45,270 nucleotides of DNA from Flavobacteriales bacterium (lineage in GTDB: Bacteria > Bacteroidota > Bacteroidia > Flavobacteriales > UBA7312), in assembly GCA_016779935.1 (NCBI GenBank), contig JADHMQ010000013.1:1-45270 (forward strand). The letters are read 5' to 3'. The translations under genes were made by a program, and so were the position numbers. Positions within the stretch are counted from its first letter, which is position 1; each line of letters begins with the position of its first letter. Positions 1-45,270 of this stretch are shown one piece after another. Below the pieces are notes generated by a model. The model did no database searches and was not told the origin of the DNA. It was given only the letters and a program-made list of their open reading frames with translations.

Positions 1-1574
1 TCGTTTAAATCCCAATAGGATGTTCGAATACCTGATGTTAAATCAAACTTGCCTAACTGTTGACTGAACTGCATATAAGCTGTATGTCGGTTAGAATTTA
101 AACTTATAGATGTTCTAAGTGCATCGTCTAAATAAAAAGGAGAGGAGTTTTGAATGCCAACACCTATTGAATCGGCAGGATGAGGAAGAGAAAAATCAGA
201 TGAATCTATAAGTGTCCATTCATTAATTTCATCTTTTATGATTTCCCTTTGTGATTTGATACCCCATCTAAACTCAAAATCATTTTTAAAATATACACCC
301 TTATGCTCTGCATTGTAAACGGTAGCTTTAAGATAATTTCTAGCATGGTTTAAATGAGAGCCAACACCAATATTGAAGGTGGATTCACCAAAGGTTTCTG
401 AACCCAAATCGTTATCCACTTCGGAGAGCCAATATTGCCCCAAAATATCAAAGGTTTCACTTTCAAATGTCTGAAAAGCTGAAAGCGTCATTTTAAGGTT
501 TAAATTACTTTTAGGCGAATAGCTAAACTCTTGAGCGCCAAAAAACGTTTCATAGCTATCCACTTCTTGACCTTCAAAATAAATCCTCAGTTCTAAAGGC
601 ACACTTATAGTACCAAATCGAGTAGTCTTGTTTGTTGGAATGTGCTGATATTTATTTCTTGAGTAGTTGAGAAGAGTACTCATAGAAAATTTGTTGCTAA
701 ATTTATAATCAATGTATGACTGTAGATCTGTAAAAGTCGGTTTATACTCGCCTTGTGTTTCTAGACTATTTAAAAGGTATTGATTGGATTTATTTCTGAC
801 ACCTAATAAATAGGATAATTTTTTAGTTTTATTAGCACCTTCTAAATGGAGATTAGCACCCAATAAACTTAAGGTTGCTGAGCCACCAAAAGAACTTGGT
901 TTTTTGTATTGAATATCTAGTACAGAAGACATTTTATCTCCATACTGAGCACTGTAACCTCCAGCAGAAAATTTTATTGAGGATACCAAATCAGAATTGA
1001 CAAAGGATAAGCCTTCTTGTTGTCCGGAACGAATAAGAAAGGGTCTGTATATTTCAATGCCATTTACATAGACAAGATTTTCATCGAAATTACCACCTCT
1101 AACCGAATATTGAGAGCTAAGTTCAGATGAAGAACTAACACCTGGGAGTGTTTTAATTAAACCCTCTACACCACCACTAGTGGAGGGAAGATTAACAGCA
1201 TTTTTTACATCTACCTTTTCAAAAGTGTTTGTTCTAGTCTTTTGATCTTCAATTTCTACATTATCTATGGAGACACCTATTACATTTAGAGAGACGTTTA
1301 GCTTATAGGTTTGTCCATTTTTAAGCATAGGTAATTTAATCTTCTTAGACTTATACCCAACAAATGAAAAAATAGCTTCTTGAGTTTGATTTGCAGAAAT
1401 TTTAAGAGAATAAAAGCCTTTTGAATCGGAAATTGTTCCTTTATTCTTATCAACAATAGAAATATTTGCACCTTCAATAGCCTCACCATTATCGGACATT
1501 AGAAATCCCTCTATGGTTTGTGCATTACTAGAGAATACAATGGTTAAGAATATGAGAATAAGAAAATGTTTCAT
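1..1574 (-). CDS. TonB-dependent outer-membrane receptor, 3' part beyond window
   Basis: I translated this gene from the minus strand. It starts at the ATG at 1572-1574 and runs off the left edge, giving 524 visible codons with no stop. It opens with a signal peptide (MKHFLILIFLTIVFSSNAQ). Next comes a carboxypeptidase-regulatory-like beta-sandwich, roughly residues 20-110, with the typical GTISDSKGFYSL and FVGYKSKKI strings. A TonB plug domain follows, with the features LIKTLPGV, SVRGGNFDENLVYVNGIE and FSAGGYSAQYGDKMSSVLDI, and then the first beta-barrel strands. This order is the usual one for Bacteroidota TonB-dependent receptors, which import substrates across the outer membrane using TonB/ExbBD energy. 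The substrate cannot be read from the sequence, and no SusD-like partner lies in the window. A TACATTTG promoter element sits just upstream, so the leader would be very short. Confidence 0.9.
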   Translation of the reverse strand, partial: MKHFLILIFLTIVFSSNAQTIEGFLMSDNGEAIEGANISIVDKNKGTISDSKGFYSLKISANQTQEAIFSFVGYKSKKIKLPMLKNGQTYKLNVSLNVIGVSIDNVEIEDQKTRTNTFEKVDVKNAVNLPSTSGGVEGLIKTLPGVSSSSELSSQYSVRGGNFDENLVYVNGIEIYRPFLIRSGQQEGLSFVNSDLVSSIKFSAGGYSAQYGDKMSSVLDIQYKKPSSFGGSATLSLLGANLHLEGANKTKKLSYLLGVRNKSNQYLLNSLETQGEYKPTFTDLQSYIDYKFSNKFSMSTLLNYSRNKYQHIPTNKTTRFGTISVPLELRIYFEGQEVDSYETFFGAQEFSYSPKSNLNLKMTLSAFQTFESETFDILGQYWLSEVDNDLGSETFGESTFNIGVGSHLNHARNYLKATVYNAEHKGVYFKNDFEFRWGIKSQREIIKDEINEWTLIDSSDFSLPHPADSIGVGIQNSSPFYLDDALRTSISLNSNRHTAYMQFSQQLGKFDLTSGIRTSYWDLN

Positions 1575-1584
1575 TATCAGCTGA

Positions 1585-1592
1585 CAAATGTA
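1585..1592 (-). promoter_or_regulatory. Candidate -7 element of the TonB receptor
   Basis: Read on the minus strand this is TACATTTG, an exact match to the Bacteroidota -7 consensus TAnnTTTG. It lies about 10 nt upstream of the receptor start codon. I see no good -33 TTG at the expected spacing, so the call is tentative. Confidence 0.45.
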
Positions 1593-1637
1593 TTAATAAT
1601 CATCATAAAAAATCCCGTATTATTTTTCTTAATATTC

Positions 1638-1645
1638 TAACTTTG
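1638..1645 (+). promoter_or_regulatory. Candidate -7 element of arsC
   Basis: TAACTTTG matches TAnnTTTG and lies 38 nt before the arsC ATG. No -33 TTG is found at 19-21 nt. Confidence 0.4.
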
Positions 1646-1683
1646 TTACCATTGATAACTTTCTAATTTTCAATATATTATTT

Positions 1684-2097
1684 ATGAAGAAAATATTGGT
1701 TCTATGTACAGGCAATTCATGCCGCTCTCAGATGGTTGAAGTATGCTTGAAATCTCTTTTGTCTGAAGATAAATTTTCTGTTTTTAGTGCTGGGATTGAA
1801 GCTCATGGCATTAATCCATACATGAAAAAGGCTATGGAAAAGCTAAACTATTCTCTTGATGGTCATACGTCCAACACTATGGATGAATACGATGGAATGC
1901 ATTTTGATTATGTCTTAACAGTTTGTGATCATGCTAAGGATAATTGCCCTTATTTCAAAGATGCTACTAACAGGATTCATCATTCTTTTGAAGACCCTGC
2001 AGATGCTGAAGGAACTGATGAGCAAAAGATGGTCGTTTATGAAAAAGTAAGGGACGAAATTATTGAATACTGTAAAGCTTTAGCAGGCAGTTTGTAA
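1684..2097 (+). CDS. arsC: Arsenate reductase, thioredoxin-coupled LMW-phosphatase type
   Basis: This 137-residue cytoplasmic protein is of the low-molecular-weight tyrosine phosphatase fold. The phosphate-binding loop CTGNSCRSQM begins at Cys8. Cys81 and Cys88 (in VCDHAKDNCP) correspond to the resolving cysteines of Staphylococcus aureus pI258 ArsC (Cys10/Cys82/Cys89). The general-acid Asp is in FEDPADAEG, near residue 105. All residues for the Cys-relay reduction of arsenate to arsenite are therefore present, with thioredoxin as the expected electron donor; a trxA gene lies at 43.35 kb in this window. No arsR, arsB or acr3 gene is adjacent, so it is a stand-alone gene here. Its stop is five bases from the convergent M23 gene. 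The start is the ATG right before the first beta strand. Confidence 0.88.
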   Translation: MKKILVLCTGNSCRSQMVEVCLKSLLSEDKFSVFSAGIEAHGINPYMKKAMEKLNYSLDGHTSNTMDEYDGMHFDYVLTVCDHAKDNCPYFKDATNRIHHSFEDPADAEGTDEQKMVVYEKVRDEIIEYCKALAGSL

Positions 2098-2102
2098 AAT
2101 TT

Positions 2103-3800
2103 TTACCTGTAAAATTCAGCTTCGTATGTCGTTGAATTATCTACTTTATCAGTAACAATTAACTTGAACTGATGCTTTCCGGCTTTTAAATCGCTTTTAA
2201 AAAAGTGAGTTAATTCGTTGCTTTTAGGTTCAAATTCCATTAAAACCCATTGTCCATCAATGTAAGCATTATAGCTTTTGATACCACTAAAATCATCATA
2301 TGTAGTCATTTTTAGAGTTGAGCTTTTCATGGTTTTTCCCGGATAGATATTTAGTCCAATAACAACTGGTGCAATTGTATCCACTGCAACGCTGTATTTA
2401 CCGAAAGTATTAGTTTTGGTAGATATATATCCGTTTTCATATTTTCCTCCGATGTAACTTAATTTATCATCATCGTCTAGTTTACAGATGAATGCTTTAG
2501 GACGCAATGAGGCTGGAACATCCGTTTTCATATTAATAGAATAACTGTAATGAACAGCAGTTTTAGAATTATGAATATGGTGTATTGGAGAAAATAGTAC
2601 TGAGTCTGAAGTCATTTTGTAGTCAAAATATAAATTATCATACAAAGAGTTGGCAGGAATGTCTATTGTTATATGTTCATTTTTAAAAAAATTTCTTTTG
2701 TTAAAAGGAAATTTCTTGACGTAAGTAATAGAATCTTTTGGAATAGATTCATCATATGGCACTTTATCAACGTGAAATGAAAGTAAAGATGAGTTTCCAT
2801 GTAAGTCATCGATAAAAATTTCTACAAATTGCACACTATCATGAGGTGTTATGGTACCATCATTACTTAAAAAGTCATATATACTTAACTTATTATTAGG
2901 TTGAATAAGACACTTATGAAGTTTCGTATTACTTTCTGCTTTTTCAGAATAGTCTAAGTGTGAATTGATGTAACGACTTTCTTTGAAAGAAAATTCCTCC
3001 ATACTTAATGAGTAAAATAAGAGGTTATCGACAAAGATTTCAATGGAATACACTCCATTCTTATTATTAGCACCATTTAATAGGTCATAGGTGTGAATAC
3101 CTAATGCATAAGGCCCTGAAACTTTAACAGTATCTTTTAAAGTATACTCGCCACCACTGCCACCAATCACTTTTATAAGTTTGTCCGAACTTTGACCATC
3201 GATTTGTGTGTTCTGAGATTGAGAATACACTTTCAAACTCTTAATAATAGGAGAGATATCGTCTCTTACTTTTAGCCCAAAATGCAGTGCATTAATAGGG
3301 TTTTGATTACCACTGTTTCGAATTTCAAAGTGAAGGTGAGGAGCAAATGAGCCACCAGTATTTCCAGATAAACCGATAATATCGCCTTTTTTCACTCTAA
3401 ATGAATCTACTTTAGGGAACAACTCAATTTCATATTTTTCAGAGGCATACTGTTGTTCAATAACATAGTCTTGAATTTTACCAGTGTATCGCATAAGATG
3501 AGCATATACAGAGCTAAAACCGTTATCATGTTTTACATATATAGCCTTTCCATAACCGCTCGTTGACACTTTAATTCTAGATATATAACCATCTGCAACG
3601 GCATATACCTTAAGCCCCGATTTACCTTGGGTTTTTAAATCTATTCCCGCATGAAAATGATTAGGTCTTAACTCTCCGAAAGTTCCAGATAAAAGCAAAG
3701 GTATGTCTAGGGGAGAGCGAAAAAAATCTTGTGGGTAGTCTTGCGATTTAACTTCCTTAATACAAAGGATAAAAATTATGCAAACTATTAACTTATGCAT
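2103..3800 (-). CDS. Secreted M23-family zinc metallopeptidase
   Basis: A 565-residue exported protein with signal peptide MHKLIVCIIFILCIKEVKSQ. The LytM/M23 domain occupies about residues 40-175. Its zinc ligands are His50 and Asp54 (HAGIDL) and His157 (HLHFEI), and His101 (VYAHL) lines the active site, so it appears catalytically complete. M23 enzymes usually cleave peptide crossbridges in peptidoglycan. The remaining ~390 residues are beta-rich and lack motifs I recognise; a stretch near residues 470-560 (VDTIAPVVIGLNI, DDFSGIKSYNAYIDG) resembles an immunoglobulin-like fold. The gene is monocistronic and convergent with arsC. It may act in cell-wall remodelling, but the substrate is inferred from family only. 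Confidence 0.88.
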   Translation of the reverse strand: MHKLIVCIIFILCIKEVKSQDYPQDFFRSPLDIPLLLSGTFGELRPNHFHAGIDLKTQGKSGLKVYAVADGYISRIKVSTSGYGKAIYVKHDNGFSSVYAHLMRYTGKIQDYVIEQQYASEKYEIELFPKVDSFRVKKGDIIGLSGNTGGSFAPHLHFEIRNSGNQNPINALHFGLKVRDDISPIIKSLKVYSQSQNTQIDGQSSDKLIKVIGGSGGEYTLKDTVKVSGPYALGIHTYDLLNGANNKNGVYSIEIFVDNLLFYSLSMEEFSFKESRYINSHLDYSEKAESNTKLHKCLIQPNNKLSIYDFLSNDGTITPHDSVQFVEIFIDDLHGNSSLLSFHVDKVPYDESIPKDSITYVKKFPFNKRNFFKNEHITIDIPANSLYDNLYFDYKMTSDSVLFSPIHHIHNSKTAVHYSYSINMKTDVPASLRPKAFICKLDDDDKLSYIGGKYENGYISTKTNTFGKYSVAVDTIAPVVIGLNIYPGKTMKSSTLKMTTYDDFSGIKSYNAYIDGQWVLMEFEPKSNELTHFFKSDLKAGKHQFKLIVTDKVDNSTTYEAEFYR

Positions 3801-3831
3801 CTTAAATAAAATAAGGTAAATAATGTTGGGG

Positions 3832-3839
3832 CAAAAATA
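3832..3839 (-). promoter_or_regulatory. Candidate -7 element of the M23 peptidase gene
   Basis: Minus-strand TATTTTTG matches TAnnTTTG and lies 31 nt upstream of the start codon at 3800. No clear -33 TTG. Confidence 0.4.
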
Positions 3840-3862
3840 ACACTAAAAAAATAACGTAATAC

Positions 3863-3893
3863 TTTGCAATTATGTTATTCAATGTTAAATTTG
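3863..3893 (+). promoter_or_regulatory. Bacteroidota-type promoter of the zapA cluster
   Basis: TTTG at 3863-3866 and TAAATTTG at 3886-3893 are separated by exactly 19 nt. This is the full TTTG-N19-TAnnTTTG architecture of the Bacteroidota primary sigma factor. It lies 37 nt upstream of the first gene of the cluster and is one of the two best promoter matches in the window. Confidence 0.75.
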
Positions 3894-3930
3894 CTAAATC
3901 GTTTCAATTGAACGTGATTTCGCGAAAATT

Positions 3931-4212
3931 ATGAAAGCAACTATTCAAAGATTATATAGCAAAATGGAATCTTTGATTGCTAAGTACGAGTTTGTGAACG
4001 AGCAACATAAACTGTCGCTCGATCGAATTGATGAACTTTCTAAAGCGATAGAGCTTCATGAACAAGCCATCAAACAATTGGAAGAGAAAAACAAAATCTT
4101 AAAGCTTTCTACCTCTATTCAATCAGAACAAGGAGATAATAAAGCAGCGAGAAAGAAAATAAATGAGTTGGTGCGGGAAATAGACAAATGCATCGCTTTA
4201 TTGAACAAATGA
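3931..4212 (+). CDS. Small coiled-coil protein next to zapA
   Basis: A 93-residue, highly charged, almost wholly helical protein. Heptad-like spacing of Leu and Ile from about residue 12 to 60 (SLIAKYEFVNEQHKL, IELHEQAIKQLEEKNKIL) predicts a coiled coil. There is no signal peptide or membrane segment. It sits 13 bp upstream of zapA, and both genes probably share the TTTG-N19-TAAATTTG promoter. A coiled-coil partner of ZapA in the division ring, analogous to ZapB, is a reasonable guess from size, shape and context. Sequence alone does not show homology to ZapB, so I give no gene symbol. Confidence 0.75.
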   Translation: MKATIQRLYSKMESLIAKYEFVNEQHKLSLDRIDELSKAIELHEQAIKQLEEKNKILKLSTSIQSEQGDNKAARKKINELVREIDKCIALLNK

Positions 4213-4225
4213 TTTTAAGCGCTCT

Positions 4226-4507
4226 ATGAAAGAGTTAAAGATAAAAGTAACAGTCGCAAACAGAGTTTACCCACTTACTATTAGAAGGGAAGATGAAGAA
4301 GGAGTGCGTAAGGCTGTGAAAACCATTGAGGATAGATTGAAAATCTATGAATCAAGGTTTGAAGCGAGAGACACACAAGACTTATTAAGTATGTGTCTGC
4401 TAGAAATGGCTGTTAAAGTTCTAGGTGATGAGCAAAAAGTGAAAGTTGACAGTAGCTTAGAAGATCAATTGTTAGCAATGGAGTCTATAATCGACAAACA
4501 TTTATAA
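4226..4507 (+). CDS. zapA: Cell division protein ZapA
   Basis: A 93-residue cytoplasmic protein. The N-terminal part (KELKIKVTVANRVYPLTIRR) forms the small beta-rich FtsZ-interacting domain. The rest is helical and includes AVKTIEDRLKIYESRF and DLLSMCLLEMAVKVL, ending in the usual short coiled coil. ZapA bundles FtsZ protofilaments at the division site. The order coiled-coil gene, zapA, structured RNA, rny supports the assignment, since zapA followed by a 6S RNA is a widely conserved arrangement. Confidence 0.85.
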   Translation: MKELKIKVTVANRVYPLTIRREDEEGVRKAVKTIEDRLKIYESRFEARDTQDLLSMCLLEMAVKVLGDEQKVKVDSSLEDQLLAMESIIDKHL

Positions 4508-4527
4508 AAAAACGTTCTTTACATTTT

Positions 4528-4712
4528 AACCCGCATCAATCCAGTTTTTAAACTCAACACGTTTTAATCTGGGGAATGACTTATGCTTTCAAAAACCGGC
4601 CTCAACCTTCGTGGTTTCTATTTATAGGACAGTGGACTTTTGCGATTGTGTAGCAACCCCAATCATATTTTTAAGGAGTTTATTAGCTCAATGATTGGTG
4701 TGGGTTTTTTTA
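4528..4712 (+). ncRNA. ssrS: Candidate 6S RNA (6S-Flavo type)
   Basis: The zapA-rny gap holds no ORF but has strong secondary structure. Bases 4528-4541 (AACCCGCATCAATC) pair with 4693-4706 (GATTGGTGTGGGTT) as 14 consecutive pairs including two G-U, closing a ~180-nt RNA. Inside, CCAG at 4541-4544 can pair with CTGG at 4569-4572 (C4541 is shared with the closing stem), and an AAACC/GGTTT helix can form around 4594-4617. The 3' end runs into a T tract (4705-4711), as expected for intrinsic termination. A long closing stem around an open centre, ~180 nt length and a position directly after zapA all fit 6S RNA, which binds RNA polymerase holoenzyme. The Bacteroidota form is known as 6S-Flavo. 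I have not aligned it to the Rfam model, so the family call rests on structure and synteny. Confidence 0.66.
4655..4711 (+). terminator. Intrinsic terminator, alternative fold of the 6S-like RNA 3' end
   Basis: AACCC at 4655-4659 and CAATCAT at 4660-4666 can pair with ATGATTG (4691-4697) and GGGTT (4702-4706), with a 4-nt bulge and a 24-nt loop, followed by a T tract. This hairpin uses the same 3' strand as the closing stem of the 6S-like RNA, so only one of the two folds can exist at a time. Confidence 0.6.
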
Positions 4713-4733
4713 TAATTCTAAAAACTAAAAACA

Positions 4734-6275
4734 ATGAATGTATTCATTTTAATTTTATTGACACTTTTTGGTCTAATAGTAGGAGGGGTAGTGTCATATT
4801 TTATTTTTAAAAATAATCTAAAAACAAAATCAAACTCATTGCTATCAGAGGCTAAGAAAGAGGCCGAACAGATAAAAAAAGATAAAATTCTTCAAGCCAA
4901 AGAAAAGTTTATTGAACTTAAATCTGAACACGAGAAAGTCATTAATCAAAGAAATCAAAAGATTTCCCAATCTGAAAGTCGAGTAAAAGAAAAGGAAAGT
5001 AAACTATCCCAAAAACTTGGACAGGTAAATAACAAAGAAAAGCAACTCGATGAAGCCCGTAAAAATGTTGACAGGCAACTTTCTATTTTAAAAGATAAAG
5101 AAAGTAAATCAGAAAAATTATTACAAAAACAAGTAGAAGCTCTTGAAACCATCTCTGGTCTGTCTGCAGAAGAAGCCAAGAAAGAACTCATTCAAGCCTT
5201 ACAAGATGAGGCAAAGACAAACTCTATGGCTTACGTACAAGAGATTGTTGAAGAAGCTAAGTTAACGGCTACTAAAGATGCCAAGAAAATAATCATTCAA
5301 ACCATTCAACGTACGGCAACTGAACAAGCCATTGAAAATTCGGTTTCTGTATTCAACATCGATAGTGATGATGTAAAAGGACGAATTATTGGTCGTGAGG
5401 GAAGAAATATTCGATCTTTAGAAGCTGCAACAGGCGTTGAAATTATAGTTGATGATACACCTGATGCAATTCTTCTTTCATGTTTTGATCCAGTTAGAAG
5501 AGAGATTGCTCGTTTAGCCTTACATAAATTAGTCACTGACGGACGAATTCATCCTGCTCGAATAGAAGAAGTGGTTAAACAAACTAAAAAACAAATCGAA
5601 GAAGAAATAATAGATATTGGTAAGCGTACCTCTATTGACTTAGGCATTCATGGCTTACACCCTGAGATTATTCGAATGGTAGGGCGTATGAAATATCGTT
5701 CCTCTTATGGTCAGAATTTATTGCAGCACTCTAGAGAAGTGGCAAATATGTGTGCCACCATGGCTTCAGAGCTAGGCTTAAACGCTAAGGCTGCCAAAAG
5801 AGCAGGATTGCTTCACGATATTGGTAAAGTGCCAGATGATGAGCCAGAACTACCTCACGCTATTTTGGGTATGAAAATAGCACAGAAGTACGGAGAGAAA
5901 GAGCATATCTGCAATGCTATTGGTGCCCACCACGACGAAATTGAAATGACTTCTATGATTTCACCTATTGTTCAAGTTTGTGATGCCATTTCAGGCTCAA
6001 GACCAGGAGCTCGTCGTGAGATTGTAGAATCCTACATCAAACGAATTAAAGAATTAGAAAGTACTGCACTTTCATATCCAGGAGTTGTAAAATCCTATGC
6101 TATACAAGCAGGAAGGGAGTTGAGAGTTATTGTAGAAAGTGAAAAGATTTCAGATGCAGATGCTGAAAAACTATCATTTGAAATATCTCAAAAAATTGAA
6201 ACTGAAATGACCTATCCTGGACAAGTAAAGGTTACGGTTATTAGAGAAACTAGAGCGGTTAACTTCGCGAAGTAG
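4734..6275 (+). CDS. rny: Ribonuclease Y
   Basis: A 513-residue membrane-anchored endoribonuclease that starts mRNA decay. It has one N-terminal membrane helix (residues ~3-25), then a long Lys/Glu-rich coiled coil to about residue 190. The KH RNA-binding domain begins near residue 215 ([19 protein letters not shown]). The HD phosphohydrolase domain carries His361-Asp362 ([12 protein letters not shown]) and a second GAHHDEIE motif. Length and domain order match RNase Y throughout. It is preceded by the 6S-like RNA and convergent with the SirB1-type gene. Confidence 0.95.
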
Positions 6276-6283
6276 AACGTAAA

Positions 6284-7135
6284 TTATATTGATTTAAAAA
6301 GCTGGAGGAATTTAACCATTTCTTCAGCTTTTTCTTTTTTACTTTGAAAAGTATAAGAGTGTAACAGATTATTTATTAATCGCTTTAATATTTCCTTGTT
6401 ACCACATGGTGAAAAATACGTTGAAGACTCTTTTATCTTTTCCCTTTTAAGAAAGGTTTCTAAATCCTGTCTATTCAGTATAGTCCCTTTACTAAAAGGA
6501 TTGATATAAAATTTAATAGAATCAACATCAAAATGATGTTCACTTTCAAAGCCCACAATAAAATGTTTCGGCATATTTATACCACAAACTGGAAGACCAA
6601 TTTTTTGAGAAATATACATATAGATAATGCTCAGTGATAGGGGATTTCCTTTTCTGTTCTCAATCACGTCGTTGATGAAAGAATTTTCAGGTGAATGAAA
6701 ATTTTTCACATTTCCTCTAAACCCATATCTGTTAAAAAGAATAGTATTTAAAGCAGAAATTTTCTCTATATCACTGTTGCACTTCTCAATAGCAGTTTGA
6801 GCTTCAAAACTAATTTTAGAAAGAATACCTTCAAAAGATTCTTTGTTAAGTTCAGGATACTGATACTTACTTACAATCAGCCAGCCATCAAGAATATCTT
6901 TAGGCGATGATATCCATAATTTGAGTTCGTCAAGCAAGCTTTTGAATTGGATTTCGTGAATGATTTCTTCAACTCTATCTTGAATGATTGAGTCAAAGTT
7001 CTTTTCCCAAGCCTCCTCTAGATTTGGAATGATATTAGTTCCTAAATCTACAAGTTCGTTTTTTACAGTTTTGTAAACTTCTTTGTCAGGATCTTCAAGT
7101 AATTCAATAAGAGCTGAAAGAACTTTTGGATTCAT
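6284..7135 (-). CDS. SirB1-type transglutaminase-like protein
   Basis: A 283-residue cytoplasmic protein. The central region (ENRKGNPLSLSIIYMYISQ, then GLPVCGINMPKHFIVGF) is the hallmark of the SirB1 / transglutaminase-like core 2 family; a conserved Cys and His lie in that segment, but no activity is established for the family. The N-terminal ~100 residues are helical with a HEAT-like feel (LSALIELLEDPDKEVY). The C-terminus lacks the TPR seen in some relatives. I chose the ATG at 7133-7135, which follows the upstream stop by one base. An in-frame TTG at 7153 would overlap the upstream gene and only add six poor residues. Translation is probably coupled to the nucleoside phosphorylase gene. 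Confidence 0.82.
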   Translation of the reverse strand: MNPKVLSALIELLEDPDKEVYKTVKNELVDLGTNIIPNLEEAWEKNFDSIIQDRVEEIIHEIQFKSLLDELKLWISSPKDILDGWLIVSKYQYPELNKESFEGILSKISFEAQTAIEKCNSDIEKISALNTILFNRYGFRGNVKNFHSPENSFINDVIENRKGNPLSLSIIYMYISQKIGLPVCGINMPKHFIVGFESEHHFDVDSIKFYINPFSKGTILNRQDLETFLKREKIKESSTYFSPCGNKEILKRLINNLLHSYTFQSKKEKAEEMVKFLQLFKSI

Positions 7136-7136
7136 A

Positions 7137-7955
7137 CTAATACAGTTTTGCAATTACAGTATCAATCATATTATCAATAGCAGATTTATAATATGTAGAT
7201 TTTTCACCCGTTGCTCTGTTTGCCAGAATGGTACAAATAGTTAGGCATTTGTGTCCCATTAATTTGCCTAATCCATATAGGGCAGAGGTCTCCATTTCAA
7301 AATTTGTAACTCTTAAGCCATTGTGTTCAAATGATTTCAGTCGATCGTGTAAATCTTCAATAGCAAAAGGCAAACGCAATTTTCTTCCTTGTGGAGCATA
7401 AAAACCTGGAGCAGTAACTGTAATTCCACTTTTCAAATCTTTAAATTTTGAAAGTAACTCGTTATCAGCTGCGTATATGTATGGATTTGAAAGCTCTTTT
7501 GGCCATTTCAGTTGTTTGTCTATAGCTATTTGTAAGTCTTTATCAAATTGGTTGTCAGCATAGAAATGCATAAGATTATCAATTCCCAATCCATGAGTAG
7601 ACACAACCAAAGAATGAATATCAATATCTTTCTGAATAGTTCCTGAAGTTCCTAATCTGATTAGATTAAGAGATACATCTTTGGGTACCAGAGAATCCAG
7701 TTCATTCAATACGATATCAATATTGTCAGTTCCAATACCTGTTGATAATGCACTTACCCTTTTATTTCCAATATAGCCTGTATGTGTAGTGAATTCTCTA
7801 TTTGAAATCTTGTATTCAATAGAATCAAAACGTTTTGATATCTCACTTACTCTGCCTTGGTCACCAACTAAAAAAATGTCATTAGCTACGTGTTCGGCTA
7901 GTAAATTTAAATGATACACACCTTTTATTTCGCTAATACTCGATTTCATACTCAT
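7137..7955 (-). CDS. Nucleoside (uridine-type) phosphorylase
   Basis: A 272-residue enzyme of the PNP/UDP phosphorylase superfamily, which cleaves the glycosidic bond of nucleosides with phosphate in salvage. Visible family marks are LVGDQGRV near residue 30, the phosphate-site strings LSTGIGTDNIDIVLNE and LIRLGTSGTI, and the ribose/base-binding TNFEMETSALYGLG. The spacing and the METSALYGL string resemble uridine phosphorylase more than purine enzymes, but substrate is inferred. It is the first gene of a two-gene minus-strand unit with the SirB1-type gene and is divergent from the stress-protein gene, with facing promoters in a 40-bp gap. Confidence 0.85.
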   Translation of the reverse strand: MSMKSSISEIKGVYHLNLLAEHVANDIFLVGDQGRVSEISKRFDSIEYKISNREFTTHTGYIGNKRVSALSTGIGTDNIDIVLNELDSLVPKDVSLNLIRLGTSGTIQKDIDIHSLVVSTHGLGIDNLMHFYADNQFDKDLQIAIDKQLKWPKELSNPYIYAADNELLSKFKDLKSGITVTAPGFYAPQGRKLRLPFAIEDLHDRLKSFEHNGLRVTNFEMETSALYGLGKLMGHKCLTICTILANRATGEKSTYYKSAIDNMIDTVIAKLY

Positions 7956-7961
7956 TTTTAT

Positions 7962-7969
7962 TACTTTTG
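7962..7969 (+). promoter_or_regulatory. Candidate -7 element of the universal stress protein gene
   Basis: TACTTTTG matches TAnnTTTG, 25 nt before the ATG at 7995. At 19 nt upstream there is TCG rather than TTG. Confidence 0.5.
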
Positions 7970-7977
7970 CATATATA

Positions 7978-7985
7978 CAAAGCTA
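7978..7985 (-). promoter_or_regulatory. Candidate -7 element of the nucleoside phosphorylase gene
   Basis: Minus-strand TAGCTTTG matches TAnnTTTG, 22 nt before the start at 7955. It faces the plus-strand element at 7962-7969, so the two divergent transcripts would overlap at their 5' ends. Confidence 0.45.
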
Positions 7986-7994
7986 TTCAAAATT

Positions 7995-8879
7995 ATGAGT
8001 TCTACTAATGAAAAAATTCTTGTTCCAATTGGTTTTACCAATCAATCTATCCTAGCACTTAAACAAGCTGTTATAGTTGCCAATCATACTAATTCTGATT
8101 TAGTGCTTCTATCTGTTGTTGAAATGCCCTCAGCACTTCAGAAATTATTTTCTGATTACGAAGAAAAGCAAAAGGAATTCAAAGAAAAAGTAAGAGAAAA
8201 TTTGAATGCTTTAGTAAGTGAGCATTGTACGGGAGTAAATGATGTGGAATGCTTGGTTGTTATAGGTAAGATTTACGAAAAAATCACCGAAACTGCTGAG
8301 ATGATTGACGCTAGTTTGATAATTATGGGTACAGACGGTACGCCAAAAGAAATCAAAAAGAAATTTATTGGCTCGAACGCCAATAAGGTGGTTCGTTCAG
8401 CTTCTTGTCCAGTAATTACTCTTAAAGGAAAAGAGATTAAAAATCAATGTGACCTTATCGCGCTGCCATTAGATTTGAATAAAGAAACCAGAGAAAAGGT
8501 AACACATGCTATTAAGTTTGCTCGATTATTTAATTCGGCAGTTAGGGTATTTTCAGTTTCCTTTGATAATAACGATGATACTGTTAAGAATAAACTTAAA
8601 AGAAACCTATCTCAAGTAAATGAGTTTATTCAGTCTAAAGATGTTGAATGTTCAATGGAGTATGTTGAAATAAGCCCTTCTAAAAGTTTTTCAGGCTCAA
8701 TAGTTGATTACACTCAAGATATAGGTGCTGACTTTTTAATGATAATGACAAAGGAGGAGGATAGTTTAGAATTAAACTTCCTTGGGTCTAACGCTCAAAA
8801 AGTGATAAATAAATCAGATATTCCAGTCATGAGTATACGTCCAGTTCCTAAAAAAGATACCAGCTCATTTATGGTCTAG
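7995..8879 (+). CDS. Tandem universal stress protein (UspA-type)
   Basis: A 294-residue cytoplasmic protein with two Usp domains. The first (residues ~7-145) starts KILVPIGFT and ends in IIMGTDG and FIGSNANKVVRSASCPVITLKG. The second (~150-285) starts LIALPLDLN and ends in FLMIMTKEE and FLGSNAQKVINKSDIPVMSIRP. The GTDG...GSN loop in domain 1 resembles the ATP-binding motif of nucleotide-binding Usps, though the spacing is one residue longer; domain 2 lacks the first glycines. The ATG at 7995 was chosen because an upstream in-frame ATG at 7911 would run through the divergent gene and its promoter and add an implausible Phe/Tyr-rich leader. Stress function is inferred from family. Confidence 0.87.
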   Translation: MSSTNEKILVPIGFTNQSILALKQAVIVANHTNSDLVLLSVVEMPSALQKLFSDYEEKQKEFKEKVRENLNALVSEHCTGVNDVECLVVIGKIYEKITETAEMIDASLIIMGTDGTPKEIKKKFIGSNANKVVRSASCPVITLKGKEIKNQCDLIALPLDLNKETREKVTHAIKFARLFNSAVRVFSVSFDNNDDTVKNKLKRNLSQVNEFIQSKDVECSMEYVEISPSKSFSGSIVDYTQDIGADFLMIMTKEEDSLELNFLGSNAQKVINKSDIPVMSIRPVPKKDTSSFMV

Positions 8880-8939
8880 TTAAACAGTTATTGTTCATAA
8901 AGTTTTTTATGCAATCTTCTTAAATCAATATTCATTTGT

Positions 8940-8947
8940 TAGTTTTG
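8940..8947 (+). promoter_or_regulatory. Candidate -7 element of the GH3 fusion gene
   Basis: TAGTTTTG matches TAnnTTTG, 17 nt before the start codon at 8965. TTC rather than TTG lies 19 nt upstream. The downstream bshA gene probably shares this promoter. Confidence 0.5.
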
Positions 8948-8964
8948 TTAACTCATTAATTGAT

Positions 8965-11910
8965 ATGAAATTTTTGTCGGCAATTATTGGTGTTATATTA
9001 CTTCTTCTTACCTCTTTCCTAAATGAGGAGTCAACTGATGTTACAACTATCTCAGCCCCTATTTACCAAGCCGATACCCTTTGGGTTGATAGTGTGTTAA
9101 CTTCTCTAACACAAGAGCAGAAAATAGCTCAATTATTTATGGTTGCAGCTTACTCTAACAAAGGAGAAAATCACCTTAAAGAAATTGAAAATTTAATTGA
9201 AAACTACCACATTGGTGGACTTATGTTTTTACAAGGTGGACCTATTCGCCAATTACGACTTACCAATCATTATCAATCCATAAGTCAAACTCCCTTAATG
9301 ATAGCACAAGATGCAGAGTGGGGAGTATCCATGCGAATAGACAGTACCATTCGCTTTCCTTGGCAAATGACATTGGGTGCTATTCAAAACGATTCATTGA
9401 TTTACCAAATGGGACGTCAAATAGGAAGAGAATGTAAGCGATTAGGTGTACATGTAAATTTTGCCCCTGTTGTAGATGTAAACTCAAACCCTAATAACCC
9501 CATTATAAACAATAGATCATTTGGGGAAGACCCCCAGCGTGTAGCTCAATTGTCTTTAGCGTATATGAATGGCTTGCAAGACGAAGGTGTTCTGGCTTGT
9601 GCCAAACACTTTCCAGGTCATGGCGATACGGACTCCGATTCTCACAAAACATTACCGACTATCAATCATTCAAAAGAACGATTAGACAGTATGGAGCTTA
9701 TCCCTTTTAAATATCTGTTTGATAAAGGATTAGGCAGTGTAATGGTTGCTCATCTAAATATTCCTTCACTAGATGATACCGATTCTTTAGCATCTACACT
9801 ATCTAAAAAAGTAGTAACCGATTTATTAAAAGACGAACTAGCCTTCAACGGACTGGTATTCACCGATGCTTTAAATATGAAAGGGGTAAGCAAATTTTTT
9901 GAGCCTGGAGAAGTTGATTTAAAAGCGCTATTGGCTGGGAATGATATCTTGTTATTTGCACAGGACGTTCCTAAGGCTATTGAAAAAATTAAAGAAGCTA
10001 TTGAAAAGAAAATCATTTCTCAAGAGTACGTTGATGAACGATGTAGAAAAATACTCATGGCAAAACAATGGTTTGGACTAGATGAAAGTATTCATTTGAG
10101 TGAAGGTAATCTTGTCGAAGATTTAAATGCAAAGGAGTCTAGACTATTAAACCAAGAATTGATTCAAAAATCAATAACGGTACTACAAAACACAGATGAT
10201 TTACTACCGCTTAAGCAGTTGGACACTTTACATTTAGCAGTCGTATGTATTGGCGAAAATTCTCAGCCCTTTGAAGAAATGCTGAGTCATTATGCTCCTT
10301 TAAAAATATATCACTTAACAGAAGAACACTCCGAAGAAGCACGTAATAACTTGCTTCGTGAACTGCAACAGTATAATCTAGTAATAGCATCCGTTCATAA
10401 ATCCAATAAGAACGCTTGGAAATCCTATCATATACACAAGAACACGGATTTGTTTTTACAAACACTAGCCCTTCAGTCAAAGGTAATATTGAATGTCTTT
10501 GCAAATCCCTATTCCATTAGTGATTTATTGATGACTTATTCTTTTGATGGACTTATTTTGGGCTACCAAAATTCTAAAATAGCTCAAGAATCCCTTGCTC
10601 AACTTATTTTTGGAGGGATAGGAGCGAATGGTAAATTACCAGTTTCTAACGCTCATTTTAAAGCAGGAAGCGGGCTCAACATTACTGCCAACAGAATACG
10701 CTATACATCGACAGAATATATGGGTATATCACCCAAAATACTCATGAAAGTAGATAGTATTGCCCTAGATGCTATTGAGAAAGAAGCCACACCAGGTTGC
10801 CAAATCCTTGCTATTAAAGATGGAGCTGTTTTTTACCAGAAGAGTTTTGGACACCATACCTACAAAAAAAAGCAAGAAGTTAAGAATACCGATGTCTATG
10901 ATTTAGCTTCATTGACAAAGATTATAGCCTCAGTTCCTTCCATAATGCATTTAGAAGAAAACAATACCATTGACTTGGATAAATCACTATCCAATTACTT
11001 TGAACTTGCCAATACTTCTGATAAAAAGGATTTGAAAATTAGAGAAATTCTAGCTCATCAATCTGGATTAGCGGCTTGGATTCCGTTTTATATTGAAACC
11101 CTCCAAGAAGATGGTAGTTTGAGAGATACTTTATACAGTACAACATACTCAGATACCTTTAATGTTAGAGTTGCCGAAAATATATATTTACATCGTGAAT
11201 ATCCTGATAGTATCATGGAGCGAATTTTGGTTTCCGAATTACAAGAAAAAGAGTACAAGTACAGCGATATAGGTTTTTATATTTTCAAAGATATAATAGA
11301 ACAAAAAACCAATATGCCTTTGGAAACATTTGTTCACAACACCTTTTATTCATCCCTAGGACTGAGCACTATGGGGTATTTACCCAAATTACGCATTGAC
11401 TCTAGTCGCATTATTCCAACAGAGTTTGATTATTATTTTAGAAGCCAGTTGTTAAGAGGTGATGTGCATGATATGGGTGCAGCGATGCTAGGTGGTGTTG
11501 GTGGTCATGCCGGTTTGTTTTCCAATGCTAACGACTTAGGCATTTTTATGCAAATGCTATTACAAGGCGGACAATATGCCGACAAACGCTATTTTGAAAC
11601 TAAAACAGTCAATAAATTTACAGATTGCCAATATTGTACACTAGAGAATAGAAGAGGAGCTGGATTTGATAAGGCCGTGCTGGAAGGGCAAGAGGGAGGT
11701 CCAGCTTGTGATTGCAGTCCATCCTCTACAGCTTTTGGACATTCCGGTTTTACGGGCACTTTAGTTTGGGCAGACCCTGAAGAAAAATTTGTTTATGTAT
11801 TTTTGTCCAACCGAATACATCCAACTTCTGAAAATAAAAAATTATTGAAGATGGATGTTCGCACAAAAATTATGGAAGTCTTTTACGATGCCATACGAAC
11901 TACAGAATAG
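8965..11910 (+). CDS. Exported GH3 beta-N-acetylhexosaminidase fused to a serine hydrolase
   Basis: A 981-residue protein with an N-terminal hydrophobic signal segment. Residues ~55-370 are a GH3 catalytic domain of the NagZ type. The KHFPGHGDTDSDSH loop (residues 214-227) carries the His/Asp pair that acts as general acid in NagZ, and Asp301 (FTDALNMKG) is the expected nucleophile. A GH3 C-terminal alpha/beta domain follows to about 590. Residues ~600-975 are a class-C beta-lactamase/DD-peptidase-like domain with Ser649-x-x-Lys652 (SLTK), Tyr766-Ser-Asp (YSD) and His926-Ser-Gly (HSG). The likely role is trimming GlcNAc-containing muropeptides and perhaps hydrolysing peptide or ester bonds in the periplasm. 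Its stop codon touches the bshA ATG with no gap. Confidence 0.88.
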   Translation: MKFLSAIIGVILLLLTSFLNEESTDVTTISAPIYQADTLWVDSVLTSLTQEQKIAQLFMVAAYSNKGENHLKEIENLIENYHIGGLMFLQGGPIRQLRLTNHYQSISQTPLMIAQDAEWGVSMRIDSTIRFPWQMTLGAIQNDSLIYQMGRQIGRECKRLGVHVNFAPVVDVNSNPNNPIINNRSFGEDPQRVAQLSLAYMNGLQDEGVLACAKHFPGHGDTDSDSHKTLPTINHSKERLDSMELIPFKYLFDKGLGSVMVAHLNIPSLDDTDSLASTLSKKVVTDLLKDELAFNGLVFTDALNMKGVSKFFEPGEVDLKALLAGNDILLFAQDVPKAIEKIKEAIEKKIISQEYVDERCRKILMAKQWFGLDESIHLSEGNLVEDLNAKESRLLNQELIQKSITVLQNTDDLLPLKQLDTLHLAVVCIGENSQPFEEMLSHYAPLKIYHLTEEHSEEARNNLLRELQQYNLVIASVHKSNKNAWKSYHIHKNTDLFLQTLALQSKVILNVFANPYSISDLLMTYSFDGLILGYQNSKIAQESLAQLIFGGIGANGKLPVSNAHFKAGSGLNITANRIRYTSTEYMGISPKILMKVDSIALDAIEKEATPGCQILAIKDGAVFYQKSFGHHTYKKKQEVKNTDVYDLASLTKIIASVPSIMHLEENNTIDLDKSLSNYFELANTSDKKDLKIREILAHQSGLAAWIPFYIETLQEDGSLRDTLYSTTYSDTFNVRVAENIYLHREYPDSIMERILVSELQEKEYKYSDIGFYIFKDIIEQKTNMPLETFVHNTFYSSLGLSTMGYLPKLRIDSSRIIPTEFDYYFRSQLLRGDVHDMGAAMLGGVGGHAGLFSNANDLGIFMQMLLQGGQYADKRYFETKTVNKFTDCQYCTLENRRGAGFDKAVLEGQEGGPACDCSPSSTAFGHSGFTGTLVWADPEEKFVYVFLSNRIHPTSENKKLLKMDVRTKIMEVFYDAIRTTE

Positions 11911-13041
11911 ATGCAAAAGCAATTAAAGATAGGTGTAGTGTGTTACCCAACCTTTGGAGGTAGTGGAATCGTAGCTACAGAATTAGGCAAAGCTTTTGCA
12001 GAGCGTGGTCACGAGGTGCATTTCATTACGTACAGTAAGCCAGTACGTATGGATTTATTTACTGAAAACATGTTTTACCACGAAGTTTCTGTTTCCGATT
12101 ATCCCTTATTTGAGTATGCTCCTTATGAGTTGTTGCTCTCTAGTAAACTTGTTGATGTGGCTATATCTCAACAATTGGATTTGCTTCACGTACATTATGC
12201 CATTCCACACGCTTCGGCAGCCTATTCAGCAAAACAAATTTTAAAAAGCAGAAATATTGATTTACCTTTTATTACCACACTACACGGAACAGATATCACA
12301 CTTTTGGGTAAGAATAAATCGTATAAGCCAGTTATTGAATTTGCGATAAATCAATCCGATGCTGTAACAGCAGTATCAGAAAGTTTAAAAGAAGATACAC
12401 ACCGCTTTTTTGAAATTGACAAAGACATTAGGGTCATTCCAAATTTTGTCGATTTTTCACTCTATCAAAATGGCGTTAACTCTACATTAAGAAATACCTT
12501 TGCTAGTGAAGATGAGCGTATCGTTACACATATTTCAAATTTTAGAAAACTCAAGCGTGTGGACGATGTTATTCGTGTTTTCGAAGGCATACAGCATATG
12601 GTAGCTGCTAAGTTACTGATGGTTGGTGAAGGACCTGAGCTTGAAAGCGTAAAAGCTTTGGCAAAAAGCAAGGATTTAGAAGATAAAATCTTCTTTTTGG
12701 GCAAGTCCAAGCGAATAGAACAAATAACAGAAATATCTGATTTATTTCTATTGCCATCCGAAACTGAGAGTTTTGGATTAGTGGCTTTAGAAGCTATGGC
12801 CTCAAGTGTTCCGGTAGTGTCTTCAAATGTAGGCGGTTTGCCAGAAGTAAATATTGATGGTAAAACCGGATTCTTATGCGATGTAGGTGACATTGACGGC
12901 ATGACTGCAGCTGCATTGACTATTTTGAAAGATGAAGCTAGCTTAAATCAGTTTAAGAAAAATGCTTTAGAACACGCCAAAACCTTCGATTTAGATACAA
13001 TCATTCCATTGTATGAAGACTTATACCGTTCCTTAGTTTAG
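11911..13041 (+). CDS. bshA: N-acetyl-alpha-D-glucosaminyl L-malate synthase BshA
   Basis: A 376-residue GT4 glycosyltransferase that joins GlcNAc from UDP-GlcNAc to L-malate, the first step of bacillithiol synthesis. Family marks are the N-terminal IGVVCYPTFGGSGIVATELG (residues 7-26), ITYSKPVRMDLF, HVHYAIPHA (93-101) and TTLHGTDITLLG (122-133). The GT4 EX7E motif is at Glu286-Glu294 (ESFGLVALE). Length is standard. It starts on the base after the GH3 fusion stop, so translation is probably coupled. The later pathway genes bshB and bshC are not in the window. Its stop overlaps the stop of the convergent SUI1 gene by four bases. Confidence 0.93.
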   Translation: MQKQLKIGVVCYPTFGGSGIVATELGKAFAERGHEVHFITYSKPVRMDLFTENMFYHEVSVSDYPLFEYAPYELLLSSKLVDVAISQQLDLLHVHYAIPHASAAYSAKQILKSRNIDLPFITTLHGTDITLLGKNKSYKPVIEFAINQSDAVTAVSESLKEDTHRFFEIDKDIRVIPNFVDFSLYQNGVNSTLRNTFASEDERIVTHISNFRKLKRVDDVIRVFEGIQHMVAAKLLMVGEGPELESVKALAKSKDLEDKIFFLGKSKRIEQITEISDLFLLPSETESFGLVALEAMASSVPVVSSNVGGLPEVNIDGKTGFLCDVGDIDGMTAAALTILKDEASLNQFKKNALEHAKTFDLDTIIPLYEDLYRSLV

Positions 13042-13373
13042 CCACCTACACGTTTGCAGAAATAGCCTTTATCATCTAGTAATTTCATGACTTTATCACG
13101 AACATTTCCTTGAATAATAATTTCTCCGTTTTTGGCACTACCTCCTACGCCACAAGCAGATTTTAGCATTTTGCCCAAATCCTTTAAATCTGATTCTGTA
13201 CCTACAAAACCTTTGAATATAGTCGCTACTTTTCCGCCTCTATTTTTTTTATCCACCCAAGCTTCTAAGCGTTGCTCTGCAATGGGTAGGGTTTCTTGTT
13301 CGCTTTCGTATTCGTAGTCGTAATTTGAGTTGGTGGAATACATTACACCTATTTTCTTTTTATTCTTAGCCAT
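13038..13373 (-). CDS. SUI1/eIF1-family translation factor (YciH-like)
   Basis: A 111-residue cytoplasmic protein. The C-terminal ~75 residues hold the SUI1 fold: KVATIFKGFVGTESDLKDLG, then KSACGVGGSAKNGEIIIQGN and a final GYFCKRVGG. Bacterial members resemble eIF1 and can influence start-codon selection, but their physiological role is not settled. The N-terminus is a short basic and acidic tail. I start at the ATG at 13371-13373 (MAKNKKKIG); the only in-frame extension begins with TTG. It overlaps the diacylglycerol kinase stop by eight bases and is the last gene of that minus-strand unit. Confidence 0.88.
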   Translation of the reverse strand: MAKNKKKIGVMYSTNSNYDYEYESEQETLPIAEQRLEAWVDKKNRGGKVATIFKGFVGTESDLKDLGKMLKSACGVGGSAKNGEIIIQGNVRDKVMKLLDDKGYFCKRVGG

Positions 13374-14238
13374 GAGGAACAAATATATTTAATGATTTTG
13401 GAATTGTATCAATACGAATGTTTGAGCCTAAATCCACGCTTTCACCATCGAGGTGGCTAATCCCATACTGACAACTGATTTTAACGCTTTTGGTACGAAT
13501 AATCTTCATGTATTTGGAGTGCTGAATACGTTCTGTAAACAAGCGGTACAAGAGTAGGGGAACCTTTAGTCGGTTAAAGTCTTTTAGTACACAAATATCT
13601 ATAAGCCCATCATCCACAATACTATCAGGGGATATTTGAGCATTATTACCGAATTGTGTAGCGTTTGCCCATGAAATAATAACCGCTTCATGCGTTTCTG
13701 TTTTACCGTCGTATTCTAGCGTATATGTTTGAGCCGGATAAAAGGCACATTCGCGAAGCACCAGCTTAACGTAGGTCATAAAGCCCCTAACGTTAGTCGT
13801 GGCAAATAGGTTGGCAATATGTGCGTCAAAGCCTACACCAGAAACATTAAAAAAGGGCATGCCATTGGCAGTACAACTGTCAATACTTCTAAATTTACAG
13901 CTGTTCAGTTGTGCAATAGCTTTTTCTAAATCCGATTCCATCTTAAAATGAAGAGCAAAACCATTTCCAGAGCCGCAAGGCAAAACAGCTAATGCCGTTT
14001 TGCTTCCCAATACACCCTTTGCACATTCGTGCATGGTGCCATCTCCACCAACAGCCACAACAACATCAATGTTTTCGTCTGCAGCTTTTTTGGATAGTTC
14101 AGTGGCGTGTTTACTTCTTTCCGTAAATACGTAGTCGTAGTCAAAACGCTTAGTATCGATGTGTTTTTCCAGTAATTCTATGATGTGCTTATGCTTTCCA
14201 CCACCAGAAATAGGATTTATGATAAATCTAATCTTCAT
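13366..14238 (-). CDS. Diacylglycerol kinase-family lipid kinase
   Basis: A 290-residue cytoplasmic or membrane-associated kinase of the DgkB/YegS type. From the ATG at 14238, the motifs are INPISGGGKHK (residues ~7-17), the nucleotide-binding VGGDGTMHECAKG near 63-75, and LPCGSGNGFALHF near 86-98. C-terminal IDICVLKDFN and HLDGESVDLG fit the beta-rich second domain. It should phosphorylate diacylglycerol (or a related lipid) to phosphatidate. An in-frame GTG at 14244 exists, but the ATG gives the usual MKIRFIINP start. It overlaps the end of the LTA-synthase-like gene by 11 bp, which suggests the two work in one lipid cycle. Confidence 0.88.
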   Translation of the reverse strand: MKIRFIINPISGGGKHKHIIELLEKHIDTKRFDYDYVFTERSKHATELSKKAADENIDVVVAVGGDGTMHECAKGVLGSKTALAVLPCGSGNGFALHFKMESDLEKAIAQLNSCKFRSIDSCTANGMPFFNVSGVGFDAHIANLFATTNVRGFMTYVKLVLRECAFYPAQTYTLEYDGKTETHEAVIISWANATQFGNNAQISPDSIVDDGLIDICVLKDFNRLKVPLLLYRLFTERIQHSKYMKIIRTKSVKISCQYGISHLDGESVDLGSNIRIDTIPKSLNIFVPHG

Positions 14239-16051
14239 TGACACGCATTTGATTTTTAACCATTCTACTGTTAAAATCCTGTTTTACAGATTGCAATAAG
14301 AGTTGCAAACTATCACTAGTTTCGGTCTTGTTCTTTAGTGCTTTGTCCGTAAAAGAGGAGTATTTCTCTTTTCTGTTCAACAGATAGTTTTGGTCAGATA
14401 TTAAAAGGTACTTTCCTTTTAAAAATGAAATTGCCCAAGACTTATTGTCGAATATTGATTTACCAAAGCTAAAAAATTCTTTGTCATAGCCTATAATTTC
14501 TAGTATAGTGGGCATTATGTCAATTTGCTGACTTACGGTTTGTATCTTTCCTTTAAGTGACTGGTCGGCTTTCCAAAAAACAAGGGGGATGGAATACCTG
14601 CCAATTTTATTTTTATACTCCGAATCAGAAGATAAGGGGGAGGTGTGGTCGGCAGTGATTACGAATAGAGTATTCTCAAACCAATCCATTTGTTTGGCAG
14701 AATTGAAAAACTGCTCGACTGCATAGTCGGTGTAGCCAATGCTTTCGTGGATGTCGAGATTGCCTTGTGGAAACTTCCCTTTGTGTTGCTCTGGAATTTT
14801 GTAGGGTGGATGTGAGCTAAGTGAGAAAATTGTACTCAAAAACGGCTCACTTGTCTGTTTTAGATTTTGGGCAAAAAACTGAAAAAATGGCTCGTCATAA
14901 ATTCCCCAATTGTTGTCATAATCGGCATCATTATTGTATTCTTCTCTACCGTAATAGTCTTGAAAGGCAGTTTTTTTGGTAAACTCATAAAAGCCCATAG
15001 TTCCACTTTCGCCACCATGAAAAAAGGAAGTGTTATAGCCTTCTTTTTGTAAGATACTGGCAATACTTTCAAAACTATTATTGGCGTAAGAAGTGGTAAT
15101 AAAAGCCTCATTCATCAAAGAAGGGATAGATGCTGTAATGGCTGGCAATGCCTCTATGGAACGCACCCCATTAGCAAAGGCGTTTTCTACAACTAAGCCA
15201 CTAGACATAATACTGTCTAAGAAAGGGGTGTAACCAATGCCATTATTGTGATAGCCTACGAATTCTTTTGAAAAACTTTCTAGAATAATAAGGACCACAT
15301 TTTCCTTTGAAAAGGTATCCGAAGGGTGGTGGTGAATGGGGTTATAGATGTTTTTGTCAATCTCTTTTACATAATGGAATGGAATGAGGTTCTCTTTATT
15401 GTAAGAGTGTAAAACAGTAAAGGGCGTATTAAGTACCAAATCGGGTAAGCTGCAGGATGTTAGTACTCCAGCATGAATGGGTTTAATGGGTTTTAGCTGA
15501 GTACCGCCTCTAAGTCCAATTATCAACATCCCAACAGCTAATAAAAGTGTAGCAATTGAGTACAGCTTTCTTTGGCTTGAATGGGCTAGGCTTTTGAGAG
15601 AAAGCAAAAAGCTTATCTGAAAAATACTAAGTAAACTCACGTACCAATAGTCTATGACATATTTGAGGTAGACGTTTTTTACATCCGTATAGGTAATAAA
15701 GTTGAAAAAGTCGGCAGTAGAACGTTTGAGATTAAAGGTATAAAATGCAATATCAATATTATTCAACAGAATAAAGGGAATATTAATGCCGTAGAAAACG
15801 ATATTAATCAGGCGGTTGAAAACCTTTTTTTGAGGACTGAAAAAGTGAGCAATCCACAATACAAATACAGGAAGGTTAATGTAGAGTATAGCTGATATAT
15901 CAAAGCGAAGACCTTCGATGAGGGCTAGCATAAGTTCATCTAACTGACCGAAGTTATAGTTGTTGAAGAAAAATGCCAATCGACTTATGGCATAAATGAC
16001 ACATAAGGAAAGAATTCGTTTTAAAAAGCTAATCAAGTGATTTATACCCAT
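14228..16051 (-). CDS. LTA synthase-family phosphoglycerol transferase / sulfatase-fold membrane enzyme
   Basis: A 607-residue inner-membrane protein. Residues 1-180 hold about five membrane helices and the rest is an extracytoplasmic alkaline-phosphatase-superfamily domain. Expected metal and catalytic positions are Glu258 (VVLIILESFSKEF), Ser298 in NGVRSIEALPAI as the likely nucleophile (Thr in many relatives), the GGESGTMGF loop, and Asp/His in ITADHTSPL. Such enzymes move phosphoglycerol or phosphoethanolamine from a phospholipid onto a glycan or lipid, releasing diacylglycerol. The acceptor is unknown in Bacteroidota. It lies three bases after a 38-residue Cys-rich membrane peptide gene and overlaps the diacylglycerol kinase gene. 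The MdoB/OpgB group is an alternative family label. Confidence 0.85.
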   Translation of the reverse strand: MGINHLISFLKRILSLCVIYAISRLAFFFNNYNFGQLDELMLALIEGLRFDISAILYINLPVFVLWIAHFFSPQKKVFNRLINIVFYGINIPFILLNNIDIAFYTFNLKRSTADFFNFITYTDVKNVYLKYVIDYWYVSLLSIFQISFLLSLKSLAHSSQRKLYSIATLLLAVGMLIIGLRGGTQLKPIKPIHAGVLTSCSLPDLVLNTPFTVLHSYNKENLIPFHYVKEIDKNIYNPIHHHPSDTFSKENVVLIILESFSKEFVGYHNNGIGYTPFLDSIMSSGLVVENAFANGVRSIEALPAITASIPSLMNEAFITTSYANNSFESIASILQKEGYNTSFFHGGESGTMGFYEFTKKTAFQDYYGREEYNNDADYDNNWGIYDEPFFQFFAQNLKQTSEPFLSTIFSLSSHPPYKIPEQHKGKFPQGNLDIHESIGYTDYAVEQFFNSAKQMDWFENTLFVITADHTSPLSSDSEYKNKIGRYSIPLVFWKADQSLKGKIQTVSQQIDIMPTILEIIGYDKEFFSFGKSIFDNKSWAISFLKGKYLLISDQNYLLNRKEKYSSFTDKALKNKTETSDSLQLLLQSVKQDFNSRMVKNQMRVNED

Positions 16052-16054
16052 ATT

Positions 16055-16171
16055 TTATCCACAGTCGCAGTTGTTGTCACCACAGTTAGACTTAGGTTTG
16101 CGTAGTGTTTTAAACAGATAAAGGATGGCTGCAGCTACTAAAATACTAATGATGATATCTTCCCAATTCAT
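16055..16171 (-). CDS. FeoB-associated-type Cys-rich membrane miniprotein
   Basis: A 38-residue ORF I translated from the minus strand, ATG at 16169-16171 and TAA at 16055-16057. It reads MNWEDIIISILVAAAILYLF, then a basic KTLRKPK segment and the Cys-rich end NCGDNNCDCG. One membrane helix followed by positive charge and a C-x4-C-x-C tail is the pattern of the FeoB-associated Cys-rich membrane protein family found after feoB in Flavobacteriia. No feoA or feoB is in the window; instead it sits three bases upstream of the LTA-synthase-like gene. A role in iron handling is inferred from family only. Confidence 0.72.
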   Translation of the reverse strand: MNWEDIIISILVAAAILYLFKTLRKPKSNCGDNNCDCG

Positions 16172-16238
16172 AGGTCTATATTTATTGCACAAAGTAACGA
16201 ATTATTATATTTTTACCACCTAACGAAGGCATTAGTTT

Positions 16239-18218
16239 ATGATCTATAATCGTAAAGGAATTAGTGATGAGCAGCTAGTAGAGTTGTACACTTCCATCCT
16301 TAAACCTAGAATGATAGAAGAAAAAATGCTTATTCTTCTTCGTCAGGGCAAGATATCAAAGTGGTTTTCTGGCATTGGTCAAGAGGCGATTGCAGTTGGT
16401 GTAACTTCTGCTTTAGAGCAAGAGGAATACATTTTACCTATGCACCGTAACTTAGGAGTGTTTACCACCAAAGGCGTTCCTTTGCACCGTTTATTTTCTC
16501 AATTTCAGGGAAAGATGAATGGCTTTACCAAGGGTAGAGACCGTTCCTTTCACTTTGGAACTCAAGACTATAACATTGTTGGAATGATATCTCACTTAGG
16601 ACCTCAGCTAGGGGTGGCAGATGGCATTGCCCTTGCCAATAAACTTAAAGACAATAAGCAAGTTACAGCAGTTTTTAGTGGCGAAGGCGGTACTTCCGAA
16701 GGCGATTTTCACGAGGCACTTAATGTTGCAGCCGTATGGGATTTGCCTGTAATATTCGTGATAGAAAACAACGGTTATGGTTTGTCTACCCCTATAAACG
16801 AGCAATTTCGCTGTAAAAAGATAGCCGATAAAGGCAAAGGCTTTGGCATGGAATCCTATTCCATTGACGGTAACAATATTTTGGAAGTGTACCGAACCAT
16901 TAGCCAACTTAAAAAAGAAATGCAAGCCAATCCAAAACCTATATTACTAGAGTGTATGACCTTTAGAATGAGGGGGCATGAAGAGGCTTCAGGCACGAAG
17001 TACGTTCCTCAAGAAAAATTTGACGAATGGGCACCAAAAGACCCGGTTAGTAATTTTGAGGCATTCCTTTTGAAAGAAAAGGTATTAACAGAAGAAGTGA
17101 TAGCCAAGGCTAAGGCGTCAATCAAAGAGGAGATTAATCAAGCCCTCGAAACAGCCTTTGCAGAAGAGGAGATAAGCTCTAGCGTAGAGCAAGAATTAGA
17201 AGATGTTTTTGCGGCTTACGATTTACAGCCACAATCCCCACAAAGCGATGCTGTTTCCAACATTCGCTTAGTTGATGCTATTTCTGACGGACTAAAGCAA
17301 TCCATGCAGCGTTTTCCCAATTCTGTAGTGATGGGGCAAGATATTGCTGAATACGGAGGTGTATTCAAAATTACCGATGGCTTCATTGAGGAGTTTGGAA
17401 AAGAACGAGTACGAAATACGCCCATTTGCGAATCGGCTATTGTGAGTGCTTCTATGGGCTTGGCGATAAATGGGTACAAAGCCATTATGGAAATGCAGTT
17501 TGCCGACTTTGCCAGTTCAGGATTTAACCCCATTGTCAACTATTTAGCCAAGGTGCATTACCGTTGGGGACAAGCTGCCGATGTAGTGGTGCGTATGCCC
17601 ACGGGTGCAGGTGTAGGAGCAGGGCCATTCCATTCCCAATCCAATGAAGCTTGGTTTACCCATACGCCAGGGCTAAAGGTGGTATATCCGGCTTTCCCTG
17701 CCGATGCTAAGGGATTGTTAGCAGCATCCATTGAAGATCCTAATCCTGTAATGTTCTTTGAACACAAAGCACTGTACAGAAGCGTTTACCAAGATGTGCC
17801 AGATGACTATTACACTTTAGAGTTGGGCAAAGCCAAAAAATTAAAAGAGGGCAAGGAAGTAACCATAGTGAGCTATGGTGCCGGAGTGCATTGGGCATTG
17901 GATGTTTTGGAGAAAAACCCCGGTATTTCTGCCGATTTAATTGATCTAAGAACCTTAGTGCCTTTGGATACTGACACCATTTTTGAGTCGGTAAAGAAGA
18001 CGGGCAAAGTCATTATCTTACACGAAGACTGCGAAGTAGGAGGTTTTGGAGCCGATATTTCGGCACTTATTGCCGAGCATTGCTTCGAGTATTTGGATGC
18101 ACCAGTAAGGCGTTCAGCCAGTTTAAATACGGCTGTTCCTTTTGCTAAAAACTTAGAAGCTAATTTCTTAGCTAAGAATAGCTTTGAACAAAAATTAAAA
18201 GAGCTTTTGAGCTATTAA
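16239..18218 (+). CDS. Fused E1 alpha/beta subunit of a 2-oxo acid dehydrogenase
   Basis: A 659-residue thiamine-diphosphate enzyme. Residues ~1-320 are the E1 alpha domain, with the ThDP/Mg motif between GEGGTSEGDFHEAL (from about 148) and IENNGYG (~178), and MRGHEEASG near 245. Residues ~340-659 are the E1 beta domain, with VVMGQDIAEYGGVFKITDGF, TPICESAIVSASMGLAING, and the C-terminal transketolase-like VSYGAGVHWALDVLE and LHEDCEVGGFGADI. Sequence style is closest to branched-chain 2-oxo acid (2-oxoisovalerate) dehydrogenase, which oxidatively decarboxylates Val/Leu/Ile oxo acids to feed branched fatty acids. E2 and E3 genes are not adjacent. The alpha/beta fusion is common in Bacteroidota. 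Pyruvate or acetoin as substrate cannot be excluded. Confidence 0.88.
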   Translation: MIYNRKGISDEQLVELYTSILKPRMIEEKMLILLRQGKISKWFSGIGQEAIAVGVTSALEQEEYILPMHRNLGVFTTKGVPLHRLFSQFQGKMNGFTKGRDRSFHFGTQDYNIVGMISHLGPQLGVADGIALANKLKDNKQVTAVFSGEGGTSEGDFHEALNVAAVWDLPVIFVIENNGYGLSTPINEQFRCKKIADKGKGFGMESYSIDGNNILEVYRTISQLKKEMQANPKPILLECMTFRMRGHEEASGTKYVPQEKFDEWAPKDPVSNFEAFLLKEKVLTEEVIAKAKASIKEEINQALETAFAEEEISSSVEQELEDVFAAYDLQPQSPQSDAVSNIRLVDAISDGLKQSMQRFPNSVVMGQDIAEYGGVFKITDGFIEEFGKERVRNTPICESAIVSASMGLAINGYKAIMEMQFADFASSGFNPIVNYLAKVHYRWGQAADVVVRMPTGAGVGAGPFHSQSNEAWFTHTPGLKVVYPAFPADAKGLLAASIEDPNPVMFFEHKALYRSVYQDVPDDYYTLELGKAKKLKEGKEVTIVSYGAGVHWALDVLEKNPGISADLIDLRTLVPLDTDTIFESVKKTGKVIILHEDCEVGGFGADISALIAEHCFEYLDAPVRRSASLNTAVPFAKNLEANFLAKNSFEQKLKELLSY

Positions 18219-18261
18219 TATAATTTGTAAATTGTCAAATCAATTAAACCAACACATACTT

Positions 18262-18711
18262 ATGAAAAAGATATTAGTTTTTTGCCTATCCTTTATGACT
18301 TTGAGCACTTTTGCTCAAACCTCTTCTGATGACGTTTTAAGACGTGCTGAAGTAATGCCTGTATTCCTAGAGTGCCAAGACGATCGTTTTGCGGATGCTC
18401 CATATCCTTGTACTATGAATCAGTTGTTTACTTACTTTAAAGAAGCTATACAAGTGGAAAACCCAGTAGGAAAAGTAACAAAATGCGTTATTTCTCTAGT
18501 AGTAGAAAAAGACGGTTCGGTTTCTGATGTACAGATGCCAAGAGGTGTTTTTGTTAATATGGACGATGCAGCTGCAAAAAGTGAGTTAGAAGAATCGCTT
18601 AATGCTAAGGTATTGGCAAAAGCCAAAGAACTACGTTTTAAGTCGCCAGGCTATCAGAATGGTGAAAAAGCAAGAGTAATAATTCAGTTTTCTGCAGGAT
18701 TGAGTTACTAA
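18262..18711 (+). CDS. Secreted TonB C-terminal-domain-like protein
   Basis: A 149-residue exported protein. MKKILVFCLSFMTLSTFAQ is a clear signal peptide, so the ATG at 18262 is preferred over an in-frame TTG at 18232 that would bury it. The mature part carries AEVMPVFLECQDD and VISLVVEKDGSVSDVQMPRG, followed by LAKAKELRFKSPGYQNGEKARVII-type text, the pattern of a stand-alone TonB C-terminal domain as in many Bacteroidota hypotheticals. It lacks the N-terminal helix and proline spacer of a real energy transducer. Two Cys (in LECQ and YPCTM) may form a disulfide. Function unknown. A strong intrinsic terminator follows. Confidence 0.72.
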   Translation: MKKILVFCLSFMTLSTFAQTSSDDVLRRAEVMPVFLECQDDRFADAPYPCTMNQLFTYFKEAIQVENPVGKVTKCVISLVVEKDGSVSDVQMPRGVFVNMDDAAAKSELEESLNAKVLAKAKELRFKSPGYQNGEKARVIIQFSAGLSY

Positions 18712-18725
18712 ATTATTGAATACCT

Positions 18726-18754
18726 AAAAGCGACTTTTTAGTCGCTTTTTTTTT
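18726..18754 (+). terminator. Intrinsic terminator after the TonB-C-like gene
   Basis: AAAAGCGACT at 18726-18735 pairs with AGTCGCTTTT at 18740-18749 around a TTTT loop, followed by a run of T to 18754. Confidence 0.9.
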
Positions 18755-18822
18755 GCCTTATTAGCCCATGAATCATGAAAAAAAATCCAAACTATAATAC
18801 GCACCAGTCAAGCTACAGACTA

Positions 18823-19088
18823 AGGACAGTGGGGGCCGCTCTTGGCTTGTAATTTGCTGGTATCGCTCATAATTTGTATCTGAAAGAGTTTAGATAATTA
18901 ATTAGTCGCCGTGGTCACATTACCAAAAGGGGCTAACTGATTTTAAGCTCTTTTATTTTTCTAAGGCAACGGGATACTAACGAAAGACTAACAGAGAAAG
19001 GACTCGTGGATTGATCCAATGACTACCTCCTCTGTTAGTCTTTCAACTTTTGCACTATTCCGTATTAATAGAAATCCCCCACTGTCCT
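18823..19088. mobile_element. MITE-like element with 13-bp terminal inverted repeats
   Basis: AGGACAGTGGGGG at 18823-18835 and its exact complement CCCCCACTGTCCT at 19076-19088 bound 266 bp. A TA dinucleotide flanks each end (18821-18822 and 19089-19090), as would be left by an IS630/Tc1-type insertion at TA. The interior has no ORF, but contains a 15-bp perfect inverted repeat at 18982-18996 and 19030-19044. A small non-autonomous transposable element is the simplest reading; a structured RNA closed by the same inverted ends is the alternative. No second copy lies in the window. Confidence 0.5.
18982..19044. repeat. Perfect 15-bp inverted repeat, hairpin
   Basis: GAAAGACTAACAGAG at 18982-18996 pairs fully with CTCTGTTAGTCTTTC at 19030-19044 across a 33-nt loop. 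On the plus strand the stem is followed by AACTTTTG, a weak T tract, so it could also terminate transcription. It lies inside the 266-bp element. Confidence 0.75.
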
Positions 19089-19171
19089 TATACGAAGAAA
19101 ATGATTGTTAATCCCCGCTAGCGTGAGCATCTTGCAAGTACTAAGAGTAAAAAGCTTTGAGTATAGATTAC

Positions 19172-20575
19172 TTACTTAACCCCAAAGAGTTTTTTGTTAA
19201 GAATAATTTCACTAACACCTTCAGGCACACCGTCTTGCCAACCGTCTTCCTTCTTCTTGATTTTATGGAGGATATCTCTAGAGAAGATTTGTAAGACATT
19301 ATCGTTGAACTTTAAGTCTTTTATCCTGCCGTTTTTAAGTAGGTAATCGTACAAGGGTCTCAATCGGCGATGGATAGGGATGTTCTTGCTGTTGAGCAGT
19401 TCATCGCTAACATCTGCTTGGTAAGGGTAGAGGTATATCTTTAAATCTCTGGTAAATAGAATTCCAAAAGCTTCCAGAATACCGCCATTGAGGTTGCGGT
19501 AATACTTATCGTCAAATATCTCTAAAAGGTTGTTCACCCCAATGATAAGCCCCATACGAGCTTTGGTATAGTTAGAGAAATATTCAATGAGTTTGTAGTA
19601 TTTTTTATAATTGGAGATAAGTACGGTATGTCCTAAGGAGCAAAGAATATCGGCTCTATCCAAGAAATCATTCTCATCAATATCGCCTTCCATTTTCAGG
19701 TTGGATAGCGTAATTTCAAAGAGCAGTTGTACATTATCCTTATCCACTCTATTTTCTTCAATAAAGGAATTATAACCGTTTTCCATCATATCCAAATTAA
19801 CTTTGGTAACAGGCCGAAAACTTCCTCTGATAGTCAGAATGTTTTTCTTGTAGAGTACATCCGAAGGCTGTTGGTTTTTTCCGTCAGGACCAAAGATAAC
19901 CGCATCGGTCATGCCTTCTTTCACAAGAATTAAACTAAGCAGACGGTTATCTACATCTTTAAAATCAGGACCTTCCATCTGTATCATGTCCATCTCCACA
20001 TTATCTCTGGTGAGGTTGTCGTACAAGGATTTAATGAAGGTCTTTGGTTGGTAGTAGTGGTTAAAGCAAGCGTAAATGAGGTTAGTACCCATTATGCCTA
20101 TGGTCTCTTGCTGCAATTTTGCATCCGAGTCATTTAGTCGAACATGAAAAATAACCTCGTTAAACCCTTTGTCTGCAGCCGTCTGAAAACGACAACCCAT
20201 CCAACCATGACCTTTTACCGTTTTGGTATAGTTTATGGTCGCTAGGGTATTGGCAAAAGAGAAGTACTTCTTATCAGGGTGTTCCTCTCGTCTGAGTCGG
20301 TTTTCTATCAGTCCGTATTCTTGTTTAAGAATCTTTTTTAATCGCGACTTAGAGACGTATCTGCCGTCAATCTCTTTTCCGTAGATGGCATCGCTAAAAT
20401 CTTTATCGTAAGCCGACATGGTTTTGGCAATAGTACCGGAAGCACCACCGGCTCTAAAAAAATGCCTTACGACTTCTTGTCCTGCGCCGATTTCTGCAAA
20501 TGTTCCGTAGATAGTGCTGTCCAGATTAATTTGGAGAGCCTTTTGGGTGGGCGATAGAATAACTGGTTTTGTCAT
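19172..20575 (-). CDS. Conserved protein of unclear function (often labelled nicotinate-nucleotide adenylyltransferase)
   Basis: A 467-residue soluble protein. It opens with the well-conserved SPTQKALQINLDSTIYGTFA and IGAGQEVVRHFFRAGGASGT, familiar from a family widespread in Bacteroidota. Database entries for this family often carry the label nicotinate-nucleotide adenylyltransferase, but I see no HxGH-type nucleotidyltransferase motif near the N-terminus, so I do not accept that function. Other conserved-looking strings are KGHGWMGCRFQT, IGIMGTNLIYACF, and NLNGGILEAFGILFTRDLKIYLYPYQ. There is no signal peptide or membrane helix. The C-terminus (RDILHKIKKKEDGWQDGVPE) is basic. It is monocistronic and has a full TTG-N19-TACATTTG promoter. 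Confidence 0.75.
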   Translation of the reverse strand: MTKPVILSPTQKALQINLDSTIYGTFAEIGAGQEVVRHFFRAGGASGTIAKTMSAYDKDFSDAIYGKEIDGRYVSKSRLKKILKQEYGLIENRLRREEHPDKKYFSFANTLATINYTKTVKGHGWMGCRFQTAADKGFNEVIFHVRLNDSDAKLQQETIGIMGTNLIYACFNHYYQPKTFIKSLYDNLTRDNVEMDMIQMEGPDFKDVDNRLLSLILVKEGMTDAVIFGPDGKNQQPSDVLYKKNILTIRGSFRPVTKVNLDMMENGYNSFIEENRVDKDNVQLLFEITLSNLKMEGDIDENDFLDRADILCSLGHTVLISNYKKYYKLIEYFSNYTKARMGLIIGVNNLLEIFDDKYYRNLNGGILEAFGILFTRDLKIYLYPYQADVSDELLNSKNIPIHRRLRPLYDYLLKNGRIKDLKFNDNVLQIFSRDILHKIKKKEDGWQDGVPEGVSEIILNKKLFGVK

Positions 20576-20591
20576 TTTCAGATTCTTTCAA

Positions 20592-20621
20592 CAAATGTAA
20601 AAACTGTCTTTTAAATAACAA
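20592..20621 (-). promoter_or_regulatory. Bacteroidota-type promoter of the 467-residue protein gene
   Basis: On the minus strand TTG (20621-20619), a 19-nt spacer and TACATTTG (20599-20592) lie 16 nt upstream of the start codon. It is an exact match to TTG-N19-TAnnTTTG. Confidence 0.7.
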
Positions 20622-20633
20622 CTATATTAATCT

Positions 20634-20641
20634 TATTTTTG
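20634..20641 (+). promoter_or_regulatory. Candidate -7 element of the MBL-fold hydrolase gene
   Basis: TATTTTTG matches TAnnTTTG and lies 18 nt before the ATG at 20660. No -33 TTG at standard spacing. Confidence 0.45.
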
Positions 20642-20659
20642 GTAAAATTTTTGACGATA

Positions 20660-21424
20660 ATGAAATTAACCTTTTTAGGTACAGGAACTTCTCAAGGTGT
20701 ACCTGTAATTGCATGTGAATGTGAGGTCTGTCTTTCTACGGATTCTATGGACAAACGCCTGCGTTCTTCAGTGCTTATTGAAAGCGATACTACATCGGTG
20801 GTTATCGATACTGGTCCTGATTTTCGTCAGCAAATGCTGAACCATGCAGTTAAAAAAGTCGATGCTTTGGTTTATACCCATGAGCATAAAGACCACGTTG
20901 CCGGTATGGACGATGTAAGAGCCTTTAATTTCAAATTCAAAAGGGATATGCCCATTTATGCTTCTGAAAGGGTGCAGGGAGCTTTAAAAAATGAATTTCA
21001 TTATGTCTTTGGGGCAAATAGCTATCCCGGTACACCCAAAGTATTTTTTAATACCATTGATTCAGAATCTCAGTTTACCATTGGCAATATTCCGATTCAA
21101 TCCATAGAGGTTTTACACTACAAAATGAAGGTCTTTGCTTACCGTATCAAAGACTTGGTTTATATGACTGATGCCAATTTTATTAGCGATGAACAATTTG
21201 AAAAGGTAAAGGGATGCAAAATACTGATTATAAATGCTTTAAGAAAAGAAAAGCACTTATCTCATTTCACTCTTGAGGAGGCTTTGGAGGTGGGAAAAGC
21301 TACAGGAGCAGAGCGTATTTACTTTACTCATATTAGTCACCTTATGGGTAAGCACCAAGACGTTAGTAAGGACTTACCAAAGCACGTTCAGATTGCTTAT
21401 GATGGTTTGCAAATTGACTTTTAG
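20660..21424 (+). CDS. MBL-fold metallo-hydrolase, PhnP-like
   Basis: A 254-residue cytoplasmic metallo-beta-lactamase-fold enzyme. It starts MKLTFLGTGTSQGVPVIACE and has the three closely spaced Cys (CECEVC, residues 19-24) typical of PhnP-type proteins, which bind a structural zinc. The metal site is His74-x-His76-x-Asp78-His79 (THEHKDH), with further ligands in VLHYKMKV, MTDANF and ITHISHLMG-like C-terminal text (FTHISHLMGKHQDV). PhnP cleaves 5-phosphoribosyl 1,2-cyclic phosphate, but this gene is not among phn genes, so cyclic phosphodiesterase is a family-level guess. The ATG at 20660 was chosen over an in-frame TTG at 20639. Its stop overlaps that of the convergent dihydroorotase-like gene. 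Confidence 0.83.
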   Translation: MKLTFLGTGTSQGVPVIACECEVCLSTDSMDKRLRSSVLIESDTTSVVIDTGPDFRQQMLNHAVKKVDALVYTHEHKDHVAGMDDVRAFNFKFKRDMPIYASERVQGALKNEFHYVFGANSYPGTPKVFFNTIDSESQFTIGNIPIQSIEVLHYKMKVFAYRIKDLVYMTDANFISDEQFEKVKGCKILIINALRKEKHLSHFTLEEALEVGKATGAERIYFTHISHLMGKHQDVSKDLPKHVQIAYDGLQIDF

Positions 21425-22683
21425 AAAGAGGATTGTTTACCGTTAACTGTGCCTAAAACTTTTGTTCTAAAGGCTTTACCGATAAACGGACTGTTTTTGG
21501 ATTTAGACGCAATAGCCTCTTCATCAAATACCCATTCATCATCCGTAGAGAAGCAGCAAAGGTTGGCCTTTTGTCCTTCTTCAATGCCGGAGCAATCAAT
21601 TCCCAGTAGTTTTCTAGGGTTGTTAGAAAGTGCATTGACAATGGTTTCTAGTCCAATTTCTTTTTCAAGTTCACAAGCTAGAGGAAAGGCCGTTTGTGTG
21701 CCTATAATTCCAAAGTTAGCGTGGTCGAAGGTCAGCACCTTGTGTTCTGAGTCTTCAGGATTGTGGTCAGAGCAGATGGCATCAATAGTGCCGTCCTTTA
21801 AGCCTTTTTTCAGAGCTTTTATATCGCTTTCAGTTCGTAGAGGAGGAAAGACCTTATAATTGCTATCGAAAGTGGCACAGTCTTCGTCCTTTAAGATGAG
21901 GTTGTGTATGGCTACATCGCAGCTGATATTTAGACCACGTTTTTTAGCAGCTCGAATCATTTCCACACTTTTAGCAGTGGATATTCTATTTGCGTGTAGC
22001 TTACCCCCAGTGTATTCTGCCAGTTCAATATCTCTTGATAGCATAACTTCCTCGGCTAAGGCAGGGATGCCTTTTAAACCTAAACTAGTACTGCTAATGC
22101 CTTCGTTCATTTTTCCATTATTGCTAATGGTAGCATCATTGGGTTGATTCATAATTAAACCCTCAAAGTTTTTGGTGTAAAGGAGTGCCAACTTCATTAT
22201 GTCGGTTTTTTGCACACTTCTTCGATCGTCGGTAAAGGCTTTAGCACCGGCTTGATTCATTTCAAACATTTCGGTTAATTCTTCTCCTTTATTCTCTTTA
22301 GTAATGTTTCCGGCAGGGACAATATTCACTAGTGAGTTTTTGGTGTTATTGAGTAAATATTCTACTTGAACTTTATTGTCTGTACTCGGCAAGTTGCTTG
22401 GCATGTATAATACGCCTGTAAAACCGCCTTTGGCAGAGGCTTTGATACCTGTATTTAAATCTTCTTTCCAGTCAAAACCAGGGTCTCTAAAGTTCACTTG
22501 CATATCAAATAAACCAGGAGAGAGGTGGAGGTTTTTACCTTCCACTACCTTATAGCTTTTATCGGCTTTAATAGAGGATTTAATGGATTCTATTTTACCA
22601 TTTTTCACTAGTACATCCACCACTTTGTTGTGAAAGGATGAGTGTGTGTCAATTACTTTTACGGATTTGAATAAAATGCTCAT
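21421..22683 (-). CDS. Dihydroorotase-like protein lacking the metal ligands
   Basis: A 420-residue amidohydrolase-fold protein of the long PyrC type. The frame LSPGLFDMQVNFRDPGF aligns with the usual GLIDMHVHFREPG, but the two His ligands are Gln62 and Asn64. The HAED segment is NQPND (179-183). The second His of the HxxH-ST motif is Arg233 (LHANRIST), and the PHH segment is IHN (259-261). Only His230 and the Asp306 of SDHNPED remain. It should therefore not bind the usual binuclear zinc and is probably not a working dihydroorotase. Metal-less PyrC paralogues elsewhere act as structural partners of aspartate transcarbamoylase; that role here is inference. The ATGA overlap with the BatA-like gene upstream predicts coupled translation. 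Confidence 0.88.
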   Translation of the reverse strand: MSILFKSVKVIDTHSSFHNKVVDVLVKNGKIESIKSSIKADKSYKVVEGKNLHLSPGLFDMQVNFRDPGFDWKEDLNTGIKASAKGGFTGVLYMPSNLPSTDNKVQVEYLLNNTKNSLVNIVPAGNITKENKGEELTEMFEMNQAGAKAFTDDRRSVQKTDIMKLALLYTKNFEGLIMNQPNDATISNNGKMNEGISSTSLGLKGIPALAEEVMLSRDIELAEYTGGKLHANRISTAKSVEMIRAAKKRGLNISCDVAIHNLILKDEDCATFDSNYKVFPPLRTESDIKALKKGLKDGTIDAICSDHNPEDSEHKVLTFDHANFGIIGTQTAFPLACELEKEIGLETIVNALSNNPRKLLGIDCSGIEEGQKANLCCFSTDDEWVFDEEAIASKSKNSPFIGKAFRTKVLGTVNGKQSSF

Positions 22684-24680
22684 AATAGTCGGATTAATAG
22701 GGTTTCAATAATCAAGAATAAGAGTGTTAGCATAATGCAGTATATCCAAAGGGGAGTACCTGTATTGAGGGTCTTTAAATACTTGCTGATGCTATCGCTG
22801 TTTTTGTCGATTAATAAGATATTACTATATCGTTGACTTAAGTCTGTTAAGTCGTCTTTTTCTAGAGTACTCAATTGGCTTTCTAATCGGTCGTAGTTAA
22901 AAGCCAAACGACTGATAAGTTTATTGTCATTATCCATTAAAGTGTAATGCCCAGCAGTATTTATTTGATTGCCAATAAATAGGCTTTTGGCTCGTGCATT
23001 AGGTATGCATTCAAATTCGCCTTGCTGAATGGTGAAAGGCTTTCTGAAGCCACTATTGATTAGTGGGATGCTTTTGTCACCAATGGTATAGTACAATTGT
23101 TGCTTACCACCAGAGTAGGAGGCAATATTGTAAAGTATAGGCACAAAAAGGGCGTGTCTACTAAAATTACTGAACGACTTGTCCAATCCTACTGCCGAAA
23201 GGTAGATAGTGCCTTCTTGCACCTTATATTCGCTTAAAAAGCTGGATTTATTATCCAGAGTTAGTATGGAGCTGGCGTTGGTTGAGTTTAATTGACTTAT
23301 GGAATAGTAAGCGTCTACTTTTGGAAAGTTTAAGCGATCTTCAGTTTTCTCAAAAACCCCATCGAATAAGGCGTTTTTAAAATCAATTGTGCTAATGGCA
23401 CTTGCTGTTGATTCTAAAGATTGGTAAAAATCAATCCCTAAAGAATTAGAAAAGGACTTATAACTTTCAATATCCATTTCATTAGAAGGGAATACCACAA
23501 CGCTTTGTCCGTCTTTTAGTGCACTGAGTATGCTTTGTTTTAAACCTGATGATAGGCGTTCAACACCTTCTAAAATGATTAATTGATTTTGCGATAAATC
23601 GGTATAATTTATTTGGTTTACAGACTGAGAGGTGTAGTTAAAATAATCGTCTTTATCGAATAACTTAACCAGTGATGAATGGGCTTTACTGCCGTAAATG
23701 TGCTGAACATTAATTTGTGATTTTATCTCAAAAGTAAAATGAAATTCATCGTCAAAAGTAATTGGGTAATCTTGCAGGCTGAGTGTTCCGTTGTGCCATC
23801 CCAACTCATTGATGTTGAAGTTAAGTTCAACCACGCTTTCATCTTCTAAAAAAGTGTTGGCTATGGCACGTTGTTGATTGTCTATAGCTAGTTTAATACT
23901 TACATCCCGTTCATCAATGTTTTGTCCTTTTAATCTAGCAAATAGACTGATATTAGTCTGTACCTGTGGATTGGGTTTGCTTAACCAACAGCTATCTATG
24001 TAAACATTTCCATTTTCATAGGCATTGGCTTGAACAAGTCGTACAGAATAGATAGAGTCAGCAGCTTCTAAATCTAATTCGGCAATAGTCTTCTGAAAGT
24101 CAGAGATAATGTAAATGTCTTTCTTTTCGGCAGTGCTGTTTTCTAGGCTGTATTTTTGGCGTTTGAAAACTTGATTTAGAGAATGAACATTTGCACTTGT
24201 TTCTATAGCGTTAATCTCTTCAAACAATTGTTCTTTACCTAATTCTCTTTGGTGAATTGCTTTAAAGTCGTTATCTAAAAAATAAAAGTCATCGTTGGGA
24301 GAATAGGCATCAAATATAGCTCGAGCTTGCTGCTTGGCACTTTGTAATAATCTACCCGATTCGTTTTCACCATCCATACTAAAGGAATTGTCAATGTATA
24401 CACTGACAGCGTGTTTTTTGGCTACTTCATCTGATTCATCACTTTTGAGGTAGGGCTGTGCGAAGGCAAAAACAATAAAAGCAATGGTTAGCATTCTCGA
24501 AATTAAAATGAGAATATGCTTGAGCTGAGATTGTGATTTTGTTTTTTCTTTTACAGATTTTAGAAACTGAACATTACTAAAGTAGACAGTTTTGAATTTT
24601 CTAAAATTAAATAAATGGATAATAATGGGGACAGCTACTAGAGCTAAGGCGTACAAAAAGGTTGAGTACAAGAATTCCAT
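22680..24680 (-). CDS. BatA-domain membrane protein with VWA-like region
   Basis: A 666-residue inner-membrane protein. The N-terminus (FLYSTFLYALALVAVPIIIH, LFNFRKFKTVYFSNVQFLK) is the BatA N-terminal domain, with two membrane helices before residue ~80. A von Willebrand A-like fold follows, with the metal-site-like DNSFSM near residue 95. A long periplasmic beta-rich part and a final helix (PLWIYCIMLTLLFLIIETLL) complete it. BatA-like proteins are linked to Bacteroidota aerotolerance or MoxR-type operons, though no MoxR ATPase gene is near. I start at the ATG at 24678-24680 (MEFLYS), eight bases from a TATCTTTG element. It overlaps the dihydroorotase-like gene by 4 bp. Confidence 0.83.
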   Translation of the reverse strand: MEFLYSTFLYALALVAVPIIIHLFNFRKFKTVYFSNVQFLKSVKEKTKSQSQLKHILILISRMLTIAFIVFAFAQPYLKSDESDEVAKKHAVSVYIDNSFSMDGENESGRLLQSAKQQARAIFDAYSPNDDFYFLDNDFKAIHQRELGKEQLFEEINAIETSANVHSLNQVFKRQKYSLENSTAEKKDIYIISDFQKTIAELDLEAADSIYSVRLVQANAYENGNVYIDSCWLSKPNPQVQTNISLFARLKGQNIDERDVSIKLAIDNQQRAIANTFLEDESVVELNFNINELGWHNGTLSLQDYPITFDDEFHFTFEIKSQINVQHIYGSKAHSSLVKLFDKDDYFNYTSQSVNQINYTDLSQNQLIILEGVERLSSGLKQSILSALKDGQSVVVFPSNEMDIESYKSFSNSLGIDFYQSLESTASAISTIDFKNALFDGVFEKTEDRLNFPKVDAYYSISQLNSTNASSILTLDNKSSFLSEYKVQEGTIYLSAVGLDKSFSNFSRHALFVPILYNIASYSGGKQQLYYTIGDKSIPLINSGFRKPFTIQQGEFECIPNARAKSLFIGNQINTAGHYTLMDNDNKLISRLAFNYDRLESQLSTLEKDDLTDLSQRYSNILLIDKNSDSISKYLKTLNTGTPLWIYCIMLTLLFLIIETLLIRLL

Positions 24681-24687
24681 TAAAAGG

Positions 24688-24695
24688 CAAAGATA
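24688..24695 (-). promoter_or_regulatory. Candidate -7 element of the BatA-like gene
   Basis: Minus-strand TATCTTTG matches TAnnTTTG only 8 nt before the start codon, so the transcript would be nearly leaderless. No clear -33 TTG. Confidence 0.45.
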
Positions 24696-24857
24696 ATACA
24701 AAAATTGATAGTGTTACCATTTTTAATTTTAACCCTCTTTTAAAAGGATGTAAATATGATATGAATCAGCTTTTTCGAGTCAAATAGGTGCAATCTTTGG
24801 CACTGCTTTTTAGCCTATACATTTCTAGTATTATTTTAATGTATGAACTAATTGAAT

Positions 24858-26102
24858 ATGTATAAATTTTGGAAAAAAATATCAGAAAAAAACATTCGAC
24901 AAAAAGTATTTGGTGCTCTTGAGAAAAATGTGGATTACGATAAGGAAAATATTTTGGGTATTCCCGCTTCTTTTCTAGATGATAAAGTATTTAATCAAGA
25001 TAGCTCCTTTTTGAAAGAAGCACCCTATATGTCAACACTCATTCAAAACCCAAACCATATTGGTTGCCATACATTAGGGAATTCTGAACGCTATTATATA
25101 GGAACTCAAGAGATAGAGAGGGATTTACTTGATATATGCGCTGTCGATATTTTGAAAGCTGAATGTGATAAATACGATGGCTATGTGGCATCTGGAGGAA
25201 CTGAAGCAAATATTCAAGCCTTTTGGGTTTACAGAAATTACTTTAAAAATAAATATGCAGCAAAAAATAAGGAAATAGCTATTCTCTGTAGTGTTGATAG
25301 TCATTACTCTGTTGATAAAGCATCCAATTTGTTGGGCTTAGATATCTACAAAATAAATGTTGATGAAGATAATAGAGAATTAAAGGATATTGATGTTACT
25401 ATAAATTTAGCTAAAAGCGATGGGAGGAAATATTTTATTGTACTTTCTAATATGATGACCACTATGTTTGGTTCGGTCGATAATGTAACTTATTTGTCAG
25501 ATGAACTGTTGCGATTGAAATGCACTTTCAAACTACATATTGACGCTGCCTTTGGGGGCTTTTATTACCCTTTTACAAAAAGCGATAGTCAAATAACATT
25601 TCAAAACCCACATATTTCATCATTTACCTTAGATGCTCATAAGATGGAACAAGCCCCTTATGGTACAGGTATCTTCATTATTAGAAAAGGCTATATAGAA
25701 CACATAAAAACGAAAGAAGCCAGTTACATTCAAGGAGATGATTTTACTTTATGTGGTAGTCGTTCGGGCGCAAACGCCATTGCTGCTTGGATGATACTCT
25801 CTAAAAATGGACCTTTCGCATGGCAGGAGAAAATATTTGTTCTTCAAAAAAGAACAGAATGGATGTGTAATCAATTGGAAAAATTGAATATTGAATTTTA
25901 TAGATTTCCTTTTTCGAATATAATCACTATTAAAAATCGTTTTGTGAGTCAAGAAGTGTCCCAATCTTTTGGTCTAGTACCAGATAATCATAAAGACCCT
26001 CAATGGCAAAAAATTGTGATAATGGAACACGTGACTATTGAAAAGCTCAGTTTATTGGTGGGTGAGATAGAGAAGTCTTTAACAAATGTGGGGGTAAATT
26101 AA
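24858..26102 (+). CDS. PLP-dependent group II decarboxylase-like enzyme
   Basis: A 414-residue fold-type I PLP enzyme. With numbering from an in-frame TTG two codons upstream (24852), the internal lysine is Lys264 (LDAHKMEQAPYG), His151 (SVDSHYSV) would stack on the cofactor, Asp231 (HIDAAFGGF) would bind the ring nitrogen, and GGTEANIQ (115-122) lines the phosphate site. These are the group II amino-acid decarboxylase marks. The substrate (for example Glu, Asp, Tyr or His) cannot be told. I start at the ATG at 24858 (MYKFWKK). It stands alone on the plus strand between minus-strand genes, and its stop overlaps the convergent LolD-type gene by 4 bp. Confidence 0.8.
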   Translation: MYKFWKKISEKNIRQKVFGALEKNVDYDKENILGIPASFLDDKVFNQDSSFLKEAPYMSTLIQNPNHIGCHTLGNSERYYIGTQEIERDLLDICAVDILKAECDKYDGYVASGGTEANIQAFWVYRNYFKNKYAAKNKEIAILCSVDSHYSVDKASNLLGLDIYKINVDEDNRELKDIDVTINLAKSDGRKYFIVLSNMMTTMFGSVDNVTYLSDELLRLKCTFKLHIDAAFGGFYYPFTKSDSQITFQNPHISSFTLDAHKMEQAPYGTGIFIIRKGYIEHIKTKEASYIQGDDFTLCGSRSGANAIAAWMILSKNGPFAWQEKIFVLQKRTEWMCNQLEKLNIEFYRFPFSNIITIKNRFVSQEVSQSFGLVPDNHKDPQWQKIVIMEHVTIEKLSLLVGEIEKSLTNVGVN

Positions 26103-26749
26103 ATAATATTACCATCCACCATCGTCAATTTACGGTCGGCCATATTTGCCAAATCCTTGTTGTGCGTAACAATTACACAGGCATGATCTGTTTCTTTATT
26201 GATATTTAGTAATATATCGTGTAACTGCTCGGCATTTTTGGAATCGAGATTGCCAGAGGGCTCATCCGCCAATAATACTGCTGGATTGTTTATTAATGCT
26301 CTTGCTACGGCTACTCTCTGTTGCTCTCCACCCGAAAGTTCATTAGGCTTATGGTGAGAGCGATCTTTGAGGTTTAACATTAAAAGCAATTTTTTTGCTC
26401 TTTTTTCTGCTTCCGTTTTTGGAACTCCTTTAATGAAGGCAGGGAGGCAAATATTCTCTAAAGCATTGAACTCTGACAGTAAATTATGGAATTGAAAAAC
26501 AAATCCAATAGATTCATTTCTAAATGTAGACAGTTTTTTGTCGTTAAGGGATTGTAATGGATTGTTGGCAATTTCAATTTCTCCAGAATCGGCTTTGTCA
26601 AGGGTGCCAATAATTTGAAGTAAGGTAGTTTTGCCAGCACCAGATGCTCCAACAATAGAAACCGTTTCACCAGCTTTTACGCTGAGGTTAACGCCTTTCA
26701 GCACCTCCAAATCGCCATAACTCTTGAATATGTTATTTACTTTTATCAC
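26099..26749 (-). CDS. LolD-type ABC transporter ATP-binding protein
   Basis: A 216-residue cytoplasmic ATPase. It has Walker A GASGAGKTTLLQ (residues ~34-45), Q-loop QFHNLLSEFNALENI, the signature LSGGEQQRVAVARAL, Walker B VLLADEPSGNLD and the switch His in VIVTHNKDLA. The sequence belongs to the LolD/MacB/FtsE export group, which works with a FtsX-like permease; no permease gene is adjacent, so the lipoprotein-release role is inferred. The start is GTG, and GTGA overlaps the DUF5916 gene stop by four bases, which predicts translational coupling with that outer-membrane-type protein. Confidence 0.87.
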   Translation of the reverse strand: MIKVNNIFKSYGDLEVLKGVNLSVKAGETVSIVGASGAGKTTLLQIIGTLDKADSGEIEIANNPLQSLNDKKLSTFRNESIGFVFQFHNLLSEFNALENICLPAFIKGVPKTEAEKRAKKLLLMLNLKDRSHHKPNELSGGEQQRVAVARALINNPAVLLADEPSGNLDSKNAEQLHDILLNINKETDHACVIVTHNKDLANMADRKLTMVDGNII

Positions 26750-29025
26750 TTCTTTTTCAAATATTGATAATCTAAAAAATATCGAACTCTCAAAGATAAA
26801 CTATTCTCTTGAGGGTTGTTCAATAGTGCCTCTAAATTATCGTTGTAGTAGCTTTCGATTCGTTCGCCAGAACTTAGAATTGAGTTTTTCCAAACTAAAC
26901 TGATTTCGCTAGCAGGAGCAAACCAATAATTGAAATTTAAGTCAATGTTCCAGGCGTTAAAATTCACGTCTTCTAGCCTCTTATAATCACTAGCTTGCAA
27001 ATAGCCATCATCGTCAAGAGTGTGAAAGGAATAATTTTTGACTTGTTCCCAATGGTGTCGGAATTTGAAGTCGAAACTCATCTTTGTATTGAGAACATAT
27101 TGAGCTTGTAACACATTGGTAAAGAATTGTTTTTTACGAGTAGAAAAGATAGAGTTATCGTCAGTATCTTTGGTAATAAATCCGGTTTCATTTTCGGTCA
27201 TACTCGTAGAAAATACATAGTAAGCAAATAGTTTTTCGCTAAAACGAAAACGAGGAGATATCCGATAAAATAGGGTGTATTCATCGTATAGAGGAGCTTG
27301 ACCACCACCAAAGCTGACATCTAATGCTAATTTCTTTCTATAATCGCTTGAGAAAAACATCCGACCTATATAATTGGCAGACCGTTTGAAGACATCATCA
27401 ATGCCAGACCTTGACTCAAAATAATCGTTTCCTTCAGTCAAGTCTCCACTAGATGAAACGCCCCAGGTTAGAAAATTCTTGAAAGTAGAAACCTGACGCA
27501 CTTCATAACTCAATTCATTGAATAAGCGAGGTTTGTATAATTGCTCGTAGCTCAAGACTGCCGAACATTTAAAATCAACCAAGCGTTGGGTAGATTCGGT
27601 AATGCGATAGTTGATATCAGCCGATATATTAAACTCATTATTATTATACAAGAAACCCATATCGTTGGGGTTGTAAGTATCGCTTTCAATATTGTTGGAA
27701 AGTCCAAATTGGAGTTTACCTGCTACTTTGCTAACATTCATATAAGAAGCAAAGCCTTGTTCGGTATCTTCTATTCCTTTTACATGACTGAATCTATAGT
27801 TACCAAAAAATTGATAGCTATTATTTTTATTTCTCAATACCGATAATAAGCCAGTTACATTAGCAAAGTCACCACCTTTACGTTGTACATTAGTGTTGGT
27901 TAGGGTCAAATAGGAGTTATTGGACAAGGATTGATCTAATACAAGGATATTGTAATTACTTCGCGGATCGTTATCGGTTTCATCCGTTACTGCATTCAAA
28001 ACACCTATGGCTAAGTTATTTTTATTTCTTCCCGTTACCTTGGTAGCATTCAACAAATTGTCGCTAATCCTTCGAGAATAGAACAAATAACCCTTGTCAA
28101 AAAGTTCTGTTCCTTCAGTGAAAAAGGGTCTTTTCTCGTCGTATTGTATCTCAAAGGGCGATAGGTTAAGCACTTGATTGTCAAAGCCGACTTGCCCAAA
28201 ATCAGGGATCAAAGTCATATCCAGGGTAAAACTTTCATTGATGCCGTATTTTACATCCATACCACCATTGAAGCTAAATTCCGTTTCACCATCGTAATTA
28301 GTGGCATAAGAAGAAACATAAGGTAAGAAGGATAGCCTTAAAGGAGGTTCTATGTTTTTAAAACCCTTAATTGTACCTGCTTGAGAGCTAATATTTTCGT
28401 TGGTGAAATCGATGGGGTTCCAAGCGTAGTTAGCTCTATACCTTCTTATGTGTCTAACGATATTAACACTCCAATCTTGCACCTCACTTTTGGGAAAACG
28501 CAAAGCAGAATAGGGGATTTCAAATTCGGCATACCAGCCTTTATCGTCTCTATGGGTAGCGCTTTTCCAAACCATATCCCAATTAGAGTCTTCATCATAG
28601 GTGGTAAACTTTACATCCTCCTGCACACCAAGAGGCGATAATCTAAAGCCGAAGTCGGTCTGACCATCACCATAAGGATTAATGCGTATCAAAATGTTAT
28701 CGTTATTACTGCCTTCAACTCTATCTCTTTTGCATAATTGACTCATGATACTATCCGGTCGAGGGTCGTACATTGATACTGCAAAATAGATAGCCTGATT
28801 GTCATAAGTGGCTTTCCATTCCGTTTTAAATCCTGTAGGCATTTTGGCGCCACTGATAGGGTAATAGCTAATAAACTCTCCAGCAGTTCGGTGCATAGAC
28901 CATTCTACCTGTTCGATAACACCATCTGTCGTAGGGCTTTTTTCAGTCCTTTGAATGGTGTATTCTTTAGATTGTGCCAATAAACAGAAAGGTAGACTTA
29001 AAACAAATAGAATCAGATACTTCAT
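26746..29025 (-). CDS. DUF5916 protein with N-terminal CBM9-like domain
   Basis: A 759-residue exported protein with signal peptide MKYLILFVLSLPFCLLAQS. Residues ~30-220 form a CBM9-like sugar-binding fold (TTDGVIEQVEWS, TEWKATYDNQAIYFAVSMYD, WYAEFEIPYSALRFP). The rest, with IPDFGQVGFDNQVLNLSPFE and QYDEKRPFFTEGTELF, is the DUF5916 region, which alternates strands like an outer-membrane beta-barrel and ends in an aromatic residue zone (RVRYFLDYQYLKKK). The family is abundant in Bacteroidota and its function is unknown. I use the ATG at 29023-29025 rather than the TTG one codon earlier. It is cotranscribed with the LolD-type ATPase downstream. Confidence 0.82.
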   Translation of the reverse strand: MKYLILFVLSLPFCLLAQSKEYTIQRTEKSPTTDGVIEQVEWSMHRTAGEFISYYPISGAKMPTGFKTEWKATYDNQAIYFAVSMYDPRPDSIMSQLCKRDRVEGSNNDNILIRINPYGDGQTDFGFRLSPLGVQEDVKFTTYDEDSNWDMVWKSATHRDDKGWYAEFEIPYSALRFPKSEVQDWSVNIVRHIRRYRANYAWNPIDFTNENISSQAGTIKGFKNIEPPLRLSFLPYVSSYATNYDGETEFSFNGGMDVKYGINESFTLDMTLIPDFGQVGFDNQVLNLSPFEIQYDEKRPFFTEGTELFDKGYLFYSRRISDNLLNATKVTGRNKNNLAIGVLNAVTDETDNDPRSNYNILVLDQSLSNNSYLTLTNTNVQRKGGDFANVTGLLSVLRNKNNSYQFFGNYRFSHVKGIEDTEQGFASYMNVSKVAGKLQFGLSNNIESDTYNPNDMGFLYNNNEFNISADINYRITESTQRLVDFKCSAVLSYEQLYKPRLFNELSYEVRQVSTFKNFLTWGVSSSGDLTEGNDYFESRSGIDDVFKRSANYIGRMFFSSDYRKKLALDVSFGGGQAPLYDEYTLFYRISPRFRFSEKLFAYYVFSTSMTENETGFITKDTDDNSIFSTRKKQFFTNVLQAQYVLNTKMSFDFKFRHHWEQVKNYSFHTLDDDGYLQASDYKRLEDVNFNAWNIDLNFNYWFAPASEISLVWKNSILSSGERIESYYNDNLEALLNNPQENSLSLRVRYFLDYQYLKKK

Positions 29026-29047
29026 CAAGTGTTAATAATTAAGGGGA

Positions 29048-29055
29048 CAAATTTA
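29048..29055 (-). promoter_or_regulatory. Candidate -7 element of the DUF5916 operon
   Basis: Minus-strand TAAATTTG matches TAnnTTTG, 22 nt upstream of the start codon. No -33 TTG at 19-21 nt. Confidence 0.45.
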
Positions 29056-29099
29056 CCAAATAATGCCATTCTGTTGTTTCATTATTCCAAACATTAATT

Positions 29100-29107
29100 T
29101 ACTTTTG
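29100..29107 (+). promoter_or_regulatory. Candidate -7 element of sucC
   Basis: TACTTTTG matches TAnnTTTG, 19 nt before the sucC ATG. TTC lies 19 nt upstream and TTG 23 nt upstream. Confidence 0.5.
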
Positions 29108-29126
29108 CTCAACTAAAATTTTCATT

Positions 29127-30317
29127 ATGAATTTACACGAGTATCAAGGAAAAGAAATTCTAAATAGTTTTGGAGTACGTATTCAAAACGGTATTGTTGC
29201 TAGCACTCCTGAAGAGGCTGTACTAGCGGCAAAAAAACTAAACGAAACTACTGGAACTTCATGGTGGGTAGTTAAGGCCCAAATTCATGCTGGTGGTCGT
29301 GGCAAAGGCGGTGGCGTAAAACTTGCCAAGTCTATAGATGAGGTAAAGTCTATTGCTGATGAAATTTTAGGCATGCAATTGGTTACTCCTCAAACGTCTG
29401 CTGAAGGAAAAACAGTTCATCAAGTATTAATCGCTGAGGATGTTTACTATCCTGGTGAAAGTGAAACTTCAGAGTTTTACATGTCTGTATTACTGAACCG
29501 TTCTACAGGAAGAAATATGATTATGTATTCAACAGAAGGTGGTATGGATATTGAAGAAGTAGCCGATAAAACTCCTCATTTAATATTTACTGAAGAAATA
29601 GACCCTAAAGTTGGTTTACAAGGTTTTCAGTGTAGAAAAATTGCCTTTAACTTAGGCTTAAGTGGAACAGCATTTAAAGAAATGACAAAATTCGTTTCTG
29701 CCTTGTATTCTGCATACGATGGCATTGATGCTTCATTATTTGAAATAAACCCAGTTCTTAAAACATCTGATGATAAGATATTAGCAGTAGACTCTAAAGT
29801 AGCTCTTGATGGAAATGCATTATTTAGACACAAAGACTTTATTGAATTAAGAGATAAAAGAGAAGAAGACCCAACTGAAGTAGAAGCTGATGAATACGGA
29901 CTTAACTTCGTGAAACTTGACGGTAATGTTGGATGTATGGTTAATGGTGCTGGATTGGCTATGGCAACCATGGATATCATCAAACAAGCAGGAGGTAACC
30001 CAGCTAACTTTTTGGATGTAGGTGGTACTGCCGATGCTGCTCGTGTAGAACAGGCTTTTAGAATCATAATGAAAGACAGTTCCGTAAAAGCAATTTTAGT
30101 AAATATCTTTGGTGGTATTGTTCGTTGCGATAGAGTAGCGCAAGGTGTTGTTGATGCTTATAAAAATATTGGAGAAGTTAATATTCCTATTATTGTGCGA
30201 CTTCAAGGAACTAACGCTATACAAGCAAAAGAATTAATCGATGCAAGTGGCTTAAAGGTAATATCTGTTGTTTTATTACAAGAGGCTGCCGATAAGGTTA
30301 AAGAAGTCCTTTCTTAG
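29127..30317 (+). CDS. sucC: Succinyl-CoA synthetase, beta subunit (ADP-forming)
   Basis: A 396-residue TCA-cycle subunit that couples succinyl-CoA to succinate conversion with ATP or GTP formation, together with SucD. It starts MNLHEYQGKEILNSFGV, the canonical N-terminus. The ATP-grasp domain has VVKAQIHAGGRGKGGGVKLA (~residues 49-68). The CoA-ligase domain carries LDVGGTADAARVEQAF (~293-308) and VNIFGGIVRCDRVAQGV (~323-339). Full length. sucD is not next to it; a strong terminator follows, so sucC is monocistronic here, which differs from the sucCD operons of many bacteria. Confidence 0.95.
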   Translation: MNLHEYQGKEILNSFGVRIQNGIVASTPEEAVLAAKKLNETTGTSWWVVKAQIHAGGRGKGGGVKLAKSIDEVKSIADEILGMQLVTPQTSAEGKTVHQVLIAEDVYYPGESETSEFYMSVLLNRSTGRNMIMYSTEGGMDIEEVADKTPHLIFTEEIDPKVGLQGFQCRKIAFNLGLSGTAFKEMTKFVSALYSAYDGIDASLFEINPVLKTSDDKILAVDSKVALDGNALFRHKDFIELRDKREEDPTEVEADEYGLNFVKLDGNVGCMVNGAGLAMATMDIIKQAGGNPANFLDVGGTADAARVEQAFRIIMKDSSVKAILVNIFGGIVRCDRVAQGVVDAYKNIGEVNIPIIVRLQGTNAIQAKELIDASGLKVISVVLLQEAADKVKEVLS

Positions 30318-30336
30318 ATAATCGTTCAAAAAATAT

Positions 30337-30364
30337 AAAGCAGCTTTTTAGCTGCTTTTTTTTT
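30337..30364 (+). terminator. Intrinsic terminator after sucC
   Basis: AAAGCAGCT at 30337-30345 pairs with AGCTGCTTT at 30350-30358 around a TTTT loop, with a T run to 30364. Confidence 0.9.
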
Positions 30365-30381
30365 AATACTATATTTATAAA

Positions 30382-31860
30382 ATGAAAAAGATATTAATTG
30401 CTAATAGAGGAGAGATTGCGTTAAGAGTTATGCGTTCTGCAAAAGAAATGGGAATTGATACAGTAGCTATCTTTTCAGAAGCAGATAGAACTTCCCCTCA
30501 TGTAAAATATGCCGATGAGGCAGTGTGTGTAGGGCCGCCTCCTTCGTCGGAATCATACCTTAATGTTGATAAAATAATAGAGGTATGTAAAGAACTAAAG
30601 GTAGATGCAATTCATCCTGGATACGGTTTTCTTTCTGAGAATGCCGATTTTGCTAGGCGCTTATATAAAGAAAATATAACACTTATTGGTCCGTCTGCAG
30701 AAGCTATGGAAATGATGGGCGACAAACTGAAGGCTAAAGCAGCAGTAAAACAATACGATGTCCCCCTTGTTCCAGGAACAGATGAAAAAATCACAGATAT
30801 AGCACTGGCTAAAGAAATAGCTAATGACATAGGTTACCCCATTCTCATTAAAGCTGCTGCTGGTGGTGGTGGAAAGGGAATGAGAGTTGTAGAAACGGCA
30901 GAATCTTTTGAAGAGCAAATGAAATTAGCTGTAAGTGAAGCGACTTCTTCATTTGGCGATGGTTCTGTATTTATTGAACGTTATGTAGGTTCCCCACGCC
31001 ATATAGAAATTCAAGTATTAGCAGATGGCCATGGGAATGTGGTGCATTTGTTCGAAAGAGAATGTTCTGTACAAAGAAGGCATCAAAAAGTGATTGAAGA
31101 AGCACCGTCTGCAGTGCTTACTGATGAAATGAGAGATGCTATGGGACAGTGTGCTGTCAATGTAGCCAAATCATGTAATTATTTAGGTGCTGGAACGGTA
31201 GAATTTTTGCTTGACGAAAACAAAGAGTTTTATTTCCTAGAAATGAACACTCGTTTGCAAGTGGAGCATCCCGTTACAGAAATGATTACAGGAGTTGATT
31301 TAGTCAAAGAACAAATATATATTGCAATGGGTAAACCATTGTCTTTTTCGCAAAATGACTTGCACATTCAAGGTCATGCTATGGAAGTAAGGGTGTATGC
31401 TGAAGACCCTATGAATAATTTTGCGCCAGATATTGGTCTATTAAAAACCTATCAGTTACCTGAAAGCATAGGTGTTCGTGTAGATAATGGTTTTGAAGAA
31501 GGTATGGAAATCCCAATTTATTACGATTCTATGATTTCTAAGCTAATAACGTATGGTAAAGATAGGGAAGAGGCAATTAGTAAAATGATACGAGCCATTA
31601 GAGACTATACTATTGTTGGTGTAAAAACAACATTGCCTTTTGCTGATTTCGTCATGCAAAACAAACACTTTGTTTCAGGAGACTTTGACACTCACTTTAT
31701 AAAAAAGCATTTTAACGCTAAAGATTTAGAAGATTCAAGAGAAGATGAAGCCCATGTTGCAGCATTACTAAGCAAACACATATTCAAAAACCACAAAAAA
31801 TCAATGAGTATAAGTAGTGGTAAGCCTTCAGTAAGTAAGTGGAAAAAGAATAGACTTTAA
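30382..31860 (+). CDS. accC: Biotin carboxylase (acetyl-/acyl-CoA carboxylase subunit)
   Basis: A 492-residue ATP-grasp enzyme that carboxylates biotin on a carrier protein. It has the N-terminal MKKILIANRGEIALRV, HPGYGFLSENADFA (78-91), the ATP-binding AAAGGGGKGMRVV (158-170), ERECSVQRRHQKVIEEAPS (225-243) and the signature FLEMNTRLQVEHPVTE (285-300). The catalytic core ends near residue 445. The last ~40 residues (EDSREDEAHVAALLSKHIFKNHKKS onward) resemble the tail of acyl-CoA (propionyl-type) carboxylase subunits rather than E. coli AccC. The carboxyltransferase and biotin-carrier genes are not adjacent, so whether it serves acetyl-CoA or propionyl-CoA carboxylase is open. Confidence 0.9.
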   Translation: MKKILIANRGEIALRVMRSAKEMGIDTVAIFSEADRTSPHVKYADEAVCVGPPPSSESYLNVDKIIEVCKELKVDAIHPGYGFLSENADFARRLYKENITLIGPSAEAMEMMGDKLKAKAAVKQYDVPLVPGTDEKITDIALAKEIANDIGYPILIKAAAGGGGKGMRVVETAESFEEQMKLAVSEATSSFGDGSVFIERYVGSPRHIEIQVLADGHGNVVHLFERECSVQRRHQKVIEEAPSAVLTDEMRDAMGQCAVNVAKSCNYLGAGTVEFLLDENKEFYFLEMNTRLQVEHPVTEMITGVDLVKEQIYIAMGKPLSFSQNDLHIQGHAMEVRVYAEDPMNNFAPDIGLLKTYQLPESIGVRVDNGFEEGMEIPIYYDSMISKLITYGKDREEAISKMIRAIRDYTIVGVKTTLPFADFVMQNKHFVSGDFDTHFIKKHFNAKDLEDSREDEAHVAALLSKHIFKNHKKSMSISSGKPSVSKWKKNRL

Positions 31861-31861
31861 A

Positions 31862-33265
31862 TTATTTGCCTCTACCTTCTAGAATTATGAGGATGGTATG
31901 AATCATAATTTTAAGGTCAATCAGTAGCGACATATTTTCGATATATAATATATCGTATTTAAGACGTTCAAGCATTTCATCCACATTTTCGGCATATCCA
32001 TATTTTACCATTCCCCAAGAAGTGATTCCAGGCTTTACTTTGTAAATATGTTTGTAATGTGGTGCTCTTTCAAGTATTTGTTTGGCAAAGAAATCACGTT
32101 CTGGTCGAGGTCCTACAAAACTCATATCTCCAAATAAAACATTAAAAAACTGAGGGGTTTCATCCAAACGAATTTTTCTCATAATTCTACCCCATGCGGT
32201 TACTCTACTATCTGTTTTACTCGAAAGCTGAGGGCCATTTTTTTCAGCATCTGTAAACATAGACCTAAACTTGTAGATATTAAATTCCTTTCCATGTTGT
32301 CCCAACCTCTTTTGCTTGTAGATAATTGGACCTTCTGAGCTTAACTTAACGAGTATTGCACAAATAAGGTAAAGAGGACTAAAGGCTAAAATGATTATAA
32401 AAGACAAAACAATGTCTATTGTATTTTTTATTAGTAATTGCGACTGTGTTTGAAGCTTATGATTAATCTCTATAAGAGGAGTTCCAAGAATAGAATTCAT
32501 TTTTACAGTACCAGAAAGAATATCGTAAACGTCAGGTATAATTTTAATAAAGATATCTATATTTTCAAGTAAGTTTAATATATTTTCAATTTTACTGTGC
32601 TCTGAAGATTCTATAGCTATGATTACATCTTCTATTTCATACTTTTCTATAATGTCTTTAATCTGATTGCAATTTCCTAGACGAGGGATGTGTTCTTCCA
32701 GCTTATAATGTTTTTTCTTTTCCAAGCTAACGAAGCCTTTAAGAATATGTCCACTTGATTTTTGCTCATTTTCTAAATCATGAAAGAGTTGAATAGCCTT
32801 TTCATTATCACCAATAATCAATGTATTAAAGCCTATTATCTTTTTATGAACTTTTCTGGCAGTGTAGCTTGTAAGTAATAATCTAAGGAATGAGGTTAAT
32901 CCAAAATGGATACAAAATATGGCTAGAAAAGATGAATAATACTGCTTATAACTTACTATGAAATCATCTAGTAATACAGCAAAGAATATAATAGTTACTC
33001 CAATAATAGAAATAATAAAAATTTGTGAGAGTTCTTTAAGTCTCGATTTTCTGTAAATATTAGAATAGGAGCCACTGAGTAGGTAAAAAACGAACCACAG
33101 TAAATTGATTAAAAAGAGACCCAAAATACGATCCTCGTTCATAAAAAACGATTGACCTTCTTCTAAATAAACTGTTCTATAATATAGAAAAATTAACCAT
33201 GAGGCTGAAGCGCTTATTAAGTCAAGAGCAATGTATTTGATGGTATGCAGAAGGTTATTCTTCAT
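31862..33265 (-). CDS. Polyprenyl-phosphate sugar-phosphate transferase (exopolysaccharide type)
   Basis: A 467-residue inner-membrane protein of the WbaP/WcaJ type that starts glycan assembly by moving a sugar-1-phosphate from a nucleotide sugar to undecaprenyl phosphate. Four N-terminal membrane helices (to ~residue 125) precede a Rossmann-like region and a further helix near 285-310. The C-terminal bacterial sugar transferase domain has LVKLSSEGPIIYKQKRLG, FNIYKFRSMFTDAE, RKIRLDETPQFFNVLFGDMS and FVGPRPER. I start at the ATG at 33263-33265; two codons earlier is TTG. It overlaps the lipoprotein gene by 11 bp. The sugar is unknown. Confidence 0.88.
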   Translation of the reverse strand: MKNNLLHTIKYIALDLISASASWLIFLYYRTVYLEEGQSFFMNEDRILGLFLINLLWFVFYLLSGSYSNIYRKSRLKELSQIFIISIIGVTIIFFAVLLDDFIVSYKQYYSSFLAIFCIHFGLTSFLRLLLTSYTARKVHKKIIGFNTLIIGDNEKAIQLFHDLENEQKSSGHILKGFVSLEKKKHYKLEEHIPRLGNCNQIKDIIEKYEIEDVIIAIESSEHSKIENILNLLENIDIFIKIIPDVYDILSGTVKMNSILGTPLIEINHKLQTQSQLLIKNTIDIVLSFIIILAFSPLYLICAILVKLSSEGPIIYKQKRLGQHGKEFNIYKFRSMFTDAEKNGPQLSSKTDSRVTAWGRIMRKIRLDETPQFFNVLFGDMSFVGPRPERDFFAKQILERAPHYKHIYKVKPGITSWGMVKYGYAENVDEMLERLKYDILYIENMSLLIDLKIMIHTILIILEGRGK

Positions 33266-34085
33266 ATACAATTCTAATATTATCTAGATACATTTCATTT
33301 TGAATTAGGCTCGTATCACGTGGCATACCAAAAAAGAGCTTGAAACTCTGAGCATTACTGTAATTGGAGATAACTTCACTTAAAGAGAGGTATGTTTTGT
33401 TCCAGTCTTCTTTTACGTTTAGGTAAATGACTGCTGATTTATTTACTTGACTAGTCATATTAGCATAAATACCAATAACAAGGGTTGAGTTGCATTTATA
33501 ATCTAGCTCTAGATAAACTTGTTTGTTAGTCGGTAAAATAATATCTGCAGTAGTGCATTCGAATATTTCGTTTTGGTCTCCTGAAATAACACTTTTAATA
33601 TGCTTATTTCCAAATGCTGGATTCGAATTATCATATATAGGCTCTAATGCATGATTTAAGGAGTCAGTGACAACTTCTAAAATAGTTCCAACACCTTCAA
33701 AATCTTCCACATAAGGAAATGAACTAACAGAGTAGTTTACATTTGGATTAATAGTAACAGTTTCATTGGGTTTTAATTCAGTATCAATACTGTATGTAGA
33801 AAAGTAGGGATAAGATACTCTGCTAGATGATATGCCATTTTTTTTAATCCCAGCTTCAATAAGAATGGTTTGGTTACCAGTCTTCAAAGTTGGAAAAGAA
33901 GCGGGTAGAGGATATACCCCTTGAAATTCATCGTCGATATAAATCCAGGCATCTGTAATATTTTGGGTGTGATCTCCATCAAGAGAAAAAGTATCTATTT
34001 CAATAATAGCTGGTATACTTTCATCAGTGTTTATGATTTCACATCCACATAAAATAACAATCAAAAAAGAATAAAATAGTTTCAT
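33255..34085 (-). CDS. Predicted lipoprotein with PEGA-like N-terminal domain
   Basis: A 276-residue protein. MKLFYSFLIVILCGCEII is a lipoprotein signal with the lipid-carrying Cys at position 15 (LCGC). Residues ~40-80 (DAWIYIDDEFQGVYPLPASF, TLKTGNQTILIEAGI) look like a PEGA-type beta domain. The C-terminal half has a jelly-roll feel ending in EMYLDNIRIVYEE, as in carbohydrate-binding folds. It lies between a Gfo/Idh oxidoreductase and a sugar-phosphate transferase, so a surface-glycan role is plausible but unproven. I do not recognise a named family. Confidence 0.72.
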   Translation of the reverse strand: MKLFYSFLIVILCGCEIINTDESIPAIIEIDTFSLDGDHTQNITDAWIYIDDEFQGVYPLPASFPTLKTGNQTILIEAGIKKNGISSSRVSYPYFSTYSIDTELKPNETVTINPNVNYSVSSFPYVEDFEGVGTILEVVTDSLNHALEPIYDNSNPAFGNKHIKSVISGDQNEIFECTTADIILPTNKQVYLELDYKCNSTLVIGIYANMTSQVNKSAVIYLNVKEDWNKTYLSLSEVISNYSNAQSFKLFFGMPRDTSLIQNEMYLDNIRIVYEE

Positions 34086-34119
34086 TGTTTTTAGGTTAAA
34101 CGTTAATTGTGAAAAAGTA

Positions 34120-35118
34120 TTACACTAAATTCATTTGATGACTATCTTTCATCTTTTCAAGAATCGTTTCAGCAAGTTCCAAGGCACGTAATCCATCATT
34201 TATGGTAACGACTGGCTCCTTACCAAAAAGTACAACTTCATGAAAACTTTCTAGTTCATCTTTTATGGCGTTAGTTTCTTCTACCTCTGGATTTTCAAAG
34301 TAAATTTGTTTTTTTCTTTTTCCTTTTCCTAGGTCAAGCACTATTGCTAAAGGGTCAATCTTTTCAGAAGGTTTTAAGTTTTTCAATCGGATAACTTCTG
34401 TTTTCTTTTCTAATAAATCAATTGAAATATAGGCGTCTTTTTGAAAGACTCTTGTCTTACGCATGTTTTTTAAGGACATACGACTAGCAGTTAGATTACA
34501 AACGCATCCGTTATTAAACTCAATCCTAGCATTGGCAATATCTGGAGTGTCGCTGATAACAGCTACTCCTGATGCACTGATATTTTTAATAGAAGATTTT
34601 ACAATTTTTAGGATGATATCTAAATCATGAATCATTAAATCCAATACAACGCTCACATCAGTTCCTCGTGGATTAAATTCAGACAGACGATGGGTCTCAA
34701 TAAATAGAGGCTGATCTATAAAGTCTGCAGCCTTCTTAAAAGCAGGATTAAAACGTTCAACGTGACCAACCTGAACTTTGACACCAGCCTCTCTAGAAAG
34801 TTTAGTGAGTGTTTCGGCTTCTAAAACAGTATGAGTTAGGGGTTTTTCTATGAAAACGTGTTTATTAGATTTGATAGCCTTCGATGCACATTCAAAATGC
34901 GATACGGTAGGAGATACGATATCTACTACGTCAGATTCATAAATAAGTTGGTCAATAGTTTTGAAGGATTTAACTCTAAAGGTTCTGTTGACTATCTTGG
35001 CGTTCTCTCTGTCTGGGTCGTAAAAGCCAACTACTTCGTACTTATCTTTTAACTCTAATAATAATTTAAGGTGAGTTTTCCCCAAATGACCAGCTCCTAT
35101 GACCCCGATTTTTATCAT
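34120..35118 (-). CDS. Gfo/Idh/MocA-family NAD(P)-dependent oxidoreductase
   Basis: A 332-residue cytoplasmic dehydrogenase. The Rossmann domain starts IGVIGAGHLGKTHLKLL (residues 4-20). The EKPLTHT motif (~91-97) carries the conserved Lys. The second domain includes VQVGHVERFNPAF and DLMIHDLDIILKI, where the conserved catalytic His (and an Asp) is expected. Family members oxidise or reduce sugars and nucleotide sugars. Its place just upstream of a lipoprotein and a sugar-phosphate transferase points to nucleotide-sugar modification for surface glycan, perhaps UDP-GlcNAc-type, but the substrate is inferred. The lipoprotein gene begins 34 bp downstream of its stop. Confidence 0.84.
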   Translation of the reverse strand: MIKIGVIGAGHLGKTHLKLLLELKDKYEVVGFYDPDRENAKIVNRTFRVKSFKTIDQLIYESDVVDIVSPTVSHFECASKAIKSNKHVFIEKPLTHTVLEAETLTKLSREAGVKVQVGHVERFNPAFKKAADFIDQPLFIETHRLSEFNPRGTDVSVVLDLMIHDLDIILKIVKSSIKNISASGVAVISDTPDIANARIEFNNGCVCNLTASRMSLKNMRKTRVFQKDAYISIDLLEKKTEVIRLKNLKPSEKIDPLAIVLDLGKGKRKKQIYFENPEVEETNAIKDELESFHEVVLFGKEPVVTINDGLRALELAETILEKMKDSHQMNLV

Positions 35119-35167
35119 TAAAAAATATTATTTCTGCTAAAATAGAATTTTTATACACACTAATAAG

Positions 35168-35175
35168 TATTTTTG
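35168..35175 (+). promoter_or_regulatory. Candidate -7 element of pcm
   Basis: TATTTTTG matches TAnnTTTG, 13 nt before the pcm ATG. No -33 TTG at standard spacing; low support. Confidence 0.35.
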
Positions 35176-35188
35176 GAAGCGATTAAAG

Positions 35189-35833
35189 ATGAATGATAAC
35201 TTTAGACATCAGGGCTTACGTTTTAAACTAGTAGAGCTATTAAGAAATAAGGGGATAACCAATGAAAAGGTACTAATGGCAATAGCCAAGATTCCTAGGC
35301 ATTTGTTCTTAGATAAAGCCTTTATAGACTTCGCCTATCAAGATAAAGCCTTTCCCATTGCTGCTGGTCAAACCATATCTCACCCATATACTGTAGCTTA
35401 TCAAACTGAATTATTGGAGGTAAAACCTCGTGAAAAGGTTCTGGAAGTAGGAACAGGCTCTGGCTATCAGACTGCTCTGTTATTGGAACTGAAGGCTCAA
35501 GTGTTTTCTATCGAAAGACAAAAAGAACTTTACCAAAAGACAAAAGCGTTTTTGCCAAAGCTTGGCTACCATTGTATGTTTTTTTATGGAGACGGCTACA
35601 AGGGCTTGACGAATTTTGCTCCTTTTGATAAAATTATTGTAACAGCAGGTGCGCCATTTCTTCCAGAAGATTTAGTGAAGCAATTGAAAGTTGGGGGTAG
35701 GATGGTTATTCCTGTTGGGGATTCGGACAAGCAAAAAATGATTTTAATTACAAAGAACTCGGAAGACAATATAGAACAGAAGGTATTAGGTGATTTTTCT
35801 TTTGTTCCGCTTTTACCGAAAAAGAGCCAATAG
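35189..35833 (+). CDS. pcm: Protein-L-isoaspartate O-methyltransferase
   Basis: A 214-residue cytoplasmic SAM-dependent enzyme that methylates isoaspartate in damaged proteins to allow repair. Visible marks are RHQGLRFKLVELLRNKGI, FAYQDKAFPIAAGQTISHP (residues ~49-67; AGQTISHP holds the substrate loop), the SAM motif KVLEVGTGSGYQTALLLE (~84-101), GDGYKGL and FDKIIVTAGAPFLPEDL. Length is standard. It is followed by 3-hydroxyacyl-CoA dehydrogenase on the same strand, which has its own -7 element. Confidence 0.93.
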   Translation: MNDNFRHQGLRFKLVELLRNKGITNEKVLMAIAKIPRHLFLDKAFIDFAYQDKAFPIAAGQTISHPYTVAYQTELLEVKPREKVLEVGTGSGYQTALLLELKAQVFSIERQKELYQKTKAFLPKLGYHCMFFYGDGYKGLTNFAPFDKIIVTAGAPFLPEDLVKQLKVGGRMVIPVGDSDKQKMILITKNSEDNIEQKVLGDFSFVPLLPKKSQ

Positions 35834-35840
35834 TATTTAT

Positions 35841-35848
35841 TACTTTTG
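35841..35848 (+). promoter_or_regulatory. Candidate -7 element of the hydroxyacyl-CoA dehydrogenase gene
   Basis: TACTTTTG matches TAnnTTTG, 22 nt before the ATG at 35871. No -33 TTG at standard spacing. Confidence 0.45.
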
Positions 35849-35870
35849 CTCGAAATAAAACAAACGTATT

Positions 35871-36761
35871 ATGAAACATATTGGTGTTATTGGTGCAGGT
35901 ACAATGGGTAATGGTATTGCTCATGTCTTTGCACAAAGTGGATACTCCGTTAGATTAATAGACTTATCTCAGGAAGCTCTTGACAAAGCTTTGGCAACCA
36001 TTTCTAAAAACTTAGATAGAATGTTGGCTAAGGAAAAGATTTCGGAATCTGATAAAGCCAATACCTTGAGTAATATTGAGACTTTTACCGATATGTTAGC
36101 GGCTGTTAAAGGATTAGACTTGGTAGTAGAAGCTGCAACGGAAAATATGGATATCAAACTCAAGATATTCTCTCAGCTCGATGAGCTATGTGACGAGAAT
36201 ACCATTTTAGGTTCTAATACTTCTTCAATATCAATTACAAAAATTGCCTCCGCTACTCAGCGTCCAGATAAGGTAATAGGTATGCACTTCATGAATCCTG
36301 TACCAGTAATGAAGTTGGTAGAGGTTATTCGTGGTTATGCTACTTCTGATGATGTAACACACAAAATAATGGAAGTATCCAAATCTTTGGGTAAAGTTCC
36401 TGTGGAAGTAAACGATTATCCTGGTTTTGTTGCCAATAGAATATTGATGCCTATGATTAATGAGGCTATCATTACCCTTCATGAGGGTGTAGCAGGTGTC
36501 GAAGAAATTGATACCGTTATGATGCTAGGAATGGCTCACCCTATGGGACCCTTGCATCTGGCTGATTTTATTGGCTTGGACGTTTGCCTATCTATTTTGG
36601 AAGTGATGCATCAAGGCTTTGGGAATCCTAAATATGCACCTTGTCCATTGTTAGTTAATATGGTAACTGCTGGCAAGTTAGGGGTGAAGTCTGGTGAAGG
36701 CTTTTACGATTACTCGGATGGACCTCGTAACAAAAAGCTATCGGTACAATTTGTGAGGTAA
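35871..36761 (+). CDS. 3-hydroxyacyl-CoA (3-hydroxybutyryl-CoA) dehydrogenase
   Basis: A 296-residue NAD(P)-dependent enzyme that oxidises or reduces 3-hydroxyacyl-CoA. The NAD fold begins IGVIGAGTMGNGIAHVFAQSG (residues 4-24). VEAATEN (86-92), SNTSSISITKIA and the signature IGMHFMNPVPVMKLVEVI (136-153), with catalytic His139, are all intact. NDYPGFVANRILMPMINEAI starts the C-terminal dimerisation domain. Single-domain length fits the Hbd/PaaH type rather than the FadB fusion. No thiolase or crotonase gene is adjacent, so its pathway is open. Confidence 0.9.
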   Translation: MKHIGVIGAGTMGNGIAHVFAQSGYSVRLIDLSQEALDKALATISKNLDRMLAKEKISESDKANTLSNIETFTDMLAAVKGLDLVVEAATENMDIKLKIFSQLDELCDENTILGSNTSSISITKIASATQRPDKVIGMHFMNPVPVMKLVEVIRGYATSDDVTHKIMEVSKSLGKVPVEVNDYPGFVANRILMPMINEAIITLHEGVAGVEEIDTVMMLGMAHPMGPLHLADFIGLDVCLSILEVMHQGFGNPKYAPCPLLVNMVTAGKLGVKSGEGFYDYSDGPRNKKLSVQFVR

Positions 36762-37337
36762 TTACTCAATTATCCCTTGTTGTTTAGCATCATTCAAGAT
36801 GTATTCTATCCATTTATCCTCTTCAACAGTTTGGGGTTGGTAGGGCGTTTTTAGGTTATTGTCATATAATCGAGCTAAGCTCTGCCAAAAAAAGGCTTGA
36901 AAACCACCCCTCAAATCCTTAATGATTTCATAGGTACTGATATTGGTTTCTCTGTAAATCAATTTCGAGAGTATTCGCCCTTCCCATCTTGAAAGTTTTT
37001 TTAAATCTTCAGCTAATTCTTCTTTTGCCCATTTCTCTACTGCTTTTATGTAGGCTTTTTGTTTTCTACGTTTAGGAATACTATCCAAATCGGCTAAGAC
37101 ACTATCCAATTTTGAAGAAGCTAATTTGGCATAAGGATAAACCTTTAGTGTTTTGTACTGTAGTCGTCTAAAATACCTTTGGTCTTCCTTATTTTTAAAA
37201 TGCAGAATTTGAACTTCATCAATTTCACTTAATACAAGAGTATCTTTTTTGTCATAATACATTTCTTTAATCATAAAAGTATCTACTTGTGATAAGCATA
37301 CAAAAGGAAAAAGTAATATGATAAGAATTGATTTCAC
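36762..37337 (-). CDS. DUF4294 exported protein
   Basis: A 191-residue protein with an N-terminal signal peptide (MKSILIILLFPFVCLSQ); the start codon is GTG. The mature part is helical and charged, with YFRRLQYKTLKVYPYAKLA, RKQKAYIKAVEKWAKEELAEDLKKLSRWEGRI-type text and LIYRETNISTYEIIKDLRGG near the end. This is the DUF4294 pattern, a Bacteroidota family of unknown function. It is downstream of rpsP-rimM on the same strand after a 54-bp gap, and convergent with the dehydrogenase gene, whose stop abuts its own. Confidence 0.83.
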   Translation of the reverse strand: MKSILIILLFPFVCLSQVDTFMIKEMYYDKKDTLVLSEIDEVQILHFKNKEDQRYFRRLQYKTLKVYPYAKLASSKLDSVLADLDSIPKRRKQKAYIKAVEKWAKEELAEDLKKLSRWEGRILSKLIYRETNISTYEIIKDLRGGFQAFFWQSLARLYDNNLKTPYQPQTVEEDKWIEYILNDAKQQGIIE

Positions 37338-37391
37338 TATACAAAGATATAGTAATCAAACATGCAATGAAGTGAAATTAGTATGGGGAGA

Positions 37392-37907
37392 CTATAAATA
37401 TAAATCAATAAGTCCGTCGGGCGTATCTAAAACGATTTCCTTTTTTTCTTTGTCTATCTTGTGAATGAAGGGTTCGGCAATGGGAATGAGTATCTCTTTT
37501 CCCTTAAAATCAATGACAAAAAGCTGTTGACCGCTATTGTCTTGAATATTTACGACCTTACCGAGATTTCTGTGTTTTAAGTCGCTTATGGAAAAATTAA
37601 TGACCCCAATAAAAGGACTTTCATCCTCTGGAAGAAAATTAATTGGGAGATAGGTTTCTTTATTGATTAATGATGTGGCTTCTTCATCACTATTAACGTC
37701 CTCAAATTTTACAAGAGCAATTCCTTTGTTCTTAAAGCGAAATGTGCTAATAAAGAAAGGAACTAAGCTACCATTCATATCAATGAACAAGTGACTTAGT
37801 TCCTTAAATTCAGGAGATGAGATAACATCTAATTTGATATTTAGCTCTCCCTTGTATCCGTGTTTTCGACTGATCTTGCCAAGAAAGAAACATTCTTCCT
37901 TTTTCAT
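37392..37907 (-). CDS. rimM: Ribosome maturation factor RimM
   Basis: A 171-residue cytoplasmic protein that binds S19 and assists 30S subunit assembly. Visible features are LGKISRKHGYKGELNIKLD at the N-terminus (RimM barrel), FEDVNSDEEATSLINKETYLP, and the PRC-barrel LGKVVNIQDNSGQQLFVI and ILIPIAEPFIHKIDKEKKEIVLD. The ATG at 37905-37907 lies eight bases after the rpsP stop. Longer in-frame readings run back into the rpsP coding end and would add a Lys/Leu stretch not seen in RimM. It follows rpsP as in most bacteria, but trmD is not next. Confidence 0.9.
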   Translation of the reverse strand: MKKEECFFLGKISRKHGYKGELNIKLDVISSPEFKELSHLFIDMNGSLVPFFISTFRFKNKGIALVKFEDVNSDEEATSLINKETYLPINFLPEDESPFIGVINFSISDLKHRNLGKVVNIQDNSGQQLFVIDFKGKEILIPIAEPFIHKIDKEKKEIVLDTPDGLIDLYL

Positions 37908-37914
37908 AATCCGT

Positions 37915-38763
37915 TTACTCAGCAGAATCTTCTTTCTTTTCTTCAGCAGCAGGAGCTTCTTCAGCAACAGGAGCTTCTTCAGCAGCAGGTACTTCTTCAG
38001 CAGCAGTTACTTCTTCAGCAGCAGGAGCTTCTTCAGCAACAGGAGCTTCTTCAGCAGCAGGAGCTTCTTCAGCAACAGGAGCTTCTTCAGCAGCAGGTAC
38101 TTCTTCAGCAGCAGTTACTTCTTCAGCAGCAGGAGCTTCTTCAGCAACAGGAGCTTCTTCAGCAGCAGGTACTTCTTCAGCAGCAGGTACTTCTTCAGCA
38201 GCAGGTACTTCTTCAGCAGCAGGAGCTTCTTCAGCAACAGGAGCTTCTTCAGCAGCAGGTACTTCTTCAGCAGCAGGAGCTTCTTCAGTAACAGGAGCTT
38301 CTTCAGCTAGCTCAGCATTAGCTAATTCTTTCGCTCTGTTTTCACTGATTTCTTTTTCAGCAGCTAATCGTGCTTTTTTGTCGTCTTGTTCAGCTTTAGA
38401 AAGAGCATCTTTCTTAGAAATGATTTTCTCTTCTTTTTCAGCTAACCAAGCTTCAAAACGATTTTCAGCTTCTTCTTCATTGAATGCTCCTTTAGCAACA
38501 CCACCTAAAAGGTGTTTTTTCATCATTACTCCTTTGTATTTCAAAAGAACTAAAGCAGTGTTAGTTGGTTGAGCACCTTTCATAACCCAATCCAAAGCTC
38601 TATCGAAGTTTAAATCAACAGTTGCAGGATTTGTGTTAGGATTGTACTGACCTAAATTCTCAATGAATTTACCGTCTCTTTTTGCACGGCTATCAGCAAC
38701 AACTATTTTGTAGATTGGCTTTGATTTTTTACCGTGTCTTTGTAATCTAATTTTTGTAGGCAT
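37915..38763 (-). CDS. rpsP: Ribosomal protein S16 with a repeat-expanded acidic tail
   Basis: A 282-residue S16; the conserved core takes the first ~90 residues (MPTKIRLQRHGKKSKPIYKI, VVADSRAKRDGKFIENLGQY, LVLLKYKGVMMKKHLLGGV). S16 binds 16S rRNA early in 30S assembly. Residues ~91-150 are a Lys/Glu-rich helix. Residues 153-275 are twenty near-perfect six-residue repeats of the AEEAPA/AEEVPA/AEEAPV/AEEVTA type plus a final AEE, then KKEDSAE. E. coli S16 has 82 residues; Bacteroidota S16 proteins often carry an acidic Ala/Glu/Pro tail, but this one is long. The tail should be disordered and strongly negative. It leads the rpsP-rimM-DUF4294 unit. Confidence 0.95.
   Translation of the reverse strand: MPTKIRLQRHGKKSKPIYKIVVADSRAKRDGKFIENLGQYNPNTNPATVDLNFDRALDWVMKGAQPTNTALVLLKYKGVMMKKHLLGGVAKGAFNEEEAENRFEAWLAEKEEKIISKKDALSKAEQDDKKARLAAEKEISENRAKELANAELAEEAPVTEEAPAAEEVPAAEEAPVAEEAPAAEEVPAAEEVPAAEEVPAAEEAPVAEEAPAAEEVTAAEEVPAAEEAPVAEEAPAAEEAPVAEEAPAAEEVTAAEEVPAAEEAPVAEEAPAAEEKKEDSAE
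37939..38307 (-). repeat. 18-bp tandem repeat array inside rpsP
   Basis: Twenty full 18-bp units plus half a unit, in frame, each coding six residues. Variants AEEVTA-AEEVPA-AEEAPV-AEEAPA appear as a 72-bp block twice, at residues 213-236 and 249-272, so a higher-order duplication occurred. The near-identity of units at DNA level implies recent slippage or recombination. Confidence 0.93.
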
Positions 38764-38932
38764 AATTTTTCAGTTTAACTATCTCTGTAGTATCTGGTTA
38801 ATAATTAGGGCGGCAAAGATGCAATTATTTCTTTGAAATAGAAAGAAAAACTATATTTTAATACTTATCAACAATGGGTATTATTATTAGCTTAATTTTT
38901 ACTTTTACAAGGCATTAACTCAAACAGACAAA

Positions 38933-41900
38933 GTGTACTTAATTTTTGATACAGAAACCACTGGATTACCTAGAAGCTGGAAGGCGCCTATTACGAATGT
39001 AGAAAATTGGCCTAGGTGTGTTCAAATTGCTTGGCAGTTGTATGATGATATGGGTGTCTTGATAGAGCAAAAGGACTTCCTAATTCGTCCTGATGGTTTT
39101 AATATTCCTTTTGAAGTTGAGAAAATTCATGGTATTTCTACGGAGCTTGCTCAACAAAAGGGTCACGATTTGGTAGAAGTCATCGCTGAATTCAAGAAAG
39201 CGATTGACAAAACAACTTTTTTAGTTGGTCAAAATGTAGGTTTTGATGTTAATGTATGGGGTTGTGAATTCCATAGATTAGAGGAAGATTTAGCATGGAC
39301 TAAGCTTAAGGTTTTGGATACCTGTACCGAAAAGACTGCCTCGCTTTGTCAACTACCAGGTGGTAGAGGAGGAAAGTTCAAATTACCCAACCTAACGGAA
39401 TTACACCATTACTTATTTCAAGAGTCTTTTGATGAGGCTCATAATGCTACTGCCGATGTTGAAGCCACAAGCCGCTGCTTTTTAGAACTTCTAAGAAAGG
39501 AACACTATTCTTTGGAAGAACTTGGGCAAGTCACATCGTATTTCTCAGAATTTCAATCAGTAAATCCTTCTATTATACAGCCTTTGGGTCTTAAGCACTT
39601 AAACCTTAAGCAAGAAAGCGCGAAACTTGTAAGAGTTGAAGATGTAAAACCTGAAACCTCAGTTGATGATGATACTGATTTAAGCTCTTCTCCATTTGTT
39701 CATTTACATAACCATACGCAGTATTCTGTATTGGAGTCAACCACCAAAATTCAATCTATGATTGATAAAGCGGTTGAGTTTGATATGCCTGCTGTTGCCA
39801 TTACAGATTATGCCAATTTGTACGGTGCATTCCATTTTGTTGACGCCATCCATAAACATCCTTCAAATAAGGAGGTTATTGAATATAATAAAGCTGTTGA
39901 TAAGGGAGATGAAAATGGACCTAAAAAAGAATTATCTATAAAAGGAATTATAGGTTGCGAACTATCTATTTGTAGAGACCATGCCAATAAGGATACCAAA
40001 GACAATGGCAAATCCATGGTTTTTTTAGCAAAAAATAAAGAAGGCTACCATAATTTGTCTAAGATGAGTTCTTTGGCATTCACCGATGGTTTTTATTACG
40101 TTCCTCGAATAGATAAGGAAATTGTAAAGAATTACAAGAAAGACCTTATTGTTATTAGCGGTGGTGCAAGTGGTGAGATTTCAGATTTAATTTTATCAGT
40201 TGGTGAACGACAGGCTGAAGAATCCGTTATATGGTGGAAGGAACAATTTGGTGATGATTTTTACATTGAGCTTGTACGTCACGGCATAGAAGAAGATAAA
40301 CGACTAAGCGATACTCTTATTCGTTTAGCCAAAAAACATTCTGTTAAACTAATTGCAGCAAATAACTCTCATTATCTTAATAAAGAAGACGCTAACGCAC
40401 ACGATATTTTGTTGTGTGTAAAAGACGCTGAATTGCAGTCTACCCCTATTGGTAGAGGACGCGGCTTTAGGTATGGATTTCCAAATAATGAGTACTATTT
40501 TAAATCTCAAGAGGAGATGAAAGTGCTATTCAAAGACATTCCAGAAGCTATTTCAAATATTAGTGAAATTGTTGCTAAAATAGAGAGCTATCAACTTAAA
40601 AGGGACGTTCTACTTCCAGCCTTTGATATACCCGAACAATTTATAGTAAAAGAAGATGAAGAGGATGGTGGTAAGAGGGGCGAGAATGCTTATTTAAGAC
40701 ACTTGTCATACGAAGGTGCAAAGGAAAGGTATCCAGAAATTACGGATGAAATTCGAGAGCGTCTTGATTTTGAACTTGAAACGATTGCCAAAACTGGCTT
40801 TCCAGGTTATTTCTTAATTGTTCAAGACTTTACCAGTCAGGCACGAAAAATGGGCGTTTCAGTAGGACCAGGCAGGGGGTCTGCAGCTGGTTCTGCAGTA
40901 GCGTATTGTGTTGGCATTACTAATGTTGACCCTATTAAGTACGACTTACTTTTTGAGCGTTTTTTGAATCCAGATAGGGTATCCCTCCCGGATATTGATA
41001 TTGACTTTGATGATGAAGGTAGAAATAAAATTATTGATTGGGTAGTCAATAAATACGGTCAAAACCAAGTAGCACAAATTATTACCTACGGTACTATGGC
41101 GGCAAAATCTTCTTTAAGAGATACTGCTAGAGTTCTGGATTTACCCCTTTCTGAAGCCAATGGTTTAACCAAAAAAATGCCAGATATCAAGTTGAATAAA
41201 CTTTTCAACTTTGATGATAAAGAATTGAAGGATAAGCTTAATAGCGAGCAGTTCAAGATGGCTCAAGAGTTCAAGGAATTAGCCGAAGGAAATGATTTAC
41301 AGTCTAAAACCATTAAACAAGCCACTATACTCGAAGGTTCCTTAAGAAACATTGGATTACACGCTTGTGGTGTTATCATTACTCCTGATGATATCTCTAA
41401 ATTTATACCCGTTCGTAAAGCGAAAGATACTGAGCTATTAGTTACTCAGTTTGATAATAGTGTTGTTGAGTCAGCAGGGATGTTGAAGATGGATTTTTTA
41501 GGACTAAAAAACCTAACCATTATCAAAGATTGTTGTAAAATCATCAAGCATATTCACGAAAAGGATATAGACCCAGATAAAATTCCTTTAGACGATGAGT
41601 TAACTTATCAGCTTTTTCAAAGAGGGGAAACCAATGGAATTTTTCAGTTTGAATCTCCTGGAATGCAGAAAAACCTCAAATCTCTTAAGCCAGATAAGTT
41701 TGATGACTTAATAGCTATGAACGCCTTGTATAGACCAGGTCCAATGGATTACATTCCTAATTTCATTGCTCGTAAGCACGGAAAAGAAGATATTATTTAC
41801 GATTTGCCTGAGATGTCTGAAATTCTTTCAGATACTTATGGTATTACGGTTTATCAAGAGCAAGTGATGCTTTTATCTCAGGAGCTGGCAGGTTTTTCCA

Positions 41901-43297
41901 AAGGTGATGCCGATGTTCTTCGAAAAGCTATGGGTAAAAAGATTTTTGCTTTACTGGAAAAGCTCAAGCCAAAGTTTTTAAATGGCTGTAATGAACGGGG
42001 TCATGACGTAGAAATTGCTGAAAAAATATGGGGCGATTGGGAAGCCTTTGCAGCCTATGCTTTTAATAAATCGCATTCTACTTGCTATGCTTTGATTGCG
42101 TTTCAAACCGCTTATTTAAAGGCTCATTATCCGGCTGAATACATGGCGGCTTACCTAACTCATAACATGAACGATATAAAGAAAGTTACTTTTTATATGG
42201 AGGAGTGTAAACGAATGGGTATTAAAGTTTTAGGTCCAGATGTAAATGAGAGTTTTTACAAATTTGCGGTTAACAAAAAAGGAGAAATCAGATTCGGTTT
42301 AGGTGCTATTAAAGGCGTTGGTGAAGGTGCAGTAGAAACGATAGTAAACGAGCGAAAAGAAAATGGAAACTACCAATCTATATTTGATTTGAGTAAACGA
42401 ATTGATTTGAGAGCTGCCAACAAACGTGCTTTCGAAAGTTTAGTTTATGCTGGAGGATTTGATAGCTTTGGTCATAAACGTTCCACCTATTTTTATGATG
42501 ATGGTACGGGTAGTATATTCATGGAACGAGTCATGAAATACGGTCATAAATTTCAAGAAAATTTAGATTCTGCTCAAGTATCTTTGTTTGGTGAGTCTTC
42601 CGAAGAAGTCCTTTTAGAACCTAAAGTTCCGGAGGTTGAGCCTTGGAATACATTAGAGATGCTAAATAAGGAAAAAGAAGTGGTTGGCTTTTATATTTCT
42701 GGACATCCATTGGATGATTACAAACTTGAAATGGAAAGCTTCTGTAACTTTAATATTTCTGAGATTAAAGATTTCCCAGCAATTAAGGGAAGAGATATTC
42801 TTATTGCTGGTATGGTAGCGCAGGTAGAGCACCGATTCACAAAAGGAGGTAAGCCTTTTGGTACTATTACCTTAGAAGATTATCACGACCAAATTACCTT
42901 TTTCTTATTTGGCGATGATTACCCAAAGTTTAAGGCCTATATGACTGAGGGCTGGTTTATCTATGCTCAATGTAGGGTTCAAGAGCGAAAATGGAGTAAA
43001 GAAAATGAACTAGATATTAAGTTAGTGAATGTGGAATTGCTTTCTGAAATAAAAGAAAAAGCCATTCGTTCAGTGTGTGTGAATATAGAATTAGACGATT
43101 TAACACCGGATATTATTAACAGAATTCAGGCTTTAGCAGAGGATAATGTTGGTAAACATAACCTAAAAATTATAGTAAACGATTCATCTGAAGGGTATGC
43201 GGTTTCTTTACGTTCAAAGAAATTTAAAATCAGTCTTGATGAAGATTTTATATTTGGTCTAAAACAAATTCCAATGTTGGAAATTCAAATCAATTAA
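38933..43297 (+). CDS. dnaE: DNA polymerase III alpha subunit with N-terminal exonuclease
   Basis: A 1454-residue replicative polymerase. Residues ~1-190 are a DEDDh 3'-5' exonuclease like DnaQ: DTETTGLP (6-13), the VGQNVGFDVNVWG motif, and His170 with Asp175 (HNATADVEA). The PHP domain starts near residue 255 (FVHLHNHTQYSVLES, His257/His259/His261). Its later motif NNSHY (477-481) has Asn where active PHP domains have Asp, so PHP metal binding may be impaired. The polymerase site has GRGSAAGSAVAYCVG and Asp687/Asp689 in LPDIDIDFDD. HhH and OB domains follow (AIKGVGEGAVETI; DILIAGMVAQVEHRF). The start is GTG; no in-frame ATG lies upstream. The exonuclease fusion would place proofreading in one chain. 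Confidence 0.95.
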   Translation: MYLIFDTETTGLPRSWKAPITNVENWPRCVQIAWQLYDDMGVLIEQKDFLIRPDGFNIPFEVEKIHGISTELAQQKGHDLVEVIAEFKKAIDKTTFLVGQNVGFDVNVWGCEFHRLEEDLAWTKLKVLDTCTEKTASLCQLPGGRGGKFKLPNLTELHHYLFQESFDEAHNATADVEATSRCFLELLRKEHYSLEELGQVTSYFSEFQSVNPSIIQPLGLKHLNLKQESAKLVRVEDVKPETSVDDDTDLSSSPFVHLHNHTQYSVLESTTKIQSMIDKAVEFDMPAVAITDYANLYGAFHFVDAIHKHPSNKEVIEYNKAVDKGDENGPKKELSIKGIIGCELSICRDHANKDTKDNGKSMVFLAKNKEGYHNLSKMSSLAFTDGFYYVPRIDKEIVKNYKKDLIVISGGASGEISDLILSVGERQAEESVIWWKEQFGDDFYIELVRHGIEEDKRLSDTLIRLAKKHSVKLIAANNSHYLNKEDANAHDILLCVKDAELQSTPIGRGRGFRYGFPNNEYYFKSQEEMKVLFKDIPEAISNISEIVAKIESYQLKRDVLLPAFDIPEQFIVKEDEEDGGKRGENAYLRHLSYEGAKERYPEITDEIRERLDFELETIAKTGFPGYFLIVQDFTSQARKMGVSVGPGRGSAAGSAVAYCVGITNVDPIKYDLLFERFLNPDRVSLPDIDIDFDDEGRNKIIDWVVNKYGQNQVAQIITYGTMAAKSSLRDTARVLDLPLSEANGLTKKMPDIKLNKLFNFDDKELKDKLNSEQFKMAQEFKELAEGNDLQSKTIKQATILEGSLRNIGLHACGVIITPDDISKFIPVRKAKDTELLVTQFDNSVVESAGMLKMDFLGLKNLTIIKDCCKIIKHIHEKDIDPDKIPLDDELTYQLFQRGETNGIFQFESPGMQKNLKSLKPDKFDDLIAMNALYRPGPMDYIPNFIARKHGKEDIIYDLPEMSEILSDTYGITVYQEQVMLLSQELAGFSKGDADVLRKAMGKKIFALLEKLKPKFLNGCNERGHDVEIAEKIWGDWEAFAAYAFNKSHSTCYALIAFQTAYLKAHYPAEYMAAYLTHNMNDIKKVTFYMEECKRMGIKVLGPDVNESFYKFAVNKKGEIRFGLGAIKGVGEGAVETIVNERKENGNYQSIFDLSKRIDLRAANKRAFESLVYAGGFDSFGHKRSTYFYDDGTGSIFMERVMKYGHKFQENLDSAQVSLFGESSEEVLLEPKVPEVEPWNTLEMLNKEKEVVGFYISGHPLDDYKLEMESFCNFNISEIKDFPAIKGRDILIAGMVAQVEHRFTKGGKPFGTITLEDYHDQITFFLFGDDYPKFKAYMTEGWFIYAQCRVQERKWSKENELDIKLVNVELLSEIKEKAIRSVCVNIELDDLTPDIINRIQALAEDNVGKHNLKIIVNDSSEGYAVSLRSKKFKISLDEDFIFGLKQIPMLEIQIN

Positions 43298-43302
43298 TTG
43301 TG

Positions 43303-43310
43303 TAATTTTG
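43303..43310 (+). promoter_or_regulatory. Candidate -7 element of trxA
   Basis: TAATTTTG matches TAnnTTTG in the dnaE-trxA gap, 43 nt before the trxA ATG. The nearest upstream TTG is 23 nt away. Confidence 0.45.
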
Positions 43311-43353
43311 TGACAGGAAATAATCCAAATTAAATAATAAAAAAATCGATAAA

Positions 43354-43671
43354 ATGGCATTAGAAATCACTGACAAAAATTTTAAGGAAGTAGTATTAGA
43401 TTCTGACAAACCTGTATTAGTTGACTTTTGGGCGACATGGTGTGGTCCTTGTAGAATGGTTGGTCCTATTGTTGATGAATTATCAAACGATTATGAAGGA
43501 AAAGCGGTAGTAGGTAAGGTTAATGTTGACGATAATTCTGCAGTACCTTCAGAATATGGTATTAGAAACATTCCTGCACTGTTAATTTTCAAAAATGGTG
43601 AGATTGTTGATAAGGTAATCGGTGCCGTACCAAAAAATGTATTAGCTGAAAAATTAGACGCTCAGCTGTAA
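43354..43671 (+). CDS. trxA: Thioredoxin
   Basis: A 105-residue cytoplasmic protein with the active-site motif WATWCGPC (Cys30 and Cys33) and the cis-Pro loop [23 protein letters not shown]. It reduces protein disulfides and would feed the ArsC at the left of the window, among others. Length and motif are fully standard. It has its own promoter candidate and a strong terminator, so it is probably a single-gene transcript between dnaE and the DUF58 gene. Confidence 0.95.
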
Positions 43672-43686
43672 TAGTTTTTTAAATGA

Positions 43687-43715
43687 TAAAAAAGGGCGTT
43701 AAGCCCTTTTTTTTT
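43687..43715 (+). terminator. Intrinsic terminator after trxA
   Basis: AAAAAAGGGC ending at 43697 pairs with GCCCTTTTTT from 43703 around a GTTAA loop, with a T run to 43715. An ATG at 43683 lies before this hairpin, so it is not a likely start of the next gene. Confidence 0.88.
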
Positions 43716-43718
43716 GAG

Positions 43719-44639
43719 ATGATTGATAGAAAACACATAGAGAAATTTAAAAATTTAGAGCTGCTTGCTAATCAAGTAGTAGAAGGTTTTATTACTGGAC
43801 TTCACAAAAGTCCTTTTCATGGATTTTCTGTTGAGTTTGCAGAGCATAGACTTTATAATTCTGGAGAAAGTACGCGTCATATTGATTGGAAGTTATTCGC
43901 TCGAACAAACAAGTACTTTGTTAAACGCTATGAGGAGGAAACTAACCTAAGATGTAGGATAATTATCGATCAATCCTCATCAATGTATTTTCCAAAAGTT
44001 GATAATCCTTCCTTAAAAACACCAAATAAAGTTTTTTTCTCGGGTGTCTGTTCTGCGGCTCTTATGAATTTACTAAAACGCCAAAGGGACGCTATTGGTT
44101 TAAGTGTATTTTCTGATAAAGTTTATCTTCACACTACTGAAAAAACGAGTACCAAACATCATCAGTTTTTGATGCACCAGCTGGATAATATCGTCAATGA
44201 TTCATCTACTTTGAAAACATCAAGAGTTACAGAAGCTCTTCATCAAATAGCTGAAAATATTCACCAACGTTCTTTAGTTGTGCTCTTCAGTGATATGATG
44301 GATAATTCGGAGAATACCGATGAGTTGTTTTCTGCCCTTCAGCATTTGAAGTTTAACAAACATGAAGTCATTTTATTTCATGTTATGGACAAGTCAAAGG
44401 AGTTAGAGTTTGACTACGAAAACAGGCCTTATAAGTTTGTTGATATGGAAACAGGAGAGGAGTTAAAGCTATCTCCAAATGAGGTTAAAAAGAACTACAA
44501 AGAACAATCGCTATCTTTTCTTAAAGAGTTAAAGTTGAAATGTACACAATACCGTATTGATTTTATTGAAGCCGATATTAATGAAGGATATGATAATGTC
44601 TTGTTATCTTACCTTGTCAAACGATCAAAATTATATTGA
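43719..44639 (+). CDS. DUF58 / VWA-like protein
   Basis: A 306-residue soluble protein. It contains the DUF58 motif YNSGESTRHIDWKLFARTNK, then FVKRYEEETNLRCRIIID and a VWA-like metal site DQSSSMYF. VVLFSDMMDN and FLKELKLKCTQYRIDFIEAD complete the fold. DUF58 proteins usually accompany MoxR AAA+ ATPases and BatA/BatB proteins; none is adjacent here, though a BatA-like gene lies 19 kb away. I chose the ATG at 43719 because the in-frame ATG at 43683 would place the trxA terminator inside the gene and add a poor Phe-rich start. Role unknown. Confidence 0.85.
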   Translation: MIDRKHIEKFKNLELLANQVVEGFITGLHKSPFHGFSVEFAEHRLYNSGESTRHIDWKLFARTNKYFVKRYEEETNLRCRIIIDQSSSMYFPKVDNPSLKTPNKVFFSGVCSAALMNLLKRQRDAIGLSVFSDKVYLHTTEKTSTKHHQFLMHQLDNIVNDSSTLKTSRVTEALHQIAENIHQRSLVVLFSDMMDNSENTDELFSALQHLKFNKHEVILFHVMDKSKELEFDYENRPYKFVDMETGEELKLSPNEVKKNYKEQSLSFLKELKLKCTQYRIDFIEADINEGYDNVLLSYLVKRSKLY

Positions 44640-44657
44640 GTTTTTTTTGTGATAATC

Positions 44658-44689
44658 TTGTAAGTAATTCAAAAAACAATTTATATTTG
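44658..44689 (+). promoter_or_regulatory. Promoter of tRNA-Asp
   Basis: TTG at 44658-44660 and TATATTTG at 44682-44689 are 21 nt apart. The TAnnTTTG element lies 37 nt before the first tRNA base. Confidence 0.6.
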
Positions 44690-44726
44690 CACCTCTTCAT
44701 TTTTGAAGATGTTCTTTTATAGAAAC

Positions 44727-44800
44727 GGTCTGGTAGTTCAGTTGGTTAGAATACATGCCTGTCACGCATGGGGTCGCGGGTTCGAGTCCCGTCCAGACCG
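44727..44800 (+). tRNA. tRNA-Asp (anticodon GTC)
   Basis: A 74-base cloverleaf. The acceptor stem GGTCTGG (44727-44733) pairs with CCAGACC (44793-44799), with discriminator G. The D stem is GTTC/GAAT, the anticodon stem CATGC/GCATG holds the loop CTGTCAC with GTC at 44761-44763, and the T arm is GCGGG TTCGAGT CCCGT. CCA is not encoded. An integrase gene begins 258 bp downstream, so the 3' end may serve as an attachment site. Confidence 0.97.
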
Positions 44801-44827
44801 CAACCTAAAACACATTTAGGAACATTT

Positions 44828-44860
44828 ACCCTGCAAACTTATTGTTTGTGGGGTTTTTTT
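44828..44860 (+). terminator. Intrinsic terminator after tRNA-Asp
   Basis: ACCCTGCAAAC at 44828-44838 pairs with GTTTGTGGGGT at 44844-44854 (11 pairs, two G-U) around TTATT, followed by a T run. Confidence 0.85.
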
Positions 44861-44946
44861 ATGTTTTTACATCTCAAAATTCATATTAATTCTCACTAAA
44901 AAGGTGCCCAAATCGGTGCACTTATTAACAATTAAGGATTTTAACC

Positions 44947-44985
44947 CATTTTATGCCCTAAAATGTTGAAAACAGGCATAAAATG
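44947..44985. repeat. 11-bp inverted repeat upstream of the integrase
   Basis: CATTTTATGCC at 44947-44957 and GGCATAAAATG at 44975-44985 form a perfect inverted repeat with a 17-nt loop. A pair of GGTGC direct repeats (44903-44907, 44915-44919) lies just before. Both sit between the tRNA and the integrase, where integrase or accessory-factor binding sites are expected; that role is inferred. Confidence 0.6.
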
Positions 44986-45058
44986 TGAGAAGATAGTACA
45001 GTTAAAATTAATGAATAACGAGTAAAAAATGTTATATTTACTCTAGTAGTTTGAATTT

Positions 45059-45270
45059 ATGAAAAATACATTTTCAATATTATTTTACTTAAGACACAGT
45101 AAGCTTAGAGCTGATGGAACCACACCAATATATGTCAGAATTACAATTCGTGGTAAACGCTCAGATTTTTACTCTAAAAGAAGTATTATTAAGAGTAAAT
45201 GGTGTCCAAAGAAATGTAGAGTTAAAGGGACTAGCGAAGAAGCTAGAATTCTTAACTTATACCTAAATAC
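45059..45270 (+). CDS. Tyrosine-recombinase integrase, N-terminal fragment (window edge)
   Basis: I translated 70 codons to the right edge; no stop is seen. It starts MKNTFSILFYLRHSKLRADG and continues TTPIYVRITIRGKRSDFYSK, then RSIIKSKWCPKKCRVKGTSE. This is the arm-type DNA-binding domain that opens Bacteroidota site-specific integrases of conjugative and phage-like elements. The catalytic domain lies outside the window. Its direction, pointing away from the tRNA-Asp gene, and the distance fit an element integrated at the tRNA 3' end. Confidence 0.82.
   Translation, partial: MKNTFSILFYLRHSKLRADGTTPIYVRITIRGKRSDFYSKRSIIKSKWCPKKCRVKGTSEEARILNLYLN

Follow-up and report, generated by a model that had tools for sequence, protein, structure and literature searches.

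A very likely integrative-element junction at the tRNA-Asp 3' end in a Flavobacteriales bacterium

Does the start of an integrase gene, lying just behind an intact tRNA-Asp gene and cut off by the end of a contig, mark the left edge of an integrative element, and of what kind would that element be? The window (the whole stretch of DNA analyzed, 45,270 bp) is the entire contig C13 of a Flavobacteriales assembly (1.68 Mb, 21 contigs, 99.1% completeness), which holds nothing beyond position 45270. The window very likely contains the left junction, on the integrase side, of an integrative element that has inserted at the tRNA-Asp 3' end, on the basis of an intact tRNA, the start of an arm-domain integrase, and the same layout combined with closing repeats in relatives.

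The tRNA-Asp junction in the window

The relevant features are as follows (the detection basis is given in parentheses):

38933–44639, + strand: left chromosomal flank (DnaE and DUF58 by Pfam)
38933–43297, + strand: DNA polymerase III alpha, dnaE (Pfam)
43354–43671, + strand: thioredoxin-like gene, trx
43683–44639, + strand: DUF58 protein (Pfam)
44727–44801, + strand: intact tRNA-Asp (GTC), the target gene (tRNA call)
44785–44801, + strand: attL core AGTCCCGTCCAGACCGC, the tRNA 3' end (direct repeats in G148 and G042)
44828–44854, + strand: Rho-independent terminator hairpin for the tRNA (11 pairs and a T-run)
44904–44921, + strand: putative arm-type site pair GTGCCC-AAATCG-GTGCAC with 12-bp spacing (motif and spacing scan)
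45059–45270, + strand: 5' end of a tyrosine integrase gene with an Arm-DNA-bind_5 domain (Pfam PF17293)

The preliminary description had reported an arm-domain integrase starting within 260 bp of an intact tRNA-Asp and reading away from it, with an inverted repeat in the spacer, and the measurements bear this out. The integrase open reading frame begins with an ATG at 45059, 257 bp past the tRNA, is directed away from it and stays open to the window end, and its match to PF17293 (E 2e-14, 54.3 bits against a cut-off of 22.6) identifies Arm-DNA-bind_5, which tyrosine integrases of Bacteroidota carry at their N-terminus. The inverted repeat corresponds to the terminator hairpin, of which 0.2 are expected in shuffled sequence; a similar hairpin aligns at the same place in elements of other genera. 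The first 100 bp of the tRNA–integrase spacer are unlike those of the closest relatives, an observation which counts against the proposed reading.

Only 70 of about 410 integrase residues are visible, the gene being cut by the contig end. The rest is absent from the window's own assembly, where a PF00589 search gives only two integrases of ~300 aa (on C6 and C8), and PF17293 matches at the window locus only. Likewise, the tRNA-Asp 3' end, the 17-bp attL core included, has no second copy in this assembly, its single occurrence being that in the window. A downstream repeat, proposed earlier as a check, was found in relatives (see below); the window's own genome shows none, as the contig stops and what would follow it is missing from the assembly.

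Complete elements and site occupancy in relatives

The closest counterparts are tRNA-Asp elements in two related genomes (G148 and G042) with the same core as in the window and an integrase 64–67% identical in its visible part; these elements are complete and their cargo is known. In G148 (CALSUJ010000001.1, an uncultured Flavobacteriales MAG), the left flank is the same as that of the window, the integrase (64% identical) lies 261 bp from the tRNA and, as a 410-aa homologue, includes SAM-like and catalytic domains, and a second, co-oriented copy of the tRNA-Asp 3' end lies 19,228 bp downstream. The G042 integrase shares 66–67% identity with the window's and 94% with the G148 integrase, and the cores at 47, 9914 and 15755 delimit two adjacent elements of 9.9 kb (9,867 bp) and 5.8 kb. 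A more distant relative, G119, carries a 44.2-kb element between cores 2959363 and 2915151, with an intact tRNA-Asp copy after the second. It is the sequence CCCGTCCAGACCGC, from the tRNA 3' end, that is found again at the far end of the relatives' elements.

The left flank (dnaE, trx, DUF58 and tRNA-Asp) is wholly or partly kept together in 12 relatives (G002, G003, G006, G007, G013, G019, G031, G050, G057, G148, G149 and G150). The same integrase in all relatives, with no variable DNA behind it, had been named as the observation that would speak against an element; quite different DNA was found past tRNA-Asp in same-flank relatives. The tRNA is followed by an arm-domain integrase in the window, G043, G148, G149 and G150, by an HTH_17 gene in G019 and G031, and by other genes, many with signal peptides, in G050, G013 and G064. 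Together with the closing repeats in relatives, this variable right side supports the earlier claim of an integrative element using the tRNA 3' end as attachment site. In five relatives (G002, G003, G006, G007 and G057), the contig stops 0–404 bp past the same tRNA-Asp, as expected if the sampled cells diverge from that point; in the window as well, the assembly break at the element probably means that cells of the sampled population differ in what comes next.

Two attempts at further comparison were set aside. The right flank could not be placed via synteny with MurQ and a BshC-like gene beside the G006 and G002 elements, where the order is not conserved and G000 yields no true MurQ match. 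The tRNA-Asp of G001, the only other genome of the genus, is not the same locus, its neighbours being unrelated genes; it adjoins products (L022, G001:C114) that look, as judged by eye, like a PspC-type protein, a nuclease and a dTDP-sugar epimerase, and this different locus is possibly viral or another island. As a separate observation, the third core of G042 (G042:C6, L096:15755-20000) is followed by dnaE reading towards the core, without the thioredoxin and DUF58 genes normally between, an arrangement that reflects either an inversion or an assembly fault.

Directly after the integrase, both G148 and G042 encode an HTH_17 protein, with 98% identity between the two copies; it is a likely directionality factor and has a weak excisionase-family match. 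Past this gene, the cargo proteins carry type IX sorting domains, collagen repeats, FISUMP domains and laminin-G domains, and one of these proteins matches the N-terminal domain of a "mosaic adhesive trimer" fibre below the cut-off (45.5 of 60 bits); this composition suggests surface fibres or adhesins as the cargo of these two relatives. Cargo of a similar kind occurs in a tRNA-Val element of the G148 genome.

Several side observations concern these cargo regions. A second class of element at the same tRNA-Asp core has an HTH_17 gene and a REP_ORF2-G2P replication protein at one end; in G042 (L096:9914-15771) its integrase lies at the far end, facing inward, and parts of this class are seen in G002 (L114:2310-3325). 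Around the far core in G148 (L213, G148:C1:686352-693253), genes for sorting-domain, collagen-type and DUF5681 proteins form an inverted duplication on both sides, with identical mature sorting-domain proteins. A near-identical 35-nt stretch, ATGAAAAAACTACTACTTATATTACTTTGCTTGCC (signal peptide MKKLLLILLCLP), opens many secreted-protein genes with mostly dissimilar mature parts, at L117 (G050:C4:177138-181136), L212/L213 (G148), L118 (G031) and L096 (G042), including seven copies within 5 kb past tRNA-Asp in G050; it occurs in 9 of 15 genomes and is absent in G000, with a reversed-pattern control giving 0, and could be an exchangeable cassette leader. In G002 (C17, L114:4718-10648), ATGCCCTTCACTAAAGGAAATAATACA occurs six times, little changed, each time ahead of, or opening, one of a series of consecutive cargo genes.

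Integrase family and putative arm-type sites

An arm-domain search of 84,980 species genomes, from which the best 80 loci were kept (all Bacteroidota by title), provided with the window and three others 84 loci for examination. A same-strand tRNA lies 192–385 bp (mostly 236–277 bp) upstream of the integrase in 65 of them: 41 tRNA-Ser, 13 tRNA-Asp, 6 tRNA-Val and 5 tRNA-Tyr. The closest integrases among the best 80 loci (L128, L129 and L130, 64–67% identity) are all 261–263 bp from a tRNA-Asp with the same flank. Target tRNA type clusters on the integrase tree (17 changes vs. 30.7 in shuffled data, reached in 0 of 200 shuffles), and the window groups with L128, L130 and G042, all at tRNA-Asp, with support of 95/72 on 17% of the columns. 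Closing repeats were searched within 10 kb of 51 related loci and only one was found, so most elements are probably longer.

The direct repeat noted earlier in the window's spacer consists of GTGCCC (44904–44909) and GTGCAC (44916–44921), separated by 6 nt and situated 103 bp past the tRNA end, and it does exceed chance when related loci are considered. A scan of all spacings from 7 to 30 in the 65 tRNA–integrase spacers, made without a motif, singled out direct repeats with a spacing of 12 (49 of 65 spacers vs. 4.2 expected). The motif RTGN(C/A)C-N6-RTGN(C/A)C, picked after viewing some of the same loci, is found in 40 of 65 spacers vs. 0.0 expected, nearly always 101–105 bp from the tRNA end; the loci being related, these counts are not independent, and the motif-free scan is the fairer test. 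A matching pair precedes the far core by exactly 74 bp in G148, G042 and G119, and by ~74 bp in a tRNA-Val element. Arm-type sites of lambda-type integrases are placed on both attP arms at a fixed distance. Since the 12-bp-spaced pairs are likewise at fixed distances on either side of the core, the left one in the window and both in relatives, they are probably arm-type sites, binding being inferred.

These observations can be assembled into a mechanism in which the circular form of the element would integrate by lambda-type (IntCTnDOT-subgroup) recombination, the integrase acting at the 17-bp tRNA 3' end while its N-terminal domain would bind the repeat pairs of 12-bp spacing that lie 103 bp to the right and 74 bp to the left of the core, one pair on each attP arm. 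The inserted element would restore the tRNA 3' end and provide a terminator behind the tRNA, and the likely directionality factor would be the small HTH_17 protein whose gene directly follows that of the integrase in relatives.

Alternative readings and related systems

Other readings account for parts of this evidence. The window could hold the remains of an old, decayed insertion that has lost all but its left end and a broken integrase, which we consider unlikely though well worth keeping in mind: the gene is truncated in the data and short integrase frames occur at many related loci (<300 aa in 18 of 84, some only because the contig ends), but the truncation here falls exactly at the contig end and the 70 visible residues are intact, with 66–67% identity to integrases of complete elements. 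A temperate phage, rather than a non-viral island, is a distinctly improbable source, even though the domain organisation is common to phage integrases, the G148 element encodes a DUF5681 protein and the collagen-like cargo resembles tail fibres. Two scans of a viral-contig collection revealed no relative of the integrase, viral contigs contained no exact match to the tRNA end, and the best phage-collection match to the integrase is 37% identical; moreover, scanning proteins of the two class A elements that are complete, those of G148 and G042, gave no capsid, portal or large terminase, and the collagen proteins of these elements adjoin type IX sorting-domain proteins.

An assembly chimera, with the tRNA flank joined to a foreign integrase end, would agree with a contig ending right at the junction, yet spacing, repeat and tRNA type match those of independent genomes, which random joining would not give, making a chimera highly improbable. 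That the integrase is a conserved host gene merely next to tRNA-Asp is scarcely credible: the left flank is indeed strongly conserved, but same-flank relatives have other DNA past the tRNA, and the 8 other genomes of the window's family contain no close arm-domain match, the only one being weak (G002, 37% over 50 residues) and elsewhere in the genome.

An inserted integrative element, the preferred reading, has parallels in known systems. CTnDOT and NBU1 (IntCTnDOT subgroup; PMC8138268) are also from Bacteroidota, and the window's homologues have arm, SAM-like and catalytic domains. NBU1 uses a tRNA-Leu 3' end, according to a title cited in PMC8138268; to the extent that this title tells, the use of a tRNA 3' end is alike and the tRNA (Asp in the window) is different. 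In contrast to these two systems, no relaxase, mobilisation or conjugation genes turned up among the proteins scanned in the class A elements of G148 and G042, both complete; the window gene itself is seen in its N-terminal part only. The 50K genomic island of the flavobacterial Riemerella anatipestifer, with the RAP44 integrase, lies directly downstream of a tRNA, integrase first, between 19-bp flanking repeats TCCCTCTCTCTCCGCAAAA, and its integration has been demonstrated with a suicide vector (PMC9745183). These repeats resemble tRNA-Ser 3' ends found in related loci, whereas its phage-derived cargo and its tRNA differ from the present case; the likeness is one of layout and repeats.

Overall, the element belongs to an ordinary type of integrative island that targets tRNA genes, here in a lineage that is poorly described, and this study adds a site map and a tRNA-tracking integrase family; our literature search found no description of the tRNA-Asp site. 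A broader interpretation, which we offer tentatively, is that one integrase lineage has kept its attP layout rigid, with arm pairs near +103 and -74 around the core, while switching among tRNA-Ser, -Asp, -Val and -Tyr 3' ends, and that small-genome Flavobacteriales load and exchange surface-fibre genes with it at tRNA-Asp and tRNA-Val, the window carrying one such element. The predicted integrase-binding sites have exact positions and are open to bench testing. As the target tRNA tracks the integrase tree while the repeats hold their position, this family could serve to study target change in integrases. The presence of an element at tRNA-Asp suggests a reason why the assemblies of several relatives stop there, and marks this site as a hot spot where a small-genome lineage gains genes.
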